Source: Cytophagales bacterium
GTDB lineage: Bacteria > Bacteroidota > Bacteroidia > Cytophagales > Spirosomataceae
Length of the DNA: 64,000 nt
Assembly: GCA_024742395.1 (NCBI GenBank)
Contig: JANSYO010000017.1
Span: 1 to 64,000 of the forward strand
Direction: 5' to 3'
This document shows, one piece after another, positions 1 to 64,000 of the stretch. The notes under the pieces were generated by a model. It was not told the DNA's origin. It made no database searches and saw only the letters and a list, made by a program, of their open reading frames with translations. Position numbers and translations under genes: made by a program. The number at the start of each line of letters is the position of its first letter. Position 1 is the first letter of the stretch.

Positions 1-1
1 G

Positions 2-961
2 GCGGCTCCACCTGCACTCATGCGGGCTCTGGCTATCGAAATATTAAAAAGAGGGCTGGTAGCCACCTGGTGGACCAACATACGTTTTGAGAAAAATTTC
101 AGTGCCGATCTTTGCCGGCTCCTGAAGGCCTCAGGCTGTATCGCCGTTTCTGGTGGGCTGGAGGTAGCCTCAGACCGACTTCTGGCTCTGATTGACAAAG
201 GAGTAACGGTAGAACAAGTGGCTCAGGTGACACGTAACTTTACAGAAGCCGGCATTATGGTACATTCTTATCTGATGTACGGATACCCTACGCAAACTAT
301 TCAAGAGACCATTGACAGCCTGGAAATGGTGCGACAGATGTTTGAACTGGGTATTCTTCAATCAGGTTTCTGGCATCAGTTTGCCCTAACGGCACATAGC
401 CCTGTAGGTTTAGACCCTGATGCTTTTGGCGTCATTCCGGAGATCAAAGAAATTGGCTTTGCTCATAATGACATCGCCTTTAAAGACCGAACCGGTATTG
501 ATCATGATCAATTTAGTTTTGGCCTGAAAAAATCACTCTTCAATTATATGCATGGTTTGTGTTTCGATTTCCCTCTGCAAGAATGGTTTGATTTTAAAAT
601 ACCTAAACCCACAGTACCAAAGAACCTGATTGTCAAAGCTTTGGAAAACGACAACGACTTTATGATGAAACCCACTGCCAAGCTCCTCTGGCTGGGGAGC
701 GAGCCAATTATAAGCGTGAAGAACACAAAGAAACTCCTGTTCACTTTTCACACCAAAACCGATGTCGCCGATATTGAATTTAAAACCGCTGATGGCCATT
801 GGCTCGAAAGCATTTTACCAAGACTATCGCCAGAGACAGCAAGCCTTAGTACATTACAAGAGCTAAAGAAAGACTACGAAACCAAACAGGAGAACTTTGA
901 ACTATTCTGGTATTCAAAACCCATTCAGCAAATGCGAGATCTTGGACTTTTAGCCGTTTAA
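2..961 (+). CDS. Radical SAM protein, C-terminal part (5' end outside window)
   Basis: The frame is open from the first bases of the window (AAPPALM precedes the first internal Met at 20), so this is the 3' part of a longer gene. The visible residues look like the C-terminal half of a radical SAM enzyme of the cobalamin-binding type: a barrel strand with GGLEVASDRLL, then the YLMYGYPTQT strand/loop with the common 'YGxP' turn, and a following helix with TIDSLEMVRQMF. The N-terminal B12 domain and the CxxxCxxC cluster would lie upstream and cannot be checked. It ends 5 bases before the convergent LytTR gene. Substrate unknown; the family methylates or rearranges varied substrates. Confidence 0.75.
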   Translation, partial: AAPPALMRALAIEILKRGLVATWWTNIRFEKNFSADLCRLLKASGCIAVSGGLEVASDRLLALIDKGVTVEQVAQVTRNFTEAGIMVHSYLMYGYPTQTIQETIDSLEMVRQMFELGILQSGFWHQFALTAHSPVGLDPDAFGVIPEIKEIGFAHNDIAFKDRTGIDHDQFSFGLKKSLFNYMHGLCFDFPLQEWFDFKIPKPTVPKNLIVKALENDNDFMMKPTAKLLWLGSEPIISVKNTKKLLFTFHTKTDVADIEFKTADGHWLESILPRLSPETASLSTLQELKKDYETKQENFELFWYSKPIQQMRDLGLLAV

Positions 962-965
962 TAGT

Positions 966-1316
966 CTATCTTACCTCTAATCTTATATTCTGTTTTTTCG
1001 ACAAGTCAATAAGAGCATTCACTCTTCTTTTCGATACTTTCATCATTTCATTAGTGATGAGTTTAGCCCGCATCTTCCTGCCATCTTTATACAACGATTT
1101 AACACAATTGAGATTAACCAATGCTCCTCTGTCAGTTCGGTAAAAATCATACATGGAGAGTCTTTCAGCCAATAGGCCTATGGTGGTAGCCACTAAAACT
1201 TCCTTTCCGTTTCTGAAGTAGATTTGTGTATAATTTTCACGAGCCTCCAGCTTCAGCAACTCTTTTGGCCTTGCAAAAAGATGGCCTCCAATTCTAACTT
1301 TATTTTCAACTTTCAT
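966..1316 (-). CDS. Stand-alone LytTR DNA-binding regulator
   Basis: A 116-residue protein consisting of little more than a LytTR domain: the LEARENYTQIYFRNG strand, the T-x-G-LAERL segment and the YRTDRGALVNLNCVKS turn are typical. No receiver domain or membrane segment is present, so it cannot take a phosphoryl signal by itself. It lies downstream of, and on the same strand as, the 1469-residue exported protein, separated by 145 bases. A 40-bp element upstream of its ATG is repeated at the same distance upstream of that large gene, which suggests a shared regulator or autoregulation. A second lone LytTR gene is at 12.5 kb. Confidence 0.85.
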   Translation of the reverse strand: MKVENKVRIGGHLFARPKELLKLEARENYTQIYFRNGKEVLVATTIGLLAERLSMYDFYRTDRGALVNLNCVKSLYKDGRKMRAKLITNEMMKVSKRRVNALIDLSKKQNIRLEVR

Positions 1317-1360
1317 GACTTCCGATTTTTAGTTAACCAAATTTCATGAAATTACCGTCC

Positions 1361-1400
1361 TGAAAATATCGTGTATTTGGGGATATTTTGACCGTAAAAT
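1361..1400 (-). promoter_or_regulatory. 40-bp upstream element, copy 1
   Basis: On the minus strand this block begins ATTTTACGGTC, holds a CCCC run and ends ACACGATATTTTCA. It matches the block at 5916-5955 at 33 of 40 positions by hand alignment without gaps. Both copies lie exactly 44 bp upstream of an ATG. ACGGT/ATGGT and ACGAT recur inside each copy 23 bases apart, near the spacing of paired LytTR half-sites (about two helical turns), so a LytTR operator or promoter is a reasonable but unproven reading. Confidence 0.5.
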
Positions 1401-1461
1401 ATAATACTGAGATTTAAACTCAATTAGTACTCAGACGGGCTTCACTTTTTAGGCTATGGAT

Positions 1462-4400
1462 TTACTCCGGGCAGCCACCGGTTTCAGCCATAAATACTGT
1501 TCCTGAGTCTGCTTCAAAGCCAGGCAGAAGTTCTACGAATTGGCCTAAATACTGAACTTTAGCTTCCTCAGATACTTTGTTTGAAGCTTGCAGATCCTGA
1601 CTCGTTATTTTTGTCAGAGTAACTTTTTCTGTATCATCAACCGGGCTGATAAGTACAAGACCATTCTCACAGAAAGAAAGCTTCATTAAGAAATTTGGAT
1701 CGGTTTTTAACCCAATTATATCATAAAACACATTTTTATTGAACAAGGGCGTACCTTCGAGGTCTAGCTCACCAATGATATGTAAAGCGTTTTTGCTAAA
1801 TGTAGCCTCTCTAAATTCTGTCCTTTTTTCACTACCTGTACTCTGAGCCCAATTTACCTCTCCATTAGTGGCTATAGAAGCCACAAAAAAATCCTCTGAG
1901 GTATATTCTGGCTCTATTTCAAATTCTGTAGCAGACCCTGGTTTTGAAACCAGCAGAGTATCATTAAAATCACACACCCAAAGGACTTCAGATCCATTCA
2001 GAAATACACGAACTTTTTCTACTTCTCCAGTATTCACCTCTCCATTAGACTGAGCGAATGTAACGTTTTGGAAATCGCCTGTTAAGGAGAACTTCGCCAA
2101 AAAACCAGCGTAATAATCCGTTAATGTATATTCATGCATTCCTGCCACATAAGGATGGCTAAAATTAACGGTAGTTACATCAAAAATTGAACTGACATAA
2201 ATGCCTGAACTACCTGCTGCAATGTCAAATGAATTATTGGTATATGCTCCTCCCACTGTTCTTGACCATTGGTATTGGCCACCTGAAGAAAATTCTGCCA
2301 AAAACAATTCTGAACCATTATTTACAGCCTGTAATGTGTTTGATGATGAAGAAAATGGGGTGTTAAAATTCATCTGATCAGTAAAAGTCCCAAATATGTA
2401 AACAGTATCATTGTAAGTATCCAAAACTCCATAGCCGTCATAATTATCTCCTCCCATTCTTCTGCTCCAAATCAAACCTCCATTAAAGTCAAACTTGCAC
2501 AGAAACAGATCAGTAGAACCATTTTGTGAAGTTAAACTATTCTGTGAAGGATTGGCTGGTGTTCCTAAGTCTATGGTTCCGTCAAACGAACCGAGTACAT
2601 ACAGATAGTTTCCTTCGAGCGACAAATCTTTAGCCCTATCTGTATTGCTTCCTCCCATTCTTTTTGACCAAACAAGATTTCCATCGCTAGCATTTAAACA
2701 AAGAAGGAAGGCATCGTCGTAGCCAGTAGAAATTAAGCTATTACCGGTCAAATCTTCTGGATGATTAAAGCCAATAGTATCTTTAAAATACCCGCTGACA
2801 AAAACGTAATTGTCATTCGCCGCAATACTTATCCATGTCATAGAAGTTGAAGAATAAACGGGTGTAATCCATTTGGTTTTGCCCTGCTTATTTAATTTCA
2901 TAATCATTTGGCCATATTCTGAGCCGGTCAACAGAACACCGTTATTTGAAATTTCTTTTGAGAAATCACCTGCCAGATATATGTTACCTGATTCATCAGA
3001 GCCTACCACATCTAAATTGGTATTTCCTCCGGTATCTCCCCCATCAGTAAAAGCATAATCAATTTGTGGAGTCATACTACCTTTTGCACTGAAACCCAGT
3101 GAAGTAACATGAGCGGCAATCACATTGTAATCAAAGTGAGAAGGAGTATTAAAGTTAGCATAGTTAAAAAAGTTACCAGAGAGAGAAAAGACTGAACCGG
3201 AAACAGACAAGTCAGTAAGGTCATCTTCAAAATAGCCTCCTGCTCTTAATGATTGAAGATGGTTTCCGTTGCTTTCAAAACGAGACAAAAACACATCTGA
3301 ATCTCCATCGGAGATAAGTGAATCTGAAGAACTAAAACGAGCTGTACCTTCATAAAAGCCTCCTACAAAAACTTCTCCGTCTCCAAATGCCAAAGCTGTG
3401 CCTAAGATATCTTCAAGTCCACTGATAGATTCATACCAGTTAACTAAACCCGCCTGACTGGTAAAAGACAAAATAAAGGCATCTCTATTCCCTTCAGAGA
3501 TCAGTTTATTCTGTACAAGATGAAGCTTACCTACTTTTAAAGTATCTTCAAAAATTCCGGTAGCAAAGACCGAAGAAGCTGAACAATCCAGACCAAAGAG
3601 TCTGTCTCTCAGAGTACTTCCTGCTTTTTGAATCCAGCCCAATGTGCCAGAATGATCAAATTTGACCACAAAAACATCCCGGTCTCCTAATGACTGAAAA
3701 GTATTCGAAAATTGCGACGAAGGTGTATTAAAGTCTGCCAAGTCACTAAAACTTCCTCCAAGAAATACACCACCTGCATTTGAACCCACAGCTTTTCCTT
3801 CATCATATCCTGTACCCCCTGCTCTTTTTAGCCAGGCTAATGAGCCACTGGTAAACATTTTCATTAAAAAAGCGTCGTCTCCACCTTTTGATACCAGCTC
3901 ATTCGTTCCAAAAGATGATGGTGTATTAAAGTTAGAAGTAAGTCTGAAGTTACCACCTATATAAATCGCCTCGTCTTCATATACAATATCATTAGCTTCA
4001 TCATCTTGTGTACCTCCTCCTCTTCTTATCCAATCCGGCAAACCTGTTTCGGCGTCTAATTTCAGCACAAAAACATCTCTTCCACCGGCAGAGGTGAGTT
4101 CGAAAAAACCAGCTATATAAGGATAACTAAAGTTACATATCCCCTCAAAAAAACCGGTAACATAAAGCTTTCCCTCAGCAAAAGTTAGTTTCCGGGCTTC
4201 TTCATCAAGTGTACCGCCGAAAGTTCTAACCCATAACACATTGCCCAGTGCATCTTGTTTGACAATGTACATATCCTTTTGACCACGAGAGGAATAACTT
4301 GCACCAGCTATTAATAAATCATTTTCAAAATAGCCAACAGTGTACACATTCCCAATCTCGTCAAGGCAGGTACCCAGTGCCCGATTAGGATTTATTGAAG

Positions 4401-5871
4401 CTGCTTCTCCTACAGTTTCTTGCCAATTAAAAGTATAATCCTCCGTAAAGCCGGAAACAAATATTCTCCTTCCTTCCATTTCGAAATGATTTTTACTTTC
4501 GTGGTACGGTTGGTTAAAATTAACAGCATCTGAGAAAGAGCCAGAGAGAGTAATTTTATTATTGAATGAGTGGAGTACATCACTTGTAACAGAGCTGGTC
4601 TCTGTACCAAGTCTGATATAATTTATAATATTACCAGACGAACCAAATTTCATAATCACTTTGTTATCCTCTGGTTCAAAATACAGAGTATGCTTGTCTT
4701 CAGGGTTCTTATTTGAAACAACCAATGAGTCTCCTGACTTCTTAATATCAATAAAACAAGAACCAGATAATGTGGTCAGACCTGCCACATCATCAAATTC
4801 ACCCGAGCCAATTTGTCTGAGCCAATTGAAGGTGGAAGATGTATCATATTGTGCCAAAAAGACATCAAAAGAACCATAAGATATAAGGCTATCTACCTTT
4901 ACGTTATCATATACCCTGAGTGTATCGTTAAATATCCCGGTTAAGTAAATGTTGTTATCTTCTATTTCAATTGATGAGAAATTTGCTATTGTATTATTAG
5001 TAATAAGCACCTTAGCCCAGATCAATTCACCAGTGTCTTGCCTTACTTTACTTACTACCCGGCCAAACTGCTCATTTTCCTTTGTGACAATATCAGACTT
5101 TGAAGGCTGAATAATTTTTAGAGAATCCTGCTGAAAGCCTAATGTATAAATGTATTCAGCATCTGAATCAAGGCTTACCATATAGGTATATCCGCTTCCA
5201 GCGGTATAATGATGATGCCACTGATAGGTTCCCGTAAGGTCATAACTTACCAGATAACCGTCTCTAACTTTCTCACCTGTTATTATCACACTACTTCCCG
5301 AAGGTTCAAAATCTAATTGATCTCCTTCATTTAAACGGCCCAAAAGAAAGATACCCTCAGCAGTTACCTCCATGTCACTCAAGACATCATAAGCCGGATT
5401 CCCAAACGTTTTGACCCAGTCAAAAATGCCTAAAGTATCACATGCTGCAATAAAGTTGTCACTATTTCCTACCGCTTCAGGAAATTGCACTTTTGTATTA
5501 TCAGAAGATATTAGTTCGGAGGCTCCATTCCAAGTGCCTGATATGTAAATCACCCCATTAAATAGCTCAATTTCTAAGACTGAACTCGAGTTTTGTGAGG
5601 AGAGCTTATTAAACCAAAGTAAATCTCCATTCTCATCATATTTGGCCAAAAAACCATTGGAATGAGCGTTTTCGCTTTCAACTATTTCTCCTCCAAACTC
5701 TGTAGTTCTGTAGTTACCTACAGTATAGGTGTTACCATATTCATCTAAATAGGTATCATAAATATATTCTGTGCCATCTATGCCGTCAAAAGTCTTTACA
5801 TACTCAGGGTAGAACTGTGCAGAAAGTTGAGAACAAATGAAAAAAGATAGTAGTAGTATATACGCTTTCAT
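1462..5871 (-). CDS. Very large exported SBBP/beta-propeller repeat protein with 3-coathanger-type tail
   Basis: A 1469-residue protein with an N-terminal signal peptide (about residues 1-18, ending SQLSAQ). The body is a long series of about 50-70-residue repeats of the SBBP/beta-propeller type: each has YVxGxF..., a NFNTPSS-like or 'L.S.G..D.F' strand, 'FLxKFD', 'G.L.W.RRAGG' and 'D...D'. The last roughly 80 residues carry LQASNKVSEEAKVQYLG and ELLPGFEADSGTVFMAETGGC, the pattern of the 3-coathanger-stack tail also seen in the proteins at 10.7 and 12.9 kb. Likely cell-surface or secreted; the ligand is unknown. A lone LytTR gene follows it. It is the largest gene in the window. Confidence 0.8.
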   Translation of the reverse strand: MKAYILLLSFFICSQLSAQFYPEYVKTFDGIDGTEYIYDTYLDEYGNTYTVGNYRTTEFGGEIVESENAHSNGFLAKYDENGDLLWFNKLSSQNSSSVLEIELFNGVIYISGTWNGASELISSDNTKVQFPEAVGNSDNFIAACDTLGIFDWVKTFGNPAYDVLSDMEVTAEGIFLLGRLNEGDQLDFEPSGSSVIITGEKVRDGYLVSYDLTGTYQWHHHYTAGSGYTYMVSLDSDAEYIYTLGFQQDSLKIIQPSKSDIVTKENEQFGRVVSKVRQDTGELIWAKVLITNNTIANFSSIEIEDNNIYLTGIFNDTLRVYDNVKVDSLISYGSFDVFLAQYDTSSTFNWLRQIGSGEFDDVAGLTTLSGSCFIDIKKSGDSLVVSNKNPEDKHTLYFEPEDNKVIMKFGSSGNIINYIRLGTETSSVTSDVLHSFNNKITLSGSFSDAVNFNQPYHESKNHFEMEGRRIFVSGFTEDYTFNWQETVGEAASINPNRALGTCLDEIGNVYTVGYFENDLLIAGASYSSRGQKDMYIVKQDALGNVLWVRTFGGTLDEEARKLTFAEGKLYVTGFFEGICNFSYPYIAGFFELTSAGGRDVFVLKLDAETGLPDWIRRGGGTQDDEANDIVYEDEAIYIGGNFRLTSNFNTPSSFGTNELVSKGGDDAFLMKMFTSGSLAWLKRAGGTGYDEGKAVGSNAGGVFLGGSFSDLADFNTPSSQFSNTFQSLGDRDVFVVKFDHSGTLGWIQKAGSTLRDRLFGLDCSASSVFATGIFEDTLKVGKLHLVQNKLISEGNRDAFILSFTSQAGLVNWYESISGLEDILGTALAFGDGEVFVGGFYEGTARFSSSDSLISDGDSDVFLSRFESNGNHLQSLRAGGYFEDDLTDLSVSGSVFSLSGNFFNYANFNTPSHFDYNVIAAHVTSLGFSAKGSMTPQIDYAFTDGGDTGGNTNLDVVGSDESGNIYLAGDFSKEISNNGVLLTGSEYGQMIMKLNKQGKTKWITPVYSSTSMTWISIAANDNYVFVSGYFKDTIGFNHPEDLTGNSLISTGYDDAFLLCLNASDGNLVWSKRMGGSNTDRAKDLSLEGNYLYVLGSFDGTIDLGTPANPSQNSLTSQNGSTDLFLCKFDFNGGLIWSRRMGGDNYDGYGVLDTYNDTVYIFGTFTDQMNFNTPFSSSSNTLQAVNNGSELFLAEFSSGGQYQWSRTVGGAYTNNSFDIAAGSSGIYVSSIFDVTTVNFSHPYVAGMHEYTLTDYYAGFLAKFSLTGDFQNVTFAQSNGEVNTGEVEKVRVFLNGSEVLWVCDFNDTLLVSKPGSATEFEIEPEYTSEDFFVASIATNGEVNWAQSTGSEKRTEFREATFSKNALHIIGELDLEGTPLFNKNVFYDIIGLKTDPNFLMKLSFCENGLVLISPVDDTEKVTLTKITSQDLQASNKVSEEAKVQYLGQFVELLPGFEADSGTVFMAETGGCPE

Positions 5872-5915
5872 AGGAGTCGATTTTTCTGAACATAAAGTTC
5901 TTTGATCTTAGTCCT

Positions 5916-5955
5916 TGAAAACATCGTGTAAATGGGGAAATTCAGACCATAAAAT
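5916..5955 (-). promoter_or_regulatory. 40-bp upstream element, copy 2
   Basis: Minus-strand ATTTTATGGTC, a CCCC run, then ACACGATGTTTTCA. It pairs with the element at 1361-1400 (33/40 identical, no gaps) and lies 44 bp from the ATG of the 1469-residue gene, the same distance as copy 1 from the LytTR ATG. Probably a common promoter or operator. Confidence 0.5.
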
Positions 5956-5983
5956 GGAAAATATGGCTTAAATGAAGGTTTGA

Positions 5984-6118
5984 TGTACTACAAATTATTG
6001 GGAAGTAATCAATGAAGGCAGAAAGAACAAACCGTACTTCGACACATTACCTGCCGGTCCGCAAGTATATGTCATAGGCTTCAAAAACATTAAGGCTCTG
6101 GAGGAGCATTTTATTTAA
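5984..6118 (+). pseudogene. Possible C-terminal gene remnant without a start
   Basis: After an in-frame TGA at 5981, 44 sense codons run to TAA at 6116-6118. The translation contains YWEVINEGRKNKPYF and GPQVYVIGFKNIKAL, which reads like a real protein C-terminus rather than noise, but there is no ATG and nothing upstream continues it. It overlaps the last bases of the convergent cupin gene. I do not recognise the family. It may be the tail of a decayed gene; a chance open frame remains quite possible. Confidence 0.25.
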
Positions 6119-6398
6119 TTAATAGTAAAGAACTGTTTGCCAGCCCCATGAATCTATGTGAGATCATGGCTGGTATCTCCACATATTCATCAGCTTTTAA
6201 ATTGACCGTTTTACCGGTATGCTCAGAGTAAAGGATTTCACCCGAAACGCAAACCAACAAAGCAGGCACTTTGGTAATATGATCTTTCATTTCTTCATTC
6301 TCTTTTACCTGAATAGAAATAACGGAGCCCTCTTCACCTTTGAAAAAAGGTTTTAAAGAGAGTGCCTTTTCGGCTGAATGCAATGCGGCTAACTTCAT
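6111..6398 (-). CDS. Small cupin-like protein
   Basis: A 95-residue single-domain protein with cupin features: 'EEMKDHITKVPALLVCVSGEILY' as the first barrel motif and DEYVEIPAMISHRFMGL as the second. H40 (in DHITKVP) and H81 (in ISHRF) are candidate metal ligands, but the first motif is degenerate (no clear HxH). It starts 4 bases after the stop of the DUF3365 gene, so the two are probably co-transcribed. Such small cupins often sense or buffer a ligand; no substrate can be named. No signal peptide, so cytoplasmic. Confidence 0.6.
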   Translation of the reverse strand: MKLAALHSAEKALSLKPFFKGEEGSVISIQVKENEEMKDHITKVPALLVCVSGEILYSEHTGKTVNLKADEYVEIPAMISHRFMGLANSSLLLIK

Positions 6399-6402
6399 AG
6401 TA

Positions 6403-7245
6403 TTAATCTCTTTTATTCATTTCAATGACCCAAACACCCCTTATTTCATCAACGCTATAATTTACAGCTTTATCTTCAGGATATAAGCTTTTAATTACGG
6501 CAAACGTACTTTGAGAAATCGCCTCTTTAGGTTTTCCATGACAGGCCAAACACATGCCATTGGTTACAATGGGATATAAACCTGAAACCGTCTTCTCTGA
6601 ATAAGTCATTAATGGCTTCAAGGGCTCACTTTTTCTTTTTTGTCTTTTTAATGTTTTGATGTAAGCCAACTGCTCTGCATTAGCCTTATTCAGTTGATTT
6701 CTTGGCTTATCAGTCACTCTTTTAATTTTCACGTCAAAAAACTGAGCCATACTATCTGTTAACGGATAGGCTTTTACATTGCAAAAAGTCAGAGCATTTT
6801 CAGGCCCGCCGTTCATCATGGCCTGAGTAAGGTTTTTTCCCAGAACCTTTTGCGTATTAGAGGCAAATTCTTTACCTAGCTTCTCGTAGTTTGTCGTGTC
6901 TGACTGAGTCACTTTATTTTCTACTTGTACTATAAACCCTTCTGAATCCGCAATTACTTCATCATGTTCATTATTCACATGTGCCACATCATGAGAAGGC
7001 TCACTTTGGGAAATACTATGGGTTACACTCATTTTCAAAAGAGTATAAAGAGATTTATTTACCGCTCCAACAAACTTTTCATTCTCAGTAATAAAGTTTA
7101 AACCGTCTCCTGCATATCCCGAAATCCCCTCCATTGAATTCACAGAGATACCGGCATAGTCAACAGCTGAACCAGTAGAAAACTCATTCTCTTGCCAGGC
7201 TATCAAACTAAGAAACACAGAACTCAAAATGATGCTTTCCCTCAT
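6403..7245 (-). CDS. Exported DUF3365 (Tll0287-like) c-type haem protein
   Basis: A 280-residue protein with a hydrophobic N-terminus (residues 1-16, signal-like). After a low-complexity region of about 100 residues comes a DUF3365/Tll0287-like domain: KNLTQAMMNGGPENALTFC, the VKIKRVTDKPRNQLNKAN block and, near the C-terminus, CLACHGKP, a CxxCH site for covalent haem. The family is a periplasmic haem-binding fold related to PAS sensor domains. The gene lies directly upstream of the cupin gene (4-base gap). A redox or gas-sensing role is plausible, but no output domain is attached. Confidence 0.75.
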   Translation of the reverse strand: MRESIILSSVFLSLIAWQENEFSTGSAVDYAGISVNSMEGISGYAGDGLNFITENEKFVGAVNKSLYTLLKMSVTHSISQSEPSHDVAHVNNEHDEVIADSEGFIVQVENKVTQSDTTNYEKLGKEFASNTQKVLGKNLTQAMMNGGPENALTFCNVKAYPLTDSMAQFFDVKIKRVTDKPRNQLNKANAEQLAYIKTLKRQKRKSEPLKPLMTYSEKTVSGLYPIVTNGMCLACHGKPKEAISQSTFAVIKSLYPEDKAVNYSVDEIRGVWVIEMNKRD

Positions 7246-7350
7246 GACTTCATTGTTTTTTGAAAGATGAATTTACTTCTCAAAGGGATACTTCTATGTA
7301 AGATAAATCACAAAATCTATTTAAAATCAATCATTTATGATATCACTCAT

Positions 7351-7379
7351 AAAAAAGGGGAGTACTTAAAGCACTCCCC
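7351..7379 (-). terminator. Rho-independent terminator of dps
   Basis: On the minus strand GGGGAGTGC, a short loop and GTACTCCCC form a strong stem, followed by TTTTTTAT. It lies 27 bases past the dps stop codon. Confidence 0.8.
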
Positions 7380-7405
7380 ATTTAATATTTCCGTTTTTGG
7401 TCTTC

Positions 7406-7879
7406 TTATTTCAAAAAAGCAGAATACATCCAAACCAATTTTTCCTGCTCTCTTATATAATCGCTCATTAGTGCATTGGTTCCTTCATCATCAGCCTCTC
7501 CAGATAAGTCAAGTAACTCGCGTTGCAGAACGATAATAGTCTTAAAAGCCAAAAGAATATGCTCTACAGCCTGTACACCATTTGATACATGCGGACTTTC
7601 TTTTACTTGAGAAACAGCGGTATATGCTGAATAATTATGTTCAGGAGAGAATCCCAAAGTCAATATACGCTCAGCGATTTCATCAATCTTGAGACGTAGG
7701 TCATCATACAGCTCTTCAAACTTCACATGAAGCTCAAAAAATTTCTCACCTTTAATGTTCCAGTGGTAGCCTCTTACGTTTTGATAAAAAACAGAATAGT
7801 TGGCAAGAAGAGTATTCAATTTTTGAGCCAATACGTCGGCATCTTTGGTTTCAAGACCAATGGCATTCAAATTATTCAT
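7406..7879 (-). CDS. dps: Dps-family ferritin-like DNA-protection protein
   Basis: A 157-residue protein of normal Dps length. The ferroxidase ligands are all visible with correct spacing: H39 (in GYHWNIKG), H51, D66 and E70 (in DEIAERILTLGF). Dps forms a 12-subunit shell that oxidises Fe(II) with peroxide, stores iron and protects DNA in stationary phase or oxidative stress. It is monocistronic: its own terminator follows, and a terminator for the upstream desaturase precedes its promoter. The promoter region holds a CRP-type palindrome at a classic activator position (see 7943-7988). No lysine-rich tail for DNA binding is apparent at either end. Confidence 0.95.
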   Translation of the reverse strand: MNNLNAIGLETKDADVLAQKLNTLLANYSVFYQNVRGYHWNIKGEKFFELHVKFEELYDDLRLKIDEIAERILTLGFSPEHNYSAYTAVSQVKESPHVSNGVQAVEHILLAFKTIIVLQRELLDLSGEADDEGTNALMSDYIREQEKLVWMYSAFLK

Positions 7880-7942
7880 TGTGCTATATTTTTATAGAAA
7901 TTACATTAAAATTTAAATTGTAAACCTCCATTGTTTACTCAT

Positions 7943-7988
7943 CAAAATTACGAATTTGCCTACTCTTAGGTTGTGATATTCATCACAA
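7943..7988 (-). promoter_or_regulatory. dps promoter: TAnnTTTG box and CRP/FNR-type palindrome
   Basis: On the minus strand TAATTTTG (7943-7950) fits the Bacteroidota -7 consensus TAnnTTTG. Upstream, TTGTGATATTCATCACAA (7971-7988) is an 18-bp palindrome that fits TGTGA-N6-TCACA, the CRP consensus. If transcription starts a few bases after the -7 box, the palindrome is centred near -42, the class II activator position. No good -33 TTG box is visible, consistent with activator dependence. Confidence 0.55.
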
Positions 7989-7993
7989 TCATC

Positions 7994-8031
7994 TTAAATA
8001 AAAACACCTGCCCCCAAAGGAAACAGGTGTT
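7994..8031 (-). terminator. Rho-independent terminator of the desaturase gene
   Basis: On the minus strand AACACCTG (8024-8031), a 13-base loop and CAGGTGTT (8003-8010) pair perfectly and are followed by a T-rich tail. It lies 27 bases beyond the desaturase stop. Confidence 0.8.
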
Positions 8032-8058
8032 CATTTTTACGGAAGTATATTTCTAATC

Positions 8059-8805
8059 TTACATGTAATTCAAATCGTTGTTTGGTTTAAGTTTTATCAA
8101 ATGCACTGCATTCAATAGCTTAATTACCGGGTAAGTGGGGTCAAATTCATGCCACTTGATTCCAAAATTAGCCCGCCCTCCAAACTTATGGTGATTGTTA
8201 TGATAACTCTCTCCCATCATAAGGAAATCTACTGGCAATAAGTTTCTGGCGGTGTCATTAACATCATAATTTCTGTAGCCATATTTATGTGCATACCAGT
8301 TAATGATAACACCGTGCACGGGTCCCATAAGAAAGTGAATAGGAAGCAAAAGAAAATAAGCCCAGTGATCTGCAAACTGAATATAAAATAATGTGTACGC
8401 TACACCCCATCCAATGCGTACAAGCCATTGATCTCCGAGTTTTTCCATGAATGCCCAGTGGGGTACATTCTTCTTAAACTTTTCGTCTATCTGATCTTCT
8501 TTGTGAAGAATGGTATTGTAATAGTTTTTGGTCTTCCACATCATATCAAAAAGGTTTTTTGAAAAGGAAGGAGAGTGTGGATCAGCCACTGTATCTGCAT
8601 GTGCATGGTGTAGCCTGTGCATAACGCCATAAGCATAAGGACTCAAAAAAGATGAACCTTGAAATATAAAGGTAAGCGTATAAAACACCTTCTCCATAAA
8701 CGGACTCATAGTAAACATTTTATGAGCGGCATATCTATGCAAAAAGAACGTTTGAGCAAAAAGCGACAAATACCAATGTGCCAAAAAGAAAATAATAATA
8801 ATCAT
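8059..8805 (-). CDS. Acyl-CoA / fatty acid desaturase (integral membrane)
   Basis: A 248-residue membrane desaturase. The three histidine boxes of the stearoyl-CoA delta-9 class are present: HRYAAH (H23-H28), HRLHH (H63, H66, H67) and HNNHH (H202, H205, H206), which bind the di-iron centre. Hydrophobic helices surround them. It introduces a double bond into fatty acyl chains and so tunes membrane fluidity. It is short compared with eukaryotic forms, as usual for bacterial members. The gene is monocistronic, with its own terminator and a TAnnTTTG-like box upstream at 8834-8841. Confidence 0.9.
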   Translation of the reverse strand: MIIIIFFLAHWYLSLFAQTFFLHRYAAHKMFTMSPFMEKVFYTLTFIFQGSSFLSPYAYGVMHRLHHAHADTVADPHSPSFSKNLFDMMWKTKNYYNTILHKEDQIDEKFKKNVPHWAFMEKLGDQWLVRIGWGVAYTLFYIQFADHWAYFLLLPIHFLMGPVHGVIINWYAHKYGYRNYDVNDTARNLLPVDFLMMGESYHNNHHKFGGRANFGIKWHEFDPTYPVIKLLNAVHLIKLKPNNDLNYM

Positions 8806-8833
8806 TGAATAGTGCTAAAGAGTGATTGAATTG

Positions 8834-8841
8834 CAAACTTA
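8834..8841 (-). promoter_or_regulatory. Putative -7 box of the desaturase gene
   Basis: TAAGTTTG on the minus strand fits TAnnTTTG and would give a leader of about 20-25 bases. A clear -33 box is lacking. The remainder of the 302-base gap 8806-9107, between two divergent genes, shows no other feature to me. Confidence 0.3.
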
Positions 8842-9107
8842 GGCACACAACAGACTTGAAAAAATGACATTGATCAGATAGTCATCGCGATCTCACCTGG
8901 CTTCTTCTGATCTGGTAGGAATCTGAGTTTTTTTTAGCAGAAAATATACTGACATAGATCACATATTGCTATGCAATAATTTAAAAAAGCAAGCAATTTA
9001 AACTCCAGCTATTGACCTGAAATTATTTTCAGCTTTTGACTAATATTTATGTTTTCTCTGCGTTTAGATTTGCTGATTTGTACAGCACTCAAAATTGCAC
9101 CAAAACA

Positions 9108-9524
9108 ATGTTTAGAATAAAAAATTTACTTCCGCTTCTAATACTAGGAGTTACAGATGCTTATTTAATTAGTCATCCTAATCTTTTAGGAAAACTGGGA
9201 ATCTTTGTTTTTAAATACAGCATGATTAAAAATTTCCCGAGTGCTCTTATTACCGTTTTTATTACCTTGGGTATTTGCTACGGCATTGCTGTTTTGTTAG
9301 AACTAAACAGAGAACAGAAGTGGGCAAAGTTAGCTTTATCACTATGCACAGCTCTGGCACTTTTTATACTTGCTCAGGTCATCTTTAAATTCAGTGGTGG
9401 TACATACGCACATACAGGTAAATCCTTTGTATGGGGAATGATCCTACTCCCATCCCTCATGCTTTATATTTTCGGCTCAGTATGGTTTTCAGTTCCTAAA
9501 ACTAAAATTGATCAATCGATTTAA
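9108..9524 (+). CDS. Small membrane protein, four predicted helices, function unknown
   Basis: 138 residues from the ATG at 9108. The open frame extends upstream only to a TTG, and those codons do not look like protein. Four hydrophobic stretches are visible: LLPLLILGVTDAYLI, FPSALITVFITLGICYGIAV, LALSLCTALALFILAQVIF and FVWGMILLPSLMLYIFGSVW. No catalytic motif and no family I can name. Its last 23 bases overlap the end of the convergent serine hydrolase gene. Confidence 0.6.
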   Translation: MFRIKNLLPLLILGVTDAYLISHPNLLGKLGIFVFKYSMIKNFPSALITVFITLGICYGIAVLLELNREQKWAKLALSLCTALALFILAQVIFKFSGGTYAHTGKSFVWGMILLPSLMLYIFGSVWFSVPKTKIDQSI

Positions 9525-10686
9525 AGTTTCTTTGAGTACTTACCAGGTTAACTAATAAATCCTGCTGAGCGTAAACAATTTCCTGATCTAAAGTTGGATT
9601 TGTATAATCTGCGTTTGAGTTTGAGATGATGGCTGCAGCAAGCCCAGTATTCTTATCTATAATCCAGCCGGCTCTGGTACTGGGCAAGCTTCCGTACATA
9701 TAAAGCCTCTCCCCCCAGACACCCAAGCCGTGGGCCCAGTTAGGACTATGCGGTGTAACTGCGGTGAATTCTGACATTAGAGCAGACGAGAGTAAGTCAG
9801 ACCTACTGGTTTTTCCATCAAGGGCCGTTGCAAATTTTAAGAGTGATTTTGCGTTAGTTACCACATTTCCCGAACCGATATAACGCTCTATATTGAAATT
9901 GTAAATACTGTTCGTCAAATTTCCCTGACCATAGTATTTGACTTCATTGGGCAAGTCTGCTTGATTTAAAGCAAGCTTAGTTATATCATCACCAATGGGC
10001 GTTAATATTTTTTCCTTCAAATAATCGTAGAAGGGTTTTCCTGAAACTTCTTCCACTATCATAGCCGCTATAAAGAAATTGACGTTTACATAGTGATAAG
10101 CAGAGCCTGGTTCAAATTCCATCACAGAATTATCGAGCACCCATGATAAGTATTCCTGATTATTAAGATCTTCCCGGGTATTTATGAGGTCTCTTTTCTG
10201 AGCATTGACAAAAGCACCGGAGGTATTTAACAAAAGGTGGGAAACTGAAATTTCTTTCAGGCTTTGAGAGTACTCTTTGCTCCCATATTTTGTTCCCATA
10301 ACAGCTCCTGAACCAAACACCTTATCTGTAAGCTTTAATTTACCTTCTTCTACCAATTTCATTACAGCCATGCCCGTGTAAGCTTTACTGCATGACGCAA
10401 TTCTAAAAACATGCTCAGGTGTAACTGAGACGTTTTTCTCTTTATCTGCAAGACCATAACCTTTTACATAAACCAGTTTTTCATTTTTTGCCATGGCCAG
10501 TGTTACGCCCGGCAATGAAAACTTCGTCATATAGTCTGAAATTAACTTATCAAGTTCAGCAATATCCTCTTGCATTTCATCCACCAGATCTGGATCACCC
10601 CCGGGGGGGTTAGGATTCATAGGGGCATCAGTCTTTTGACAAGAAAATGATAAGATTAGAAGTAAAATAAGAAGCTTATTAATCAT
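9502..10686 (-). CDS. Serine hydrolase lipoprotein, beta-lactamase (class C / DD-peptidase) fold
   Basis: A 394-residue protein with a lipoprotein signal (lipobox cysteine C16 in ILSFSC) followed by a proline/glycine linker. The catalytic SxxK is SCSK (S98, K101) and the second motif YxN is YVN (Y198-N200), as in the Beta-lactamase family PF00144 of esterases, DD-carboxypeptidases and class C lactamases. The third motif is less clear (HGLG near the C-terminus is a candidate). It is anchored in the outer membrane or periplasm. It starts 29 bases after the metalloprotease gene, so it may be the last gene of that operon. A second member of the family lies at 35.7 kb. Confidence 0.85.
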   Translation of the reverse strand: MINKLLILLLILSFSCQKTDAPMNPNPPGGDPDLVDEMQEDIAELDKLISDYMTKFSLPGVTLAMAKNEKLVYVKGYGLADKEKNVSVTPEHVFRIASCSKAYTGMAVMKLVEEGKLKLTDKVFGSGAVMGTKYGSKEYSQSLKEISVSHLLLNTSGAFVNAQKRDLINTREDLNNQEYLSWVLDNSVMEFEPGSAYHYVNVNFFIAAMIVEEVSGKPFYDYLKEKILTPIGDDITKLALNQADLPNEVKYYGQGNLTNSIYNFNIERYIGSGNVVTNAKSLLKFATALDGKTSRSDLLSSALMSEFTAVTPHSPNWAHGLGVWGERLYMYGSLPSTRAGWIIDKNTGLAAAIISNSNADYTNPTLDQEIVYAQQDLLVNLVSTQRNFKSIDQF

Positions 10687-10715
10687 ATATAATTTGGTAA
10701 AATAAAATCAGTGAA

Positions 10716-12524
10716 TTATTCACACCCGTCTGTATCTGCCTGAAAAGTATTGTATCCATCGGCAATAAAACCAGGATTTAAAGTTACGCTAGAGGCTGAA
10801 AACCTTACAGGGTAGCCGCTATATGGTTCAGGATAGGTTCCGGTAAAATCTATGGTTTCTATTCCTTCATCACTGATTGTATCAAGAAATTGGTATCCAA
10901 TTACCGGCAGACTACTACCTTCACATGTTCCATTGATATACAGTGTAATATCCTTTGTATCACTAAAGAGTTGTCTGTCACTATCTGAAAAAGGATAGCT
11001 TGAATTATTGGTTCTGAAACGCATCCGGTAGTACCCTGTAGGTGTATTAGCTGGAATCATAAGACTATCAGAACTATATGAGCCATTGCCGCTTGCTAGC
11101 ATTTCTGAACTCTCAAAAATTCTGTTTTTGTTTAAATCTACCCAAACTTTGAATGAATCTCGGTTAGATGAATAATTATAATAATCCAGCCAATACACCC
11201 TGTATTTTTCATTCGCAATGACTGACCCTATTTTATCAGAATAATCAAAATATGGATCTAAATAATTAGGGAAATAAGCTGCAAGTGAGACGTAACCTAA
11301 ACTATTGTAAAATTGAAAATATCGTACATCATGAACCGAAGGGTTATAACTGCTGCCATAAGGATAGGAGTTAACAGAAGGTGTAATGGATGCCACCAAA
11401 CTGTAATTCGCCGCAGAAGTTACTGACTTAACTCGGTAATAATAAGTAACTCCTGCCTGCACATCTTTATCAACAAACTGCAAGCCATAAACTCCATTAT
11501 TGGAGCCGATTGCCACAAATCCCGAGTTTGGTGAGGTGCTTCTTTCTATTATAAAACCCAAAGGATAGGCATTCGTTTCCCACTTTAAATTTACAGACCC
11601 AAAAAGTTCAAAAGCTCGTACATTACTTACAAAAATGGTATCATTACTGGGATAGGTAAAGTTATATTGATTACCAGCACTGTTCATCATGCTTAAACGG
11701 GCAGCATGCCCGGCTTGTGCCCTGTCTCTTTGCCCTTCAGTAAATTCAAAAATACATCCACCACCATAATATGACATATAGTTTGTTGTAGACGGCATAT
11801 ATAACTGATTGTTTGCATCTTTATGTGTTCCGGTATATTGACAAGATATTCTATCGTAAGTGATAGGATAGGCATCTGCCGGAGTGTCGCAGACTAAATC
11901 GCCGGCGGTAGAACAGTTGGAGCCATTCACTAACTCGGCACCTAAATAGGTCTCAAAAGTGTGGTATAGATTAAAATAATGACCCATCTCATGTATCAGT
12001 GTTTCACCTAAATCGAAATTCCCATTTTTTACAAACATCCAGTTGTAAAATTTGTCACCCGATGGAAAATTGGACCTACCCCCTACATTTGATTCATTAA
12101 CATAGTAGACATTAATGGCGTTATTGACATTATACATCACTAAGGCCAGGGAATCAGTACTGTAATATGGGCTTGTGAATTCATCCAGCCTATAGTCATC
12201 TATATAATTGACAGTATCACACAAGTAAAACTGGAAACCCAAAGGTAGAAACTTCTCATTCAGCTTGGCAAATTCATAGACTGCCTGTTTTATAGGATAA
12301 TATGCCGTTCCGCCCGATGAATATCTGGTAAGGTGTAATTTAACCGGCAAATAGGTAATACCAGCTGTACTCACTCCACTCAGAGATGTAGCAATTCTTT
12401 CAATTTCTTTAACCTTCTCTTTTGAGAATGGTACTGTTCCGCAGGGTGCTTCCTGAGCACTTAATCTTTGAGACATTAAACAAATGCATGTAAAAAGAAC
12501 CAGCCTAATCATAATTACCCCCAT
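10716..12524 (-). CDS. Secreted M43-like metalloprotease with GEVED-like domain and 3-coathanger-type tail
   Basis: 602 residues with a signal peptide ending around LSAQ (residue 24). The metzincin site is HEMGHYFNLYH: H178, E179, H182 and H188, with Asn in place of the usual Gly. A downstream NYMSYY supplies the Met-turn, and CDTPAD is typical of the pappalysin/cytophagalysin (M43) group. It is followed by a fibronectin-III-like segment (YYYRVKSVTSA), a GEVED-like domain (KVWVDLNKNRIFESSEML) and a C-terminal SASSVTLNPGFIADG...C tail. The start is two bases after the stop of the LytTR gene (Met5 at 12512 is an alternative), so the two are co-transcribed. Likely an extracellular protease. Confidence 0.85.
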   Translation of the reverse strand: MGVIMIRLVLFTCICLMSQRLSAQEAPCGTVPFSKEKVKEIERIATSLSGVSTAGITYLPVKLHLTRYSSGGTAYYPIKQAVYEFAKLNEKFLPLGFQFYLCDTVNYIDDYRLDEFTSPYYSTDSLALVMYNVNNAINVYYVNESNVGGRSNFPSGDKFYNWMFVKNGNFDLGETLIHEMGHYFNLYHTFETYLGAELVNGSNCSTAGDLVCDTPADAYPITYDRISCQYTGTHKDANNQLYMPSTTNYMSYYGGGCIFEFTEGQRDRAQAGHAARLSMMNSAGNQYNFTYPSNDTIFVSNVRAFELFGSVNLKWETNAYPLGFIIERSTSPNSGFVAIGSNNGVYGLQFVDKDVQAGVTYYYRVKSVTSAANYSLVASITPSVNSYPYGSSYNPSVHDVRYFQFYNSLGYVSLAAYFPNYLDPYFDYSDKIGSVIANEKYRVYWLDYYNYSSNRDSFKVWVDLNKNRIFESSEMLASGNGSYSSDSLMIPANTPTGYYRMRFRTNNSSYPFSDSDRQLFSDTKDITLYINGTCEGSSLPVIGYQFLDTISDEGIETIDFTGTYPEPYSGYPVRFSASSVTLNPGFIADGYNTFQADTDGCE

Positions 12525-12526
12525 CT

Positions 12527-12844
12527 TTATCGCGACTTAATTAATATTCTAACCAATTCATCTTTCTTCCGTCTGGAAACGAGAGCCAGATGATTATTTT
12601 TTAATTCTACTTCGTAGTTTTCACAGCATTGCACCTCTCTGATATTTATCAGATACTTTTTATGTGACCGATAAAAATTAAATGGTCTAAATCGCTCTTC
12701 CAGTCTTTTCAAAGTGGTAGCAACCGTTATTTTAGAACCGTTTTTGAGGTGAACATGTGAATAGTTAGCGTCACCTTCAAAAAGGATCACGTTCCCTGGC
12801 TTCACTGCTCTTCTTCCTCCTACATTGATTTCTTGATTTTTCAT
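12527..12844 (-). CDS. Stand-alone LytTR DNA-binding regulator
   Basis: 105 residues, almost wholly a LytTR domain: GDANYSHVHLKNGSKITVATTLKRLEERF in two blocks, then FYRSHKKYLINIREV and a C-terminal SRRKKDEL. It has no receiver domain. It is about the size of the LytTR protein at 966-1316 and shares the same T-T-x-LxERF and YR-(S/T) motifs. It lies between two genes for exported proteins with similar tails and only 2 bases from the metalloprotease gene. It may control this cluster or its own operon. Confidence 0.85.
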   Translation of the reverse strand: MKNQEINVGGRRAVKPGNVILFEGDANYSHVHLKNGSKITVATTLKRLEERFRPFNFYRSHKKYLINIREVQCCENYEVELKNNHLALVSRRKKDELVRILIKSR

Positions 12845-12932
12845 GGACTTTTATTTGATATAAAATTGGTCAAAGAGCCGTCGGAAGTAAATAGTGGAAA
12901 ACATTGATTTTCGATACTGAAAAACAAGTAGA

Positions 12933-14870
12933 TTACTGACAACCTCCCAATAATCGAGTCACAAAAACAGCATTTACCCCGGTACTAAAACCGGGATTCA
13001 GCTGAATGTAATTTCCGGCCTGATAGGTAACAGAACTCGCAGAAATGATAGTATTCGGTAAACCTGTAGATATGCTGAGATTGGCCTTTTGGTCTGTATT
13101 AACGGGCCCTGTTACGGCCAACGTCTCAGGACAATTGGAAGCACCAAACTCATAAGCTCCCCAATCGGGCTGATCGTCTCTGCTAGCTCCTGTAATATCT
13201 TCAATGGGCGGGTTTATAGAAGAGGCATTCTTAAACGGACTTGTACCAAGTAATTGAAAACCATCATCAGAATTCCGTAAAAGGTTATCAGGGCCCTCCG
13301 GATCAGAATCGTCTTTAAATAAAGGGTCCGTGGCAAAAGTATTTCCTGCCGCTCCTGCTCCGATATGCCTTACACCCGTATTGCTTACCACATAGCCTGA
13401 GGAAGTCATTTGCAAAGCGTTATTCTTAAACAAATTGACGCCTTGGTAATTGTAATAATCGGCATTGGCGTGTGCCACATTCCCATTTATACCATTCTGC
13501 CAAAAGATATTCTGGTAGAAATGCGTGTCTCCTGAATGTGTATAAACGGCTCCACCCGAGCTTGTAGAGGAGTTTTTAACGAAAGTATTGTTCTTAATTG
13601 TCCTGAATGTACTACCCGAAAAAAAGAAAATGGCCCCACCCCAGTACTTGGCGTTATTAGCATAAAATAAATTACTATGCAGCTGAACGTCCCCTCCAAG
13701 CCCCAGGGCCCCTCCTCCTACAAAACCATAATTATCATAAAAAACATTCTGATTAATTTCTGATTCAGAACTGGAAGTGTGAATGGCTCCTCCTGTGTAC
13801 TGGGTAGTACTATTACTTTCGAAAAAGTTTTTCCTGATAATAGCGTCATCATAAAAGAGCTCTATTGCCCCTCCTTGTTTGGATGAATTGCTTTTAAAAT
13901 GGCTAGTTTCCAACAATAAGTCTGTGCGTTCATTATAAATGGCTCCTCCATGATTAGAGGCCGTGTTTGATTCAAAAGTACTGTTTGAAATATGACCATT
14001 GGAGATATCAAAAAGTATAGCCCCTCCGTTCATTACGGCCGTATTCTGAAGGAAAGTACAGTTATTAATGTTTGTAGCATAGGTAAAATTAGTGCCTAAA
14101 GCACCAGAATTGCTCGTCGCACTATTTCCGTTAAAATCGCAATTCGTAAAATTGCCTGTTCCGGAAAAAACATAAACTCCGCCGCCATTTGCTGCTTCGT
14201 TCGAAAGAAATTGAGAATTTTCAAACGTGGCAGTTGTAGTAGAATTATTCATGGCATAAACAGCTCCGCCAACACCGCTTCCTTTGTTATTGGTAAAAAG
14301 ACAGTTCTTCACTGTTTTGTTTCCATAGTAAAATAAAGCACCGGAACCGGAAACCCGCGAAATACTCACTGAATTGACAGAAACTGAACCCGAAGCATTT
14401 TTTCCATAACCACCTTTAATTGTGAAGCCATCTACTTCAACAGACACGGTTTCACCAAAACTAAAAGCAGAGAGTAAAACATGGTATACATTATCTGTTT
14501 CTACACCAATTACTCCAATATCTCCATCCAGAATTGTTTCGTTTAAGGTAATGTCTCTTTGTGCAATAGTGGTTTCTGTACCACCAAAACCACCAATTAA
14601 TTTCGTATTAGCCGGCAAAAAGAAAGCGTAATCTCTTGAGCTCGAGCAAGCAGTACAGCCTGTGGGATAAGCAGATGGTTTATACGTTCCCTTAGCCACC
14701 CAAACCTCCTCTACTGAAGCCACATTTAACATATCTTGAATACTGGCACTGGCATTGGCCCAAGATGAGCCATCACCACTACCAGCGGCTACTGGTTTTA
14801 CATAGCGTATATTCTGAGCTTCTGCCTGTAAGACACAATGAACTAATAAAAGGTATAGGATTTTTTTCAT
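12933..14870 (-). CDS. Exported right-handed beta-helix (polymorphic OMP-like repeat) protein with 3-coathanger-type tail
   Basis: The start was moved to the ATG at 14870, which gives 645 residues and a clean signal peptide (MKKILYLLLVHCVLQAEAQ). The longer frame adds 74 residues of implausible sequence. 'YVKPVAAGSGDGSSWANA' then 'DMLNVASVEEVWVAKGTYKP' are typical of choice-of-anchor/parallel beta-helix proteins. The middle has about ten repeats of the form F-x-x-N-x-(A/S)-x-x-x-G-G-A-(I/V), as in chlamydial Pmp repeats. Near the end come DDQPDWGAYEFG and an SASSVTYQAGNYIQLNPGF...C tail. Probably a surface adhesin. It is divergent from the histidine kinase at 15043 and lies 88 bases upstream of the LytTR gene. 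Confidence 0.75.
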   Translation of the reverse strand: MKKILYLLLVHCVLQAEAQNIRYVKPVAAGSGDGSSWANASASIQDMLNVASVEEVWVAKGTYKPSAYPTGCTACSSSRDYAFFLPANTKLIGGFGGTETTIAQRDITLNETILDGDIGVIGVETDNVYHVLLSAFSFGETVSVEVDGFTIKGGYGKNASGSVSVNSVSISRVSGSGALFYYGNKTVKNCLFTNNKGSGVGGAVYAMNNSTTTATFENSQFLSNEAANGGGVYVFSGTGNFTNCDFNGNSATSNSGALGTNFTYATNINNCTFLQNTAVMNGGAILFDISNGHISNSTFESNTASNHGGAIYNERTDLLLETSHFKSNSSKQGGAIELFYDDAIIRKNFFESNSTTQYTGGAIHTSSSESEINQNVFYDNYGFVGGGALGLGGDVQLHSNLFYANNAKYWGGAIFFFSGSTFRTIKNNTFVKNSSTSSGGAVYTHSGDTHFYQNIFWQNGINGNVAHANADYYNYQGVNLFKNNALQMTSSGYVVSNTGVRHIGAGAAGNTFATDPLFKDDSDPEGPDNLLRNSDDGFQLLGTSPFKNASSINPPIEDITGASRDDQPDWGAYEFGASNCPETLAVTGPVNTDQKANLSISTGLPNTIISASSVTYQAGNYIQLNPGFSTGVNAVFVTRLLGGCQ

Positions 14871-15042
14871 GGCAATTCCGCAGGAAATAATTGATTCAAA
14901 TCTCTTTGAATTGCCCATAAGTTGAAATACATGAAAACCATGAAAAGGCCTACATGAAAGTATGAATTTTAGGCCACCGGTATCATATTGCTTCGCAGGA
15001 TACTTTGAATTTGAAAGGAGAATCTCCAACTTCCTTGAAATA

Positions 15043-16854
15043 ATGCGTATTAACACAAAAATACTACTCGGAATAGCGATCATCGTGGCCACCGTTTCTG
15101 CAAATGCCGAAACTGGCTTGCGACGCGATTCACTGGTACATGCAATAAAAATTCTTGAGAAACAGCCCGCCAGTATTGCCAGAGATACTTTATTAATGTT
15201 TTACTACAATGACCTCTGTGAGAAAAGTATTTTTGGAGGAGACACACTGGCCGATGCCCGGCTTGAACAGTTTAGAGTTGCCCAGTCCAAAAGTAAATGG
15301 CCCATTGCCGAAGCCCTCTATTTACGGGCATTAGGCAAGAATTACGACAAAAAAGGCGACTACCAGCAGGCCATAGAATATTATCATCAAGCACTCAGGA
15401 TAATGGAGAAAAATAAGGCTTCACCTGAGCATATTGTTTACACCAAAATTTTGCTCGGTTTTGTGATGCTTAACAGCGGCAATAAGCCTGAATGCCTTAA
15501 GCTTTTCAAAGAAGCAGAACCGGCAGCCCTCCAACTTAAAAACAGTAGCCATGCTATATGGATTTTAGACTTTTATGCAGATGACGCTCTTTATGAGGCA
15601 AAGTCAAAAGAAGACTATTTAAAAGCTTTGCGATTTTATAAAAGAGCTGAAGCCTTGTTACCCAATAGTTTAATAGAAAACCAAATACCTAATAATCTAC
15701 AAGGCCAGGCTAAAGTATATCATTTACTGGGCGAAGAACGCTTATCTGAAGAATACAGAGCCAAAGCCCTTGAACACGCCAAAAGAATACCCAATTACTT
15801 TGTTCAGTACAATATCTATACAGATTATGCTACGAACGCTTTAGCAAAGGAAAATTACAATCTGGCTATTTTGTACCAGGAAGACGCCATTAATGCAGCT
15901 AAATCAATGGGGTATCTGGAGTTCTTAAACCGGGGATACTACGATTTGTATCAGGTGTATAAAACCGCCGGACTAGACAGTAAAGCCCTTGAAACCTTAG
16001 AGCTTTACAATGTGCTGGAAGACAGCCTGAAAAGAAAGGAGGTAAATGAAAGATATGCCGAACTAGAAAGCCAATACGCCTTTGAGCAACAGCAAAACCG
16101 AATAGCAGATTTAGAAAATAAGCAACTGCAATATTTGATCTGGGCCTTGGCCTCAGCTTTACTTATTGGAATTCTGATCAGTTTGTACCTAAACAGTAAC
16201 TCCCGTAAGCTCCGAACATTAAACGAGTTACTTTCCAAAAGAAATAAAGATGTGGAGGAAGCTCTAAATACCGGTAAAATGCTGGAGCAGCAGCGTATGT
16301 CTCGCGAACTCCACGACAGTGTTGCTACTAAAATCACAGCCTTAAAATGGAAAATTGAAGCCAACGAAGCCGAAATAGAATCTGTAGTATACAATTCTGT
16401 AGTAAAGGATTTAGAAAAACTATACGAAGAAGTCAGGTTCATCGCTCACAATCTACGACCACTCGAATTTCTGGATTTAGGACTAAAAAAAGCTATTGAA
16501 AACCTGTTCATTAATCTCAACAAACAATCAAAAACACATTTTGAGAGTAAGGTTTCTGACAAGGTAAATACAATAGATAAAGCCTTACAATATCATATTT
16601 TCCAAATGGTGTTAGAGCTATGTACCAATACTAAAAAACATGCCAATGCCACGAAGGTCAAACTGCTATTAACTGTAAAAAAGGAACTTCTGTTAGTCTT
16701 TAATGACAATGGCAGCAATGTAGAATCTGACACAGCCAAGGCCGGAATTGGCCTCAAAAGTATGGAAACCAAAGTTGAGAAATATGGAGGTAAAATAAGT
16801 TTTGACAGGCATGAGGGCTTTAAGGTATCCATCAGCATACCCTTAGCCAATTAA
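15043..16854 (+). CDS. TPR-containing sensor histidine kinase (NarX/HisKA_3 type)
   Basis: 603 residues from the ATG at 15043, chosen because it opens a signal peptide (MRINTKILLGIAIIVATVSANA); the frame upstream is not convincing. An extracytoplasmic TPR solenoid (about residues 60-330, with KKGDYQQAIEYYHQALRI) precedes a single membrane helix (about 364-384), a coiled coil, a HisKA_3 box (ELHDSVATKITAL, H about 424) and an HATPase domain (ELCTNTKKHANATKV, then GIGLKSMETKVEKYGG). It probably phosphorylates the NarL-like regulator at 16843-17484. That gene is convergent and overlaps its 3' end by 12 bases, an unusual arrangement for a cognate pair. Confidence 0.85.
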   Translation: MRINTKILLGIAIIVATVSANAETGLRRDSLVHAIKILEKQPASIARDTLLMFYYNDLCEKSIFGGDTLADARLEQFRVAQSKSKWPIAEALYLRALGKNYDKKGDYQQAIEYYHQALRIMEKNKASPEHIVYTKILLGFVMLNSGNKPECLKLFKEAEPAALQLKNSSHAIWILDFYADDALYEAKSKEDYLKALRFYKRAEALLPNSLIENQIPNNLQGQAKVYHLLGEERLSEEYRAKALEHAKRIPNYFVQYNIYTDYATNALAKENYNLAILYQEDAINAAKSMGYLEFLNRGYYDLYQVYKTAGLDSKALETLELYNVLEDSLKRKEVNERYAELESQYAFEQQQNRIADLENKQLQYLIWALASALLIGILISLYLNSNSRKLRTLNELLSKRNKDVEEALNTGKMLEQQRMSRELHDSVATKITALKWKIEANEAEIESVVYNSVVKDLEKLYEEVRFIAHNLRPLEFLDLGLKKAIENLFINLNKQSKTHFESKVSDKVNTIDKALQYHIFQMVLELCTNTKKHANATKVKLLLTVKKELLLVFNDNGSNVESDTAKAGIGLKSMETKVEKYGGKISFDRHEGFKVSISIPLAN

Positions 16855-17484
16855 CTTATGTTGCATGGCATATTTAAGAATCCCTATTGAGTTTTTTACT
16901 CCTAACTTTTTTAACACATTATGACGGTGTTTCTCTACGGTAGCAATACTCACAAAAAGCTCGTCTGCTATCTCTTTGGTTGACATTTCCCTGCCAATAA
17001 GCTCCACCACATCAATTTCGCGACTCGTCAAGGCCTTGGTTTCATTGTGCACTTCCAGAAAGTTTTCTTTAGCCACAGAGGGGTTAAGTAATTCTGTAAG
17101 CACAGATTCACTTACAAATCGCTTACCCTCTGAAACCGTTACAATAGCCTCTCTTAGTTCAGATTTAGAAGCCTTTTTCATCACATAACCTAAGATACCC
17201 GCCTGAAAACCCTCCTTTATGGTCTCGTAATCCTCTGCCACCGTTAGCATCAAGACTTTTGATTTCGGCTTTTCTTTTCTGAGTTTCAATGTGAAAGTGC
17301 TTCCGGTCATTTCAGGCATATTATAATCTGTGATAATCAGATCAAAATTTTCAACCTTACAGGCTTCCAGAGCTTTCTCAGGATTTTCAAAACAGGTAAC
17401 AGAACTCACCTCTTCCATTTTATTCAAAAGGAGCGATAGACTTTCGAGAATTAATTCGTGATCATCTATAAGTGCAATTGTCAT
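16843..17484 (-). CDS. NarL/FixJ-type response regulator
   Basis: 213 residues. Receiver domain: acidic pocket D7/D8, phospho-acceptor D53 in LIITDYNMPEMTG, and the conserved K in the VMKKAS strand. C-terminal LuxR-type helix-turn-helix: LTSREIDVVELIGREMSTK and IATVEKHRHNVLKKLGV. It binds DNA when phosphorylated, most likely by the neighbouring HisKA_3 kinase, whose gene it overlaps tail-to-tail. Targets are unknown; the exported-protein genes on either side are candidates by position only. Confidence 0.9.
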   Translation of the reverse strand: MTIALIDDHELILESLSLLLNKMEEVSSVTCFENPEKALEACKVENFDLIITDYNMPEMTGSTFTLKLRKEKPKSKVLMLTVAEDYETIKEGFQAGILGYVMKKASKSELREAIVTVSEGKRFVSESVLTELLNPSVAKENFLEVHNETKALTSREIDVVELIGREMSTKEIADELFVSIATVEKHRHNVLKKLGVKNSIGILKYAMQHKLIG

Positions 17485-17750
17485 TATTAGTCAGGTTCTG
17501 TTAAGCAGGTTTGAAAATAAAGAAATTTCGGCAAGATCACACATACACACCTTTGATTGCGGGAAAAACACTTAGAAAGACTCCACTTATACTTACCTTA
17601 CCGGTACAGGGTACTTGATAACCTGAGAGCAAGCACACTAGCTGTATGACACAAATTTAGAATCCAGTCCACATTCCACTCCACTTACTCTCGCTAAGCT
17701 TCCTGTTCTTTATGAGTTAAAACCTGATAGTACCCACTGTCTTCTAATAA

Positions 17751-18935
17751 TCATCCGCTAATCCTCACTACCTTACCGTTGGCTTCACGAAGATCGCTTC
17801 GCTCTATTAGAGCTATGATGTCGCCGTTTGGTAATTGCTTGATCGTCCTAACTCTTCCTTCGATTGCCAGTCCAAAAGTTTCGTCAGAATCTCTATTGTA
17901 CTTCATAAGTCTTCTGTACGCTAAAGAACCTATCAGGAATTGATCATTCCATTCTGCAATAGTACTTCCACTAACTTTCAGCAGGCAGGCAGGAGCTATG
18001 GCCTGGCCTCCGTCATAAGTAGGAACCGTCCAGTAAAATTCGGGAAAAACCGTGAATTGAGCGGCCGAATCTTCCGTAATCATGGAAACCCAGGCACCAT
18101 CATAATTTATTCCGTTTGAAAAGAGAGGCCAGCCATAGTTTTTACCTTTTTCAATAATATTGAATTCATCACCACCTTTAGGGCCATGCTCCAATCCGAA
18201 AAGAGTGTGCGTTGATTTTTCAAAAAACAAACCTTGAACATCTCTATGACCATAACTCCAGATACTGCCAGGCTCTGAAAAGCCTTCAAATATTGGATTG
18301 TCATCTGGAATACCTCCATCTTCCATTAAGCGATGAATTTTTCCAGCATCGTCATTCAGGTCTTGAGCATAAAGCACCGGTGAGGTACTGGTAGAGAAAT
18401 CTGAATTCCCAATATTGAGAAAGAAATGACTGTCATCTTCCCATTCTATCCTCATTCCATTGCCTGAGTAGTTGTCCCGCCGGGTAGAGAATAAGTTTTG
18501 AAATTCGGTAACCTCATTATTCCTGACCTTTAACCTTGAAACTTTTGCACGGCCATCCGCGGCATCAAGGTAAGAGATATACAGCCAGGAATTTGTTGCA
18601 TAATTGGGATGAAGACTTATATCCATAAGCCCCCCATGCATGATGGCGGGTAGTCCCGGAGTACCAAATGTCACTACTTCTGGCATTCCGCTAATTTCAG
18701 TTAAAGCTCCTTCTTTGAAATAAAACATTTTACCCACCCTATCGGTAATGAAATATTCTTCCTCTCCTAAAATGGCTATTCCATAAGGTATGACAAAGCC
18801 ATCCGCGATGGTCTCTACAGTGTAGGAATCGTTGCTGATTGCAAAAGGTGAATCGGGTACTTCTATGATATTGCTCTGGCAAGCAAATAAATAAACAGCG
18901 GCCAGTAGTACGCTTGTTATTTTTAAAGATTTCAA
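17751..18935 (-). CDS. PQQ-dependent sugar (aldose) dehydrogenase-like lipoprotein
   Basis: 394 residues with a lipoprotein signal (cysteine in YLFACQS). It has the six-bladed propeller of the soluble glucose dehydrogenase/Yli family: FVIPYGIAILGEEEYFITD, 'GLMDISLHPNY', 'NGMRIEWEDDSHFFLNIG', 'YGHRDVQGLFFE' and LEHGPKGGDEFNIIEKGKNYGWP. The HGPKGGDE block and the NYGWP motif are hallmarks of the family. It oxidises aldoses in the periplasm if PQQ is available; no PQQ biosynthesis gene is in this window. The 266-base gap downstream to 17485 and the 299-base gap upstream hold nothing I recognise. Confidence 0.85.
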   Translation of the reverse strand: MKSLKITSVLLAAVYLFACQSNIIEVPDSPFAISNDSYTVETIADGFVIPYGIAILGEEEYFITDRVGKMFYFKEGALTEISGMPEVVTFGTPGLPAIMHGGLMDISLHPNYATNSWLYISYLDAADGRAKVSRLKVRNNEVTEFQNLFSTRRDNYSGNGMRIEWEDDSHFFLNIGNSDFSTSTSPVLYAQDLNDDAGKIHRLMEDGGIPDDNPIFEGFSEPGSIWSYGHRDVQGLFFEKSTHTLFGLEHGPKGGDEFNIIEKGKNYGWPLFSNGINYDGAWVSMITEDSAAQFTVFPEFYWTVPTYDGGQAIAPACLLKVSGSTIAEWNDQFLIGSLAYRRLMKYNRDSDETFGLAIEGRVRTIKQLPNGDIIALIERSDLREANGKVVRISG

Positions 18936-19234
18936 GGCTAAATTCGATTTAATAATAGAGGCTATAATTGCTTTTTCTTCGCTTTCTTATGAGAAGTTTA
19001 CGCAGAATCTACTGACGTAAACCTATCTCAGGCACTTTTTCAAATTTAAAGCTATCTGATTTAAGGTCAATGTTTTTTCAGTCCAGATTGTTAAATGACA
19101 GGTAATTTCTCTCCTATTTTAACAAGTTCTACATCTAAAACTGCTATGAGAAAATGCCGGACATTTTATGCATAGGCCATATAGTTTATTATTTTCCTTT
19201 TTAAATAGTAAATTGAAGGAAAGAATTGCATCCC

Positions 19235-19579
19235 ATGAAAAAACTAATTAAACCAGCAAGTCTTGTCTTTTTCCTTTTAATGACTCTTGTCTTTTTTATG
19301 GTCGGTATTTATGCTGCCGGTATTTTAGGAGCCGGCAAAGGTCAAATGCTTGCCGGGGGTGCCATCGTTTTTATGTGGGGCGTTTCTTTTGCCATAATCG
19401 CTTTCACTTCTTCTCTTTTTATGACTTATGCTTTAGAGTCAGCTACAATCGTGAAGATGAATTGGTTTTTAGTCCTAAGCCTTCTACTGCTTAGTGCAAT
19501 TACATATTTTCGGTATCAACAGCGTGAGCAAGCCAAAATGAAAGAAAACCCGCAAAAAGCTGTTTCAAAGCCAAGATAA
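19235..19579 (+). CDS. Small three-helix membrane protein, function unknown
   Basis: 114 residues from the ATG at 19235, with a GGAAAGAA ribosome site upstream. The open frame reaches a TTG three codons earlier, which is less likely. Hydrophobic stretches: LVFFLLMTLVFFMVGIYAAG, GGAIVFMWGVSFAIIAFTSS and FLVLSLLLLSAITYF, then a basic tail (QQREQAKMKENPQKA). No motif to assign a function. Confidence 0.6.
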   Translation: MKKLIKPASLVFFLLMTLVFFMVGIYAAGILGAGKGQMLAGGAIVFMWGVSFAIIAFTSSLFMTYALESATIVKMNWFLVLSLLLLSAITYFRYQQREQAKMKENPQKAVSKPR

Positions 19580-19647
19580 AGCGAGTATTTCTGCCGCTCC
19601 CGACAAAAGTTTGCTCAGTATGGATTAAAAAGATGCAATTAAGTTTT

Positions 19648-21648
19648 TCACTGACCCAAAGTTTCTAAGACTGCACCTGTCTCTATTTCAACCATTGAGC
19701 CTGTCTGAAAATCAAGCTTATTGAGTTGAACTTTATAGCCGGCATCTAATTTCATAGCATTATTTATAATGACATTTTCGCAAACACCAGGTATTAATTG
19801 ACGTTCCCAGTTTGACCTGTCAAAAAAATCGGTTGATGCACCATTGGCTGTTACTGATTTGTAAGAATCACATTGGGGTGCAATTTTTCTATTAAGCTCT
19901 AATCGGCGGTTACATCCAGAAACGCCGTCTACCTGAAAATAATACCTATCTGTCATATTCACATTTGGTTTGGGCGTCCAGAAATAGACAAGCGGAAAAG
20001 AAACAGGATGCTCCTCAAAGCTGGCTATTGAGCTACCGGAATTTAATGTTTTCGTTGTAAAGAGGCTATCAGGCATGCTTATGTTAAATCCTCGGGTTCT
20101 TACTGGAAAATAGTTTTTAATTCCTTCTGAGGCTAGTCCTATCACATCCTCGTAAATGAGACCGGAGTTTGTGGCATCATCGTATTCTACGTTATGGTTT
20201 CTGTCATAGATAATACCTTCATTAGCAAAATTGCCAGCAGTATTGACCACCGGCTTATCCAGGGCAATTAGTCCACAATTCCTATTCAATAATTCTCCTC
20301 CATTAAACTTTAAACTGGCTCCTGCATTTCTCAGGTCAATGATCCCGAAATTTGAAGTAGTAGAAAGCGGCTCTTGCTGCCAGGACACACTGTCTGTACT
20401 GGAAATTGTTATTTTGCCATTGTTTAAGAATTCTCCTTCTATTTTGGCTGCAGGCCAATGAGTATTGTAGTTTTTATTGAATGCTCCCACAATGTTAATT
20501 TGCCCGGAATTGGAGTTTTCAAAATAGCCTGTTTCGGCTATGGTTATACTACTGCTTTTTGCATCGGCAATAGATACTATTCCATCGTTAATAAAAGTAC
20601 TGCTGATTCCGAAACCGGATGAAAAGTGATTTAAATGAAGTGTAATATTTCCATAGTTGTGAAAAGATGCCGATACTGAAATTTTATAACCTGTGCTGGC
20701 AATTGCAGGGCAACTGTCATCGGTCTCAATTCTTCCTCCTATCTCATTGACAAATAAAGACGCATTAAAAGTAGCGATGCTTCTGAGTCTGGTAGGACAG
20801 AGTTTTATTAGTCCAAAATTCTGAAAATAGGAGCCTTGTTCAAAAATTCGGAATTGGTCTTCCTCCTGACCCTTACAGAGTATAGTACCTGAATTGCCAA
20901 AATTACCTCTGCTGTCTATAACAGAATTGACATTGATAATTCCTGAAGAATAATTATTGAAGAAAGCCGCGTCTTCTGCAAAGTTTTTAATGGCACTATT
21001 GGCGGCATTTCTCAGATAAAGAGACCCGTAATTGTCAAAATTAGCCTCAGTATAATTGAATATACTCTCACTAATGCCTGAGCCTCCAATATCAATCCCC
21101 CCTTCATTTAAAACCCGGGCATTGTTATGAATCCCTCTGTTACACTGCTTATTCCTGATTATCAAAGCTCCGTTATTTTTAATATGCAACAGTCCAGAAT
21201 TGACAACCCCGTTTTGTCCGGAGCCACCATCTACATCGATCTGCCCTCCCGACTCGATAACGAGCCTACTGCTTTCATCAATAGCCATGACACTTTGAGA
21301 GTTTATTATGTAATACTCTCCTGAAACATACAAGGAACTACTCACCAATGTAAGGGCATAAAACGGATTTGTATTGCGGGAACCGTTGGTTTGAAAAAGT
21401 GCAGTGCTGCTAATATGTAAAGCCCCGTCTACAATCCTTAAAGAATTCACACTATGCAAAGAAGACATGCTAACAGAATCTGCGATAATTACTACATCCT
21501 GCATGGTGGTTGGCTTTTGACCCGTATTCCAGTTTAGTGGATCTTCCCAAGTTATACCATCACCATTGCCTGTCCATGTGACGGTAACTGCTGAGGCAAT
21601 CGGAAGACCCGATAAATAAAAACACATTAAGCAGATTACTTTTTTCAT
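19648..21648 (-). CDS. Exported beta-helix-like surface protein (paralogue of the 49.9-kb gene)
   Basis: 666 residues from the ATG at 21648, which begins the signal peptide MKKVICLMCFYLSGLPIASA. After the signal, WTGNGDGITWEDPLNWNTG resembles an autotransporter/adhesin start domain. The body is rich in N-x-G-x-(I/L)-x-(I/L) units ('FNNYSSGIINVNSV', 'LLHIKNNGALIIRN') that suggest a parallel beta-helix. The C-terminus (DFFDRSNWERQLIPGVCENV, later METGAVLE-like ETGAVLETLGQ) matches the end of the 1021-residue protein at 49.9 kb. It is followed upstream by a lipoprotein gene and a divergent two-component operon. Likely cell-surface. Confidence 0.75.
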   Translation of the reverse strand: MKKVICLMCFYLSGLPIASAVTVTWTGNGDGITWEDPLNWNTGQKPTTMQDVVIIADSVSMSSLHSVNSLRIVDGALHISSTALFQTNGSRNTNPFYALTLVSSSLYVSGEYYIINSQSVMAIDESSRLVIESGGQIDVDGGSGQNGVVNSGLLHIKNNGALIIRNKQCNRGIHNNARVLNEGGIDIGGSGISESIFNYTEANFDNYGSLYLRNAANSAIKNFAEDAAFFNNYSSGIINVNSVIDSRGNFGNSGTILCKGQEEDQFRIFEQGSYFQNFGLIKLCPTRLRSIATFNASLFVNEIGGRIETDDSCPAIASTGYKISVSASFHNYGNITLHLNHFSSGFGISSTFINDGIVSIADAKSSSITIAETGYFENSNSGQINIVGAFNKNYNTHWPAAKIEGEFLNNGKITISSTDSVSWQQEPLSTTSNFGIIDLRNAGASLKFNGGELLNRNCGLIALDKPVVNTAGNFANEGIIYDRNHNVEYDDATNSGLIYEDVIGLASEGIKNYFPVRTRGFNISMPDSLFTTKTLNSGSSIASFEEHPVSFPLVYFWTPKPNVNMTDRYYFQVDGVSGCNRRLELNRKIAPQCDSYKSVTANGASTDFFDRSNWERQLIPGVCENVIINNAMKLDAGYKVQLNKLDFQTGSMVEIETGAVLETLGQ

Positions 21649-21722
21649 TCTTAAATATGAAGGGATATGTAGCAAAAGGCTGCTAAGCCCCTTCTTGCTT
21701 ATAAGAACTGAACTATTAATCA

Positions 21723-22172
21723 TTAATTGGATCGTGAAGCGTATATAATAAGGACACTTGAAGGATCAGAGTCATTGAATTTGACCCTTAGCTCACCGTT
21801 TGAGAAACCGATTGAATTGCCATCAGCATCCTGTCCGCCGATTTCACCAGAACTATTTTTTGACAGCGAAATGGAAGGCACCGTACTCGTAGATTTTTTG
21901 TCGAGACCAAAATCAGAGGCCGTTTGTATAAAGGTGAAAAGGACACTAATTTCCGTTTCTGAAAGTTTAGAAACCGAGAGGGTACCGGTGGCTGTTATGC
22001 CATTGACAGTGGCAGGCAATGTCACTTTGGTAGTTCCTGCCAAATAATAGTCAACCGTGTATTCACCCATAATTTGCTCAGCCAGTGGCGGCTCAGGGTC
22101 AGTTTTCTCACAGGAAGATATAAAGATGATCAAAAAGAGAAAGAGCAGGAAAGGTAATTGAAGATTTTTCAT
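21723..22172 (-). CDS. Small lipoprotein, function unknown
   Basis: 149 residues with a lipoprotein signal (LIIFISSC, cysteine about residue 21). The mature part has EQIMGEYTVDYYLAG and TLSVSKLSETEISVLFTF, a small beta-rich domain of the kind found in Bacteroidota lipocalin-like or META-like lipoproteins; I cannot assign a family with confidence. It lies 74 bases upstream of the surface-protein gene, on the same strand, and is divergent from the response regulator at 22345. Confidence 0.65.
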   Translation of the reverse strand: MKNLQLPFLLFLFLIIFISSCEKTDPEPPLAEQIMGEYTVDYYLAGTTKVTLPATVNGITATGTLSVSKLSETEISVLFTFIQTASDFGLDKKSTSTVPSISLSKNSSGEIGGQDADGNSIGFSNGELRVKFNDSDPSSVLIIYASRSN

Positions 22173-22313
22173 GACTGCATGTTTTACAAATGAATTGAAA
22201 GCTCAATTTCGCCTTTACGCAGACGCCACACCATCCTGTAATCAGGTAATTTTAAGTCATATACTCTATTAAATGATCTGCTTATCAATTGGATTTCATC
22301 CGGCCAATCGTTT

Positions 22314-22344
22314 AATTGAAGTCTGAATAATTGAGTCTTCAATT
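22314..22344 (+). repeat. Inverted repeat abutting the GTG start of the response regulator
   Basis: AATTGAAG (22314-22321) and CTTCAATT (22337-22344) are perfect inverted repeats around a 15-base loop, ending directly at the GTG at 22345. The place where a ribosome site should be is inside the structure. It could be an operator for autoregulation or a hairpin that limits translation. Confidence 0.35.
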
Positions 22345-22989
22345 GTGATAAAAATTGCTATAGTAGATGACCATGAAATTTTTCTCAAAGGCCTTGAAAA
22401 GCTATTGAGAACAGAAAAGGACATAAAAATTATGGCTACTTATTCTGACGGACAATCCCTTCTTCGGGCTCTGCCAGCCTTAAGTTTAGATATTTTACTC
22501 CTGGATGTCCAGTTGCCAGATATAGAAGCAGAAGATTTACTCAAACAAATAAGGCATCTCAAGCCACAGCTTCCTATTCTCTATCTAACCATGATTAGAG
22601 GAAGCAGAACCATGAAAAAACTCAAAAAACATGCTATTCAAGGCTATATTCTTAAAGATGCGGCTATAGAAGAACTGCAAGCGGGCATTCGTTCTGTGGC
22701 TGATGGTATTCCCTATTACAGTCAGGATATCAGTCTTGAAGATGTAAATCAAGAGACCAATACTGTTACCACACCTTCCAATAAATTACTAAGCCTTTTG
22801 TCTCCAAGAGAGTTTGAGATACTAAAGCTGGTATGTCTGGAGTACAGCTCAGCCGAAATAGGTGAAAAGCTCTTTTTAAGTACCGGAACGGTGGATACAC
22901 ACCGACGAAATATACTGGTGAAGATTGGTGCCAGCAATACAGTAGGTATGGTGAAGTTTGCCTTGCAAAACGGAATTCTGGATGAATAA
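22345..22989 (+). CDS. NarL-type response regulator with GTG start
   Basis: 214 residues. Receiver: D8/D9 pocket, phospho-acceptor D54 in ILLLDVQLPDIE, K in GYILKDAAI. LuxR-type HTH: SPREFEILKLVCLEYSSAEI, then TVDTHRRNILVKIGASN. The start is a GTG because no ATG occurs in frame upstream and the receiver begins at once with KIAIVDDHE. The next gene, its probable kinase, begins inside this one (ATGAATAA overlap of 8 bases), so the two are translationally coupled. An inverted repeat abuts the start codon. Confidence 0.9.
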   Translation: MIKIAIVDDHEIFLKGLEKLLRTEKDIKIMATYSDGQSLLRALPALSLDILLLDVQLPDIEAEDLLKQIRHLKPQLPILYLTMIRGSRTMKKLKKHAIQGYILKDAAIEELQAGIRSVADGIPYYSQDISLEDVNQETNTVTTPSNKLLSLLSPREFEILKLVCLEYSSAEIGEKLFLSTGTVDTHRRNILVKIGASNTVGMVKFALQNGILDE

Positions 22990-24772
22990 GCTAAGTACTC
23001 TCCTCCTCTTTCTGTTGTTCAGTCATTTTTCAAGTGGCCAAAAAGCTGATGTAACCTGGGATACTTACATCAAGAATCTTCCTATCTACAATTCTTCCAA
23101 TCTTGATTCTCTTCCGCATTGGAGCCAAAAATTGAGGAGCTCAGGCAATCAAAGAGCCATAGCCTTTGCCGAAAGAGTAGATGGATTTTACTTTGATTAT
23201 CTGGGAGAAAAAAGTAAATCATTAGAAAGCTTTTTGACGTTTGCAAAAGCTGTTCAGGCCTTAAACAGCCCGAACGATGAACTCATTGCTATCTCTGATC
23301 TGGCCTATGTTTATCTGACTACAAACCGACATTCTGAAGCCAAAAAGGTGATTCTTTCTTTTCTTTCAAAGTCTCCGATCGATGAATTGGAGCAGAAGAG
23401 TCTGGCGGTGATCTATAATAATCTGGGGCAATGCTACCGACAAGAGAATAAAATTGACTCCGCCTTAATTTCCTATAACAAATCACTTGATATCAAAAAT
23501 GCTCTTGGAGATTCTACGGGAATTGCCAATGTGAAAATTAACCTCACTTCTTTATACATTCAGCAAGGTAATTATCAGCAGGCCCTTATATTCAGTAAGG
23601 AGAACATCGCATATTTTACTGACAAGATTCAATCTGACTTATGGTATAATGTGGTAAACAAAGCCGGTGCCCTAAATGGCTTGGGGCGTAAATCAGAAGC
23701 AAAAACTGAACTTCTCAATGCATTGAAACTGGCTAATCAACTGAATTCAAAATCTCTGATTCAGCAATCTCATGAACAGCTGGCCGCTATCTATAATGAG
23801 CTTGGTGAGTACCAAGAGGCGTACAAGGAAATTATCCTGAGCAATCAGTTAAAAAGTGAAATTCTAAATGAGCAAACCAGTAACCGCATAGCCGAGCTTC
23901 AGGAAGCCTACAATGCCGAAGAAAGGGAAAAAGAAAACCAATTGCTTTCTGCCCGACTACAAAGTCAGAAAAACAGACAATTGGCGTTATTGATTGGTAT
24001 TATTGCTTTTGCCAGTCTGGCTGCTATCGTTGGCTTCTCCTACCATAAAAACAAAAAGAAAAACAGCCTGATTCAGGCACAGAATAAAAAACTAACGCAG
24101 CTTAATGCGGAGAAAAACCATCTGCTTTCAGTAGTCTCTCATGACCTTAGCAGCCCCTTTTCCGCAATTAAATTATGGGTACAAAACCTTTCCAAAAATG
24201 ATAAAGGAAGTTTACAGGAGGTAGAGGAAATGGTTAGTAAAACAGCCGATTTTGGTTTAAATGCTATTCGAGCCTTGCTCACTTTTGATAAGCAGGAAGC
24301 ACATGAAGTCCATTTAGAAAATACAGACTTGGCTAAACTCACAGCCTCCTTAATCAAACGATTTGAACCTTTGGCTAAAGCGAAGGGTATCAATTTAAAA
24401 GCTCAGATTGAACAAGACCGGGAGCATATTTTGACAGATAAAAAAATGCTGTTCAGGGCCTTGGAGAATCTACTCTCTAACGCCATTAAATATTCAGAGG
24501 ATAAAACCGAAGTATGGTATCGTACTTATGAAAAAGACGGGTATGTGCATTTTGAGATAAGAGATGAAGGGAAAGGTATATCAGAAGTAAGGCAGAAATA
24601 TCTCTTCGAGAAATACAGCACAGCTGGAAACCAACCTACAGGGGGTGAGCAGAGTCACGGCTTAGGTCTTTACATTGTAAAACGAATAGCTGAAGAACTC
24701 GGAGCAAAACTAATGGTTCAAAGTGAAGAAGGGAAAGGCAGTTGCTTCACTTTCTCACTAAAAGCAGATTAA
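22982..24772 (+). CDS. TPR sensor histidine kinase (HisKA type)
   Basis: 596 residues from the ATG at 22982, which overlaps the regulator stop; it opens a signal peptide (LSTLLLFLLFSHFSSGQ). An extracytoplasmic TPR region (residues about 60-290, e.g. NNLGQCYRQENKIDSALISY) leads to one membrane helix (about 334-354), a coiled coil, a HisKA box (LLSVVSHDLSSPFSAIKLWV, H387) and an HATPase domain (ALENLLSNAIKYSED, DEGKGIS, HGLGLYIVKRIAEEL). Kinase and NarL-type regulator in one operon; HisKA kinases usually pair with OmpR-type regulators, so the pairing is somewhat unusual. A likely target is the adjacent divergent lipoprotein/surface-protein operon. Confidence 0.85.
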   Translation: MNKLSTLLLFLLFSHFSSGQKADVTWDTYIKNLPIYNSSNLDSLPHWSQKLRSSGNQRAIAFAERVDGFYFDYLGEKSKSLESFLTFAKAVQALNSPNDELIAISDLAYVYLTTNRHSEAKKVILSFLSKSPIDELEQKSLAVIYNNLGQCYRQENKIDSALISYNKSLDIKNALGDSTGIANVKINLTSLYIQQGNYQQALIFSKENIAYFTDKIQSDLWYNVVNKAGALNGLGRKSEAKTELLNALKLANQLNSKSLIQQSHEQLAAIYNELGEYQEAYKEIILSNQLKSEILNEQTSNRIAELQEAYNAEEREKENQLLSARLQSQKNRQLALLIGIIAFASLAAIVGFSYHKNKKKNSLIQAQNKKLTQLNAEKNHLLSVVSHDLSSPFSAIKLWVQNLSKNDKGSLQEVEEMVSKTADFGLNAIRALLTFDKQEAHEVHLENTDLAKLTASLIKRFEPLAKAKGINLKAQIEQDREHILTDKKMLFRALENLLSNAIKYSEDKTEVWYRTYEKDGYVHFEIRDEGKGISEVRQKYLFEKYSTAGNQPTGGEQSHGLGLYIVKRIAEELGAKLMVQSEEGKGSCFTFSLKAD

Positions 24773-24799
24773 GTAAAGATTTTTGAATGTGCTGGTCGC

Positions 24800-25165
24800 T
24801 TAACTTCCTCTTAAAATTTTCTCCATTTTTTTTCCTTTGGCAAGCTCATCAACAATTTTGTCAAGGTAACGTACTTTTTGAGTCAAAGGATTGTCTATTT
24901 CTTCCACCCGATAGCCGCAAATTACACCTTTTATCAAACCGGCGTTTGGGTTAAGATTTGCCATCTCAAAAAACTCCTCAAAAGTGACTTTTTTATCCAT
25001 AAGCTCTTGAAGTTGCTTCTCATCAAAAGAAGTTAACCATTCTATGACCTCATGCAGCTCGGCTTTGGTTCTGCCTTTTTTCTCCACCTTTGTTACGTAA
25101 TGAGGATAAACTGAGCCAAAAGTCATTTTCGATATTCTTTCATCATGATGAGCAGTACTTTTCAT
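24800..25165 (-). CDS. DUF2200 family protein
   Basis: 121 residues matching the DUF2200 pattern end to end: [59 protein letters not shown] and [20 protein letters not shown]. Cytoplasmic, no signal peptide. Function is unknown for the family. It is a single gene, convergent with the histidine kinase operon (27-base gap). Confidence 0.85.
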
Positions 25166-25314
25166 TGTTTTTCAGATATGATTGATACCTTTAGTGTACC
25201 CTAAATTGCGGAAAAATGATCTAAATTAAAACTATTTAATGGTTTGACGTTTCGGATAGTACCGAGTCTTCTTCCTTAAGCAACTTCCATTTTGCCGTCT
25301 GTTCTGTGCCTTGT

Positions 25315-25347
25315 TAAAAAAATCAGAGGCAGGTATACCTGCCTCTG
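25315..25347 (-). terminator. Terminator built on a perfect 24-bp palindrome
   Basis: CAGAGGCAGGTA followed directly by its reverse complement TACCTGCCTCTG (25324-25347), then on the minus strand ATTTTTTT. It lies 10 bases beyond the stop of the exported protein gene at 25358. Confidence 0.8.
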
Positions 25348-25357
25348 CCCTTCATCC

Positions 25358-26212
25358 TTACCGGTGCTTGGGTTCCCATATAAGTCTGACAAACGAACTA
25401 AGTCGTTCATTGTAACGACTCACCGGTACTCCCGCTACTATACCTACCAAAAGATTATCGGCAATGCCCACACGCATTTGAGGTCGAATAGTCATACCGA
25501 AATCACCTGGTTTAATGACTTTGTTAAACTCAAGGCCTATAAAGTTTCTGGTACCTGAAATCATGTAATGAAAATTTGAGTTTATCTCGTAGCGAGCATG
25601 CCATTCTTTGGTTTTAAAATGTTGCTCTACCACAGGGCCTGTATAAATCAAAGAGTGTACATTCTGCCCCCAGCGTTTAGCCATAACCAAAAACGGATTA
25701 TACACATTACCCTTTATAAGTGGCCGGCCAAAATGTTCAAACTCGGTAAATTCCAGCTCATTAATATACCCTATGGCCATAGAAGTAGCCCAGGCTTCAT
25801 TCACTAAAAAAGACCATTGAGCGGCCATTTTTAAACCATTGAGGTGATCAGAAGGAATGGCACCTTTTTCTGAACCATTAATACCGGAATAAAAAGTAAA
25901 GGGTAACTCTATTTCTAAACCCAGACGATTTACCGGAGCCCATTCGTACTCTATCAAGACTTCATAAGAGTCAAATTTCAGATTATCAGTAAGCCCAAAC
26001 CCCAAATTCCATTCCTTTTCTCCTTTTCGGGCACCTAAATCTCTGATTAGGTCAATGTAAAGAGGCTCAGCATGTAAGACCTTATCCGGTTTTTTGAGAT
26101 TTTCCACCTGCTCTATATAAAGACTGTCCTTTTCAAAATTGGTGATTTGAGCAATGGAATACGAGGACGTTAATAATAGAAGAAAAAGTACAGTTATATT
26201 GTTGAATTTCAT
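25358..26212 (-). CDS. Exported beta-barrel-like protein containing an HAEPLYIDL motif
   Basis: 284 residues from the ATG at 26212, which starts the signal peptide (KFNNITVLFLLLLTSSYSIAQ); the longer frame adds 26 doubtful residues. The mature N-terminus has LHAEPLYIDLIRDLGARKGE, a strongly conserved block of a Bacteroidota family. The rest alternates amphipathic strands (SYEVLIEYEWAPVNRLGLEI, FIGLEFNKVIKPGDFGMTI), as expected for an outer-membrane barrel. The gene behind it on the same strand (26292-26678) is a small protein that I recall as a common neighbour, which suggests a joint function. Role unknown. Confidence 0.6.
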   Translation of the reverse strand: MKFNNITVLFLLLLTSSYSIAQITNFEKDSLYIEQVENLKKPDKVLHAEPLYIDLIRDLGARKGEKEWNLGFGLTDNLKFDSYEVLIEYEWAPVNRLGLEIELPFTFYSGINGSEKGAIPSDHLNGLKMAAQWSFLVNEAWATSMAIGYINELEFTEFEHFGRPLIKGNVYNPFLVMAKRWGQNVHSLIYTGPVVEQHFKTKEWHARYEINSNFHYMISGTRNFIGLEFNKVIKPGDFGMTIRPQMRVGIADNLLVGIVAGVPVSRYNERLSSFVRLIWEPKHR

Positions 26213-26291
26213 TTTTCGATTTGATTTAAGACATAACAGAATTGCCCTTCTACCGCGAGGGTGAAGGGTACACGAAGCATAAAAAATCAAA

Positions 26292-26678
26292 TCAGATTTT
26301 GGGCGGGGGACTCAATAGATAAAGAAAGCCCTCTCCGGGATAAGAATTTAAGTAAGAAAAAGTCTGCCCATTACCTTTAACAATCAACTCACTTTCAGCA
26401 CTTTGACCAAAATATTGATAAATTAAATCAATCTGAGCCTTGGCCTTTTTAATTTGGTTTTCTGAGTCATGATCATCGTATTCTTCAATAGCATTCTCAA
26501 AACCTAATACCTTCTCAATGATGATTTCAATGATACTTTCCTGATCATTTATTGATAAATCTTCAGGAATAGAATTAAGGTTTTGATCAGAGCTATCTAC
26601 ACTGATATTAAGCAAATAAAGTCCCATGAAGCCCCAGAGGACTTTACAAAATATACTATTTCTTAATCTTCGAATCAC
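26292..26678 (-). CDS. Small conserved Bacteroidota protein with one membrane segment
   Basis: 128 residues. Basic start, one hydrophobic segment (VLWGFMGLYLLNISVD, about residues 13-28), then PEDLSINDQESIIEIIIEKV, a conserved acidic helix, and a C-terminus ending in GFLYLLSPPPKI. It lies 79 bases upstream of, and on the same strand as, the exported protein at 25358. The conserved block suggests a real family, but I cannot assign a function. Confidence 0.6.
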   Translation of the reverse strand: MIRRLRNSIFCKVLWGFMGLYLLNISVDSSDQNLNSIPEDLSINDQESIIEIIIEKVLGFENAIEEYDDHDSENQIKKAKAQIDLIYQYFGQSAESELIVKGNGQTFSYLNSYPGEGFLYLLSPPPKI

Positions 26679-26824
26679 AGCCTATACTAACGATAACCTT
26701 TGAAGATTTGTATGTGAACTATTTCATTTTCTTTCTTATTTCATGCCCGCTTTTCTATTCGAGCTTTCAAGCCTACATCGGCGATTAGCTACATGCAGGA
26801 AACCGTTCATTCAGCCTCTGCTCT

Positions 26825-27553
26825 TTATTCCAGTCCTTTTTTCACAGGATTCCAGAATGGTTTAGTTTTTATTTCATTCGTTTCCCAGTTTAATTCTTTT
26901 CTGAAAAAGTTATTCAAAGAAACACAAAGTCTGCTATCACCTGCCAGATAAACCAGCTTTTTCCCAGCCATTTTGGGAGTCAATTCCTTGATACGTTCCA
27001 CTATTTCCTCATAAGGATTCTGCTGCAGTTGATAAAAATTAAAAGGCGATTTACCATCCACATCTTCAAAAAAGTCAGAAGAAGATTGACTGTAAACAAT
27101 ACCTGTAACCTGCTTATTATCCGAAAAGTGCCTATTGATCACATACAAATGCGACAAAGCCGACAAATCTCCGATCATCAGGTAGCTATCTGCCGTATCA
27201 TCTAATAAAAAATTACCCTTTTTCCATTTGAAATAAACGGTATCCCCTGTATTACAGTTGGCTACCCATTTCGATCCTATTCCATTGCTATGCGTAGCAA
27301 TAGCAAGGTCTATATAGCCTTCTGCCCTATTTATATCCCACACAGAATAACTTCTGACTTTGTCTTTAAGGGCGAGGTCCTCTCTACCGATCCCAATTCC
27401 CAAACGCAAAAAGTAGCCAGGAATAAAATCAGCATTGGCTATCTTATCATTGGCTAAGCGTATTTTATAGACAGATTCGCTAAGTTTTACTTTCTCAGAA
27501 ATTGTGGCCTCTTCCAGTACCACATTTTTCAAAATACTCTCTAAAATTCCCAT
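26825..27553 (-). CDS. Siderophore-interacting protein-like FAD/NAD(P) ferric reductase
   Basis: 242 residues from the ATG at 27553, which has a good AAGAGGA ribosome site; the longer frame uses a TTG. FAD-binding barrel: FIPGYFLRLGIG and KVRSYSVWDINRAEGYIDLA (the RxYS-type flavin motif). The C-terminal NAD(P) half shows SYLMIGDLSALSHLYVI, KLVYLAGDSRLCVSLNNFF and a conserved RKELNW. The family (SIP, ViuB-like) releases iron from ferric siderophores in the cytoplasm by reduction. No siderophore receptor is adjacent. Confidence 0.75.
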   Translation of the reverse strand: MGILESILKNVVLEEATISEKVKLSESVYKIRLANDKIANADFIPGYFLRLGIGIGREDLALKDKVRSYSVWDINRAEGYIDLAIATHSNGIGSKWVANCNTGDTVYFKWKKGNFLLDDTADSYLMIGDLSALSHLYVINRHFSDNKQVTGIVYSQSSSDFFEDVDGKSPFNFYQLQQNPYEEIVERIKELTPKMAGKKLVYLAGDSRLCVSLNNFFRKELNWETNEIKTKPFWNPVKKGLE

Positions 27554-27664
27554 TCCTCTTTTTTCAACAAGATGCTGACTCGGCAAGTACTAAAACCACA
27601 CAATACTTTTAAATTAACATTGAATCGTCTCCGTCAATTCCACTTTACCTTGAATTCGTTATTT

Positions 27665-28510
27665 CTATTTGTATATTTCCTGAATCATCGTTAAGGCACC
27701 CTTATGGGCTCTGCCAGCTGCCTTCTCATAGTCTGAACGTACATGGTTGGCTCCTTTTTTAATGCCTTCATAAATCCCGGCTATCACTGTTCCCATAAAC
27801 TCGCCCAAAGCCTTTATTCTTTCTTCTTTATATTCTTCTATTGATACTGAAGTGTAACTTAAGTCTGTACCATAAACCTGATTAATGAGATCAGCCAATT
27901 CTGACTGAGTAATGGCTTCGCCAACAAGATTTAAGACCTTACCATTGACCGTTGAATTCAGTAACATCTGAGTATAGGCAAAAGCCAGCTCGGGTCTGCT
28001 CGTGTAGCCACATTTGCCGTCTGCCGCCGAATTCCGTATACCACCTTCTTTTACATAAGTATCTATGTATTCAAGATCAGGCTCAATATAGATACCGTTT
28101 CTACCAATTACCCATTCAAGACCCGATGCCTGTACATCTTTTTCGGTTTGTCGGTTACTTTGCACAATGGGACTAAAAGCGGTACCCTCTTCTGCACCTA
28201 CAATACTGGTATAAACTATCTTTTTCAGACCATTTTCTTTGGCTGCCTCTATCACATTTCTATGTTGCTGAATCCTCTTTTGAGGCTCATCCATTCCTGA
28301 AACCAAAAGTACAGCATCAATGCCCCTAAGTGCTCTATTGAATTGTTCACGACTGTTATAGTCTCCTTCTCTTACCTCAACACCCAGATGTTCGGCCTTT
28401 TGTACCGTTCGGGCGATGGCCACCACGTTTTCATTACCAATCTCCCTGATAAGTTCTTTCACTATTGCCGAGCCTAAATGTCCACTGGCTGATGTTACTG
28501 CTACTTTCAT
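27665..28510 (-). CDS. NmrA/QorB-like NAD(P)-binding SDR-family protein
   Basis: 281 residues. N-terminal Rossmann motif TSASGHLGSAIVKEL (GxxGxxG variant), VVAIARTVQKAE after strand 2, and GDYNSREQFNRALRGIDAVLLVSG. This is the atypical SDR group that includes NmrA and NAD(P)H:quinone oxidoreductase 2 (QorB/YtfG). Such proteins bind NAD(P)(H) and either reduce quinones or sense redox. It is cytoplasmic, lies 111 bases upstream of the siderophore-interacting protein gene on the same strand, and may be co-transcribed. Confidence 0.85.
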   Translation of the reverse strand: MKVAVTSASGHLGSAIVKELIREIGNENVVAIARTVQKAEHLGVEVREGDYNSREQFNRALRGIDAVLLVSGMDEPQKRIQQHRNVIEAAKENGLKKIVYTSIVGAEEGTAFSPIVQSNRQTEKDVQASGLEWVIGRNGIYIEPDLEYIDTYVKEGGIRNSAADGKCGYTSRPELAFAYTQMLLNSTVNGKVLNLVGEAITQSELADLINQVYGTDLSYTSVSIEEYKEERIKALGEFMGTVIAGIYEGIKKGANHVRSDYEKAAGRAHKGALTMIQEIYK

Positions 28511-28595
28511 TTGTGTCTTAGTTTATATGTTTCCAATTCCTTCTTCAAGGCCTCTGCTTTCACTATATACTTCTCCATTGTCCTTTTTCATACAG

Positions 28596-28706
28596 CTATT
28601 TTTTTGAAAGCCTCCTCGTCTTGAACGGCATCACTGAGGCCTTCAATTCTTTCGTTCTCCTCTTAGATTTAGAACCACATATTGGACAAATAGTGATTTT
28701 GATCAT
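28596..28706 (-). CDS. Possible 36-residue zinc-ribbon-like micro-ORF
   Basis: An ATG at 28706 with a weak TTAGGA upstream opens 36 codons: MIKITICPICGSKSKRRT, then a basic tail to KKTAG stop. One CPxCG knuckle and a high lysine/arginine content suggest half of a zinc ribbon or a gene remnant. It lies in the 393-base gap 28511-28903; the rest of that gap shows nothing else. Evidence is thin. Confidence 0.25.
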   Translation of the reverse strand: MIKITICPICGSKSKRRTKELKASVMPFKTRRLSKK

Positions 28707-28903
28707 TCCTAAATCTTTTAACAAAGCTCCGTAATCATTCAAAAAGAGAAAAGGTAAATTCCCTCCGAAAGATGGTAAAAATGGTCTGAGCTAATACATC
28801 TTGGCCAGGCAAGCAAAGGGCTATGCAAGCGAATATATTTCATACCCAAACACTTACTTAACCTATACAAAGGCTTTTTCAGTTAATCAGTGGGGCCGGT
28901 AGC

Positions 28904-29659
28904 TCAAACCTGGGCCCGGTTTTCAAATAGTTTCTGATCCTCCAGCATATACTCAAGAATCGGACGGCAGCGGTCTTTGCAAGCCGGGTAGAAGGCTTTG
29001 TGAATTTTAAGGTCATTTTTGATAGGACTTCCCCACCAAAACTCGGCCAAAGCAATGGGTTTTAAACGATGTTGAAAAGCATACTGCAAGACTTTTGGTG
29101 CTACGCATTCTCCGGCAGCAGCAGGTGGTTTCCCATGAGAAGATGTTCCAAAAATCTCCAGTAAATTTTGGGAATGACCTGAAAGATTCAAAAAGTGATA
29201 ATTCTCAAAAAGACGTTTTTGCAAAGCCACAGACTTTTTATTTCTTTCCAACTTTAAAGTAGCAATTTCTGCCGGGTTTAAAGCTCTCTTTATCTCCTTA
29301 CCTATTTCTGTAAGCTCGGTCATGCCCTTGTTAATAAAGAAATCGCCAACAGACACATCAAAAGCCGAAGGAATAAACTGATCACATTGTGCATTTTCGG
29401 GTAGCTTCCCTGAAACCGTCCCGATAAAACTATAACTGAGATCGTCTTTTTGAACTACCAAAACACCAAACATTTTGCCCTTTTTGGTCTGAAAATCGTA
29501 TCCCCAATGCTTCGATTCTTCAGCAATAAAATCCTGAAATTCTGTGGCCGCTATCCTGGCTATAGCAGAAATTTCCTCTGAAAAAGGATTGTTTAGTTTT
29601 GAAGGAATAAAGACTTCGGAAATATCTGTCTTGAAGTCAAAGATGAATTGTTTATTCAA
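28904..29659 (-). CDS. Orphan N-terminal domain of a Bacteroidota RluA-type pseudouridine synthase
   Basis: 251 residues. The sequence matches the N-terminal part of long Bacteroidota RluA-family proteins: GKMFGVLVVQKDDLSYSFIG, PSAFDVSVGDFFINKG, GKPPAAAGECVAPKVLQYAF, LAEFWWGSPIKNDLKIHKAF and ACKDRCRPILEYMLE. In those proteins this part is followed by the catalytic RluA domain (with HRLDxxTSG). Here a stop follows LFENRAQV, and the 197 bases downstream contain no RluA motif in any minus-strand frame. The coiled-coil middle is also short. It is therefore either a truncated gene or a free-standing accessory domain. Confidence 0.7.
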   Translation of the reverse strand: MNKQFIFDFKTDISEVFIPSKLNNPFSEEISAIARIAATEFQDFIAEESKHWGYDFQTKKGKMFGVLVVQKDDLSYSFIGTVSGKLPENAQCDQFIPSAFDVSVGDFFINKGMTELTEIGKEIKRALNPAEIATLKLERNKKSVALQKRLFENYHFLNLSGHSQNLLEIFGTSSHGKPPAAAGECVAPKVLQYAFQHRLKPIALAEFWWGSPIKNDLKIHKAFYPACKDRCRPILEYMLEDQKLFENRAQV

Positions 29660-29834
29660 ATAGCATTCTGGTGAGCATAAAAACCAGCCTTAACAATTAG
29701 GCCGCAAAGCTATTTAAACCTTGTTAAATGTTGGTAGCAATTTCTGTTTTATCATTTCTTAAATTCTGGAAAAACTTGTGGCCGATGCTGTAAAGGGAAA
29801 TCAGGAAATAAAAAACACTCTAAATATTTTGGCT

Positions 29835-30056
29835 TTAATGCTTTTTGACCAACTCCTGAAATTCCTTTGGTGTTTTATAGGCATCCTTTCCGTACTCATA
29901 ATTAATCTCTGCCTCAAAAGACGTAAGAGATCCTGCAATTTACAAAATATGCTGACCCGCATTCGTAGTAGATAGCAGGCTGCTGGCAAACTCCGTTTGA
30001 TGAGCATATGTTTTAAAGCTCATCATGACCGTTAAAATAAACGAAAAAACTCTCAT
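29835..30056 (-). pseudogene. Small exported-protein gene interrupted by an in-frame stop
   Basis: From ATG 30056 the frame gives a signal-peptide-like start (MRVFSFILTVMMSFKTYA) and TEFASSLLSTTNAGQHIL, then TAA at 29940-29942. The same frame then continues with 34 protein-like codons (IAGSLTSFEAEINYEYG and TPKEFQELVKKH) to a second TAA at 29835-29837. The continuity of sense on both sides of a single stop points to a nonsense mutation or a sequence error. The stop-containing product would be about 73 residues. No family recognised. Confidence 0.5.
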
Positions 30057-30611
30057 AAATACTGAACGTAATACACTCCTTTTAAGCAATTTATAAAATT
30101 ATTATACCTGCTTCATCGATGTAGCAATGGTAGCCCTAGGCTCATTTGAATGTGCTCGGCAGGCAAAAAGGACTGCCGATTCATTGCCACTTGTTTTAAT
30201 CTTTATATAAAGAGATGCCTTCCCTGGCATAACCTATCTAATAGGATGCAGTCTAGGTAGAAAACTTTCGGTTCAGGTGAGAGAAATTATATCATTCGGA
30301 GTGAATACGAAACACCAAAATCAGACAAAATGCTGATATATAAATACTTAACTATAGTGTATTGTCGAAACTTATTCAGTAGCCATTTAATTACTTCTTT
30401 ATCGAAACTTAAAAGGTAAAGCGATAATCCTTTTGTTTTTCAAGGGTGTCTTTCTAAATACTTTTTCTTTCTGGTAAAGTCTTTTCCCAAAGGGCTTCGG
30501 TATGAGCCTGTTAACTTTTATTTTCCCTATGACCGGGAGCATTGAGTATTCATCAAGGTATAAAAGAAGCAGGGCAAATCAACCTGTAGTCTGGCGATTT
30601 ACCCTCTATGC
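30057..30611. other. Long intergenic stretch without a recognisable gene
   Basis: Together with 29660-29834 this belongs to a gap of about 950 bases that contains only the disrupted small gene. I see no RNA gene, no repeat and no convincing reading frame. A 79-codon plus-strand frame at 30502-30741 runs antisense into the OmpA gene and is not protein-like. Confidence 0.5.
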
Positions 30612-31541
30612 TTATATTTCGTTTAATACGATTTCAACCCGTCTGTTTTTCTTTCTTCCTTCTTCAGAAGTGTTTTTACTTTCAGGGGCCACAGGTCCTA
30701 CACCAGCCGAAGTCATTCGATTTGCTTCTATTCCATATTGAGTAGAAAGTGCCTTCACTACTGCAGTGGCTCTTCTTTCAGAGAGACTGAGATTAGACTG
30801 ATACGAGCCGGTATTATCAGTGTGCCCTACGATATACACCTTCTTCTGCGGGTTTTTCTTCAGATATTGAGCTATCAGTTCAATCTCAACAAAGGAACTT
30901 GGCTTAATCTGGTCTGAACCGGTATCAAATAAGATTCCATATAAAGAAACCTTGCCATTCTCGTTCATGGCCTTCTCTATACCATTCAGGCTAATTTGTT
31001 GCTCCATTTCTTTTACTTCTACCACAGTGACTTCGTAGCCAATTTCACTCAGTCCGTAGCCGGGAATTACCGTCACGTAATACCCCATGCCGTCTTTGCT
31101 GAATTTAGCCGCTATGTAGGCCATTTCCTCTCCGTAATAAGGAGGCATCTTTATTTTTCGATCTAGATCTCTTAGATAATCCCAAAAGTACTTGCCACAG
31201 TCAGTGACTTGCCTGCAGCTAAATAGAATCTCTGCCCCATTGTTTTTCAGTGCGTTCAGATAATTTGAATAAATCTCATAAACGGAACCGGCACCGGTAG
31301 GTAAACTATAAAAAATACGGAATATTTTTCCTTCCACCTGCTTGGCTGAAGTGAATTTGGAGCCATCAGATTTACCCGTTACGATAACGTAGGGCTCAAA
31401 TGACGTTTCTTCGTAATCATAAATGTAGGATTGGTTAAATCTCTGAATTAATGAATGGTCTTTACTGCCTTCTTTGTCTTTTTGGGCAAATACTGTGGAG
31501 AACGTTCCCAAAAACAATGCAGTAAAAATCAGCTGTCTCAT
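30612..31541 (-). CDS. OmpA-family protein with DUF4892-like N-terminal domain
   Basis: 309 residues with a signal peptide (LIFTALFLGTFSTVFAQ). The N-terminal region (KQVEGKIFRIFYSLPTGAGS, YEIYSNYLNALKNNGAEILF, with C in FSCRQVTDCG) resembles DUF4892. The C-terminal OmpA/MotB domain has LFDTGSDQIKPSS, VYIVGHTDNTGSYQSNLSLS, ERRATAVVKALSTQYGI and NRRVEI; the D and R that contact diaminopimelate are in the expected places. It ties the outer membrane to peptidoglycan. Single gene. Confidence 0.9.
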   Translation of the reverse strand: MRQLIFTALFLGTFSTVFAQKDKEGSKDHSLIQRFNQSYIYDYEETSFEPYVIVTGKSDGSKFTSAKQVEGKIFRIFYSLPTGAGSVYEIYSNYLNALKNNGAEILFSCRQVTDCGKYFWDYLRDLDRKIKMPPYYGEEMAYIAAKFSKDGMGYYVTVIPGYGLSEIGYEVTVVEVKEMEQQISLNGIEKAMNENGKVSLYGILFDTGSDQIKPSSFVEIELIAQYLKKNPQKKVYIVGHTDNTGSYQSNLSLSERRATAVVKALSTQYGIEANRMTSAGVGPVAPESKNTSEEGRKKNRRVEIVLNEI

Positions 31542-31937
31542 GTTTCAAAAAGTAGTTTTTGATGAATATAAATTAGTTTCAAAAGTGTCATCGCACCAAA
31601 CTCAAAGTTTATCACATCTATCTCTAAAAAGAGGATAAATCAAGCCTGAAACGAAACATTGTAAATCTACAAAACATCATTTTCTCAGCCCAGAAAGTTT
31701 TATTTTACGGAGTAGGCTCTCATGTTCAAAACAGGCCTTAGATGATAGAAAGGATATTTTTTCCAAAAAAACACAAAAGAATCAGCAGTGAATGAATTAA
31801 AAATGGACCTATAATGGCTGAATTATTTGAAGACCAAGTGACTAAACAATATATTTATTAAACAGTAAATTTAGTATCCAGGTACTAATGAATGCTCTTT
31901 TGAGAATACTATAACGTCAAAGTAAATAGCTCAATTT
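31542..31937. other. Divergent intergenic region
   Basis: 396 bases between the starts of the OmpA gene (minus) and the PhyH gene (plus). It is AT-rich and must carry both promoters, but I found no operator-like palindrome, RNA gene or small frame I would defend. Confidence 0.4.
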
Positions 31938-32720
31938 ATGAAAGCAGAATTAAGTAATAAGCAAATTCAAGAATTCATACGGAATGGCTTTGTGCGAATT
32001 GACAACGCATTTTCAACCAAAATAGCCCAAGACGCCTTAACCATTCTGTGGAATGACCTTCCTTTTGACATGTCAAATCCTTCTGACTGGAAAGTACCTG
32101 TCATTCGTTTGGGGATGTATGCTCAAAAACCTTTCGTTGATTCCATCAATTCAAAGAGGCTTTATTCTATTTTTAATCAATTAGTTGGCGAAGGTAAATG
32201 GATTCCCTGTAAAAGCGTAGGTACCTTTCCGGTTAGATTCCCCACTGTAGAGCAGCCAATGGATATAGGCAAACATGTAGATGCCGGCTTCCCGGGGGAT
32301 GATCCCAATAATTACCTGGAATGGAGGGTGAATATTAATTCAAAAGGGAGAGCTCTGCTCATGTTGATTTTGTTTTCAGATGTTGGCCCTAATGATGCCC
32401 CGACAGTTATTTACAAAAAATCTCATCTTGATGTAGCAGGAGTTCTGGCTTCAGAAGGAGAAGTGGGCCTTTCTTTTATGGAATTAGCCGCTAAGTTGGA
32501 CAGTCTGCCTGTTCGGGAAAAAGAATACGCCACAGGAAAAGCAGGAACCATTTATCTCTGTCATCCTTTTCTTGTTCATTCTGCACAGCCCCATACTGGA
32601 ACCACCCCAAAATTCATGGCTCAGCCACCTTTGATAGCAAAAGGCGAGTTCAGTCTATCTAATCGTTCTGAAGACTTCTCACCTGTAGAACAAGCCATTC
32701 GATTAGGAATATCAAAGTAG
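31938..32720 (+). CDS. Phytanoyl-CoA dioxygenase (PhyH) family protein
   Basis: 260 residues. Fe(II)/2-oxoglutarate oxygenase of the PhyH type: NGFVRIDNAFS at the N-terminus, HxD as H113-V-D115 (GKHVDAGFPGDD), and a distal histidine H214 in LCHPFLVHSAQPHTG. The family hydroxylates small molecules; the substrate is not predictable. It is a monocistronic gene after a 396-base intergenic region. A second PhyH-type gene lies at the window end (63.2 kb), with a clearly different sequence. Confidence 0.8.
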   Translation: MKAELSNKQIQEFIRNGFVRIDNAFSTKIAQDALTILWNDLPFDMSNPSDWKVPVIRLGMYAQKPFVDSINSKRLYSIFNQLVGEGKWIPCKSVGTFPVRFPTVEQPMDIGKHVDAGFPGDDPNNYLEWRVNINSKGRALLMLILFSDVGPNDAPTVIYKKSHLDVAGVLASEGEVGLSFMELAAKLDSLPVREKEYATGKAGTIYLCHPFLVHSAQPHTGTTPKFMAQPPLIAKGEFSLSNRSEDFSPVEQAIRLGISK

Positions 32721-32788
32721 CCTAATTAGTCATTCCTGCAGAGAGTGCTCTTTTTGATTGAGCAATTAAAGAACATAGTCATACACTC

Positions 32789-33037
32789 CTATTTTAAATT
32801 TCTCTCTTTCAGTATTTGTTCCAGCTCCTCCTTATTGTCAGGCTTTTTGAACATTCTGAATATGAAATACAGCGGAATCAGTGTTAAAAGACCGATGGTG
32901 TTTTTCCAAATACTAAATAGAATTATACCTATCATAAAGCCTATAAGCAAAGCACTGATAATGGCGTTTGACTTCATCTTTTTTTCTTCTGCTAACAATT
33001 CCTGATCTGTTAATTCTGATAGTACTTTTTTTTCCAT
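32789..33037 (-). CDS. Small two-helix membrane protein
   Basis: 82 residues: an acidic N-terminal helix (SELTDQELLAEEKKMKSNA), two membrane segments (IISALLIGFMIGIILFSIW and IGLLTLIPLYFIFRMF) and a charged end (KPDNKEELEQILKERN). The layout recurs in short Bacteroidota membrane proteins of unknown role. The 294-base gap upstream (33038-33331) holds no other feature that I can support. Confidence 0.65.
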   Translation of the reverse strand: MEKKVLSELTDQELLAEEKKMKSNAIISALLIGFMIGIILFSIWKNTIGLLTLIPLYFIFRMFKKPDNKEELEQILKERNLK

Positions 33038-33331
33038 GTCTTTATTTTAATTGATCTGAATACTTATTGCATGATTAACAAAAAAATGAATTTCTTTTTA
33101 AAAAAGAAACTAATGCCAGACTTGAAGCGGCATTCTTTACATGATGTATGGAATCATGCATAAAAGTCATTGCTTATTCATTCAATTACAGAGTAACAGG
33201 ATGGCAATTTGGCCGCCTATCCAAACTAACCATACATTAAAAACTTAAAAGAATCTGACCTATTGAACCGCTTGAAAACCTTGGTAATGGTAATAAACGA
33301 TTGCCTTTTTTATTCTACTTTAATTTCTTAG

Positions 33332-33949
33332 CTACTCAGTTAAACCGCTTAGTTTTCTGCATTTAATCACATAAAAGGGCTGATTCTCTTCTACTTCAGA
33401 GATTTCGAAAAGCCCGTATGGACCAAAGTCCTTTTCGATGCCATCCTTATCATAAAAGAATATTTTCACACCACCGAATTGCTCAAATCTGTCTTTACCA
33501 ATTTGAATACCTTGTCCATAGGATTTAGCTACTTTGGTAATAGCGGTAAATACCATTATTCCGTTATCTGCAAGTTGATTATAGCAGTCTTTAATTAGCT
33601 TCACCCTCTCCTGTTCATCTAACAGATAGATCAAACCGTAACAAAAAACACCATCATAGACCTGATCATCAAAAGGCATGTCAGTGACAGACCCATGATA
33701 GAAGGTAAGTTCATCTCCAAAACGCTTTTTCCCTAAGTCAATGGCCGTTTGCGAAATTTCGATACCGGCAACTCGCATTCCACTCTCTTTGAAAATTTGG
33801 GCATTGCGACCGTAACCCATGCCCGGAATCAACACCGATTTTACTTCGTTCGCTACGAAAAGATCTCTGCTTATAATGGATGATTGTGTAGGTTCTAAGC
33901 CCCACATTTCCTGCTTATCTTTAAACGCCGTTTCCCAAAACTCTGCCAT
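33332..33949 (-). CDS. Class I SAM-dependent methyltransferase
   Basis: 205 residues. The SAM-binding motif I is VLIPGMGYGRNAQIF (GxGxG type). The acidic end of strand 2 is AGIEISQTAIDLGKKRF, and motif DGVFCYGLIYLLDE follows GSVTDMPF. It resembles the TPMT/tellurite-resistance-type group, but the substrate is open. It begins on the base next to the HMA-like gene stop, so it is the third gene of a very tight operon with the FAD oxidoreductase and the HMA-like protein. The operon is divergent from a Fur-family gene. Confidence 0.8.
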   Translation of the reverse strand: MAEFWETAFKDKQEMWGLEPTQSSIISRDLFVANEVKSVLIPGMGYGRNAQIFKESGMRVAGIEISQTAIDLGKKRFGDELTFYHGSVTDMPFDDQVYDGVFCYGLIYLLDEQERVKLIKDCYNQLADNGIMVFTAITKVAKSYGQGIQIGKDRFEQFGGVKIFFYDKDGIEKDFGPYGLFEISEVEENQPFYVIKCRKLSGLTE

Positions 33950-34195
33950 TTACTTACAAACTTTATCTTCTAATATATAAGCGATTATACCCAAGCCTTC
34001 CAGATCACTAATAATAGCCTGAGCGTTTATATTTTCTCCTTCCAGTCTAAGTATAGATTGCCCACAGGGGAAAGGTTTACCTGTCTCATCTAGATCAACA
34101 TTTATTCTAAGTTTTTGATACTTGTAGCTCAGCATGTTCATAACCTTATGAGAAGTTACACTATCTTTTATATCCGTTACGAGAACTTCTATCAT
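33950..34195 (-). CDS. HMA-like small protein lacking the CxxC metal site
   Basis: 81 residues with the beta-alpha-beta-beta-alpha-beta outline of a heavy-metal-associated domain: IEVLVTDIKDSVTSHKVMNM, then LRINVDLDET, then ISDLEGLGIIAYILED. The MxCxxC site is absent; the only cysteines are in PFPCGQS and at the end (DKVCK). Zero bases separate it from the methyltransferase and one base from the oxidoreductase. A role as adaptor or carrier in this operon is an inference. Confidence 0.65.
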   Translation of the reverse strand: MIEVLVTDIKDSVTSHKVMNMLSYKYQKLRINVDLDETGKPFPCGQSILRLEGENINAQAIISDLEGLGIIAYILEDKVCK

Positions 34196-34196
34196 A

Positions 34197-35102
34197 TTAA
34201 AATTCTTCTTTTACCAATTCACTATTCATATGTGCTCCCGTAATATTGCCACCATAGACGGCCAAAGCCACCGAACGCATCATTGAGCTATTGTCACCAC
34301 ATGCATAAACGCCGTCTATTGAAGTTCTCTGCATAGAATCTACTTCTATATGCCCCCCTTCGGTAAGTTTACAACCCAGCTCCATTGGAATTGTAGAGTT
34401 TTGCTCAAATGGCAATGAAGCATATGCACATTCAAAGCCCTCAGAACTTCCATCTTTAAAAACTACTTTTTCTAAATAACCGTTTCTATGTTCAATTCCT
34501 GCTATTTCTTTCTCAATAATCTGAATGTCGTGCTGCTGCAGTTTTATCAATTGTTGTTCATCAAAACTCTGGGGAGCAGAAGTTAACAAAGTGATTTCCT
34601 TACTTAAATTTGAGACCAGTGAAGCCAGATGGAACGCTCTCTCACCATTGGCAATTATGGCGGTTTTTTTGTCCCTTATTTCATAACCATGGCAGTACGG
34701 GCAATGAACCACTGAAATCCCCCAGCATTCTGCAAAGCCGTCTATGTTCGGCATCAAATCTTTAATACCTGTAGCTAAAACCAACTTCTTAGATTTAAAA
34801 ACATCTCCTTTTGAGGTTATTATTTCAAATCCTCCTTGTATTTTCTTTGCACTTATAGCGGTACCCTTATAAAAAACGACACTTTTGTATTTTGAGAGTT
34901 GGCTTTTGGCCGTATCTGAGATTTCTTTAGGTGTGCTCCCGTCCTGGGTAAGAAAGTTATGCGAATGCGGAGTTTGAAGATTACAGGGTTTGCCTTCATC
35001 AATAATCAGTGTTTTTCGCAATGAGCGGCCCATTGTCAAAGCAGCTGAAAGTCCGGCATAACTACCGCCAATAATCACCACTGCATACTCTTCTTTTTTC
35101 AT
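34197..35102 (-). CDS. Thioredoxin-reductase-like FAD/NAD(P) oxidoreductase
   Basis: 301 residues. FAD motif VVIIGGSYAGLSAAL, redox pair CPYC in VVHCPYCHGYEIRDKK, NAD(P)-binding strand TAIIANGERAFHLASL, and ACGDNSSMMRSVALAVYGG as the second FAD motif. This is the low-molecular-weight thioredoxin reductase architecture, but no thioredoxin is nearby, so the partner may be another disulfide or the HMA-like protein encoded next to it. First gene of a three-gene operon; the divergent upstream region contains three operator-like repeats suited to the Fur-family regulator. Confidence 0.85.
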   Translation of the reverse strand: MKKEEYAVVIIGGSYAGLSAALTMGRSLRKTLIIDEGKPCNLQTPHSHNFLTQDGSTPKEISDTAKSQLSKYKSVVFYKGTAISAKKIQGGFEIITSKGDVFKSKKLVLATGIKDLMPNIDGFAECWGISVVHCPYCHGYEIRDKKTAIIANGERAFHLASLVSNLSKEITLLTSAPQSFDEQQLIKLQQHDIQIIEKEIAGIEHRNGYLEKVVFKDGSSEGFECAYASLPFEQNSTIPMELGCKLTEGGHIEVDSMQRTSIDGVYACGDNSSMMRSVALAVYGGNITGAHMNSELVKEEF

Positions 35103-35195
35103 ATCTTAATATTCTTCTATGGTCATTTCTTATAACATTTAGTCGAGTCGCTTAGCCTTTCAGAAACCATGCTGCTTAAGGATTGAACCTAATCA

Positions 35196-35214
35196 ATTGC
35201 GACTTATTCGCATT
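35196..35214. promoter_or_regulatory. Operator-like repeat 1 (ATTGC-N9-GCATT)
   Basis: ATTGC, nine bases, GCATT; same layout as the two copies at 35248-35290 with one half-site mismatch. It lies 94 bp upstream of the oxidoreductase ATG and is probably the site through which the Fur-family regulator controls that operon. Confidence 0.5.
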
Positions 35215-35247
35215 AACACATTGGCAAAAGTATCTCCTTTTCGTATT

Positions 35248-35290
35248 ATTGCAAAATATTCGCAATAATTTATTGCAACATAATCGCAAT
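35248..35290. promoter_or_regulatory. Operator-like repeats 2 and 3 (ATTGC-N9-GCAAT)
   Basis: Two perfect ATTGC-N9-GCAAT inverted repeats at 35248-35266 and 35272-35290, 24 bp apart. Copy 3 ends 5 bases before the ATG of the Fur-family gene and so covers its ribosome site, as expected for autorepression. Confidence 0.6.
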
Positions 35291-35295
35291 AGAGT

Positions 35296-35670
35296 ATGAA
35301 AAGGAGAAATACCCCAACGAAAGAGGCCGTTCTGAATTTGCTTTCAGCATCCAAAAAAGCATTGAGTCAAGATGCCATAGAAAAGCAACTTGATATCAAA
35401 ATCAATAGGGCTACCATATATCGGGTATTGAACAGGTTTTGCGAAGATGAGATCATCCATAAAATTGTGGCAGAAGATGGCAAGCAATATTTTGCTATTT
35501 GCAAGAAATGCGAGCAGCCTGAAACTATACAAGATCATTTTCATTTCCGCTGTTTAAGTTGCGACAGCATAGAGTGTCTTCAGATTCCTGTCCGGTATAG
35601 TGTACCCGAAAACTACGTAGTGCAGCAGACAAATTGCATTCTTACCGGTATATGCAGCGATTGTAATTGA
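35296..35670 (+). CDS. Fur-family (Zur/Fur/PerR-like) transcriptional repressor
   Basis: 124 residues. Winged helix: PTKEAVLNLLSASKKALSQD, RATIYRVLNRFCEDEIIHKI. Dimerisation part with zinc ligands: CKKC, HFHFRCLSCDSIEC and the final CILTGICSDC. The protein is shorter than E. coli Fur by about 25 residues. Which metal it senses cannot be read from sequence; ATTGC-N9-GCAAT repeats around its own start indicate autoregulation and control of the divergent redox operon. It ends 2 bases from the convergent serine hydrolase gene. Confidence 0.9.
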   Translation: MKRRNTPTKEAVLNLLSASKKALSQDAIEKQLDIKINRATIYRVLNRFCEDEIIHKIVAEDGKQYFAICKKCEQPETIQDHFHFRCLSCDSIECLQIPVRYSVPENYVVQQTNCILTGICSDCN

Positions 35671-35672
35671 AT

Positions 35673-36719
35673 CTATTCAGCACTTATATTCCGAACAATT
35701 TTTACAATCCTGGCATAAACAATTTCAGAAATGTTCCAGGAATACCCTCCACTTGTACTGGCAAATAACACCACTACCGTATCCATATCTTTGTAGTATC
35801 TGGCTATACTGGAAAAACCCGGTAATAAACCTGTATGCTCATATTGATAAATAGAAGTATAAATAGCCTGCTCCTGCTCATTCAATAAAGTACCCTGATT
35901 TAAGGCCCTTAAGAACGTACCCACATCTTCTGCCGTAGCCACCATGGAGCCACTTGGGTTAATAAAGTCATTGGACTTTAGATCACCTTCAAAACCTACG
36001 TCATAGCCACTCATGACTGCTTCCTGAGGTGCTTCACTAAATAACATATAGGTATGATTAAGCCCAAGGGGCGTAAGAATATTTTCTTTAATGTATTGGT
36101 TAAAACTATAGCCCAGGGTTTTATTGAGTATTTCCCCTATCAGTAAGTAATTGGTATTGGAGTAACTATACTTTTCATCTGGTGCAAAATCGGCTGGTTT
36201 ATCCAATATCAGCTTCAGATTATCCTCATTAGAAAGCGGCGGCGAAAACCAGTAATCTGGAGTATCCGTGAAGTTGGGAATACCACTACGGTGCTGAACC
36301 AGCATTTTCAAAGTGATTTTATCGGCATTTTCTATTCGTCCTTTGAGTTCAGGTAGATATTCCGTCAGCGTTTGATCCAAAGACAAACGCTGCTCATTCA
36401 CCAATTTTGCCACAGCAGCAGCAACATACAGTTTGCTTACACTGGCAATCTTGAACAGAGCTTTCGGGTCGGCGGGTATTTTAGCTCCACGATCATGCCA
36501 GCCTGCCGCATAAGACCGGGGCGTTCTTCCGGCCTGATCTACATACACCAAAACCCCGTCCAAGCCTAAATCTACAGCCTCTTTCACTTGTTCTTCTACG
36601 GTTTCGGGTAAAGGGGGCAGCCAAGCCCGAATTAAGACCCAGGGCACAAAGTATAAAGAGCCCAGACTGGCCAGGATGAAAACTATTTTTACTACACGTT
36701 TGGTTTGCTTTTCTTTCAT
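35673..36719 (-). CDS. Serine hydrolase, beta-lactamase (PF00144) fold, membrane-anchored
   Basis: 348 residues. N-terminal hydrophobic segment (VVKIVFILASLGSLYFVPWV) that may be a signal anchor. SxxK motif in FKIASVSKLYVAA, YxN motif in EKYSYSNTNYLLIG, and a possible third motif HTGLLPGF. Domain order and length fit DD-carboxypeptidases/esterases of this family. It has no clear lipobox, unlike the member at 9.5 kb. Single gene. Activity on beta-lactams is not implied. Confidence 0.85.
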   Translation of the reverse strand: MKEKQTKRVVKIVFILASLGSLYFVPWVLIRAWLPPLPETVEEQVKEAVDLGLDGVLVYVDQAGRTPRSYAAGWHDRGAKIPADPKALFKIASVSKLYVAAAVAKLVNEQRLSLDQTLTEYLPELKGRIENADKITLKMLVQHRSGIPNFTDTPDYWFSPPLSNEDNLKLILDKPADFAPDEKYSYSNTNYLLIGEILNKTLGYSFNQYIKENILTPLGLNHTYMLFSEAPQEAVMSGYDVGFEGDLKSNDFINPSGSMVATAEDVGTFLRALNQGTLLNEQEQAIYTSIYQYEHTGLLPGFSSIARYYKDMDTVVVLFASTSGGYSWNISEIVYARIVKIVRNISAE

Positions 36720-36929
36720 GCTATTTCGTCAAGAACCTTCAGGCCGCACTTCAGCCCGTACTTCAACTTTAAATTTACTTGTTTTTGATTTAAATGCCCC
36801 TTGCAATGAAATAGAAACAGGGTCCATTAACCGAAAAAGTATTGGAAAATAGCTGATTTTAGCCCGGTCCAATAACCGAAGGCACACGCTGCAATCAAAA
36901 CTAAAATGTTCTGTAAAGCTCAAAATGCT

Positions 36930-37631
36930 TTAGCAAATCAGTAATAAGCGACTTTGACCTGGGCGTTCTAAGGGTGCCCGGTGCACACATGGTAGTACCT
37001 GGCTTTCCGGGTGTTCTATGGACAGGCGGTATATATGTCCTGTACCTAAGCGTAGTATTTGAGCATCAGGTTTGACCTCATAATGTAAATCATAGAAGTT
37101 TTCACTCAAAAATATTTCAAAACCCTCATCATCCTTGCCGCCGTAAAGTGTTAATAGCTCTTTCCGAATCTCGGGAATCAAAATCTTTTTTATGGCATCC
37201 GCATTGGGCACTATTTCGCTTGCAGCTCCGTAGTAGGTACATAAAAAGGTGTCAACCGGTACAGGAGATCTATCGACATGAAATGAATAGACATCCGTTG
37301 GAAAAAAAGAAGAAGGTTCTTCTCTATCATAACACTGGATGACGTTAAGAACAGGAGAAGCTCCAAGATCTTCTAAGGCTTTGAAATCATTTATGAGAAC
37401 CTCCCTGGCCAGGTCACCTTGCTCACTTAATTGCAGTTCTTTAAGATCTTCTATAGATAGGGTGACAAGGTTATCCCCGGGTTCTATTTTATTGACGATC
37501 TCCTCAAAATTACCTGTCAAATTCCGTTTCCATGCCAAGGCATTCACCTCTCCTGAAAAGGGAAAAGAAATAAGATTTTGAAAACTGGAGACCGTTTGAA
37601 TTTGACTCCTGGAAGTCGGGCTTTTTGTCAT
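36930..37631 (-). CDS. DUF1826-like protein
   Basis: 233 residues. Resembles DUF1826: FHVDRSPVPVDTFLCTYYGA (the FH-x-DR-x-P block), LGTGHIYRLSIEHPESQV and CVHRAPLERPGQSRLLL at the end. H168-type and C/H residues near the two blocks suggest metal binding. In other bacteria the family often lies in zinc-responsive operons with COG0523 GTPases; no such gene is here, although a Fur-family gene is 1.3 kb away. Function unknown. A 64-codon frame in the 206-base gap before it is not supported. Confidence 0.6.
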   Translation of the reverse strand: MTKSPTSRSQIQTVSSFQNLISFPFSGEVNALAWKRNLTGNFEEIVNKIEPGDNLVTLSIEDLKELQLSEQGDLAREVLINDFKALEDLGASPVLNVIQCYDREEPSSFFPTDVYSFHVDRSPVPVDTFLCTYYGAASEIVPNADAIKKILIPEIRKELLTLYGGKDDEGFEIFLSENFYDLHYEVKPDAQILRLGTGHIYRLSIEHPESQVLPCVHRAPLERPGQSRLLLIC

Positions 37632-37892
37632 GTCAATTGAGTATAATTTGCTACCATTTAATGAAGGTAGTCAGTCTTCTTACGGTTTAGAATATCCTCG
37701 GCAATATTATTCAAAAAGCTAATCTTTTAAAGCCGAATCAAGACTTGAATAAGGAGCGAATGGTCTACCAAGAGCCGATGACCGCTCACTCAAAAAGGCA
37801 TATTATCCTTACATTCAGCCTATTTGGTATGTATATTCACGCAAGTTTTGCAAAGTATGCATACTCCTCGATAACAAAAAAATCTTTTAACC

Positions 37893-38723
37893 ATGAAAAC
37901 AAAACTATTATTGAGCGGGGCGATATTGTCCCTTATTTTCGCAAGTAACCTACCTTCATTTGCCCAGGAAAAGCCATGGATTATTGAAGCAACTACACTC
38001 CATTGGAACATGGAGAAAGAAGATTACAGTTTCAAAGAATGGAAAGAATTGGAAACTGAATATCATCAAAAAGTCACCATGAAAAATGAATACATCAAGG
38101 GTGCTGAGGTGCTGATACATACCTATAGTCCTGACAACTCTGAACTGCTGGTGGTCAGGGCCTACGAGAGTATGGAAGATCTTGAAAAAAGTGCCGACAG
38201 AGATTGGGAATTAATTCTGGAAGCCTGGCCGGATTCTACCGAAAGAAGGGCGAAAGGTGATAAAGTTAGCTCTTACTATAGCAATTTCCATTCAGATGAA
38301 ATCTATAGCATGTTAAACTATCCGAAACTCTATGACAAGTGGAATGACAGCACCGCCATGGTTTTCTACATGAAGAAAACGCATTCAGTGCCTATGGCAA
38401 AGGTAAAAGACGGCTCTGCTTCTGAAAGAAGTGCCGTCTTTAAGGAGTTCATAGAGAATATCATTCACAAGAATGACGATATTCTGGCCTACTATCCTAT
38501 GCGTCACCTTTACGGTTCAGACAGCCGTGATCAGGTGGAGTTTTTTGTTTATGAGTCTTTAGAAAAAATGGTGGCCGATGACGGCAGCAAAGGCATGGAA
38601 CTAGCCAAAGCTCACTGGCCCGATGAAAAGAAAAGGGAGGCCTTCGTTGAAAAATTGAATAAATACACCAGTCCATGGCATGGCGACTGGATATACACGA
38701 ATGTACCTGAACTACATAAGTAA
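37893..38723 (+). CDS. Exported protein with two dimeric alpha/beta-barrel-like halves
   Basis: 276 residues with signal peptide (LLLSGAILSLIFASNLPSFAQ). The mature part seems duplicated: half 1 has WIIEATTLHWNMEKEDY, ELLVVRAYESMEDLEKSA and AWPDSTERRAKGDKVSSY; half 2 has TAMVFYMKKTHSVPM, EFFVYESLEKMVADDG and HWPDEKKREAFVEKLNKY. The 'F/VYESLEKM' and 'WPDxxxR' features recur at matching places. Such tandem domains resemble NIPSNAP/ABM-type barrels. Function unknown. Followed by a strong terminator. Confidence 0.6.
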   Translation: MKTKLLLSGAILSLIFASNLPSFAQEKPWIIEATTLHWNMEKEDYSFKEWKELETEYHQKVTMKNEYIKGAEVLIHTYSPDNSELLVVRAYESMEDLEKSADRDWELILEAWPDSTERRAKGDKVSSYYSNFHSDEIYSMLNYPKLYDKWNDSTAMVFYMKKTHSVPMAKVKDGSASERSAVFKEFIENIIHKNDDILAYYPMRHLYGSDSRDQVEFFVYESLEKMVADDGSKGMELAKAHWPDEKKREAFVEKLNKYTSPWHGDWIYTNVPELHK

Positions 38724-38742
38724 AACGTCAATTATCCATATT

Positions 38743-38776
38743 AAAAGAGGCTTTCAATTGAAGGCCTCTTTTTTTT
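38743..38776 (+). terminator. Rho-independent terminator
   Basis: AAAGAGGC, a short AT-rich loop and GCCTCTTT pair, followed by a run of T. It is 20 bases after the exported protein stop and close to the end of the convergent DUF1330 gene. Confidence 0.85.
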
Positions 38777-38794
38777 GATAAACCGACTACTAAA

Positions 38795-39211
38795 TTATTT
38801 TTCTGTAGTGGGCAGCAATCTGGAGTCTTCCAGGGCGGCGGTTCTGTGCCCGGCATTTCTCAAATAGTCTTTGTTTTGAGCAAACTCCATAAACTTTACT
38901 ACAGATTGGTGTTCTACAAGTAAAACAGCATCCCATTTTTCTGAATCTGGTCCTATCAGGAAGTCTTTCCCTGACCCGTAATAGACAAGCCGACTGCCCG
39001 CTTTTTCAAGTTGCGGCAAGGTGCTTTCCATGTACAACTGATAGGCTTCTTCTCCGGATATTTCATTGCCCGGGTCGATGTTTTTCAGGTTGGTGTAATC
39101 TGCTTTCTCCTTAAATTTCAACAAGTTGAGCATCACAATTTTTCCTTTGTCATGAAATTGCTGATAAAACCTTTTCCCGGCTTCCGGACTTGCTTCAATG
39201 TACTTTTCCAT
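38795..39211 (-). CDS. DUF1330 family protein
   Basis: 138 residues. Ferredoxin-like alpha/beta barrel of DUF1330: GKIVMLNLLKFKEKADYT, GEEAYQLYMESTLPQLEKAG, LIGPDSEKWDAVLLVEHQS and VKFMEFAQNKDYLRNAGHRT. The family is of unknown role and often sits with short-chain or oxidative enzymes. Single gene in its own gap. Confidence 0.8.
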   Translation of the reverse strand: MEKYIEASPEAGKRFYQQFHDKGKIVMLNLLKFKEKADYTNLKNIDPGNEISGEEAYQLYMESTLPQLEKAGSRLVYYGSGKDFLIGPDSEKWDAVLLVEHQSVVKFMEFAQNKDYLRNAGHRTAALEDSRLLPTTEK

Positions 39212-39497
39212 AGCTATTCAATGTTACGATAGACTACTAAAATAAAGTAATTAGAAGAATTTACCCTATTCAACAGGCGGGTATCCTGAAAACGCTATAC
39301 GATTTCTCATTTTTTAAATAGATCTTAAAGTTCATCTATCTATGTGATGGCATAGAATCTTCATCAACAATGATTTAGGCAAGGCATAATCTGAGAATAT
39401 CTGGTCAGGAAGATTGATACATTTAATTCCACACGCCCTGACCTACAGGCAAAGTAGCCGAAGGCTGTTCCGAAACAGACCCCGGCTGGCTTCCATT

Positions 39498-40358
39498 TTA
39501 AACCACCCTTTTCAGGAAGACTCTCATTTTCTCAATGATTAGATCTCCGTCTTCTTCTAAGGCGAAATGTCCGGTATCAAACAGATGAAAATCCAGGTCT
39601 TTCACATCCTTTTTAAAGGCTTCTGCTCCACTTGCCGGAAAATACTCATCGTTTTTTCCCCACACCACCAGTACGGGAGGTTGCTTCTCTCTCAGGTATT
39701 GCTGCCACTGAGGATACAGCCTTAAATTGTTTTGGTAGTCATACCATAAATCCAGATTCACCTTATGAGCATGAGGGCGGTTCATTCGCAGAAAGTCTAA
39801 ATGCCAGCTATCCGGATTGACGTTTTCAGGCTCCCGGGTACCGTGGGTATATTGCCACTGTAACCCTTCTAAAGTAAAAGCAGGCAGCAGAGCCCGTTCA
39901 GTGGCCTCGTTTCTGTCCTTCCAAAAGTCTTTAATGCCCTGCCAGGCCTCCCCTATGCCTTCTTCATAGGCATTTCCGTTTTGTGTAATAATGGCAGTGA
40001 CTTTTTCAGGGTTTGCCGTGGCAATTCTAAAACCAATGGGGGCACCATAGTCTTGCATCATCAGTGCAAACGAATCCAAGCCTTTTAATTCAATAAACTG
40101 CCTCATTGTTTCGGCCAGCTTATCAAAAGTGTACTCGTAGTCTTCAGGAGAAGGAAATTCACTCAGACCAAAGCCCGGGTAATCTGGTGCTACCAAATGA
40201 TACTCATCTGAAAGCTGCTGCAATACTTTTCTGTATTGATGAGAGGAGGCAGGATATCCATGCAAAAGCAACAGGCTTGGTTTTTGTGGGTCTCCTGCTT
40301 CTCTATAAGCTATCCTGATTCCGTTGACCTCTAAAGTTCTGTATTTGATTTGCTTCAT
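39498..40358 (-). CDS. Alpha/beta hydrolase, epoxide hydrolase / haloalkane dehalogenase type
   Basis: 286 residues. Oxyanion motif LLHGYPASSHQYRKV, nucleophile elbow ALMMQDYGAPIGF (an Asp nucleophile, as in epoxide hydrolases and haloalkane dehalogenases), acid LVVWGKNDEYFPA and base histidine in DTGHFALEEDGD. Cytoplasmic. It is the third gene of the SDR-TetR-hydrolase series on this strand, 135 bases after the TetR gene, and a TetR-type palindrome (40455-40476) lies between them, so it is probably regulated by that repressor. Confidence 0.85.
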   Translation of the reverse strand: MKQIKYRTLEVNGIRIAYREAGDPQKPSLLLLHGYPASSHQYRKVLQQLSDEYHLVAPDYPGFGLSEFPSPEDYEYTFDKLAETMRQFIELKGLDSFALMMQDYGAPIGFRIATANPEKVTAIITQNGNAYEEGIGEAWQGIKDFWKDRNEATERALLPAFTLEGLQWQYTHGTREPENVNPDSWHLDFLRMNRPHAHKVNLDLWYDYQNNLRLYPQWQQYLREKQPPVLVVWGKNDEYFPASGAEAFKKDVKDLDFHLFDTGHFALEEDGDLIIEKMRVFLKRVV

Positions 40359-40454
40359 TTTATTTTCAGTTTTAATTAAATTTCTCTTTGTTTTTTTGAC
40401 TGTTTTATGGCTTCCGGCCTATCCTATGGCCATAGACTATAAAAGTTTTAGGTT

Positions 40455-40476
40455 TATTACCGAACATTCGGTATAA
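40455..40476. promoter_or_regulatory. TetR-type operator palindrome
   Basis: ACCGAACATTCGGT forms the core, flanked by TTAT/ATAA-like arms. It lies between the TetR stop and the hydrolase start, so it could be the operator of the hydrolase promoter. The core ACCGA/TCGGT is shared with 41091-41100. Confidence 0.45.
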
Positions 40477-40493
40477 TTCTTGAACAAAATTTT

Positions 40494-41057
40494 TTACGGC
40501 TGACTGTATCTGTTCTCTATCTTCTTTAAGGTGTTTTCAAAAACCTGCAAATCTCCCATTCCTTTGGCTACAATCAGACTGCCCTGAATGTCTATAAGCG
40601 TTTGCAGGGCATATTGCTCCGCTTTTTCTTGTGAGAATTCTGTGGCTATCCCCAGAACATTGAAGGCGTTGATCCATTCATTCATTCCGTGTTTAATGCT
40701 TTGCTCAAATAAACTCAGTCCCGACTCCATAGAAAAGGCTCTAAAAACACAGGTTTCTTTTCCTCCTTCATAAAGCGTTCTGATTTTCGTCAAAGCCTTG
40801 GTGAGTCGTATTTTAGGTTTTAGGCTTTCATTTGTTAACTCCGCAAAAATGTTTTGCTGCACCCATTGGTCTGTATGCTCCAGTACAGAATCAGCCATCT
40901 CCTTTTTGCCTTTCGGAAAACGGTGATATAAACTGGCCTTTTGAAGACCCGTTTCTTCTGCCAAATCCTTTAAACTCGCCCCCTCGTATCCCTTGGCTCT
41001 GAACACTTTGCTAAGGGCAGCCAATAAGTCCTGATCTAGAATTTTCTGTGGTCTCAT
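40494..41057 (-). CDS. TetR/AcrR family repressor
   Basis: 187 residues. N-terminal HTH: DLLAALSKVFRAKGYEGASL, KDLAEETGLQKASLYHRFP (typical recognition helix) then GKKEMADSVLEH. The C-terminal ligand domain has the layout of the group found near SDR and hydrolase genes. It likely represses its own gene and the neighbouring hydrolase and SDR; two palindromes with an ACCGA/TCGGT core flank it. Confidence 0.85.
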   Translation of the reverse strand: MRPQKILDQDLLAALSKVFRAKGYEGASLKDLAEETGLQKASLYHRFPKGKKEMADSVLEHTDQWVQQNIFAELTNESLKPKIRLTKALTKIRTLYEGGKETCVFRAFSMESGLSLFEQSIKHGMNEWINAFNVLGIATEFSQEKAEQYALQTLIDIQGSLIVAKGMGDLQVFENTLKKIENRYSQP

Positions 41058-41077
41058 GCCACAAATATAGAAAAAAG

Positions 41078-41113
41078 AAATAAGTTACCTACCGATCGGT
41101 AAATAACTTATTT
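41078..41113. promoter_or_regulatory. 36-bp inverted repeat upstream of TetR (operator, possibly also terminator)
   Basis: AAATAAGTTA and TAACTTATTT (10-bp perfect arms) enclose ACCGATCGGT (41091-41100). It lies 20 bases upstream of the TetR start and 10 bases past the SDR stop. On the minus strand a T-rich run (CTTTTTTC) follows, so it could also terminate the SDR transcript. Confidence 0.5.
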
Positions 41114-41123
41114 GAAATTTTAA

Positions 41124-41861
41124 TTACCAAGGTATCTCAGCTGTTTCAGGATTGGTTTCTTCACTGAAAAACTTGCCCGTGGGCCCGGTTTTATCTATCA
41201 ATGCGTACCTAAGAATTCGCTGAGCGGCCATTTCCACACTCCCGCCATTATGCCCGGTAAAATCTGTACTGGTATATCCCGGACACACTGCATTTACTTT
41301 GAAAGCCGTATCGCGTAATTCGTAAGCCAAATGCACGGTGTACATATTCAGAGCGGCCTTTGAAGAACCGTATACAGCATATTTAGCGTATTCGTAAGCT
41401 GGCCAGTTCGGATTGCTCTGCAAGGCAAGAGAACCCACGCTGGTACTGACATTGACAATTCTCGGCTCTTCTGCGGGTCTCATTAAATCAATAAAAAGTC
41501 TGGTTACCCTGGCTACCCCAAAAACATTGGTTTCAAAGGCCACCCTATACTGATCTGAACTCGCCTCCAGTGCCGTGTAGGGGCTGCCTCCGTTTACCCC
41601 GGCATTGTTAATTAAGAGGTCTAAGACCTCAGTCTTTTTAGCTATTTCGTCTCTGGCGGCCTGTACAGAATGTTCATCGGTGACATCTAACTGAATGGCC
41701 TCCACCTGCTTCAGACCTTCTGATTGTAACTTTTCTGCAGCGGTCATACCTTTTTCCAGATTGCGACTTCCCAGATACACGTAATACCCTTTTTGTAACA
41801 ACTGTCTGGCCGTTTCAAAACCTATGCCTTTGTTGGCTCCTGTAATGAGTGCTTTTTTCAT
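41124..41861 (-). CDS. Short-chain dehydrogenase/reductase (SDR)
   Basis: 245 residues of a classical SDR. Cofactor motif ALITGANKGIGFETA (TGxxxGIG), NNAG at LLINNAGVNGGS, catalytic Ser in IVNVSTSVGSLA, and YGSSK (YxxxK) with conserved A. Then CPGYTSTDFTGHN. NAD(P)-dependent carbonyl reduction; substrate unknown. A palindrome recognised by the Crp/Fnr-type protein (41917-41934) lies upstream and a TetR gene lies downstream, so it may be controlled by either regulator. Confidence 0.9.
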   Translation of the reverse strand: MKKALITGANKGIGFETARQLLQKGYYVYLGSRNLEKGMTAAEKLQSEGLKQVEAIQLDVTDEHSVQAARDEIAKKTEVLDLLINNAGVNGGSPYTALEASSDQYRVAFETNVFGVARVTRLFIDLMRPAEEPRIVNVSTSVGSLALQSNPNWPAYEYAKYAVYGSSKAALNMYTVHLAYELRDTAFKVNAVCPGYTSTDFTGHNGGSVEMAAQRILRYALIDKTGPTGKFFSEETNPETAEIPW

Positions 41862-41916
41862 TTTTCTTCTGTTTTAAATTCACAGAAGCAAAGGTGGCGG
41901 GTTCAGAAAGTATCTG

Positions 41917-41934
41917 TTTTACCATATGGTAAAA
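41917..41934. promoter_or_regulatory. Perfect 18-bp palindrome TTTTACCATATGGTAAAA
   Basis: It lies between the SDR start (41861) and the Crp/Fnr stop (41940). The Crp/Fnr gene has a near-copy upstream of its own start (42539-42556, 3 mismatches). Probably an operator of the Crp/Fnr protein. Confidence 0.6.
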
Positions 41935-41939
41935 AGCAC

Positions 41940-42506
41940 TTAGCGGATGTTTTTTCTTATTCTGCTTAGCGACTGCTGTGTGACACCCAGATAAGAAGCA
42001 ATGTAAATCAGTGGCACCCGGTTAAGCAAAGAAGGGTGGTTTTTCATGAACTCCAGATAGCGGGTAGAAGCATCCTGCGAGATCACAGGGCCTTTACGTG
42101 ATTTCTGATACATGCAAAGCTGTACCATCTTGTTTTTAATCTTGTCCCAGTCCACCATGATTTCAGAGAGCTCCTCCCAGTCTTGTTTAGAAAACACCAG
42201 TAGTGTGCAGTCTGTACAGGCTTGTAAATAATCAGAGGAGACGGCTCTGGCCTCAAAATTTACATAGTCTACCACCAGACTATCTTCACTGATAAAACAG
42301 CGGGTAATTTCTTCGCCCTTATTGCTATAGTAACAGCCTCTCAGTACGCCCTGAAGCACAAAAGCCACTTCTTTAGGTATCTTCCCGGCTTCAGAAAAAT
42401 ACTCGTCCTTTTTAAGCTGTACCTCTTTCACCTTACTTGAAATCAGGTTTATTTGCTGTTGGTTGAGGTGACCAAATTGTAAGATGTAGTTTATCAGCTT
42501 TTCCAT
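41940..42506 (-). CDS. Crp/Fnr family transcriptional regulator
   Basis: 188 residues. cNMP-binding-like beta-roll: EYFSEAGKIPKEVAFVLQGV, then ITRCFISEDSLVVDY. The C-terminal HTH is LLNRVPLIYIASYLGVTQQS, LSRIRKN (recognition helix QQSLSRIRK). There are no N-terminal cysteines for an Fe-S cluster, so it is not a classical Fnr. The gene lies 78 bases upstream of the SDR gene on the same strand and both have the TTTACCATATGGTAAA-type palindrome, indicating control of itself and the SDR. Confidence 0.85.
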   Translation of the reverse strand: MEKLINYILQFGHLNQQQINLISSKVKEVQLKKDEYFSEAGKIPKEVAFVLQGVLRGCYYSNKGEEITRCFISEDSLVVDYVNFEARAVSSDYLQACTDCTLLVFSKQDWEELSEIMVDWDKIKNKMVQLCMYQKSRKGPVISQDASTRYLEFMKNHPSLLNRVPLIYIASYLGVTQQSLSRIRKNIR

Positions 42507-42538
42507 TCCTGCAAATTGGCAAAAAACAAACTTTGGTG

Positions 42539-42556
42539 ATTTATCATTTGGTAAAA
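42539..42556. promoter_or_regulatory. Second copy of the Crp/Fnr-type palindrome (imperfect)
   Basis: ATTTATCATTTGGTAAAA differs from the palindrome at 41917 at three of 18 bases. It lies 33 bases upstream of the Crp/Fnr start, which suggests autoregulation. A looser half-site (TTGGCAAAAAA) is at 42516-42526. Confidence 0.45.
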
Positions 42557-42663
42557 AATGAGCCGAATGTCCAAAGTATTGAGAATAACACGAAGAGTGT
42601 TTTCTAGTTCTCTTTTTCGCAATAATCTACCTTTTCACTCTTTCTTCGGCTTATACTTCTTTC

Positions 42664-42990
42664 TTAATGAGAAACGACTTTCAGCCCGACAATCGAAGTA
42701 ATTAAGGTAGTAATAAAAAAGAGTCGCCAAAATGTAGCCGGCTCGTTAAAAATGAAAATGCCTACCAAAACAGTACCCACAGCACCAATCCCAGTCCAAA
42801 CTGCATAAGCGGTTCCAATGGGTAATTCTTGTGTCACCTTGACCAGGAGAAACATGCTGATAGCCAGGCAAAGCAAGAAGCCTACATACCAATACGTAGC
42901 TCCCATGCCTGTAGCCTCCTTGGCTTTTCCCAGACATGTCGCAAAAGCGACCTCAAAAAGTCCGGCAATGATTAATAAGATCCAGTTCAA
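42664..42990 (-). CDS. SMR family small multidrug/guanidinium exporter
   Basis: 108 residues, four membrane helices. The essential glutamate is E13 (ILLIIAGLFEVAFATCLGKA); PIGTAYAVWTGIGAVGTVLV is the conserved helix 3 and FNEPATFWRLFFI helix 4 start. The sequence is nearer to the SugE/Gdx type than to EmrE, but I cannot tell Gdx from Qac transport. It pairs as a proton antiporter dimer in the cytoplasmic membrane. Single gene; no guanidine riboswitch was seen upstream. Confidence 0.85.
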   Translation of the reverse strand: MNWILLIIAGLFEVAFATCLGKAKEATGMGATYWYVGFLLCLAISMFLLVKVTQELPIGTAYAVWTGIGAVGTVLVGIFIFNEPATFWRLFFITTLITSIVGLKVVSH

Positions 42991-43184
42991 TCGGGTTTGT
43001 TTGGTTGGTGCAAGATTAAATGGGTTAATTGAGATTAGGATAGTGGTTTAAAGTATTGTAAAATTGCGAGTTACACGGCAGTATTCTGTGACAAATACGG
43101 AACATTTATCAGTCGATTCTTATTTTTCAAATTAACACTAAAGCAAATAGAGTTCACTAATATTTCGAAAGTCAGGTTTTTATC

Positions 43185-44885
43185 CTAGATGAATTCATCT
43201 CGAAGTTCATCATACTTTTCTTTAAGAAGAAGCTTGTTTTCGTCAAGAACAATAACTTTTGCTTTTTCAATAAAAGGTTTAAGATGTTCATTTTCCATAG
43301 CACTCAGAATTATTTGAGTGTCACTAGAAATTTCATTTGTAAGTAAATTAACAATTTTGTCATAGTTGGTGTGAGATTGTTCTTGTTGATTAGGGGTGTC
43401 AATAATAAGTGAAGATTTTACTTCACTACCATATTTTTCTACCATCGTAAACACTGTTAAGTAGTATGCAAGAATAGCTCTAACCCCTTCTGCGGCTCCG
43501 CCTTCTTTGATGATTTTGTTGTAATCTAGTGGAGAGTTAATTTCAGATAGGTTAACGGCTTCTGCATCCAAAGATTTAATGTACTTTGAAAGTATAGATT
43601 TAAATGAATCATTAATAATCTCTGTTGCCTCTTTAGTAATTAGGTCTTTTTGTTCTTTACTCAATTTTTTTAGGTCTTCATCAATTTGCTTGATTTCTGC
43701 TTGTTTAACTGATTTAGTTTTAATGACACTTTCTTTTATTGATTTTCCTGCAATACTTTCAATAATTTGATTGAAATTAACTAATGGAACATTATCTTCT
43801 TCAATAACATACTTCTCATTTATTTCATTAATCCGGTTCCTTGCAACATTTAATTCTCGCTCACTTTTTTCAATTTTAGAATCTATTTTTTTGATTTCAT
43901 CTAGTATAACTATTAATTGGTTTTCAGCTTGAGCTTTATCAGTGAGTATGGAGGTTCGATTCAGAATGGTATTGTCGTGAACAACACCACAAAGTGGACA
44001 TTCTATTTCTTCATCTTCAATATTTTCTACTGAATATTTGTAGTCCTTGTCAAGTTCGGAAATTAATTTCTCTGTTAATATTTGTTGCTGATATAGATAT
44101 GCTTTTTCAGAATTGAAAATAGCCATATCATTTAACAGCTTTTCTTGGCTTTCTTGAAGTGATTTTAAGTCAGCTTTGATGCTAGCAGTAATTTTTTCTA
44201 GAGCACTGACATTTACAACTGTTTGGAGTGTCTGAGGTATGTATGATTCTACAACTTCTATGGCAGTGTTATATTTTAAAACTTCGCTTTCAAAAGCTTT
44301 TTGAGTTACTTTTTTATCTGATTTTTCTGATTCAATCTCGAAATGTTCAGGGGTCAATAACCCTACGTGATATTTAATTATTATACTTTTCCATTTTTGA
44401 TATTGTCCTAATTTGTCAAAATTATCCCAAGCTTTGGCCCAACTTCTTTTTTGATCAATATAAAATGGAAGGAAATAAAAAGCAGGGGGAGGGGTTTCAA
44501 CAACAGATGTACTTTGATTAGGTAATAAAGCCTTGAAATCAACAATTTCAGCAAATCTTTTAGAATAATCTCCCGTAATTTTCTGGAACTCTTGAACTTT
44601 ATTATCATTCTCCTTAAGGTGTATTTGATTTTTATATCTCTGTACACGATAATAATCATCACCAATCTGGAATTCGACAATAGTTTTACAATCTTGATTA
44701 ATCCAAGTTGTATCTAATGCAGGCTCACAACCTACTCCCCAAAAAATTAATTTTAATAAGGTTGACTTGCCTACACTATTGTCATTTGCTGTTATCAGAT
44801 TCAGGTTTTGGCTGAACTCGAACTGATTTGCTGACTTTATTGAATGTGATAGAACTAGCAGTTGTTTGAATTTTAAGCTTCTCAT
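43185..44885 (-). CDS. SMC-like ATPase with zinc hook (Lamassu LmuB-like)
   Basis: 566 residues. The N-terminal ABC head has a Walker A variant: NDNSVGKSTLLK (K40, S41; the usual first Gly is Asn34). Long coiled coils (about 180-290 and 305-420) flank a CxxC zinc hook, CPLCG at C296-C299, followed by VVHDNT. The C-terminal head has LIIDTP (about 493-498) as Walker B and D-loop and IILSAMENEHL as H-loop-like region. This is the Rad50/SMC layout of defence ATPases such as LmuB. It starts 51 bases after the nuclease gene. The sequence is markedly AT-rich (for example 25% and 33% G+C in two 60-base lines I counted, against 50% in a line at 41.6 kb). Confidence 0.8.
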   Translation of the reverse strand: MRSLKFKQLLVLSHSIKSANQFEFSQNLNLITANDNSVGKSTLLKLIFWGVGCEPALDTTWINQDCKTIVEFQIGDDYYRVQRYKNQIHLKENDNKVQEFQKITGDYSKRFAEIVDFKALLPNQSTSVVETPPPAFYFLPFYIDQKRSWAKAWDNFDKLGQYQKWKSIIIKYHVGLLTPEHFEIESEKSDKKVTQKAFESEVLKYNTAIEVVESYIPQTLQTVVNVSALEKITASIKADLKSLQESQEKLLNDMAIFNSEKAYLYQQQILTEKLISELDKDYKYSVENIEDEEIECPLCGVVHDNTILNRTSILTDKAQAENQLIVILDEIKKIDSKIEKSERELNVARNRINEINEKYVIEEDNVPLVNFNQIIESIAGKSIKESVIKTKSVKQAEIKQIDEDLKKLSKEQKDLITKEATEIINDSFKSILSKYIKSLDAEAVNLSEINSPLDYNKIIKEGGAAEGVRAILAYYLTVFTMVEKYGSEVKSSLIIDTPNQQEQSHTNYDKIVNLLTNEISSDTQIILSAMENEHLKPFIEKAKVIVLDENKLLLKEKYDELRDEFI

Positions 44886-44936
44886 TTTTCTTAGTTCTTA
44901 AATTTCTTATTAGTATTTTGAAATTTTCTTTTCCCA

Positions 44937-46010
44937 TTAGTTCATCATTATATATTCACACATCAAGGCAGTTGAAAATTCGTCTTTTGTTTGGAATTGT
45001 TTTTTTATTTTGGGTGATGCAGAATTATATATTCTATCAATTAGAACTATCAAGTCTGTAATTCCGCTATTAATAGCATTCTCAATCTGGTCTACAAAAA
45101 AAATGGTTGTATCCTTTTGGAGCGTACTATTATTGCTAATTCTTTGTCTTTTATATCTATCAAATGAGCGTTTGAGCTTCTTAACTTGAAGTGATTTTAG
45201 ACCTATCTCAGAGCAAATATTATTAAACTCTATTTCAATTTTTGCTTCATCCTTAAGGTTGGTAAAGTCATTAATGACCTTGGTAACCTGTTTTGAAGTT
45301 AGAGCTTTGTTTTTTAAAAGTTCATCCCACTTAGTAAAGTCATAGGTAACTTTTCCTTTACGAATAAGTTCGTCAATTAGAAGTCTGTAAATAGACTCAT
45401 CGTTAAAATAGGATTCAGGATAAAGTCGATTTATTAAGCTTGAAATTTCACCTACAAGGATTTTCTGGTAATCTTTTTTGGATAAATCTGGCACAATGAA
45501 TTTCAGAGTCGAAGGTAATTCAGAAATTGAAAGCTCATTTTTTAATGCATTTTCTAGTTTTTTAAGTTGATTGTCAGATAAATCTTCCTTTCGAATTATT
45601 TTTAATTCGACATCCTTTTTTTTTAATTCAAGATTAAAGTTACTAGTACAAACAAGATTTAGCGAAGTTATCTTGTCTGCATATGGCTTCGAATTGACAC
45701 TTTCAATCAATTTACCTAAAATAGATCTTCCATTCTTTAAATTCTTAACCAATTGATAATTATTAAAGGTTGCCGAATTCGTTTTAACCTGATTAAATTC
45801 AAATTTGGCATCTTGAGAAGTTAATGAGTCGCTAAAAACTACGTCCTCATGAAACTCAAGAAAAACAGCATATTCATTCTTTTGATCATGTTCACTAATT
45901 ACCTTATATAAAGCCCAATGATATTGATAAAGGTATTTGTCAAAAGTTATAGCACCTGACTTCTCCCTTTGTGATTCAAATAATGGATTTTCATTTTCTT
46001 TATCCGCCAT
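44937..46010 (-). CDS. DUF4297/Cap4-type dsDNA nuclease (Lamassu LmuA-like effector)
   Basis: 357 residues. The N-terminal part fits the Cap4/DUF4297 nuclease: GAITFDKYLYQYHWALYKVI, EFHEDVVF with D56, and FEFNQVKTNS with Q74-V-K76 forming the (D/E)QxK variant of PD-(D/E)xK. The C-terminal half (about 170-357) is helical, as expected for an oligomerisation or inhibition region. First gene of a two-gene AT-rich operon with the SMC-like ATPase. In Lamassu-Cap4 systems such an enzyme cleaves DNA when the SMC partner detects foreign DNA; the role here is inferred. No third gene is present. Confidence 0.8.
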   Translation of the reverse strand: MADKENENPLFESQREKSGAITFDKYLYQYHWALYKVISEHDQKNEYAVFLEFHEDVVFSDSLTSQDAKFEFNQVKTNSATFNNYQLVKNLKNGRSILGKLIESVNSKPYADKITSLNLVCTSNFNLELKKKDVELKIIRKEDLSDNQLKKLENALKNELSISELPSTLKFIVPDLSKKDYQKILVGEISSLINRLYPESYFNDESIYRLLIDELIRKGKVTYDFTKWDELLKNKALTSKQVTKVINDFTNLKDEAKIEIEFNNICSEIGLKSLQVKKLKRSFDRYKRQRISNNSTLQKDTTIFFVDQIENAINSGITDLIVLIDRIYNSASPKIKKQFQTKDEFSTALMCEYIMMN

Positions 46011-46027
46011 TTTTTAGCTTTTGCGTG

Positions 46028-46145
46028 TATCCGAATAATTCATTTACAAAAAATAATTATTGAATTCAATACTTATTGTCAACCCACCAAAATTAAAATA
46101 ATCCCGCTGATAATCAGTGGTGATAGTAAATTATTGATTATTCGG
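46028..46145. repeat. Distant inverted repeat upstream of the defence-like operon
   Basis: CCGAATAAT (46031-46039) and its exact complement ATTATTCGG (46137-46145) are 97 bases apart, and both are flanked by TA-containing sequence. Between them CCgCTGATaATCAGtGG (46104-46120) forms a hairpin whose minus-strand 3' side is T-rich and may terminate the DUF1801 transcript. The outer repeat may mark an insertion boundary, but no target duplication was seen. Confidence 0.3.
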
Positions 46146-46213
46146 TATGGTTTCAGAATTTAAGGGCTTTATTGAAGGCTAAGCATGCGAAGAAGTGGTC
46201 TTTGTATTAGTAC

Positions 46214-46615
46214 TTACTTTTCTTCCTGTGTGGCTTTCAGCCATTCATTGATTATTTCAATCAGGTCTATTTGGCCCTCTTTTATCTCCTCCAAACTCCC
46301 GAAGCTTATAATAGCTCTATCATTTTCTTTCCAGCTAAGCAGGCTCGATTTAAAAGATATAAGTCGATCCTTAGGTTGAGTTTTCTTACTAACGCCTCTA
46401 TGAAAAATTAGCTGCAATGCTTTTTTCGGTGGTTGAACCCTCATGGTAATTCGGTCTGCCCCTTTATAGCAATAATTGGGTCCATTCCATTTGATGTTTT
46501 CTGACAGCTCATAAGTGGTATTCAAAATCAGCTTCCGTACGTCGTCTATTTCTTTCCGAAAAGGATGGTTCAATGCATCAAGAAACTGACTTACTTCACC
46601 GTTTAAATTGCTCAT
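46214..46615 (-). CDS. DUF1801 (YdhG-like) protein
   Basis: 133 residues. Family pattern: PFRKEIDDVRKLILNTTYEL, SENIKWNGPNYCYKG, ITMRVQPPKKALQLIFHRG and the final SLEEIKEGQIDLIEIINEWLK. Cytoplasmic, unknown function; the fold is that of the YdhG/YjhX-like family. Single gene; the 260 bases upstream (46616-46875) show only a distant 8-bp inverted repeat, CTGGCAGT and ACTGCCAG. Confidence 0.8.
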   Translation of the reverse strand: MSNLNGEVSQFLDALNHPFRKEIDDVRKLILNTTYELSENIKWNGPNYCYKGADRITMRVQPPKKALQLIFHRGVSKKTQPKDRLISFKSSLLSWKENDRAIISFGSLEEIKEGQIDLIEIINEWLKATQEEK

Positions 46616-46875
46616 GATTTTCTTTTTTTGAAACTTCTAGGTTTTTCTTGATTCCTGAACACGACCAACCGTTTATTTCTATGTATAATCCCATTCTAAT
46701 GGACCCTAATTTAACTTTTTCAAACATAGCTAAAAGTCCAGAAATCCGGAATTATCACGCCGTCGCCTATACGTGACACTTTAGCTGCGTAACGCTGGCA
46801 GTGGATATGAGCGTTTAAAAAACTAAATTATTATTTGATTGCCCGGTTTGCTTACTGCCAGGGATCACGTGTATT

Positions 46876-47772
46876 CTATTGGGTATTAATTTCAAGTATA
46901 TACCCCTTGCCGCGTTTGACTACAATATTTATGTTCTGATCAGGCTTAAGCTTTTTCCTCAATTTTGAAATGAACATGTCGAGACTTCGGCCTACTATAA
47001 CCCCATCATCTTCCCATATCTCTTTTTGCAGTCGATCTCGTCCTATTAGCTCGTTAGGAGACAATGCGAAAATATGTAATAAGCGGGTTTCAGTTCGGGT
47101 TAATTCAATGGAATCCCCATTGAGGATCAACATACGAGACTCCGGATTTAATGACATGGTCCCTAAAGTGAGTATACCTTTCTCCACACTGTCAGCTTTA
47201 GTTTTCTTCGGTTTGGCAGATCTCAAAAAAATAAAACCAATAAATACCAAGGTAATTAGCGAAGTGCCCAATAAGACCCGATTTTTTGTGCTAGCTATAT
47301 CTATAGGTTTAAATTTGATGTTAATCATGTAACATCCCTCCGGTTGGTTTCTCCCTATACAGGCTACAATATCATCTTTCTTATTTTTCGAAATGGCAAA
47401 ACCATAAGCTACGCTGGCAGTTGAACAGTTCACTACATTCACCACATAATCTCCTGCTATCTGTTCTTTTCCTAATAAACCCTGAATAGTGTTTACCAGG
47501 GAGTCGGGTTTAAAAGAAAATGCCTGCTCAAAACTTATCTGAAATTCATTTTCTGCGAGTTTTTTTACCGGAAGTACCCGAGAGGTACTGTCACCAGACT
47601 GAAGAAGTATTTCATGTCCAATTCGGCGAAGCAGGACTTCTCTTCTGGCAAAGTCAAAGTCATCGCTGCTGTTCATGCTGAAAGCCAAGCAGATAGCCGA
47701 TATAAATACGAGTGTTAGGAGTCCTCCAAGATGCTTAAGTTTTACAGGTAGGAAATTTCTTTTAACACACAT
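46876..47772 (-). CDS. Membrane-anchored winged-helix (Trans_reg_C) regulator with extracytoplasmic sensor
   Basis: 298 residues. One N-terminal helix (LGGLLTLVFISAICLAFSM), an extracytoplasmic region (about 36-160; SLVNTIQGLLGKEQIAGDYV and C/Y-rich strands), a second helix (VLLGTSLITLVFIGFIFL), then a cytoplasmic OmpR/PhoB-type winged helix: TRTETRLLHIFALSPNELI, SLDMFISKLRKKLK and IVVKRGKGYIL. This reverses the ToxR/CadC order (there the DNA-binding part is N-terminal). It probably couples an envelope signal directly to transcription. It is divergent from the exported protein at 47948. Confidence 0.8.
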   Translation of the reverse strand: MCVKRNFLPVKLKHLGGLLTLVFISAICLAFSMNSSDDFDFARREVLLRRIGHEILLQSGDSTSRVLPVKKLAENEFQISFEQAFSFKPDSLVNTIQGLLGKEQIAGDYVVNVVNCSTASVAYGFAISKNKKDDIVACIGRNQPEGCYMINIKFKPIDIASTKNRVLLGTSLITLVFIGFIFLRSAKPKKTKADSVEKGILTLGTMSLNPESRMLILNGDSIELTRTETRLLHIFALSPNELIGRDRLQKEIWEDDGVIVGRSLDMFISKLRKKLKPDQNINIVVKRGKGYILEINTQ

Positions 47773-47947
47773 ATTGTCAATAGTTTATTTACAAAGTTTA
47801 CAATTTTAATTACAATCCAAACCCCTCAATCCTAGAAATATGAAAGTAATTTTGCTTCATATTATTCCGAAAGGATATTAAACCATTCAGATTTGATCCG
47901 AGACCATTGGGTAAATCATACGCTTTCAACACTATTAAAAAACACCA

Positions 47948-48520
47948 ATGAAAATTAATTTACACATTCTGTTCTGCCTGACTCTTTTCTTTTCAAGTGC
48001 TGTTTATTCTACCCTCCAGGCTCAACAAAAAGGTGGCGTTGATTCCGGAAACTTTTCTGGCGAATGGCTATCTAATGAGTCGATAAGTATGGGCGGAAAT
48101 ATTGTTTGCTCTTTTGACGAAGGTGATCATATGTTATCTAAAACCTTAAAAATAGAAGAACAGGCCGACTTTCTAATCATCAAGGTACCAAACCCCAGTC
48201 CAATTGCACCGATGGCAATGAGTCAGGAGAAACTAGACTTTAACGGGATAGAAAGCCAGATTAATCATGGAAATGGAAGAGGAAAAAAGTATAAAGCAAA
48301 GTTATCAACGGATAGACGAACAATGACTATTCAATCAACTGTAAGCTTAATTATGCCCTCACCATATCATGCAAGCATAAAGAAACAAGAATTCGTTTAT
48401 ATAACAGAAGTTTGGAAACTTAGCCAGAATGGCCAGTCTATCTCTGTTCAGACCAGGGCAAAATCAAACATTTATGAGGAGGAACGTTTCTGGACCACCA
48501 CTTTCGATAAAGTCAATTAG
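47948..48520 (+). CDS. Exported protein, function unknown
   Basis: 190 residues with signal peptide (HILFCLTLFFSSAVYSTLQAQ). The mature part begins GNFSGEWLSNESISMGG and has an alternating beta pattern (KYKAKLSTDRRTMTIQ, FVYITEVWKLSQNGQSISV), like a small lipocalin-type barrel. Its gene is divergent from the membrane-anchored regulator and is a natural candidate for its target. No family recognised. Confidence 0.65.
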   Translation: MKINLHILFCLTLFFSSAVYSTLQAQQKGGVDSGNFSGEWLSNESISMGGNIVCSFDEGDHMLSKTLKIEEQADFLIIKVPNPSPIAPMAMSQEKLDFNGIESQINHGNGRGKKYKAKLSTDRRTMTIQSTVSLIMPSPYHASIKKQEFVYITEVWKLSQNGQSISVQTRAKSNIYEEERFWTTTFDKVN

Positions 48521-48594
48521 TAGATGAAGCACCGTATGTTTTCTCTATTAAAAAATGAAAATAAGTGTTCTTCCTACTTTTTAATTTTACTGTC

Positions 48595-49809
48595 TTATTC
48601 TTCAATGGTCAATACTACCTCGTATGCTTTGTTTTGCAGATTGGCTGGTACATTCACTAAATCGATATCGCTGTTGTTTATCTGAACATCGTAAGAAAAA
48701 ACCGAGGAAGAATGATTGGCCGGAATTTTTAAGGATGAATTAAAGTAAACATACACCCTGGCATCCAGCACTTTGCCTATGCTGCTGCCATGTGCAATAG
48801 AGGTGGTAGAAGAACCCGAAGTCGTGCCGGTCAGCTTTTGCAATTTAACTTTAGGAGCAGAGCTTCCAAGCTGAGTGTACCCTGCCAGCCGGGTATTTCC
48901 ATCACCGTAAAACGTAGCTACATTCCCAAAATGCGAACTATAAATATTGAATCTGGCATTGGCCTCTGCTCCGTCTGTCTTTCCAGCCAAAGCCCAATAG
49001 GCAGCAGAGCCTGAATTGTTGAAATTTATTCTTCCGTAATCGCTGCTGTTATCTTCTTCAATAAGCAATTGTGGCTGGCTTATCTGGCTGTTTGATTTTA
49101 CGTGTAACTTACCCGTTGGCGTATTCTGTCCCACTCCCACCATGTTACCATTAGCCACATATATTCCATCGGTGGTAGAGCTCCCGTTAACTATTCGAAT
49201 GGCATCATCAGGATGATTATAGTTAATGACGGCCTTGGTCTGTTTCTGGCTATTCTGAAAAGTAATGCCGGCGTTGCCCGTTCCGTCGGCTCCCGTGGTT
49301 CTCAAAAAAAGAAAGGGGTTTACGTTCTCAAATAATGCGTTCCCATCCTCTACATGTAGTTTCTGCTCAATATTCGGAAGGGTTAAATTACCAAAATTTC
49401 CAATACCCAAATACCCTTTGTCATTTAAGGTCATTTTAATTCCCACTGATGTAGAGTTATTCGCAGTAGTTAAAAAACGAATGCTCGTTCCGTTCTTCTC
49501 AGTCGACCAATTTTCAGTGGCCATAAAGCGAATACCTGCCCTTTGACTGGTAAAATGTGACCCATCATAGCCGGCAGCATCTACTCTGAAAAGGTAATAC
49601 GAATTTAAGGGCGGTTCCGGACTTTCCAGCGTTCCTCTAAACCCCGAGCCATTGATTACCGCTGCCGAATTTCCGAAAATATTGAGTTCAGCATCTACCA
49701 TTGCTCGTTGTTCTACATTTCCATCCGGCGTAATTATTACGCTTTGCGAAAAGGTGGTCAATTGGATACCACCAAAAATCAAAAGAGTGTAAAAAAAAGT
49801 TTTCATCAT
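48595..49809 (-). CDS. Exported tail-fibre-like repeat protein
   Basis: 404 residues with a signal peptide (FFYTLLIFGGIQLTTFSQ). The body is typical of phage-tail-fibre-like proteins of Bacteroidota: RAGIRFMATENWSTEKNG, NDKGYLGIGNFGNL, EQKLHVEDGNALFENVN, MVGVGQNTPTGKLHVKSNS. The tail (LDARVYVYFNSSLKIPANHS, NNSDIDLVNVPANLQ) has no intramolecular chaperone signature that I can see. Probably surface-located. It is the last gene of the block after the 1021-residue protein (88-base gap). Confidence 0.65.
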   Translation of the reverse strand: MMKTFFYTLLIFGGIQLTTFSQSVIITPDGNVEQRAMVDAELNIFGNSAAVINGSGFRGTLESPEPPLNSYYLFRVDAAGYDGSHFTSQRAGIRFMATENWSTEKNGTSIRFLTTANNSTSVGIKMTLNDKGYLGIGNFGNLTLPNIEQKLHVEDGNALFENVNPFLFLRTTGADGTGNAGITFQNSQKQTKAVINYNHPDDAIRIVNGSSTTDGIYVANGNMVGVGQNTPTGKLHVKSNSQISQPQLLIEEDNSSDYGRINFNNSGSAAYWALAGKTDGAEANARFNIYSSHFGNVATFYGDGNTRLAGYTQLGSSAPKVKLQKLTGTTSGSSTTSIAHGSSIGKVLDARVYVYFNSSLKIPANHSSSVFSYDVQINNSDIDLVNVPANLQNKAYEVVLTIEE

Positions 49810-49896
49810 GCTATTTTGTTAATTAAGACACTAGAAAAAATATCTAAACTGCCCGGAGTATGAACGTGTTTAGCTTTTGGCAAGGAGTGTCTGATA

Positions 49897-52800
49897 TCAG
49901 TCCCCTGATTCAAAGACTGCTCCGGCCTGAATATCGAGCATATTTGTCCCTCTCCTTTCAATCTCAAAATGATGTACTCTAGCTTTTGAGCCCGCAGGAA
50001 TAATAGTTTTTGCCCGATCAATAAAGACATTGGTGCAGCCATAAGGAACCTGTCCGGTGCTCCAGTTGCCCGGTTTAAACCAATCTGTGGTAGTTATGCC
50101 TACCGGAGCATCGTAGTCTGCCTCTATGTACTCTCCCTGGCAGTCCACGTTTTGCCAGATAGGTACTGAAAGAGTGTACTCGCAACCCGGGAAAATATCT
50201 AGAGAAAGGAAAACCGTATCAGCTGCAATGCCTGAGGCATTTAAATTCACTGTTTGACTGAGATAATCGAAATTTCCGACACTAGGCCCTGTCAGTGCTC
50301 TGTTAACTCTAAAACTATAATCCTTAGAAAAAATACCGGCAGCACCAGTAATGGCATTGTGCTCGTTTATACCTTCAGAGGGTCTACCCTTTATGGGCTG
50401 AACTAAAATTCCATGATTATAAAAATCATCAATACTTCTGATGACACCTTTCAGGTCTTGGAACAACCCGTTGTTGGTTAATTCTATAAAATTATTGACC
50501 GTATCTGCCGTAGAGATGATATGGCCCTCATTAATCATGTCACCAATTCTACCCCCAGCTATAATAGTGGCACAGGGTTCATTCGTAAAAGTCGAGAATC
50601 TTGATATCGCGTCCTGACCCACGGTATCAATACGAATAAGCCCGCCACTCATGTTTTTGATATATGCCGGGGAGCCTCCAAGGCGGGCCATTCCGGTGAG
50701 TCCTATGTCAGCAATGCTTAATGTGCCTGAATTTACCACAGAATCTGCAGCAGAAAGAGCATATAGAAGCATTCCGTTGGAGTCTACATCCTTTATCTCA
50801 AATGAACCATGATTAGTGAAGCTTGTACCCAGATATACCCCATGTTCTGCACAGTTTTCTATCTTAACCTCCCCCAGAACATTGTTAAGGATTCCGTCAC
50901 CGGAGTTTAGTCTGATTCCGCTTTCGGCAGTACCCACAATGTTGAGGACGCCATTATTATCCAAAAAAAAAGTCGACAAGCCTATGGCTCCTGACTGGCT
51001 TATGTTTATCACTCCGTTATTCTGAATGTAGCTGCTTGATATGGCAGAGCTTCCGGTGGTATCAATACTAACATTTCCTGAAGCCGAATTCACGAATCCA
51101 CGGGCATTTAGACCTAAATTTTGAATACTTTGCATCTCAATTTGACCTTCGTTAAACAAGGTATCGAGTAATGTATAGAAACCATTTCCATCAATGGCTG
51201 TGAGCATCATCTCCCCTTTATTCATCAATTCTCCACGGAGTGAAAGAGCATCTGAGCTGCAGTTGTTTATTACTATTTCGCCATCTTCATCATTGAAGAA
51301 CTCTCCGTCATAAGCAAAGCTCGTTTGTATACCGTACTCAGCTCCGTCAATTAATAATTCTCCATTATTGTAGAACACATTGGCCGTTTGATCTAATCTG
51401 ATGCCATCCAGACCGCAAGAATAAAGTCGTATGATTCCTTCATTATATACATCAATATCGCCACGCATTCCAAAATAACCCGCGGTAGAAACAACGATAG
51501 TTCCCCCTTGATTTAATATGAAGCCCGGGGCAGATGCCCCTGAATTTAAAATGCCGTTTTCATTCATTGCACTGAGACTTACTGATCCCGTGTTTACCAG
51601 CGTATCGGCCAAACTAATGCCTTGACCAGGCGAAAAACGACTCGAGATTATACCTGCATTTACCAGTTTAGAATTGATAAGCAACTCATCAAGCAAGACC
51701 AAACTGCCGCCATTCATGTTATAAAAGGGCCCTGTGCTCCTGACTTTGGCCGCCTGACAAAAAATGGAGCCATAATTAATCAGCGAATCAGCAGTTGAAA
51801 AGTTAGAAAGTGCAAAATTGGTATTACCCAATCCCAAAGTGAAGGTGCCTTCATTCACTAATTTGCCTTCATTATACACCGCATCAGCAGCACAGTTATC
51901 TACATTCAGGACCCCATCCACCATATTTCTAAACACGGCATCGTTTCCCCGATTCATAAAACCTTTAGTACTACCGCTTTGAATGTTTATTTCGCCGTAA
52001 TTATAAAAACCCTCTGCATTATGGTAATTCTCCAGAGAATTGGAAGTACCCGATTGGATAGTTATTTCACCGTAATTATTAAATCTGCTTGAGACATGAA
52101 AATTATATTGTCCTAAACTGTTTGCCAGAATACTTCCATTGGTTTCGTTGGTGAAAGTGCCGGCATTATGACTAAAAGAACTAATCACTGTGTTTGATTG
52201 TAGCAATTTGATTGCTCCCGAATTACTGAATTGAGAAGAAAGGTTACGGTTAATAAAGGGTACAGCACTTTGGCCGTTAACTTGTAGGGTGCCCTGATTG
52301 TCAAAAATAGCTTCATTCAGAATTCCAAAATAAGAGTTAACCTCTACTTTTAGGCTGCTATGATTGGTGAAATCACCAAAGTTTTCAAGAGCATTATCTG
52401 AGGTATTATTGATAGTTAATAAACCATTGTTCACTACCTTCCCATAATTCTGCAGTGCATCTGCCATAGAATTCAGAATATTTATTTGACCCGATTGTGA
52501 TTCATATTCTCCGTCATTCTCTATCAAAAAGCCGGTATCTGTGGCGGTGTCAATGGTCAATACTCCAAATTTATACAGGTGCATTTTACCAGAAGTCAAA
52601 AGACAACCTTCTGCCCCTGACGAGTTAATATTCAGCAAACCAGTTATGTGAATAGCTGAATTATTCAACAAAGTCAGGCCTTCAGCCGTACTGCTACTGA
52701 TCGTTAATAAAATATCCTTAGGAATGGTCAGCTGGGCACCAGAGGTACTTCCTAATTTTAAACTTTTTATACTGCCGCCCCGGTCAAATACGACAGAGTC

Positions 52801-52962
52801 TCTACTGATGATGACATCACAAGTAGAGCATGGTACCGTATTGGTATCCCAGTTTCCGGCATCTGACCATAGATGGGTTCTACTGCCGCCATCCCAGGTG
52901 ATGGTTTGAGCCAAAGCGGGAGAAAAGAGAAGTGTACTTAGGGCAAAAATCAGTTTACGCAT
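49897..52962 (-). CDS. Large exported beta-helix-like surface protein
   Basis: 1021 residues from the ATG at 52962, which starts the signal peptide MRKLIFALSTLLFSPALAQ (the longer frame adds 10 residues). The start ITWDGGSRTHLWSDAGNWDT matches that of the 666-residue protein at 19.6 kb. The body has dozens of N-x-G-x-(I/L)-x-(I/L) repeats ('FYNYGEINIQSGSTKGFMN', 'LVNEGTFTLGLG'). The end TTDWFKPGNWSTGQVP and IQAGAVFESGD match the other protein's end. The gene lies 100 bases behind the LytTR response regulator on the same strand, so it may be a direct target of that two-component system. Confidence 0.75.
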   Translation of the reverse strand: MRKLIFALSTLLFSPALAQTITWDGGSRTHLWSDAGNWDTNTVPCSTCDVIISRDSVVFDRGGSIKSLKLGSTSGAQLTIPKDILLTISSSTAEGLTLLNNSAIHITGLLNINSSGAEGCLLTSGKMHLYKFGVLTIDTATDTGFLIENDGEYESQSGQINILNSMADALQNYGKVVNNGLLTINNTSDNALENFGDFTNHSSLKVEVNSYFGILNEAIFDNQGTLQVNGQSAVPFINRNLSSQFSNSGAIKLLQSNTVISSFSHNAGTFTNETNGSILANSLGQYNFHVSSRFNNYGEITIQSGTSNSLENYHNAEGFYNYGEINIQSGSTKGFMNRGNDAVFRNMVDGVLNVDNCAADAVYNEGKLVNEGTFTLGLGNTNFALSNFSTADSLINYGSIFCQAAKVRSTGPFYNMNGGSLVLLDELLINSKLVNAGIISSRFSPGQGISLADTLVNTGSVSLSAMNENGILNSGASAPGFILNQGGTIVVSTAGYFGMRGDIDVYNEGIIRLYSCGLDGIRLDQTANVFYNNGELLIDGAEYGIQTSFAYDGEFFNDEDGEIVINNCSSDALSLRGELMNKGEMMLTAIDGNGFYTLLDTLFNEGQIEMQSIQNLGLNARGFVNSASGNVSIDTTGSSAISSSYIQNNGVINISQSGAIGLSTFFLDNNGVLNIVGTAESGIRLNSGDGILNNVLGEVKIENCAEHGVYLGTSFTNHGSFEIKDVDSNGMLLYALSAADSVVNSGTLSIADIGLTGMARLGGSPAYIKNMSGGLIRIDTVGQDAISRFSTFTNEPCATIIAGGRIGDMINEGHIISTADTVNNFIELTNNGLFQDLKGVIRSIDDFYNHGILVQPIKGRPSEGINEHNAITGAAGIFSKDYSFRVNRALTGPSVGNFDYLSQTVNLNASGIAADTVFLSLDIFPGCEYTLSVPIWQNVDCQGEYIEADYDAPVGITTTDWFKPGNWSTGQVPYGCTNVFIDRAKTIIPAGSKARVHHFEIERRGTNMLDIQAGAVFESGD

Positions 52963-53062
52963 GGGCAGAAATTTTAATTTCAATTTCTGCATTAATAAGC
53001 CCCTGTAGTAGTCAAATAAAACAGTCGGTACCCAAAATCAAATAACCGGAACAAAAATCTAT

Positions 53063-53770
53063 TTAGCGGACAGCGTCAAAACGAGTATAAACCTGCATTT
53101 TCCTGCTTCTGCTTACGGGCAGTACCGTCCCTTCAGATAATTTAAGTGTAGCATTGCGTGCCTTTTTCAGTTCCACCACCTGCTTCATATTAACGAGGTA
53201 TTTATTATGGCAGCGTTCAAATCCTTTATCGGCTAACAGATTCTGAAGATCCTTCAAAAGTTTAGAAACTGTTCTCTGTGAAGCGTCATCAAAATGAAGT
53301 ATGACATAGCCAGATTCGGCAGAAATATAAAGAAGACAATCTGCAGGGATTTTAAAGGTACCTCCTTTCTCCTCTATAATTATATCCTGCCGGTTTTCGG
53401 CAAGTGCTCCTCTTCTGTTTATTAATTTTTCTAAAAGAGCTTTTAGTTCCTTGGTGCTTACAGGCTTCATCAAATAGCCGGAGGCCTGATGTTTAAAGGC
53501 CTTGAGGGCAAATTCATCATGAGCCGTTGTAAAGATGACATCCGTTACTTTTTCATCAATCATTGGGAAGAGGTCAAAGCCCGTTTGCCCCGGCATTTTA
53601 ATGTCCAAAAAAATAAAATCAGGCTTGGTTTGGGTGAGAAAATCACCCGCTTCTGCTACAGACATGGCCGTACCAATAACCTCCACCGGAACTTTTGCCC
53701 AGCCGAGCTGAGCGGTTAAGGTTCTGATAGCGTGAGCCTCGTCATCTACTATGATAGCCGTGTAATTCAT
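53063..53770 (-). CDS. LytTR-type response regulator (YehT/LytR-like)
   Basis: 235 residues. Receiver: VDDEAHAIRTL with D9/D10, acceptor D56 in DFIFLDIKMPGQTG, and K in GYLMKPVSTKEL. C-terminal LytTR domain: FKIPADCLLYISAESGYVIL and ERCHNKYLVNMKQVVELKKA. Its start overlaps the kinase stop (TAATG), so the two are translationally coupled. Likely target: the large surface protein gene directly downstream (49897-52962). Confidence 0.95.
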   Translation of the reverse strand: MNYTAIIVDDEAHAIRTLTAQLGWAKVPVEVIGTAMSVAEAGDFLTQTKPDFIFLDIKMPGQTGFDLFPMIDEKVTDVIFTTAHDEFALKAFKHQASGYLMKPVSTKELKALLEKLINRRGALAENRQDIIIEEKGGTFKIPADCLLYISAESGYVILHFDDASQRTVSKLLKDLQNLLADKGFERCHNKYLVNMKQVVELKKARNATLKLSEGTVLPVSRSRKMQVYTRFDAVR

Positions 53771-55722
53771 TAAGCTCTGTCCATTTCAGGAAAAACAAAG
53801 CGTACTTTAAAGCCTTGTTTATTCTCCAAATTAATCATTTCAAACGTAACCTGCTTTTGATACAATTTAAAAAGAAGATCAATTTTGTCTTTGATATTTT
53901 TCAATCCATAGGATTCATTAGGTGGTGTTATCCCTAGATTTTCAATACCTCCTCCATTGTCTGAGATTTCTATGACCACTTCCTTCTCAGAACTTTGGCT
54001 GGCATCAAGTATTACAATGCCTTTACCTTTTAGAGGCATAATTCCGTGCCAGACGGCATTTTCGAGTATTGGCTGTAGCATCATACCCGGCACCAGTTTC
54101 TCCAGCGTAGAAAGGTGCTTTGGCCGAATGACTGAATACTCAAAGCGGTCGTCAAAACGAAGTGACTCCAGTTTTAGATAATCTTCACAAAACTGCAATT
54201 CCTGATCCAGGGTATTGAAAATCCTCTCAGAATTCTTTAAAATATTACGCATCATTCTGGCATAAAGAGCCAGGTATTCTGAGGCCTCTTCGGGCTTTTT
54301 AGAGATAATGAAATCATTGATGGAGTTTAAAGAATTAAACAAATAATGAGGATTCATCTGAAGCTGCAGGGAGCTTAATTGCGACTCCATGAGTTTGGCT
54401 TTGTTTCGCTCACCTTCCGCCATCATTTTTTCTATAGCCAGGTCTTTCTCACTTTGTTTTAGCTTATGGCTGAGTAATTCATTGACCTGTTTTTCCAGCT
54501 GTTCTTTTTCTTTGAGCTGCTCTATTAATCTTTCTTTTAAAGCGATATTCTCCCGTTCTTTTCTAAGGTTTTTGAAATTGATCCCCATCAGGAAAATCAG
54601 ACTTTCTACCACATAACTCAGCTCAAGAAAGCTAAAATGCATAAACCCACCCGGAAGCGTATAGAAGAAGTCTCTGGGTTTAGGACTGCCTTTCACAAAA
54701 ATCTGGAAAATCTCATAGCCTACAGCCCAGCCAATAATTGTACTGCCCACCAGTAAAAACCATTTTAGGTTATCCTTAATACGAAAGAGAATATAGAAGG
54801 TCATGTAGGTACTAATAATACCCAGCAAAGCATACACCTTAAAGAAATAAGTAAAGATAAAGGCCTGATCTCCTCCAGAGAAAATCAAATAGCCAGCATG
54901 CGTGAAAGTTATCAGGAGGGTCAAAATCTGAAAGACACGGCTTACTTTATATATCCACTTGTACTTCTTTTTAATATCAAGTAAAACAAGTCCAAACTCA
55001 GTGTACACCACATAAATGATTCCCTGGGGGATGATATTAACGGCTCCGTACAACTCCAGATGCTTGGGTAAAAGTAAATGCCACTGCAAATACTCGTCAG
55101 AAAAAAGGAATAAGAAAAGAACGATGGACAGAAGGTAAAGCCCATAGCTTCGGTAAATTCTGTTTTTCAGAATCAATGCCTGGTATAAGGAATAAAGCAG
55201 TAATAAACTCAGAAGTAAAATGCTGACCAGATTGGCCGAACGGGCGGGTTCATTCTGAGCGTAATATAAGGGTATCACGTCTTCAATTTCTGCTCCTAAA
55301 ATAAGCTTGGGCTGAACCGTAAAGAATTTGTGGTCGTTCTGGCTCATCTGTACCAGAAAATCATTTCTGCCAGATTGTAAAGTAAGTGGTATTAAGTATC
55401 TGGCAAAAGGCTGCTCCAGTTCAGATTTAGAAGTAAACTTACCGGCCTTCAGGGTTTTATCTCCATAAGTAACTCTGATGTACTCACTGTCTCCTACATA
55501 AAGCAAGGCTTTCTGAGTCTTAGAACTGGAATATGAAAGCGTAAAACTTACGGAGTCTTTATGTGTAGGAGGTAAAGCAACGGTGCTGGCAGTAAAAGTC
55601 TTTCTGAACTCCTCCTGAAGGCAGTCTTCACACACTTTAAGAGCTACAGTTTCTTGCCCGGAGGTGTGCCCTCCAAGTAGTATCATTAGAATAAATAGCG
55701 AAAGTACTGATGTGTTTTTCAT
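53770..55722 (-). CDS. 7TM sensor histidine kinase, His_kinase (YehU/LytS) type
   Basis: 650 residues from the ATG at 55722 (AGAGGA ribosome site upstream; GTG at 55731 is the alternative). Signal peptide, then a periplasmic domain of about 140 residues (FARYLIPLTLQSGRNDFLV), seven membrane helices of the 7TMR-DISM type (SANLVSILLLSLLLLYSLYQ onward), a coiled coil and the His_kinase motif MNPHYLFNSLNSINDFI (H about 459). ATPase part: LQPILENAVWHGI, ISDNGGGIENL and SYGLKNIKDKIDLLF. It signals to the LytTR regulator encoded next to it. Confidence 0.9.
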   Translation of the reverse strand: MKNTSVLSLFILMILLGGHTSGQETVALKVCEDCLQEEFRKTFTASTVALPPTHKDSVSFTLSYSSSKTQKALLYVGDSEYIRVTYGDKTLKAGKFTSKSELEQPFARYLIPLTLQSGRNDFLVQMSQNDHKFFTVQPKLILGAEIEDVIPLYYAQNEPARSANLVSILLLSLLLLYSLYQALILKNRIYRSYGLYLLSIVLFLFLFSDEYLQWHLLLPKHLELYGAVNIIPQGIIYVVYTEFGLVLLDIKKKYKWIYKVSRVFQILTLLITFTHAGYLIFSGGDQAFIFTYFFKVYALLGIISTYMTFYILFRIKDNLKWFLLVGSTIIGWAVGYEIFQIFVKGSPKPRDFFYTLPGGFMHFSFLELSYVVESLIFLMGINFKNLRKERENIALKERLIEQLKEKEQLEKQVNELLSHKLKQSEKDLAIEKMMAEGERNKAKLMESQLSSLQLQMNPHYLFNSLNSINDFIISKKPEEASEYLALYARMMRNILKNSERIFNTLDQELQFCEDYLKLESLRFDDRFEYSVIRPKHLSTLEKLVPGMMLQPILENAVWHGIMPLKGKGIVILDASQSSEKEVVIEISDNGGGIENLGITPPNESYGLKNIKDKIDLLFKLYQKQVTFEMINLENKQGFKVRFVFPEMDRA

Positions 55723-55908
55723 AGCCGGCACTTCCTCTAAAGTATCAATATCTTATGAAATATCTATTGAGAAAGCAGATAACAGGTACTTGTAAGTCAA
55801 TAATTGGTATCATTTTTTATTGAGCGTGTGTCTTACCTTGCTTTGGCTATTCACCAATTCTTCATTTCGCCTTTTGAGTTTCATCAATTTCTCTTTTACC
55901 TTCGCCCC

Positions 55909-56493
55909 ATGAAATTAAATCTGGATATCAAAGGGGCTAGCAGTCAGGAATGGTTAGATGCCGTCATGGCTGATTTCGATTCATTTTTACAAGATCACGC
56001 TGATTGTGAACGTAAGGCCTCGGCCATGAACATGAGCCTGGTGGCCAAATACCCCAACAGATTAGAGATTATCCCGGAACTAATAGCTACGGGCATTGAA
56101 GAATTGCAGCATTTTGAGGCTGTGTATAAACTCATGGAAAAGCGTGGTATTCAGCTTCAGCACAGCATTGCCGAAGACCCTTACATAAAAGGCCTGATGA
56201 AAAAACGCCATAGCGGTATAGAAGAGCGTTTCCTTGATCATCTTCTCATAGCCAGTGTATTTGAAACCCGTGGAGGCGAACGCTTTAAAATGGTGGCAGA
56301 TGCTCATCCGGACCCGGATATTGCCAGGTTTTACAAAACCTTATGGGTATCAGAAGCCAAGCATGGCCATACTTTTGTAAAAATGGCTCTGAATTATTTT
56401 CCAGAAGAGAAAGTGTACAGTCGTCTGGAATGGTGGGTAGATCAGGAGTCTGAAGTAGTTAAAAACTTACCTATCAGGGCTGCTTTACATTAA
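55909..56493 (+). CDS. miaE: tRNA hydroxylase, MiaE-like
   Basis: 194 residues from the ATG at 55909; the longer frame adds 35 residues unlike a protein start. Non-haem di-iron fold: HADCERKASAMNMSLVAKYP, GIEELQHFEAVYKLMEKRGI (ExxH-type ligand pair E/H), FETRGGERFKMVADAHPDP and WVSEAKHGHTFVKMAL. MiaE hydroxylates the ms2i6A side chain at tRNA position 37. It is convergent with the NagB-family pseudogene (3-base gap). The family name is from memory of these motifs; a generic MiaE-related hydroxylase is the cautious wording. Confidence 0.75.
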   Translation: MKLNLDIKGASSQEWLDAVMADFDSFLQDHADCERKASAMNMSLVAKYPNRLEIIPELIATGIEELQHFEAVYKLMEKRGIQLQHSIAEDPYIKGLMKKRHSGIEERFLDHLLIASVFETRGGERFKMVADAHPDPDIARFYKTLWVSEAKHGHTFVKMALNYFPEEKVYSRLEWWVDQESEVVKNLPIRAALH

Positions 56494-56496
56494 ATA

Positions 56497-57166
56497 CTAT
56501 ACTCTTTCACCCGCTTCTTCGTCTACCCAAACCAGTCCATTCTGATGTTTCTGAAATACGGTAGAAGGTACAGCAGGTGAAACTTCAGACTTTAGTGTTT
56601 CCTCAATAATCGAGGCTTTCTTTTTACCTGTAGCTATGAGCATGGCTGTTTTGGCTTCTAACAGGTGTTTGAGGCCTACCGTAATCCCTTTTGTTAAAGG
56701 TGTGGCAGAGTTAAAATACTTTTGACCTACGTCAATAGTCATCTGAGCCAGCTCAGTTACATGGCAATAATGATCAAAACTATAGCCTGGTTCGTTTAAG
56801 CCAATATGCCCGTTTAATCCTATTCCTACCACAATCAGGTCAAGGCCACCTCTGTCAAAAATAAGGGAATCTACCCGTTTACATTCAGAGTCCAAATCAG
56901 AATGTAGGGCATTAAAGAAGGTATAATTCCTTTCAGATATGCCAAGCGGTTTGAGCAGATGTTCTTCTACAATGTAGCGGCAGCTCCCTTCGCTTTCCGG
57001 ACCAATGCCCACCCATTCATCTAAACCTATTTTGATAAGCTTTTTTAGGCGTATCACCCGAGGTTAAGACCAGTGTGGCCTTAGGTTTTTCCTTTAGCAA
57101 TTGCAGGATATGATCTGCTACCGCTTCAGACAAATGAGCAGCATCTTTAAATTTTTCTAGCTTCAT
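56497..57166 (-). pseudogene. Glucosamine/galactosamine-6-phosphate isomerase (NagB family), broken by internal deletion and frameshift
   Basis: ATG 57166 opens a NagB-family N-terminus: KATLVLTSGDTPKKAYQ, then the frame ends at a TGA. The sequence resumes in another frame at IKIGLDEWVGIGPESEGSCR, with LDLIVVGIGLNGHIGLNEPG, VGLKHLLEAKTAML and a normal C-terminus. In family members about 17-20 residues separate TPKKAY-like and LDEWVG-like blocks; here they are missing. The simplest account is an out-of-frame deletion of about 50-60 bases. The ATG overlaps the glycosyltransferase stop (ATGA), so the genes were coupled. Confidence 0.75.
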
Positions 57167-58320
57167 TGCAGGGCTGTTTTTTTATCTATCTCTCTTAGGG
57201 CGTCTAAATAAGTACCCTTTTCTGTTTTTATACCGATTTCCTGAAAATACCACTTCACCGCTTCTGATACCGGAATATCTCCAATTCCTCCATCATCTCT
57301 TAGAAAATGTAAACATTTCATTAATTGGAAGGCATCAAAGAACTGGAAGAAACGCTTCTGAAAGGCCTCATAACTTGACACATTCTTTTTTATCATGTCA
57401 ATTGCTTCTTCCGTCTTTATTTTCTTTAAAAAACTGCTTAATCGGTTATCAAAAGCATTCTCAGAATAGCTATTTTCATAATAATCAGAAAGGTTGTCAA
57501 AAAATGGTTTTAGAAGCTTAAACGAAAGTGGATTATAAGTGGGCCAAACAAAGTTTTCCTCGCGGTACTTCTGCATAGCCCGACCTGTACCAAAAGGTAC
57601 TCTGTCAGACTCCCTACCCGATGGATAAACCGTGGCATTCAGAATATTACCGCAAACCTGATCTTTGATATACTTCTGTAAAAAGTAGAAATCTTCTCCC
57701 GCCTTTCTTCTGTTCATTCCTCCTTTGGCCAAATAGCTGGACGACCTGACCGCCATGCTGGAGCCTACTGTATGAATGGCATATGGCAATGAAAGCCACC
57801 TCTGCATGAGAATGTAATATCTTAAATGAGCCTCATATTCCATGATGGATCTATCCGCAGACTCATCCCTTATTTTATGCTCAAAATGTATCGCAGCCGC
57901 CTCGAATCTTGAACTTGTAAAAAAATGGTTAATTTCCTGAAAGTAATTTGGACTCACCAGACAGTCGGCATCGAGGTAAACAATGACGCCTTCTTCTCCT
58001 TTTTGTTGGTAATATTTGGCTGCTTCATCTCCCAGAATTCTTCTGGCCAAACCTACCCCGGCATGCTTAGATTCAAGATTCAAATTCACAGAATAGTCAA
58101 TATCCAAATGGCCGGAATAATGAGTTAACCATGTCCGCAAATCTGCAATACATTGAGCATTAACCTTTTTGATTTCTTTAGTGTCTAATTCACTCCCATT
58201 GACCAATAGTCTAACTCTAATTTTTAGTCCGGAAGAATCTGCACTAGCTAAGGAATTTAGAGTGGCTGCAATATTTTCTTCCTTGTAGGCCGGCAAACAA
58301 ATGGTCATATCAATAGGCAT
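57163..58320 (-). CDS. GT2 family glycosyltransferase
   Basis: 385 residues from the ATG at 58320 (58338 is possible). GT-A fold: DMTICLPAYKEENIAATLNS at the start, VIVYLDADCLVSPNYF as the DxD region, RYYILMQRWLSLPYAIHTVG and KAGEDFYFLQKYIKD (the ED base). The C-terminal 130 residues are helical. No membrane segment. It transfers a sugar to an unknown acceptor. The stop overlaps the ATG of the NagB-family gene, which suggests a shared amino-sugar context. Confidence 0.75.
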   Translation of the reverse strand: MPIDMTICLPAYKEENIAATLNSLASADSSGLKIRVRLLVNGSELDTKEIKKVNAQCIADLRTWLTHYSGHLDIDYSVNLNLESKHAGVGLARRILGDEAAKYYQQKGEEGVIVYLDADCLVSPNYFQEINHFFTSSRFEAAAIHFEHKIRDESADRSIMEYEAHLRYYILMQRWLSLPYAIHTVGSSMAVRSSSYLAKGGMNRRKAGEDFYFLQKYIKDQVCGNILNATVYPSGRESDRVPFGTGRAMQKYREENFVWPTYNPLSFKLLKPFFDNLSDYYENSYSENAFDNRLSSFLKKIKTEEAIDMIKKNVSSYEAFQKRFFQFFDAFQLMKCLHFLRDDGGIGDIPVSEAVKWYFQEIGIKTEKGTYLDALREIDKKTALQ

Positions 58321-58460
58321 AAAACAAATGTACAGCATAGACCGAAAAACGGAGCGGATTGACCGTATTAAAATGCGGCAGCTTTTAGCAGTCTCACCAC
58401 AAAATCAAACAAATTACTATATTTGCCATAACCCCGAATCATACTGCAGTTCGTTTACCA

Positions 58461-61220
58461 ATGAGTGAGAAAAATCAAGCCTACGACCCTACCCAACAAG
58501 ACGAAGTATTAGATGACATGTTTGAGGAATATTTCCTTGAATATGCCTCTTATGTAATTCTGGATCGAGCCGTTCCTGCCTCTGATGACGGCCTGAAACC
58601 GGTTCAGAGAAGACTTATGCATGCCCTGAAGGAAATGGACGATGGCCGTTTCAATAAAGTGGCCAACGTGATCGGTGCAACGATGCAATATCACCCGCAC
58701 GGTGATGCGTCAATTGGGGATGCCATGGTGACTATAGGTCAGAAAGAACTACTCTTAGACATCCAGGGAAACTGGGGGGACATCAGAACTGGTGACAGTG
58801 CGGCAGCTCCAAGGTATATAGAGGTAAGGCTCTCGAAATTTGCCAATGAAGTGCTCTTTAATGAAGACACCACTGAATGGCAGATGTCATACGATGGCAG
58901 AAAAAGGGAGCCGGTAACTTTACCGGCAAAATTCCCACTACTGCTTGAAATGGGGGTAGAAGGTATTGCCGTAGGGCTTTCTACAAAGGTAATGCCTCAC
59001 AATTTCATAGAGATTTGTGAAGCAAGTATCAAATACTTAAAAGGGCAAAAATTCACGCTGTACCCTGATTTTCTGACAGGCGGTGTAATGGATGCCAGCT
59101 CATACAATGACGGTGCCCGTGGCGGGAAAATTAAAGTAAGAGCCAAAATAAGTGAGGTAGATAAAAAAACGCTCAAAATATCTGAAATTCCTTACGGAAC
59201 GACCACCGGAGGCCTTATTGATTCTATTATCAAAGCCAATGATCGTGGGAAAATCAAGATTAAAAAGGTAGAAGACAACACCGCCAAAAATGTCGAAATT
59301 TTGGTGCATTTAGGTACCAACACCTCCCCGGATATTACTATTGATGCTCTTTTTGCCTTTACGAATTGTGAGGTTTCTGTATCACCCAATGCCGTGGTTA
59401 TCAGAGACAATAAACCACATTTTGTGGGTGTAAGTGACATCCTGAAAGACAGCACTGATCAGACCGTTCATTTACTGAAAAGAGAACTGGAGATTAAGAA
59501 GTTTGAGCTTATGGAGAAACTACTCTACAGCTCACTGGAAAAAATATTTATAGAGAACAGAATTTACCGTGACATAGAAGAGTGTGAAACTTTTGAAGCG
59601 GTGATTGAAACCATCGACAAAGGTTTAGAGAAGTTCAAAGACGATTTTTACAGAGAAATTACCCGTGAAGATATTCTCAGGCTAACAGAAATCAGGATCA
59701 AGAGAATCTCGAAGTTTGATTCCTTCAAAGCCGATGAACTCATGAAGAAGCTTCAGGAAAATTTACTGGAGGTCAATCACAATCTTGAACATCTGACAGA
59801 ATACGCCATTGATTTCTTTGAGAACCTGATTAAGAAATACGGGCAAGGTAGAGAAAGAAGAACCGAGATACTGGAATTTGAAGAAGTAAGTGCTACTGTA
59901 GTGGCTGCCAACAACCAGAAATTGTACGTAGATCGCGACAATGGATTCATTGGTTATGGAATCAAAAAAGAAGAGTACATCATGGATTGCTCTGACATTG
60001 ATGACATCATTGTCTTCAAAAAAGATGGAACCTATAGTGTCACGAAAATTCAGGATAAGAATTTTGTAGGTAAGGGTATTATTCACTGCTCAGTCTTCAG
60101 AAAAAACGATGAAAGACGAATATACAATGCCATTTACCTGGATGGTAAAACCGGTAAAACCTTTGCCAAAAGATTCAATGTAACGAGCATTACCCGTGAT
60201 AAAGAATACGATGTAACCAAAGGAACACCGAAATCGAGAATACTGTATTTCTCTGACAACGAAAACGGTGAGGCAGAAACGGTTACCATTAGCCTAACGG
60301 CTTCTTCTACTGCCAAAAAGAAGCAATTCGACTATGATTTTGCAGACCTTCTGATCAAAGGCCGCTCAGCCATGGGAAATTTAGTAACCAAATATCCGGT
60401 AAGAAAAGTAGCTCTGAAGTCGGCTGGAAAATCCACCCTGGGAGGTGTGGATATTTGGTATACACCAAACCTGGGTAGATTAAACCGTGATGAGCACGGC
60501 GATTATTTGGGCAATTTTGAAGCAGAAGATAAAGTTTTGGTTATATATAAGACGGGTGAGTATGAGTTAACCAACTTTGAGCTGACAAATCATTATGATG
60601 CCCGTCAGGTACATTCAGTTTATAAATACGAGCCTGAAGGAATTATCTCTGCCATCTATTATGATGGCGACAGCCGTATATTCTATGTGAAACGTTTCGT
60701 GATAGAAACCTCTACAATGGATAAACGCTTTGGATTTTTGACAGACCATCACCGCACTGAGCTTTTAGCCGCCTGCTATGATGAACTGCCACGAGCCGAA
60801 ATGAAAGTCAAGAAAGACAGAAAAAGCAATATCGATAAGAAAGAGGTTAAAATTGACGAACTGGTGGGTGTAAAAGGCTGGAAAGCACTAGGAAATAAAC
60901 TACCTTACATGAAGGTATCTTCCATAAAGTGGCTGGAGCCTGGCATTCCGGAACCCAAAGAAGATGCTGAAGATGAGGAAGAGATAGACGACTCAAGCGA
61001 TGAGTCCGGGAATGGTTCAGACCAGCAGGTAAGTGAGGCAGAGAGTAATACGGAAGACGCTGAGGAAACAAAAGAAGAAGAACCAAAAGCCAAAACTGAG
61101 CCTAAAAAAGAAGAAGTGCCAGCCAAGGGACCTGAGACGCCACCGATTAAAAAAGAAGAATCTAAGAAACCAAAAGGGCCTAAAGATGATTCTGATAAGA
61201 CGCAATTAGGACTTTTTTAA
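58461..61220 (+). CDS. parC: DNA topoisomerase IV subunit A
   Basis: 919 residues. Breakage-reunion domain: LKPVQRRLMHALKEMDDGRF, MQYHPHGDASIGDAMV and AAAPRYIEVRLSKFA with catalytic Tyr119. Then coiled-coil and tower segments, and a C-terminal beta-pinwheel with divergent blades (KLYVDRDNGFIGYGIKKEEY). Residues after about 850 are an acidic and then lysine-rich low-complexity tail (DEEEIDDSSDES..., KKEESKKPKGPKDD). With the ParE subunit (not in this window) it decatenates chromosomes. It is the first gene of a tight pair: the AraC-type sensor begins 3 bases after its stop. Confidence 0.9.
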   Translation: MSEKNQAYDPTQQDEVLDDMFEEYFLEYASYVILDRAVPASDDGLKPVQRRLMHALKEMDDGRFNKVANVIGATMQYHPHGDASIGDAMVTIGQKELLLDIQGNWGDIRTGDSAAAPRYIEVRLSKFANEVLFNEDTTEWQMSYDGRKREPVTLPAKFPLLLEMGVEGIAVGLSTKVMPHNFIEICEASIKYLKGQKFTLYPDFLTGGVMDASSYNDGARGGKIKVRAKISEVDKKTLKISEIPYGTTTGGLIDSIIKANDRGKIKIKKVEDNTAKNVEILVHLGTNTSPDITIDALFAFTNCEVSVSPNAVVIRDNKPHFVGVSDILKDSTDQTVHLLKRELEIKKFELMEKLLYSSLEKIFIENRIYRDIEECETFEAVIETIDKGLEKFKDDFYREITREDILRLTEIRIKRISKFDSFKADELMKKLQENLLEVNHNLEHLTEYAIDFFENLIKKYGQGRERRTEILEFEEVSATVVAANNQKLYVDRDNGFIGYGIKKEEYIMDCSDIDDIIVFKKDGTYSVTKIQDKNFVGKGIIHCSVFRKNDERRIYNAIYLDGKTGKTFAKRFNVTSITRDKEYDVTKGTPKSRILYFSDNENGEAETVTISLTASSTAKKKQFDYDFADLLIKGRSAMGNLVTKYPVRKVALKSAGKSTLGGVDIWYTPNLGRLNRDEHGDYLGNFEAEDKVLVIYKTGEYELTNFELTNHYDARQVHSVYKYEPEGIISAIYYDGDSRIFYVKRFVIETSTMDKRFGFLTDHHRTELLAACYDELPRAEMKVKKDRKSNIDKKEVKIDELVGVKGWKALGNKLPYMKVSSIKWLEPGIPEPKEDAEDEEEIDDSSDESGNGSDQQVSEAESNTEDAEETKEEEPKAKTEPKKEEVPAKGPETPPIKKEESKKPKGPKDDSDKTQLGLF

Positions 61221-61222
61221 TA

Positions 61223-63115
61223 TTGTTAAAACAACTCGTAAATAAGCTTGGCCTATTCATTTATGCCCTGATTTTGCTGTTTGTCTCTCAGACGGCTTCG
61301 GCACAGCTTAGAGTAAACGTAGAACTCGCTGTTCCACTTTTGATAGAAGAAAGTGGTCTGTATTTTGCCGCAGATTTTAATGACTGGAACGCAGGTGACC
61401 CGGAGTACCAACTCCAACGTATAGACGACACCCATTACACAGCTTACTTTAATGAGGTTCCTGAATTTTTCGAATATAAATTCACCCAGGGAAGCTGGAC
61501 CACCGCTGAAGGTACGCCTGCGGGACAGCCCTTCCCGAACAGAATCTACTCTGCTGGTGGAAATGAAATAAATTGCAGCATTGTAGGCTGGGAAAAGCAA
61601 ATTGAATATGAGATATCGGTGGTAAGTATTCCGGAAAATACGCCGCATGACGCTCAGATATTTATAGCCGGTAATTTCAATAACTGGCAAACAAACAATG
61701 AATCCTACAGGTTAAGGAAAACCATCGATGGCTCGTATAGAGTTCGTATTTTCACCGATATCAATGAGCTTGAATTTAAATTTACCCGGGGAAACTGGGA
61801 ATCTGTAGAAGCCAGACCAAGCGGAAAAGCCAGACCAAACAGAACACTTATCAGAAGTAAAACGGAAGATTCTACTACCTTGACCTTTACTATTGAAGGT
61901 TGGGAAGACTTAAACGGTACGTTGAGTTTTTACTCCTTTTATGACTTGCTTCTCCTTTTTTCGGTCTTTCAGGGCATTCTATTAATGATAGCCATCCCTA
62001 CCCTGCAGTCTAACAACACTGACGCCAATAAATGGTTGTTACTAACCATAGGACTTTCGTCTTTCTCCATACTTTTTTACGTCTTATCTAATTATAATAA
62101 CGCTGTACAGAGCTTCCCTAAAATACTTTTCCTCTCTGATTTTGTCTTGTTTCTGTATGCCCCATTGTATTATTTCTATCTAAGGAAACTGCTATTCAAC
62201 GCCAGGCATTTGCCTTCAAGGTGGTATTTGCATTTTATCCCTTTCTTAGTTCAGGTTTTGGTATATCTTCCTTTCTTTTTGCAGTCTGATAAGGGTATGC
62301 TAGAGAAAATCATGAATCAGGAATATACCCTGGTTATCATTTTCTTAGCCACAGGATTAGCCGGTTTAATCTGGAACATTTATTACTGGAACCTCTTCAG
62401 AAAATCTATCAATGCTTACAGCGAGCAGTACCAAACCAATTTTAGTTTTGAACAAAACCTGAGTTACCTCAATACGGTATCTATTATACAATTCATTTGC
62501 CTGGCGGTGTGGGCCATGTTCTTTTTGGTTTTCGGATTGAGCCAAATATCAGACTTTGACACAGTTACCCTTCAGGAAAACTTTATTGACCTTATTTGGC
62601 TGGCTTTTTCTGTAATCACTTATTTTCTTGGCTATTTTGCCATTCATCAACCAGAGACATTCAAAGCGGAGCCAAGCAACATATCCATATTTGATGATAT
62701 TTTAGAAACGAAGGTTTCCCAAAAGATCTTGGAAGTGGAAACCGAAAAATCTGAGGCCGAGTCAAAAGCTACGCTTGAACCCATAATAAAAGATCTTGAG
62801 AAAAACCTCATTGAAAACAAGCCATATATCAATCCAAAATTAAGTTTGAGTGAACTGGCACAGCAAATTAATACTCAGCCACATTTACTCTCAAAAGCCA
62901 TTAATGAGCATTATCAAAAGAACTTCTTTGACCTGATCAATGGATACAGAATTGATGAGTTTAAAAGATTGGCTCATCAATCCAAATATCAGCATTTGAC
63001 ACTGCTGGCCCTGGCTTTTGAGGTTGGTTTCAATTCGAAAACCGCCTTCAACCGCTCCTTCAAGAAAATCACAGGAATCACTCCGAAAGAGTATTTTGAG
63101 CAAGCAAAAAAATAG
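61223..63115 (+). CDS. Sensor-AraC hybrid: tandem CBM-like domains, seven membrane helices, AraC HTH
   Basis: 630 residues with a TTG start directly after the parC stop; no in-frame ATG fits the signal peptide (LGLFIYALILLFVSQTASAQ). Two E-set/glycogen-binding-like modules follow: LYFAADFNDWNAGDPEYQL with FFEYKFTQGSWTTAEG, then IFIAGNFNNWQTNNESYRL with LEFKFTRGNWESVEA. Seven hydrophobic helices run from about 235 to 475. The C-terminal AraC/XylS HTH is YINPKLSLSELAQQINTQPH, FNSKTAFNRSFKKITGITPK. It probably senses a periplasmic carbohydrate-like ligand and binds DNA in the cytoplasm. Confidence 0.8.
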   Translation: MLKQLVNKLGLFIYALILLFVSQTASAQLRVNVELAVPLLIEESGLYFAADFNDWNAGDPEYQLQRIDDTHYTAYFNEVPEFFEYKFTQGSWTTAEGTPAGQPFPNRIYSAGGNEINCSIVGWEKQIEYEISVVSIPENTPHDAQIFIAGNFNNWQTNNESYRLRKTIDGSYRVRIFTDINELEFKFTRGNWESVEARPSGKARPNRTLIRSKTEDSTTLTFTIEGWEDLNGTLSFYSFYDLLLLFSVFQGILLMIAIPTLQSNNTDANKWLLLTIGLSSFSILFYVLSNYNNAVQSFPKILFLSDFVLFLYAPLYYFYLRKLLFNARHLPSRWYLHFIPFLVQVLVYLPFFLQSDKGMLEKIMNQEYTLVIIFLATGLAGLIWNIYYWNLFRKSINAYSEQYQTNFSFEQNLSYLNTVSIIQFICLAVWAMFFLVFGLSQISDFDTVTLQENFIDLIWLAFSVITYFLGYFAIHQPETFKAEPSNISIFDDILETKVSQKILEVETEKSEAESKATLEPIIKDLEKNLIENKPYINPKLSLSELAQQINTQPHLLSKAINEHYQKNFFDLINGYRIDEFKRLAHQSKYQHLTLLALAFEVGFNSKTAFNRSFKKITGITPKEYFEQAKK

Positions 63116-63201
63116 GCTGTGCCCTTGTTCCGGATTTAACTTACCTCTCTGGATGCCCTCTTTCTTTATCCCCTATTATGATTTATCTTGCATTACAACC
63201 T

Positions 63202-64000
63202 ATGGATACAATTATGAAAGTTCTGGATCAGCCCTATACTCTTAGCCAAAAGCAAATAGAATTTTATCAGGAAAATAAATACATAAAACTTAAAGATGTT
63301 TTTGATGCCGAAACCTTGGCTCATTTTAAAGAAGTAATAGAAAGAAAAGTAAGTGATTTAAGCACCCAAAGTCTTCCAATGGAAGAAAGAGATACTTACA
63401 GTAAAGCCTTTCTTCAAATAATGAATTTATGGAGGGAGTCTGAAGAGGTTAAACAGTTTGTTTTCGGAAAAAGGCTGGCTGGTATTGCCACTCAGCTTAT
63501 GCAAACTACCGGAGCCAGATTATATCATGACCAGGCACTTTTTAAAGAACCCGGCGGTGGTTTTACTCCCTGGCATGCAGATCAGTACTACTGGCCGCTT
63601 GCTTCTGACCACACTGTGACTGCATGGGTACCTTTACAAGCTGTTCCTATCAAAATGGGTCCGCTGGAATTTTCAGCCAAAAGTCATTTGCTTCAAGATG
63701 GGCGGAACCTCAAAATATCTGATGACAGCGAACAGATTATCGCCAAAAAGCTAAGATTGGGAGATTTTGATAAAGTGGTAGAACCTTTTGAACTGGGAGA
63801 AGTCAGCTTTCACAGTGGCTGGATATTTCACAGAGCCGGAGCCAATACCACAAATCAGATGCGAAGTGTGATGACCATTATTTATATGGATAAAGACATG
63901 AAACTTAAGCAGCCGGAAAATGAAAATCAGCAGCTGGATTGGGACACCTGGTGTCCGGGAGCCAAAGTAGGCCAAATCATCGACAGCCCATTAAACCCTG
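63202..64000 (+). CDS. Phytanoyl-CoA dioxygenase (PhyH) family protein, 3' end outside window
   Basis: The open frame runs from ATG 63202 to the last base of the window (266 codons; Met5 at 63214 is an alternative start), so the gene is truncated by the window edge. Visible motifs: FKEPGGGFTPWHADQYYWPL with H125 and D127 as iron ligands, AWVPLQAVPIKMGPLEFSAK, and SFHSGWIFHRAGAN with the distal His (H204 or H210) and the 2-oxoglutarate-binding RSVMT segment. The GGGFTPWHADQYYW block is a strong PhyH signature. Substrate unknown. Confidence 0.8.
   Translation, partial: MDTIMKVLDQPYTLSQKQIEFYQENKYIKLKDVFDAETLAHFKEVIERKVSDLSTQSLPMEERDTYSKAFLQIMNLWRESEEVKQFVFGKRLAGIATQLMQTTGARLYHDQALFKEPGGGFTPWHADQYYWPLASDHTVTAWVPLQAVPIKMGPLEFSAKSHLLQDGRNLKISDDSEQIIAKKLRLGDFDKVVEPFELGEVSFHSGWIFHRAGANTTNQMRSVMTIIYMDKDMKLKQPENENQQLDWDTWCPGAKVGQIIDSPLNP

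Follow-up and report, generated by a model that had tools for sequence, protein, structure and literature searches.

A conserved promoter element shared by a lone LytTR gene and a giant surface-protein gene is probably read by a NarL/RcsB-type response regulator

In Porphyromonas gingivalis, FimS and FimR form a pair of a TPR kinase and a NarL-type regulator that controls surface fimbriae. For RcsB a structure with DNA is available, in which, according to the accessible part of PMC5829831, K180 and S184 alone make direct sequence-specific base contacts. LytTR sites are direct repeats of 9 bp each, separated by a gap given as 11–13 bp in the accessible part of PMC6193735. Here we describe a locus that bears on all three, at the start of a stretch of 64,000 nucleotides from a Cytophagales bacterium; we call this whole stretch the window.

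The original prediction had paired two 40-bp blocks, 33/40 identical without gaps and each placed 44 bp 5′ of an ATG on the minus strand, one before a lone LytTR gene and the other before the gene of a giant exported protein. The identity and both distances proved exact (Table 1). Among the 1431 pairs formed by the 54 upstream regions of the window (150 bp each), this pair ranked first at 33/40; the runner-up reached 28, and the mean best 40-mer identity was 21.5 (sd 1.4). A degenerate pattern derived from the two copies matched those two alone in the window and gave zero matches in 100 shuffles, a circular result in that the pattern was made from the same two copies. The giant protein scores 49.4 bits against GCX_COOH (cut-off 26) and matches the SBBP model below its cut-off.

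Further into the window lies a pair of genes for a response regulator (RR) and a histidine kinase, RR-A/HK-A, and contig C403 of the same genome encodes a second pair, RR-B/HK-B. The two genes are adjacent in both pairs; both regulators exceed the PF00072 and PF00196 cut-offs, and both kinases exceed that of HATPase_c. C403 ends, directly after RR-B/HK-B, with the 5′ part of the gene whose 3′ part opens the window, and G021 has the same order. From this gene order, in which no letters are joined, we infer that C403 adjoins the window start.

Table 1 Features of the window discussed in the text
Feature	Position	Strand	Remark
3′ part of a gene, presumably radical-SAM-like	2-961	+	5′ part at end of contig C403
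Lone LytTR gene, 116 aa, PF04397	966-1316	-	
-7-like promoter box GAAATTTG	1338-1345	-	22 nt past core of copy 1
Class-B element copy 1, core GGTCAAAATATCCCCAAATACACGAT	1361-1400	-	5′ of LytTR gene
Exported SBBP-repeat protein, 1469 aa, GCX_COOH C-terminal domain	1462-5871	-	
-7-like promoter box GAACTTTA	5893-5900	-	22 nt past core of copy 2
Class-B element copy 2	5916-5955	-	5′ of giant gene
691-aa protein, signal-peptide-like start	19648-21723	-	Next gene after the lipoprotein gene, same presumed operon; without Pfam/NCBIfam match
Predicted lipoprotein, 149 aa	21723-22172	-	3′ of class-A element; without Pfam match
Weak -7-like box GAAATTGA	22203-22210	-	22 nt past class-A element; scored as a miss
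Class-A variant element TTACCTGATTACAGGATG	22222-22266	-	Absent from the original prediction
RR-A, NarL-type response regulator (receiver + GerE), helix STGTVDTHRRNIL	22345-22989	+	
HK-A, TPR histidine kinase, best NCBIfam model FimS	22958-24772	+	160.1 bits, cut-off 600

We refer to the sequence shared by the two blocks as class B, and to its variants, introduced below, as classes A and K. The class-B profile, trained on 11 sites of which the window genome supplied three, was run against the whole 5.54-Mb genome, a search that the original prediction had proposed. Three copies (C366:5915, C366:1359 and C372:20617) scored 41–43 bits and the next match 16.2 bits; the element therefore does not recur at random. 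The third copy precedes the gene of a 228-aa, Hcp-like protein with a signal-peptide-like start, which exceeds the NCBIfam TssD/Hcp cut-off (71.7 bits vs 58.9). All 11 profile sites align free of gaps, with GG, CCC, A and TACACGAT as the invariant positions. On sequence grounds, the short element 5′ of the LytTR and giant genes is a real, conserved promoter site, and we found no account of it or of its regulon in the open-access literature. Of 21 candidate sites, 10 were kept and 11 dropped (nine like CGGTTCGCCC/CGGCTCACCC, plus G040 and G044); none of the 11 dropped sites is among the class-B profile matches at E ≤ 1e-4 in 222 genomes of the family.

The primary-sigma consensus of Bacteroidetes at -7 is TAnnTTTG (accessible part of PMC7366714). 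Our full table comprises 38 sites (24 class B, 11 class A and 3 class K), and at 34 of them an xAnnTTTG-like box, in which the first T of the consensus is mostly substituted, begins 22 nt downstream of the core; the four misses read GTACTTTG, GTACTTCG, TAAATTAC and GAAATTGA. Seven of the 38 sites had been found with a pattern that contains the box (G031-A beside RR-A, G050-A, G019-A, G109, G084, G148 and Prado074) and five by eye (two in G014, G047a, G047b and G022-A on C3). Of the 21 class-B sites that the profile alone identified, 18 have the box at 22 nt. When one base of play was allowed, none of 5000 mononucleotide shuffles of the first 10 non-redundant sites attained the register score; at one site of 11, that of a 1191-aa gene in G022, other places in the same stretch score equal or better for the box. 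The end of the core lies 51 nt from the ATG in both window copies and in the LytTR copy of G021, and 35, 48, 55, 72, 97 and 97 nt in other copies, counts that omit one G021 copy whose first ATG is an unlikely start and one G022 copy whose start is unassigned. The conserved landmark is the 22-nt distance from core to box, not the distance to the ATG. With a -7-like box 22 nt downstream at most sites, the element looks like an activator site directly 5′ of a promoter. It would thus lie outside the transcript, in keeping with the original prediction.

Across the 222 family genomes, a class-B profile search with strict filters, which may lose weak sites, gave 19 sites in 10 genomes and six genera; a scan of loci added two class-B sites in G034. 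The genes under class-B sites are mostly LytTR or exported-protein genes. A LytTR gene lies directly downstream in the window genome (G000), G021 and G093, and LytTR-containing operons follow the element in G019, G034 and four genomes of genus g31; a divergent RR gene lies on the other side of the element in g31 and G093. SBBP/GCX_COOH giants lie under it in G000, G022 and G034, and the further targets are other exported proteins. Two sites have no convincing target: one on C3 of G019 leads to a 45-codon frame alone, and the weakest site of G034 has no -7 box and is ~300 bp from its gene. The joint arrangement of giant and LytTR gene recurs outside the window genome. In G014 an SBBP giant and a LytTR gene share a class-K element (L150 4188-9021), an independent repeat of the observation with another sequence. 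In G034 the giant carries the element 4.87 Mb from the LytTR operon along a single contig (~0.6 Mb if circular), so that co-regulation there would be no by-product of linkage. The original prediction had proposed a regulon in which the LytTR protein controls its own gene and the giant; these recurrences support a shared regulon of the two genes, and it is the role of LytTR as the binder that the evidence below speaks against.

Every genome with the element encodes an RR of one NarL/RcsB-type subfamily, together with a kinase. RR matches (E ≤ 1e-42) occur in 17 of the 222 genomes, with G028 (38% identity) outside the subfamily. All 10 class-B profile genomes, four of them absent from profile training, fall within the 12 whose RR has a serine at a particular position of its recognition helix, and none among the other 210. 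The nine genomes matched by the class-A profile (E ≤ 0.001) are exactly those with a glycine-helix RR, and the remaining 213 gave no match; since all nine had served to train this profile, its informative part is the absence elsewhere. In the congeneric G045 we found neither RR nor element and the closest LytTR match is 36% identical, an absence compatible with the RR and with LytTR as the reader. A fixed core-plus-box pattern run on 80 named loci gave 11 matches, four of them convincing (L209, which is new, and L211–L213 from genomes already in the set). Spacing variants gave fewer matches than 22 nt, but 19 nt still gave 10 against 12, which makes this survey uninformative for distant RRs. 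A LytTR protein search among named genomes gave no match. In Jiulongibacter sp. Ww143 (L221 5057-5682) a subfamily RR gene is broken by stops and has neither a convincing element nor an adjacent kinase, which looks like a module in the course of loss.

RR and element vary together. RR-A loci carry the variant AAAAWTACCTATTTACAGTATG at the same 22-nt spacing, 5′ of exported genes, and G014 has a third, TATCCTGTTTTACCCTATG, also at 22 nt and common to its giant and LytTR gene. The recognition-helix residue before TV/TI is Ser with CACGAT-type elements, Gly with CAG[TG]AT and Lys with CCCTAT. The triplet after the C of TTAC is ACG in 21 of the 24 sites of the Ser class (CCG in two, ATG in one), AGT in 8 of 11 (AGG in three) of the Gly class, and CCT in 3/3 of the Lys class; no single element base separates the three. 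Exactly one of 209 columns in an alignment of 24 RRs separates classes A, B and K perfectly, these classes having been defined after the first loci had been seen, and HMMER aligns the residue in that column with RcsB K180. None of 103 LytTR columns (17 LytTRs) does so; the class-A LytTR of G019 is absent from that alignment, an extra row that cannot create a separating column. When the helix is left out of the RR tree, three switches of the Ser/Gly/Lys label are required, and the class of the element switches in step. The sister RRs (95/89) of G109 (Gly, CAGGAT) and G047a (Ser, CACGAT) differ by one residue in the helix, and their triplets, AGG and ACG, by one base. All five RRs inspected after the rule had been noticed fell in the expected class: G084 (Gly, CAGTAT), G148 (Ser, CCCGAT), G047b (Lys, CCCTAT), G047a (Ser, CACGAT) and Prado074 (Ser, CATGAT), with G148 and Prado074 fitting theirs with one base changed. 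The element of G047a was absent from the first 18 kb and was found 11 kb from the RR.

Several observations count against the RR as reader. The class-B RR of G019 is at least 53 kb from its elements; a class-A site in G022 lies beside a class-B RR gene, the only explanation being that RR-A acts in trans; a class-A site of G031 (C9) is unlinked; and nothing in this reading accounts for the left ACGGT block that most class-B sites carry. On balance the case for the RR as binder of the element is good as far as sequence evidence goes, and a single recognition-helix residue appears to set which variant is read. A separate site in G019 (C26:238647, L208) is a hybrid, ACGGTCAAAAAATACCTATTTACATTATG, with the core CATTAT and GAACTTTG at 22 nt; it belongs to no class and is outside the 38.

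We give a probability of roughly three in four to the reading in which the 40-bp block serves as the upstream activating site for a promoter under RR-B and the TPR kinase HK-B, with the LytTR gene as a target, a reading drawn from the elements, their spacing, their distribution and their co-variation with the RR. Once phosphorylated, RR-B would recognize the core TATCCC[CT]ATTTACACGATG, protecting the predicted stretch TCCC[CT]ATTTACACGAT, with RNA polymerase engaging the -7-like box 22 nt past the core. The predicted regulon of the window genome has three promoters: one drives the lone LytTR gene, one the 1469-aa SBBP/GCX_COOH surface protein and one the exported Hcp-like protein. Since its gene is among these three, LytTR would itself be a target and probably acts as a second-tier regulator. 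The paralogous RR-A/HK-A (22345-24772) would use the variant element at 22222-22266 before another exported operon.

It is unlikely, in our estimate, that LytTR binds the ACGGT/ACGAT repeats and activates its own gene and the giant while the RR merely co-travels. This explanation was initially strong, with a LytTR near the element in every element genome, and was demoted by RR-A loci that carry the variants, some without a lone LytTR. It draws on proximity (a lone LytTR within ~4 kb of an element in 10/10 class-B genomes, directly under it in the three named above), on the single clade (97/93) formed by the LytTRs of G000, G021, G019 and G034, and on the typical autoregulation of LytTR Regulatory Systems through repeats just 5′ of the promoter described in the accessible part of PMC6193735. 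A lone LytTR also lies in or near the module at 18 of 24 RR loci (the 17 of the column comparison and the class-A locus of G019); RR and LytTR are thus largely co-inherited, so that much of the co-occurrence fits either regulator and keeps the LytTR explanation alive. The other six loci are the class-A loci of G000, G031, G050, G062 and G084 and the locus of G148. The lone LytTR of the window genome's class-A locus is 9.4 kb off, in another operon, and stretches of 18–30 kb showed none at the class-A loci of G031, G050 and G062 (one genus) and G084 or at the class-B-like locus of G148 (three genera), all of which carry variants. The class-A locus of G019 was at one point taken as LytTR-free as well, which a lone LytTR at C3:14419-14790, ~7 kb downstream of the element on the same strand, rules out.

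The sequences of proteins and sites weigh further against LytTR as the binder. In a tree of 44 LytTR domains those associated with an element fall in three separate groups, so that the class-B element accompanies three LytTR clades but one RR helix residue, and the differences between variants follow a single base-contact residue of the RR but none of the LytTR columns. The spacing that the original prediction had likened to that of LytTR half-sites, 23 bp from start to start, leaves 14 bp between 9-bp repeats, outside the 11–13 bp quoted above. The left block itself (GG[TC], strict register) occurs in 16/24 class-B sites, 0/11 of class A and 0/3 of class K, and is thus missing from 8/24 and 14/14, respectively; two more class-B sites, in G137 and G093, show near forms. 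The original prediction had also pointed to LytTR paralogues, and the other lone LytTR genes of the genome turned out to be without the element (18 vs 230 other upstream regions, p = 0.15); a search of the genome for a motif shared by LytTR upstream regions in general was negative. Taken together, the comparative evidence points to the neighbouring two-component RR as the reader, with the LytTR gene among the genes it controls, and the case illustrates how the product of a LytTR gene under a site may be mistaken for that site's binder.

The uneven left block invites a combined scheme, which we hold to be improbable, in which the RR occupies the invariant right part and LytTR the left ACGGT block, forming a feed-forward loop at class-B promoters. 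Its presence in class-B sites and in none of the 14 class-A and class-K sites marks the block as a separable part, and G034 keeps it in two LytTR-operon copies and has lost it in three others. Yet G022, G031, G050 and G062 retain the block though their LytTRs belong to other clades, and it could equally be a second RR site.

A recent duplication or mobile repeat without regulatory role, which a short, near-identical sequence at few places might suggest, is very improbable, as spacer and flanks diverge while the 22-nt distance stays fixed, and six genera retain the core 5′ of different genes.

Lone LytTR genes are common in the window genome, where 21 of 41 LytTR matches lie in frames of at most 160 codons. 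Many stand beside exported or GCX_COOH-like genes, which makes lone LytTRs in surface-protein cassettes a wider theme: those at L010, L011, L016, L017, L018, L019, L021, L022, L023, L025 and window 12527-12844 lie directly before, after or between exported-looking genes, and several such neighbours end like GCX_COOH proteins. On C363 (L022, 10616-16855, plus strand) one frame fuses a LytTR domain (residues 11–98 from the ATG) to a signal-peptide-like segment and continues into a protein of ~1950 aa that ends in a type IX sorting tail (PF18962, 27.3 bits vs 27), possibly a LytTR/surface-protein fusion or else a start without an ATG. On C414 (L023) two neighbouring lone LytTR genes, at 6126 and 7969 on the plus strand, share an upstream element of their own, GAAAACCTYACCATCTAYACATT, which is present exactly twice in the genome (≤ 3 mismatches) and is followed each time by a -7-like box; its likeness to the class-B element is not significant.

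If RR-B and its relatives read the element, the lone LytTR is probably an RR target and would be a second-tier regulator. We see slightly better than an even chance that the RRs illustrate a natural specificity switch, in which the residue at the RcsB K180 position (Gly, Ser or Lys) insulates paralogous kinase-regulator pairs within one cell through pair-specific three-base variants of a similar, rigidly spaced promoter element, each pair driving surface proteins plus, often, a LytTR second-tier regulator. The scheme predicts a one-residue switch of specificity that can be checked by a single-residue swap, and for giant GCX_COOH/SBBP surface proteins it names a regulon, a regulator and a target site that can be tested.

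How, then, does the system compare with those already described? Like the direct-repeat sites of LytTR Regulatory Systems and AgrA, the element is a site just 5′ of a promoter with a LytTR gene beneath it. It differs from them in its gap of 14 bp, as against the range in the accessible part of PMC6193735, and in a left repeat that is not general. A LytTR Regulatory System would also have an adjacent membrane inhibitor gene, which the LytTR gene at 966-1316 lacks, being flanked by the convergent gene at 2-961 (+) after it and the giant-protein gene before it. FimS is the best NCBIfam model for HK-A (160.1 bits) and HK-B (156.4 bits), both far under its cut-off of 600, and the targets here, unlike those of FimS/FimR, comprise a LytTR gene and exported proteins, those with SBBP/GCX_COOH among them. 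The RRs consist, as RcsB does, of a receiver and a GerE helix-turn-helix; RcsB is the best PDB match (E 1.2e-20), and the residue that discriminates the classes aligns with K180, a direct base contact in the part of PMC5829831 cited above. RcsB itself has Lys at this position and another site, whereas the Bacteroidetes RRs have Ser, Gly or Lys and sites 22 nt from a -7-like box. The kinship to FimS/FimR would be a resemblance below cut-off; as far as sequence comparison tells, the system is not a LytTR Regulatory System and works like a NarL/RcsB-type regulon for surface proteins.
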